The position numbers and the translations under genes are program-made. A DNA stretch of 6,232 bases from Deltaproteobacteria bacterium (GTDB lineage: Bacteria; Desulfobacterota_B; Binatia; UBA9968), in NCBI GenBank assembly GCA_022545745.1, contig JACZQL010000090.1, forward strand, positions 1-6,232, given 5' to 3'. Shown one piece after another: positions 1 through 6,232 of the stretch; within the stretch, counting starts at the first letter, position 1; every line of letters begins with the position of its first letter. Under the pieces are notes generated by a model. It worked only from the letters and a program-made list of their open reading frames with translations, did no database searches and had not been told where the DNA came from.

Positions 1-21
1 TTGAGGTTTTTGAATTCATGA
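1..21 (+). CDS. possible last six codons of the upstream gene (nuoI expected)
   Basis: The first reading frame is open from base 1 and ends at TGA 19-21, so its stop overlaps the nuoJ start as ATGA. The readable tail is LRFLNS. In canonical nuo operons the gene before nuoJ is nuoI, and stop/start overlap is common between genes of such operons. Six codons cannot identify a protein, so the assignment rests only on gene order and on the overlap geometry. The nuoJ frame is also open back to the window edge, so the upstream gene could use a different frame. Confidence 0.25.
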   Translation: MRFLNS

Positions 22-521
22 GCGCAGAGTTGATTGTTTTCTTCTTCTTGTCGGCGTTGTTGATTACCTGTTCTCTGCTTGTCATTTTCCAGCGCAATGC
101 CATCCATAGCGCCCTGGCCCTCGTGGCTGCACTGTTTATCGTTGCGATCCTCTTTCTCACATTGAACGCACCCATGCTCGCCGTACTCCAGATTCTCGTT
201 TATGCCGGGGCAATCATGGTCATTTTCCTTTTCGTCATCATGCTCCTAAGTCCAGGCACGCCTGAGAGGGGACGGCTCCTCTGGTGGGGTTTCGGATCTC
301 TGGCGGCTGCGCTACTCGCCCTGGAGTTTATCGCTTTCTTCCTTCCCTCGCCGGGAACCAAAGGAGAGGGCATGGAGGGCCAGGTGGCGGAAGGGTTCGG
401 TAGTCCGAAGATGCTCGCCGAAAGCCTATTCACCGATTTTGTCCTGCCGTTTGAGATTGCCTCCATTCTGCTTTTGGTGGCAATCATTGGCACGGTGGTG
501 CTGGCAAAGAGGGATTCCTGA
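18..521 (+). CDS. nuoJ: NADH-quinone oxidoreductase subunit J
   Basis: NuoJ (ND6 homologue) is a small membrane subunit of complex I. It sits between the quinone-binding NuoH region and the antiporter-like subunits, and helps relay conformational and electrostatic change to the pumps. The 167-residue product is slightly shorter than the E. coli protein (about 184). It is almost wholly hydrophobic, with about five membrane helices near residues 5-24, 29-49, 53-77, 87-109 and 142-162. The family hallmark is the third helix, reading [20 protein letters not shown] at about 57-76; its glycine-containing YAGA stretch is where structures show a pi-bulge. The last helix, [14 protein letters not shown], is also typical. 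A loop at about 110-140 is polar and glycine-rich. ATG 18 has a purine-rich GAGG 11 bases upstream, and the protein start fits the family. The stop overlaps the start of nuoK by one base, so the two are probably translationally coupled. Identity is secure from the motifs and gene order. Confidence 0.97.
508..514 (+). promoter_or_regulatory. ribosome binding site of nuoK
   Basis: The purine run AGAGGGA lies inside the last codons of nuoJ and ends six bases before ATG 521. This supports that start and fits coupled translation through the TGATG overlap. Confidence 0.6.
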
Positions 522-832
522 TGGGATCGACGCTGCCACTCAACTATGTCCTCATGCTGAGCGGGATCGTGTTTGCCATCGGGGTCATCGGAGTGATTAT
601 CCGTCGCAACCTCATCATCATCATGATGTCCATTGAACTCATGCTCAACGCAGTCAACATTGCCTTCGTCGCCTTTGCCCGTTTCCATGGCTCCATGGAC
701 GGCCAGGTGATCGTGTTCTTTGTAATGACCGTCGCTGCGGCGGAAGCCGTGGTGGGTTTAGCCATCATTATCACTGTGTTTCGGCAACGCCAGAGCCTCG
801 ACCCGCAGGATATGCAGCTTCTCAAGTGGTAG
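521..832 (+). CDS. nuoK: NADH-quinone oxidoreductase subunit K
   Basis: NuoK (ND4L homologue) is a three-helix subunit. With NuoJ and part of NuoA and NuoH it forms the path linking the quinone cavity to the antiporter chain. The 103-residue length is the usual family size (about 100). Helices lie at about 8-27, 31-53 and 63-88. Two membrane-buried glutamates known to be important in E. coli NuoK (E36 and E72) are present as E39 in the motif [12 protein letters not shown] and E75 in [12 protein letters not shown]. The C-terminus, after the RQRQSLD stretch, ends in LLKW. The start is fixed by a good Shine-Dalgarno sequence at 508-514 and the TGATG overlap with nuoJ. The stop TAG 830-832 lies 20 bases before the preferred nuoL start. 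Nothing looks damaged. Confidence 0.97.
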
Positions 833-852
833 AGATAGGATCGCCAGTTTTA

Positions 853-2766
853 ATGGAAACCTCAAACCTTCTTCGCCTCATCCCGCTGGTCCCCCTGTTA
901 GGGTCACTGATCAACATTTTTTTCGGGCGCCGATTGGGTCGAACCAATGCCGGCCTCCTGGCCTGTGCATCCGTTGCGTTTTCCTTTGTTGTCTCCCTCT
1001 GGGTCTTCCTGCGCCTCCCCGATGGCGGGATGATCAAAGACGTTCTGTTCACCTGGATCGAGTCTCAACCCTTTAAGGTGGAGATTGCCTTCATGGCCGA
1101 CCCCCTCACCACGGTGATGCTCCTGGTGATCACGGGTGTGGGTCTCCTTATTCACATATACTCCATGGGATATATGGGTCACGACGAGGGAATGATTCGC
1201 TACTTTGCCTATCTCAACCTGTTTATCTTTTTCATGCTCCTCCTGGTCACGGCAGATAATCTCCTTCTCCTCTTTGTGGGTTGGGAAGGAGTCGGGCTTT
1301 GCTCATACCTCCTCATTGGTTTTTGGTATCAGGATCACACCAACACCATTGCGGGGAACAAGGCCTTTATCGTGAACCGAATCGGTGACTTCTGCTTTCT
1401 CCTGGGAATCTTTCTGCTCTTTTGGGAGATGGGCAGTCACGGAATCTGGACCTTGGATTTTCTAGTGCTCAAGAGCCATGCGGCGCTCATTTCTCCTGAC
1501 AAAATGACACTCATTACCCTGCTCCTTTTCGCCGGAGCGACGGGAAAATCCGCACAAATCCCGCTCTATGTTTGGCTCCCAGACGCCATGCAAGGACCAA
1601 CGCCGGTGAGTGCCCTGATCCATGCGGCCACCATGGTCACGGCGGGGATCTATATGACGGCTCGCCTCCACTTTCTCTTCTTTCTAGCCCCGGCGACCCT
1701 CACCACCATCGCTATCCTAGGAGGCCTGACCGCGTTCTTTGCCGCCACAATCGCCCTCACCCAAAACGACATCAAGCGTGTCCTGGCCTATTCCACGATA
1801 AGTCAATTGGGTTACATGTTTCTGGCGGTGGGCGTAGGCGCCTTTTCAACTGCCATCTTTCACCTCTTTACCCATGCCTTCTTCAAGGCCTGCCTGTTCT
1901 TGAGCGCAGGAAGCGTCATCCATGGACTCCAGGGAGAGCAAGACATGAGGAAGATGGGAGGACTCAAATCCTACTTCCCCACCACCTACTGGACCTACCT
2001 GATTGCGGCATTGGCCATTATCGGTGCACCGTTCACCGCAGGCTACTTTTCCAAGGATCATATCCTGTGGGTCATGCTCAAAGACCCAGACGGGTCGCCC
2101 ATCCTCTGGTTTTTGGCCTGGGTCACCGCGGGGCTCACGGCCTTTTATATGTTTCGGCAGTTTTTCATGGTCTTTCATGGAAGGTGCAAGCTCGAGGAGC
2201 AGGTGAGGGCTCACGTCCATGAATCACCAAGGGTCATGACGGTGCCCTTGATGTTACTCGCCTTGGGCTCTGTATTAGTGGGCTGGCTTGGTACGCCGAA
2301 ATACCTGCACGAGAACGTGTGGCTTGACTGGCTGCATCCGGTCTTTGGCCCAAAGGAGGACATCTTACATGGAGGGGTAGGTGAGGAAATCCTTTTCACC
2401 TTTCTCGCTTTGGGAATTGCCGGGTTAGGACTCTATCTGGCTTACCGGTTCTATTACCGAGAAGAGACAACCCCAGAGGTGGGGGCCCCGCAGACCGGGG
2501 GGATGTTTTATCGCTTGCTCCTGAACAAGTACTACATCGATGAAATCTACGACACCCTTATAGTTGGACCCCTCACTCGAGGGGCCAATTGGTTTGCCGA
2601 CACTTTCGACCCGGCCATCATCGATGGGATCGTCAACGGTCTGGCCAATCGGGTAAGGAGCAGTAGCCTCTTTTGGCGCCAATTCCAAACCGGGAACGTC
2701 CAGCATTACCTGCTGTGTTTCCTAGGGGGGACACTGCTGATCTTGGCCTATTATTTGTACGGGTAG
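853..2766 (+). CDS. nuoL: NADH-quinone oxidoreductase subunit L
   Basis: NuoL (ND5 homologue) is the distal antiporter-like proton pump of the complex I membrane arm. From ATG 853 it has 637 residues (E. coli 613). Numbered from there, the known channel residues are present: E145 in VGWEGVGLCSY, D179, K232 in GATGKSAQIPLYVWLPDAM, D306 and K308, H337, H341 and K345 in HLFTHAFFKACLFL, and K401-D402 in GYFSKDH. These match E. coli E144, D178, K229, D303/K305, H334/H338/K342 and K399/D400. After a membrane helix at about 512-537 comes the NuoL-specific tail: a long amphipathic lateral helix at about 553-612, introduced by LNKYYIDEIYDTLIVGPLTR, then a final membrane helix. This tail separates NuoL from NuoM, NuoN and Mrp-type antiporters. 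Start choice: the frame also opens at GTG 826, overlapping nuoK. ATG 853 is preferred because it gives the usual family start (METSNLLRLIPLVPLLGS) and has AGGA at 837-840, 12 bases upstream, which is rather far. A start at 826 would add nine residues. Confidence 0.97.
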   Translation: METSNLLRLIPLVPLLGSLINIFFGRRLGRTNAGLLACASVAFSFVVSLWVFLRLPDGGMIKDVLFTWIESQPFKVEIAFMADPLTTVMLLVITGVGLLIHIYSMGYMGHDEGMIRYFAYLNLFIFFMLLLVTADNLLLLFVGWEGVGLCSYLLIGFWYQDHTNTIAGNKAFIVNRIGDFCFLLGIFLLFWEMGSHGIWTLDFLVLKSHAALISPDKMTLITLLLFAGATGKSAQIPLYVWLPDAMQGPTPVSALIHAATMVTAGIYMTARLHFLFFLAPATLTTIAILGGLTAFFAATIALTQNDIKRVLAYSTISQLGYMFLAVGVGAFSTAIFHLFTHAFFKACLFLSAGSVIHGLQGEQDMRKMGGLKSYFPTTYWTYLIAALAIIGAPFTAGYFSKDHILWVMLKDPDGSPILWFLAWVTAGLTAFYMFRQFFMVFHGRCKLEEQVRAHVHESPRVMTVPLMLLALGSVLVGWLGTPKYLHENVWLDWLHPVFGPKEDILHGGVGEEILFTFLALGIAGLGLYLAYRFYYREETTPEVGAPQTGGMFYRLLLNKYYIDEIYDTLIVGPLTRGANWFADTFDPAIIDGIVNGLANRVRSSSLFWRQFQTGNVQHYLLCFLGGTLLILAYYLYG

Positions 2767-2779
2767 CCTAGGTAACGAA

Positions 2780-2860
2780 CTTTGTCCCAGCAGAACATTT
2801 AAAATGAATACGGTAAGATGTCTGGCAGATAAAATTCAGATTAAAGAATCCAGGACAAAG
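2780..2860. repeat. spaced 8-bp inverted repeat in the nuoL-nuoM gap
   Basis: CTTTGTCC at 2780-2787 is the exact reverse complement of GGACAAAG at 2853-2860, with 65 bases between them. Pairing does not extend on either side. It could close a larger RNA fold over the AT-rich middle of the gap, or be a footprint of an insertion. An 8-bp match in a 164-base stretch may also be chance. Confidence 0.3.
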
Positions 2861-2920
2861 GGGGAGGAATCTCCTCTGATTAATGATGACTGGATGCTAG
2901 ATCCGCCTTCAGGGAACTGA
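2804..2920 (+). CDS. candidate 38-residue small protein, weakly supported
   Basis: An ATG at 2804 opens a 38-codon frame ending at TGA 2918-2920. The product would begin MNTVRCLADKIQIKES and end DDWMLDPPSGN. It is hydrophilic, with no membrane helix, unlike all its neighbours. I do not recognise it. The bases before the ATG (CAGAACATTTAAA) contain no clear Shine-Dalgarno sequence. A frame of this size is easily open by chance in a 164-base gap. It is listed because its stop forms TGATG with a tiny downstream frame that runs into nuoM. It is probably not a real gene. Confidence 0.12.
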   Translation: MNTVRCLADKIQIKESRTKGEESPLINDDWMLDPPSGN

Positions 2921-2934
2921 TGGGCATACCATGA
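2911..2934 (+). promoter_or_regulatory. possible translational coupling site ahead of nuoM
   Basis: The best Shine-Dalgarno-like run before nuoM, AGGGA at 2911-2915, is 15 bases from the nuoM ATG, which is too far for ideal initiation. It is 4 bases from another ATG at 2920, which starts the frame M-G-I-P and stops at TGA 2932-2934. That stop overlaps the nuoM start as ATGA. A ribosome could therefore translate four codons and reinitiate at nuoM. The geometry is plain in the sequence; the role is inference. Confidence 0.2.
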
Positions 2935-4487
2935 ACGGACCATTCCTCGGAGATCTCAGCTTACTGATTTTCCTTCCCGTAGTGGGCGCCTTGGTCTTGC
3001 TTCTCCTCCCCCGCGGGAAGACCGGAGTGCTCTTCGTAACGGCCCTGCTATTCCTCTTATTCAACTTCCTCTGGTCTCTCAGAATTTTTTGGCGCTTCGA
3101 TCCTGCCATGGGAGAGATGCAGTTCACCGAGCGCCTCCCTTGGATCCCTGCCTACGGGATTGACTATTTCATTGGGATCGATGGCCTGAGCCTCTTCCTG
3201 GTCCTGCTGACGACCTTCCTCGGACCCATTGTGATCCTGGCCTCATGGAACATCAACAAAAGGGTCAAAGAGTATCTCATCTTCATGCTGATCCTGCAAA
3301 CCAGCATGATCGGAACCCTAGTGGCCCTGGACCTTTTTCTCTTCTATGTCTTCTGGGAAATCATGCTGCTGCCGATGTACTTTATCATCAGCATTTGGGG
3401 GGGGCCGCATCGCATCTATGCGGCTGTCAAGTTCGTCATCTACACCATGAGCGGGAGCCTCCTCATGCTGGTGGCCATCATTTATCTTGTTAACGCAACG
3501 GCCCAGCTGACCCAGTCCACGACCTTTGATCTGCTGCGCATTTCCGAGGTTCGCCTTCCCTACCAGACGCAAATTTGGCTCTTTTTGGCCTTTGGTCTCG
3601 CCTTCGCCATCAAGGTCCCTCTTTTCCCCTTCCATACTTGGCTCCCCGACGCCCATGTGGAAGCACCCACAGCTGGGTCGGTCATTCTGGCAGGGGTCCT
3701 GCTAAAGATGGGGACCTATGGTTTCCTCCGCTTTGCCATCCCCCTTTTTCCCGACGCCGCTATAGCTGCTAGCCCCTTCATTACGGCCCTAGCCGTCATT
3801 GGGATTATATACGGAGCGTTGGTTGCCATGATGCAAACGGATCTAAAGAAACTCGTTGCGTACTCCTCGGTGAGCCACCTGGGATTCGTCATGCTGGGAT
3901 TGTTCACCCTAAACCTCCAGGGACTTCAGGGTTCCATTTACCAAATGCTGAACCATGGCCTTTCCACAGGGGCCCTCTTTCTCACCGTAGGAATGATCTA
4001 TGAACGGCGCCACTCCCGGATGATCGCCGACTTCGGGGGGCTGTGGAAACCGCTTCCCATCTTCTCGGCCTGTTTTCTCGTGATTACTCTGTCTTCCATA
4101 GGCCTTCCTGGCCTGAACGGCTTCGTAGGAGAATTTTTAATTCTCTTAGGCGCCTTCAAAAACACCCCCTTCTGGACCGCCTGGGCCACCACCGGTATCG
4201 TACTGGCGGCCACCTACATGCTCTGGATGTATCGCCGAGTCATCCTTGGGCCGGTGAAGCCTGAAAATCAAAACCTCAAGGACCTCGGGTTCAGAGAGAT
4301 CGCCATCCTCGCTCCAATCCTTGCACTGATCGTTTTTATGGGGATCTATCCCCAACCCTTTTTGAATCGCATGCAGCCCTCCGTCGAAAGACTCATCAAT
4401 ACAGTCAACCGCAAAACGGCCCTTTCGTCGCCTCCCACGAGGGATCTGATGGCGGGTAGCAAGAAGCGAAGAGACGATGCCGGCTAA
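2931..4487 (+). CDS. nuoM: NADH-quinone oxidoreductase subunit M
   Basis: NuoM (ND4 homologue) is the middle antiporter-like proton pump, between NuoL and NuoN. The product has 518 residues (E. coli 509) and the usual 14 predicted membrane helices. Channel residues of the family are visible: E143 in FYVFWEIMLLPMYF, K228 in AFAIKVPLFPFHTWLPDAH, K259 in GVLLKMGTYG, H342 in MLNHGLSTGALFL and E401 in GLNGFVGEFLIL. These match E. coli E144, K234, K265, H348 and E407. The MQTDLKKLVAYSSVSHLGF signature at about residues 301-319 is typical. The charged C-terminal tail after the last helix (about 480-518, ending SKKRRDDAG) is hydrophilic and extends past the family core. ATG 2931 is the only sensible start: the frame upstream meets TAG at 2898-2900 with no other start between. 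Its ribosome site is poor. The gene overlaps nuoN by 11 bases. NuoM is told from NuoL by the lack of a lateral-helix tail, and from NuoN by these motifs and position. Confidence 0.97.
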   Translation: MNGPFLGDLSLLIFLPVVGALVLLLLPRGKTGVLFVTALLFLLFNFLWSLRIFWRFDPAMGEMQFTERLPWIPAYGIDYFIGIDGLSLFLVLLTTFLGPIVILASWNINKRVKEYLIFMLILQTSMIGTLVALDLFLFYVFWEIMLLPMYFIISIWGGPHRIYAAVKFVIYTMSGSLLMLVAIIYLVNATAQLTQSTTFDLLRISEVRLPYQTQIWLFLAFGLAFAIKVPLFPFHTWLPDAHVEAPTAGSVILAGVLLKMGTYGFLRFAIPLFPDAAIAASPFITALAVIGIIYGALVAMMQTDLKKLVAYSSVSHLGFVMLGLFTLNLQGLQGSIYQMLNHGLSTGALFLTVGMIYERRHSRMIADFGGLWKPLPIFSACFLVITLSSIGLPGLNGFVGEFLILLGAFKNTPFWTAWATTGIVLAATYMLWMYRRVILGPVKPENQNLKDLGFREIAILAPILALIVFMGIYPQPFLNRMQPSVERLINTVNRKTALSSPPTRDLMAGSKKRRDDAG

Positions 4488-5943
4488 TCCGTCGCCCCTC
4501 GCCTCTTTGGCGGAGGTCGCCCTAGTTAGCCCTGCCATTGAAGTCCTCCTGGCAGCGTTAGTGGTCATCCTCTTTGACCTCTACTTGAAAGAGGATGAGA
4601 AGGGTCTTTTGACCTGGATCAGTGTTTTTGGCTTGGTGATCGCTGGGGCCATGACCTTTGCCTTCTGGCCAATAGGAAAGGGAGCATTCCAGGAAAGCAT
4701 ACGGGTGGATAACTTCAGTCTCTTTTTTACCAATCTCCTTCTCGGAGCCGCGGTCATCACCCTCCTCTCCTCTGTGCAATATCTAAACGAAACGAACATT
4801 CGCAAAGGGGAATACCATGCCCTGATTCTGTTGAGTACCCTGGGAATGATTCTCATGGCCATGGCCAATGATCTCATTCTTTTCTTTCTCGCCCTCGAGA
4901 CCATGTCCATTGCCGTCTATATTCTGACAGGGATGTGGCGTCAGAGGATAGAGGCCGGCGAGGCGGCCATGAAGTATTTTCTAAATGGTGCCTTTGCCTC
5001 CGGTTTCCTCCTCTACGGGATCGCTCTTATCTTCGGGGCAACCGGTTCTACCAATTTAACCCGTATCTCAGCTTCCCTTGCTCAACCCTCCATCCTCGGG
5101 GATCCGCTGCTATCGGCCGGGGTCCTTCTTTTGCTCATCGGTCTCGCCTTTAAGGTCGCCGCCGTCCCATTCCATTTCTGGGTGCCAGATGTTTACGATG
5201 GTGCCCCCACATCGGTCACCGGCTTTATGTCCGTAACGGTAAAGGCCGCTGCCTTCGCCGGTTGGACCCGTATTCTGATGCATGGAATGGCACCCCTCCA
5301 CGCTGAGTTGTCCTTCGTGCTGTGGGCCATGGCGATACTCACCATGACAGTCGGTAATATCCTCGCCATCGCCCAGACCAGCGTAAAGCGCATGCTCGCC
5401 TATTCCAGCATTGCCCATGCAGGCTATCTACTCATTGGGGTCGTGGCAGGGGAGGAGAACGGAGGCTCCGCCATTCTCTTTTATCTCTTGGTCTATACGA
5501 TGATGACCCTGGGAGCCTTCGGGGTACTCATGGCGCTCAAAGATAAAGAAAAAGACAACGAGCATTACAGCGATCTTACCGGAGTTGGATTTAAACGGCC
5601 CTTTCTAGGTATGGCAATGTCCATCTTCATGCTCTCCCTCGCGGGATTTCCTCCGCTGGGAGGATTTACCGGGAAATTTTACCTGTTCCGATCGGCCATA
5701 GAAACCGATCACACCGCGCTGGCCGTCATCGGTGTTCTGAACAGTCTACTCTCGGTGATCTACTATCTTCGGGTCGTTGCGAGGATGTATATGGAAGAGG
5801 GGACAGTTGAAGGAAAGTCCTTTACCAGCGCTCCCTACCTATACGCTGCCATTGCCCTTACAGTCTTGGGAACCCTTTACCTGGGTATTGCCCCGTCCTT
5901 TTCCCTGGATCTCAGCCGACAGTCCTTTATTTCGCTACACTAG
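4477..5943 (+). CDS. nuoN: NADH-quinone oxidoreductase subunit N
   Basis: NuoN (ND2 homologue) is the antiporter-like proton pump nearest the NuoJ/NuoK/NuoA end of the membrane arm. The product has 488 residues (E. coli 485), with about 14 membrane helices. The family's buried residues are present: E141 in FLALETMSIAVYILTG, K226 in LAFKVAAVPFHFWVPDVYDG, K256 in SVTVKAAAFAG and K400 in GGFTGKFYLF, matching E. coli E133, K217, K247 and K395. VPDVYDGAPT and GFPPLGGFTGKF distinguish NuoN from NuoM. ATG 4477 lies inside the end of nuoM, with an 11-base overlap; upstream purines (GAAGAG at 4468-4473) are close and weak, so translation is probably coupled to nuoM. The N-terminus is a short polar lead (MPANPSPLAS) before the first helix. 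It is the last gene of the operon in the window. No frameshift or missing key residue was seen. Confidence 0.97.
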   Translation: MPANPSPLASLAEVALVSPAIEVLLAALVVILFDLYLKEDEKGLLTWISVFGLVIAGAMTFAFWPIGKGAFQESIRVDNFSLFFTNLLLGAAVITLLSSVQYLNETNIRKGEYHALILLSTLGMILMAMANDLILFFLALETMSIAVYILTGMWRQRIEAGEAAMKYFLNGAFASGFLLYGIALIFGATGSTNLTRISASLAQPSILGDPLLSAGVLLLLIGLAFKVAAVPFHFWVPDVYDGAPTSVTGFMSVTVKAAAFAGWTRILMHGMAPLHAELSFVLWAMAILTMTVGNILAIAQTSVKRMLAYSSIAHAGYLLIGVVAGEENGGSAILFYLLVYTMMTLGAFGVLMALKDKEKDNEHYSDLTGVGFKRPFLGMAMSIFMLSLAGFPPLGGFTGKFYLFRSAIETDHTALAVIGVLNSLLSVIYYLRVVARMYMEEGTVEGKSFTSAPYLYAAIALTVLGTLYLGIAPSFSLDLSRQSFISLH

Positions 5944-6012
5944 ACTAATCTTGCCGGCGGCCGACAGACTACTTCCCCGAGCAGGGAAAGGACTCACCGT
6001 CAGAAGAAATTA

Positions 6013-6042
6013 ACCGCAGATTTACGCCGATTATCGCAGATA
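6013..6042. repeat. degenerate CCGCAGATT-type tandem repeat
   Basis: Three imperfect units follow each other: ACCGCAGATTT (6013-6023), ACGCCGATT (6024-6032) and ATCGCAGATA (6033-6042). They share the core CGCAGA or CGCCGA followed by T. From memory, CCGCAGATTACGCAGATT-like repeats are scattered between genes of many environmental bacteria, but I cannot confirm the family from this window. The core resembles the CGCAGAG units of the element that starts 15 bases further on. Confidence 0.55.
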
Positions 6043-6056
6043 AGGATTCGAACATT

Positions 6057-6084
6057 TCACCGCAGAGACGCAGAGTACGCTGAG
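6057..6084. repeat. left outer arm, three CGCAGAG-like units
   Basis: The arm starts TCACCGCAGAGACGCAGAG and divides into ACCGCAGAG (6059-6067), ACGCAGAG (6068-6075) and the diverged TACGCTGAG (6076-6084). It matches the reverse complement of the right arm at 24 of 28 positions. Confidence 0.7.
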
Positions 6085-6093
6085 GAAATCCCA

Positions 6094-6127
6094 TTTTGCC
6101 CAATCGGGAGACGACGATTGGGCAAAA
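6094..6127. repeat. inner hairpin 1, perfect 13-bp stem, 8-base loop
   Basis: TTTTGCCCAATCG (6094-6106) pairs perfectly with CGATTGGGCAAAA (6115-6127), enclosing the loop GGAGACGA (6107-6114). The 3' arm ends in A residues on the + strand, so this is not an ordinary intrinsic terminator for nuo transcripts. Its loop is the exact complement of the loop of hairpin 2. Confidence 0.85.
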
Positions 6128-6152
6128 ACTTTTAGCTCTAATTTGAGCAATG

Positions 6153-6186
6153 TTTTTGTTTGTCGTCGTCTCCCGACAAACAAAAA
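6153..6186. repeat. inner hairpin 2, perfect 13-bp stem, complementary loop
   Basis: TTTTTGTTTGTCG (6153-6165) pairs perfectly with CGACAAACAAAAA (6174-6186) around the loop TCGTCTCC (6166-6173). Read on the - strand, the core TCGGGAGACGACGA is identical to that of hairpin 1 (6104-6117), and the TTTTG/CAAAA edges are shared. The stem middle differs: TTTG/CAAA here, CCCAA/TTGGG in hairpin 1. Confidence 0.85.
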
Positions 6187-6193
6187 TTTAATT

Positions 6194-6221
6194 CTCTGCG
6201 CCCTCTGCGCCTCTGCGGTGA
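6194..6221. repeat. right outer arm, three inverted CTCTGCG-like units
   Basis: The units are CTCTGCGCC (6194-6202), CTCTGCGC (6203-6210) and CTCTGCGGT (6211-6219), followed by GA. This arm is more regular than the left one. It lies 11 bases from the end of the window, so any further copies on that side cannot be seen. Confidence 0.7.
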
Positions 6222-6232
6222 GTAAGTCTCAA

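Follow-up and report, generated by a model that had tools for sequence, protein, structure and literature searches.

Twin hairpins with conserved loops as matched ends of a probable, undescribed mobile element in several bacterial lineages

REP sequences have been proposed to be moved by RAYTs. The gene-less copies of classical DDE transposons, MITEs, share their inverted ends with a longer copy that bears the gene, and free-standing homing endonucleases consist of a lone nuclease gene between host genes; we know of no homing gene with array-plus-hairpin ends or with a trail of gene-less copies. Passages of one article on REP sequences (PMC3733652) state that the palindromes bear a GTAG or CGTC tetranucleotide at one end and that many REP dimers are heterodimers with different stems or loops, and suggest that such unlike partners escape SbcCD. 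Cas4 is known both as a solo nuclease and within mobile elements (PMC5704561).

The window analysed here is the whole stretch of 6,232 nucleotides, and its hairpins point to an undescribed kind of mobile element. Similar to REPs and REPINs, the elements are short extragenic hairpins present as singles and inverted dimers, their copies are patchy, and a single-domain DNA enzyme is linked to them. In contrast to REPs and REPINs, they have a 13-bp stem, a conserved 8-nt loop and arrays outside the hairpin, and their feet carry no tag (of 131 sites, 2 had GTAG and 1 had CGTC, below the roughly 4 of each in shuffled feet). No link to RAYTs was seen in the loci tested, and whereas RAYTs are Y1 HUH enzymes, the protein linked here is predicted to be a PD-(D/E)XK nuclease. 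As with classical MITEs, gene-less copies share inverted ends with longer gene-bearing ones; however, the ends here are short-period arrays and structural hairpins, and the gene inside encodes a GxxExxY protein. Our main reading, to which we assign a probability of roughly 0.55, is that positions 6057-6221 are a non-autonomous, MITE-like copy of a mobile element that is recognised by its folded DNA ends, with GxxExxY as the mobilising enzyme.

The element lies in the intergenic region after nuoN, about 110 bases past the last stop of the nuo operon; the rest of the window is the end of this operon, which we take to be nuoJ-K-L-M-N. The closest relatives of its NuoN, 60-69% identical, were found in eight MAGs, of which seven are named Deltaproteobacteria and one is named Proteobacteria. 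An earlier sequence-only reading had reported two perfect 13-bp hairpins with 8-base loops, GGAGACGA and TCGTCTCC, and 14 bases of complementarity between them. The hairpin coordinates proved exact, and a repeat search recovered the 14-bp inverted repeat at 6104-6117/6163-6176. No third perfect hairpin with a 13-bp stem and an 8-nt loop was present in the window and none of 300 first-order Markov surrogates of the window held one, which rules out chance as the origin of the twin hairpins. The pair is enclosed by an outer inverted repeat of 28 nt, 86% complementary, that is part of the same element (Table 1). Positions 6057-6221 of the window comprise a complete element with two inward-facing units, in the order array, hairpin, hairpin, array. 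A solo array (TAACCGCAGATTTACGCCGATTATCGCAGATAA) stands about 13 bases upstream of the twin-hairpin element and is probably a fragment of a related element.

Table 1. Positions in the window of the twin-hairpin element and the neighbouring solo array
Feature	Coordinates	Strand	Evidence
Solo array of a different unit type (CGCAGATT..., ~10-bp period)	6011..6043	+	sequence; similar arrays flank the GxxExxY genes L433 and L438
Left terminal array (ACCGCAGAGACGCAGAG..., ~8-bp period), arm of the outer inverted repeat	6057..6084	+	inverted-repeat search; array position in related sites
Hairpin A, 13-bp stem, loop 6107-6114 GGAGACGA, stem ...CCCAATCG	6094..6127	+	repeat search, folding, surrogates, family matches
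Small central hairpin GCTC-TAATTT-GAGC between the two units	6135..6148	.	predicted fold alone
Hairpin B, loop motif of hairpin A on the - strand, loop 6166-6173, stem ...GTTTGTCG	6153..6186	-	repeat search, folding, surrogates
Right terminal array, inverted	6194..6221	-	outer inverted repeat

Copies in other genomes were sought with R1, a covariance model built from the two window hairpins. Under strict filters R1 had no match in 148 genomes from the class of one close relative. Among 395 genomes from the phylum of that relative, 22 matched at E ≤ 1 and 14 at E ≤ 0.01, the best E value being 1.7e-7; in the other 8 the best E value exceeded 0.01, matches near E = 1 may be chance, and two of these weak genomes (L281 and L282) look like one coding region. 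At least two R1 places were found in 11 phylum genomes, with a maximum of 17 in one genome, and a smaller search gave 35 matches in genome G279. The element is therefore multi-copy, as the sequence-only reading had supposed. In a scan of the window together with 90 fetched loci, 177 R1 matches were obtained. A DNA search of the nearest eight genomes returned short matches only (best E 0.054). In viral contigs the core pair was found in a single, coding-like stretch, and the 14-base core alone in at least 120 stretches. When plasmids were searched with the window element, arrays matched and no record covered 80% of the element; megablast of one array-matching plasmid region returned only the region itself.

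Some copies had further features. One region of genome G275 (L327, G275:C5:3800-12000) contains eight array-hairpin units in 8 kb, all on one strand and with no convergent partner, and the units listed on contig C58 of this genome are all on the opposite strand to these. At loci L329-L340 of G275, several single units run into a common tail whose end is GTAGGTCGGGT; this looks like a REP with a GTAG tag that has been joined to the unit. At locus L292 of G279, a different repeat of about 80 bp (723-804) adjoins the twin-hairpin element; among the matches listed, this repeat occurred many times in G566 and G572 and once in G573.

An array (ACC[G/A]CAGAG...) stood just before the hairpin, on the hairpin's own strand, in 93 of 128 unique sites; the three other possible positions, 3' of the hairpin or on the opposite strand, were empty in all 128. 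Neighbouring units within 300 bp of each other were convergent in 35 cases, tandem in 5 and divergent in none, so that the cores do come in inverted pairs, as had been anticipated. We compared the two members of 33 convergent pairs from 9 genomes, a set in which 16 pairs come from one genome, so that the copies are not independent, and which requires 70 bases of flank, leaving out the window pair and others. The six stem-middle positions differed at 3-6 places in all 33 pairs; random re-pairing within genomes expects 10.7 near-equal stem pairs (minimum 3 in 1000), against 0 observed. The loops of a pair differed at 1-3 of their 8 positions, again in 33/33. The exact reverse complementarity of the loops thus holds in the window and usually fails in its relatives: in a listing with shorter flanks, identical loops were found in 2 of 35 convergent pairs, those of the window and of L269. 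Since the loops of one pair normally differ by 1-3 bases, kissing of exactly complementary loops is unsupported as a general reason for loop complementarity, the window being the exception. Of 91 arrays belonging to a second family (CAGAC; loci that overlap are counted twice), only 26 had a perfect stem of at least 8 beside them, which indicates that the hairpin is a feature of some families only. A few CAGAC-family hairpins have, by eye, a GACYT-like loop on different stems. At loci L353, L354 and L361, which are GxxExxY elements with CAGAG-type arrays, the hairpins have another loop, similar to TGAGAGG or to its complement, a hint that sub-families may have loop types of their own.

R1 scores pairing, and the loci that it fetched are biased towards paired stems. 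We therefore also used a pattern blind to pairing, namely two array units, 10-40 bases, and then CGGGAGACG followed by open bases. Four of the 395 genomes matched, at 32 sites in all, and the pattern read backwards had no match. The 24 sites listed of these 32 had 11-13 of 13 pairs Watson-Crick, and the 20 unique ones among them had 16 different 5' arms. All 20 reached 10 pairs, while with re-dealt 3' arms the mean was 5.5 and the maximum 11 in 500. Similar results were obtained in the fetched loci when sites were picked by array and CG[GA]GAGA (96 sites, 75 of them unique; most of these loci had been retrieved with the structure model): at least 10 pairs formed in 74 of the 75. Stem positions 3-9 paired in 89-99% of these 75 sites, compared with 30-52% for re-dealt arms, and each of these positions showed three or four of the four pair types. 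At positions 14-16 only 21-35% of the sites paired. Conservation was also seen in the loop and in the TTTT/AAAA foot. The sites are related within genomes and do not represent independent events. The two hairpins are therefore no local accident, and neither outcome that would have spoken against the earlier reading, a lack of copies or unpaired stem middles, was observed: copies of the element exist, their stem middles covary, and it is the fold that is conserved while the stem sequences vary, in agreement with what had been proposed from the window. We conclude that the window belongs to a structure-conserved element family with array-plus-hairpin ends.

Near-perfect stems of freely varying sequence are also what would be expected if the pairing were unselected, and template switching in quasi-palindromes recopied one arm from the other, so that mutation alone mirrored each change. 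This process does not predict the sharp loss of pairing past position 13, the conserved loop and foot, or the unlike stems within a pair, and we consider it improbable as the whole explanation; it could be the mutational route by which stems change. Other hairpin sites were set aside. The hallmarks of attC sites are GTTRRRY/RYYYAAC boxes, extrahelical bases and an integron integrase nearby, and the symmetric perfect stem speaks against integron attC sites. The geometry of loxP, 13-bp arms and an 8-bp spacer, is that of the window hairpins; despite this, Cre/Flp-like recombinase sites were rejected because in these hairpins it is the spacer that is conserved and the arms that vary. The possibility of CsrA sites was likewise dismissed.

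Copies occurred at many places unrelated to one another, and their distribution among relatives was patchy. Within one family, R1 counts at E ≤ 0.01 in 12 genomes, whose completeness is not given, were 35, 16, 13, 7, 2, 1 and six zeros. At one of two element sites of G279 (L292), 15-31 nt separate the flanking homologies in G569, G574 and G571 as compared with more than 450 in G279; at the other site the separation was 120-205 in G570 and G571 and 567-683 in G279. The flanks at sites without the element were 70-82% identical, and the junctions were inexact. Other relatives (four loci, L481, L482, L483 and L484) gave unexplained length differences at these places. Between fabD and fabG of Sphingomonas parapaucimobilis there is a GxxExxY gene with arrays, which is missing from this place in S. 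paeninsulae. The nuo loci of eight close relatives (L003-L010) had no match to the strict array pattern; two of these loci, L009 and L010, are on contigs that end within nuoN. Transposition, target duplication and an exact empty site were not seen at the sites compared, the flanks of which have diverged.

DNA folding of 6090-6190 gave the twin hairpins and the small third hairpin (z -8.3). RNA folding of 6050-6232 gave one long hairpin in which the two cores pair together (z about -12, on either strand). This strong RNA folding and the intergenic place after nuoN would suit hairpins that act as RNA at operon 3' ends such as that of nuo, as terminators, mRNA stabilisers or RNase sites, under selection by the host. 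Against a role as RNA, the broken stem pairs included 9 G-U and 16 A-C, and with G-U not above A-C there is no sign of selection on RNA of the array strand. No long T run directly follows either window stem. No Rfam family scored above gathering in the window, and a known RNA family was therefore discarded. The patchy copy number and the absence at orthologous sites fit mobile DNA. We regard host-selected RNA hairpins as a poor explanation and favour DNA as the probable folded form.

The sequence-only reading included neither the flanking arrays nor a link to the GxxExxY nuclease gene. Clustering of ORFs over the 90 loci showed GxxExxY proteins adjoining hairpins at L267, L270, L272 and L307, in four genomes. 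At L307 (genome G490) the order is array, hairpin, GxxExxY, hairpin, array, and G490 also has gene-less copies with the same loop type. Hairpins are present on both sides of the gene in G334 as well (L353); R1-type hairpins were seen on both sides of a GxxExxY gene only in these two genomes, and on one side in G487. The linked protein, of about 125 residues, matches GxxExxY (PF13366 / TIGR04256) above the curated cut-off. It has a predicted PD-(D/E)XK fold of the RecB/Cas4-like branch with the residues E...D...ExK...QxxxY present, and its best fold match is SSO0001, which we take to be a Cas4. GxxExxY thus resembles solo and mobile Cas4; it differs from them in its smaller size, in standing alone between inverted arrays and in having no significant sequence match in the PDB. 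Like a free-standing homing endonuclease gene, it is a lone predicted nuclease gene between host genes.

The elements may instead be moved by another enzyme, such as a Y1/HUH transposase, with GxxExxY as a passenger or as a separate selfish gene that uses similar arrays. The likeness of the inverted hairpin dimers and singles to REPINs is in keeping with this. Y1_Tnp domains occur in 15 of 18 hairpin genomes (a few with weak hairpin matches, and of completeness not given) and 3 of the 18 are without PF13366; as PF13366 likewise occurs in 15/18, presence alone is uninformative. The hairpin-rich genomes G275 and G279 each have a sole GxxExxY gene, which sits between arrays of other units (L357, CACGAAG, and L364, CACGGA, respectively); a gene-bearing copy of the hairpin type was not seen in either of these two genomes, the richest in hairpins. 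GxxExxY was absent from six close relatives. The loci themselves point the other way. The strict array pattern was present in 12 of 30 GxxExxY loci (two of the 12, L374 and L380, overlap). It was absent from all 30 Y1 loci and all 30 chance loci, and occurred in 2 of 80 NuoN loci, which are much longer. R1 gave 27 matches in the 30 GxxExxY loci, a few places being counted on both strands, and none in the 30 Y1 loci, which are 30 of 126 Y1 matches. G279, with its 35 hairpin matches, has no Y1_Tnp match, and arrays flank most GxxExxY genes. A RAYT partner is hence unsupported in these loci, and movement by an enzyme other than GxxExxY is the less likely reading.

The association with arrays was not restricted to the hairpin-bearing loci. 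GxxExxY genes were present in 18 of 44 mixed genomes, and one query gave at least 8000 candidates. Inverted flanking repeats were found at 36 of 48 GxxExxY genes and at 3 of 118 controls, and were mostly short-period arrays. In the first set (23 of 30 GxxExxY and 16 of 30 Y1 loci tested, rows with short flanks dropped) the inverted repeats between the GxxExxY flanks beat all 100 shuffles in 17 of 23 genes. In a further set (25 of 30 GxxExxY loci, 54 of 80 NuoN loci and 48 shifted windows tested), spanning Calditrichota, Bacteroidota, Planctomycetota, Chloroflexi, Verrucomicrobia, Sumerlaeota and delta-proteobacterial genomes, 19 of 25 did so. The controls with such repeats were 1/16 Y1_Tnp, 1/54 NuoN and 1/48 shifted windows of the same loci. 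By eye, the GxxExxY flanking repeats are mostly arrays with a period of 8-10 bp and many different units; a few of those counted (L352, L360, L365, L368 and L434) are palindromes or AT-rich matches, and a quarter of the tested genes lack a flanking repeat. Inverted arrays were also near the gene in the 3 plasmid GxxExxY genes inspected of 8 listed (Bacteroides finegoldii, Sphingomonas parapaucimobilis and Bernardetia). Array similarity tracked protein similarity modestly (r 0.28, 3/2000 permutations, 33 of 63 loci). With one gene per genome in 20 draws, r was 0.21-0.36 and at most 10/300 permutations were as high; a one-strand version of the test on 19 loci was not significant (r 0.14, 286/2000). 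The positional link between arrays and GxxExxY genes is thus strong. Tentatively, and at odds somewhat short of even, we propose that GxxExxY proteins mobilise the members of a large superfamily of elements that has so far gone undescribed; the single Cas4-like nuclease, of about 125 residues, would act on array ends and, in some families, on folded hairpins.

Each end of an element has a short tandem array and, after it, a perfect hairpin whose loop (CGGGAGACGRCG) is conserved, and some longer copies hold between such ends the GxxExxY gene for the predicted Cas4/RecB-like PD-(D/E)XK nuclease. In the mechanism that we favour, GxxExxY would be a nuclease that moves the elements. Single-strandedness or supercoiling of the DNA would allow the ends to fold into hairpins. 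The enzyme would recognise the loop and the fold, the array may provide a second contact, and nicking or cutting would lead to the element being copied or moved. By acting in trans, the enzyme would also serve gene-less copies, and the window would be such a non-autonomous client of GxxExxY. The stem sequence would be free to change while pairing was kept, and the two stems of one element may be kept unlike so that the ends cannot anneal into a long palindrome, which hosts would destroy. We adopt this last idea by analogy from the suggestion on REP heterodimers in passages of PMC3733652.

In the open-access PMC subset, which excludes subscription journals, no published description of a link between arrays or hairpins and GxxExxY was found, and the array sequence strings returned nothing relevant from the open-access literature. 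The portions of open-access PMC articles that mention GxxExxY do so in passing only, and in the open-access literature searched no role is described for GxxExxY or the flanking arrays. The link between GxxExxY and arrays gives this protein a testable function, that of a minimal Cas4-like nuclease acting on folding repeat ends. If true, it would define a kind of mobile element without a transposase of known class, and would offer a simple relative for thinking about how Cas4-type nucleases joined mobile DNA. The smallest copies, consisting of array, gene and array in about 0.45 kb as between fabD and fabG of S. parapaucimobilis, would be among the smallest autonomous elements known to us. The link would also account for some of the repeats dispersed in the genomes of uncultured bacteria; on the wider proposal, non-autonomous progeny of such elements would make up much of the GCAGAG, CACAGAG, GCAAAG and CACGAAG repeat DNA of environmental bacteria.
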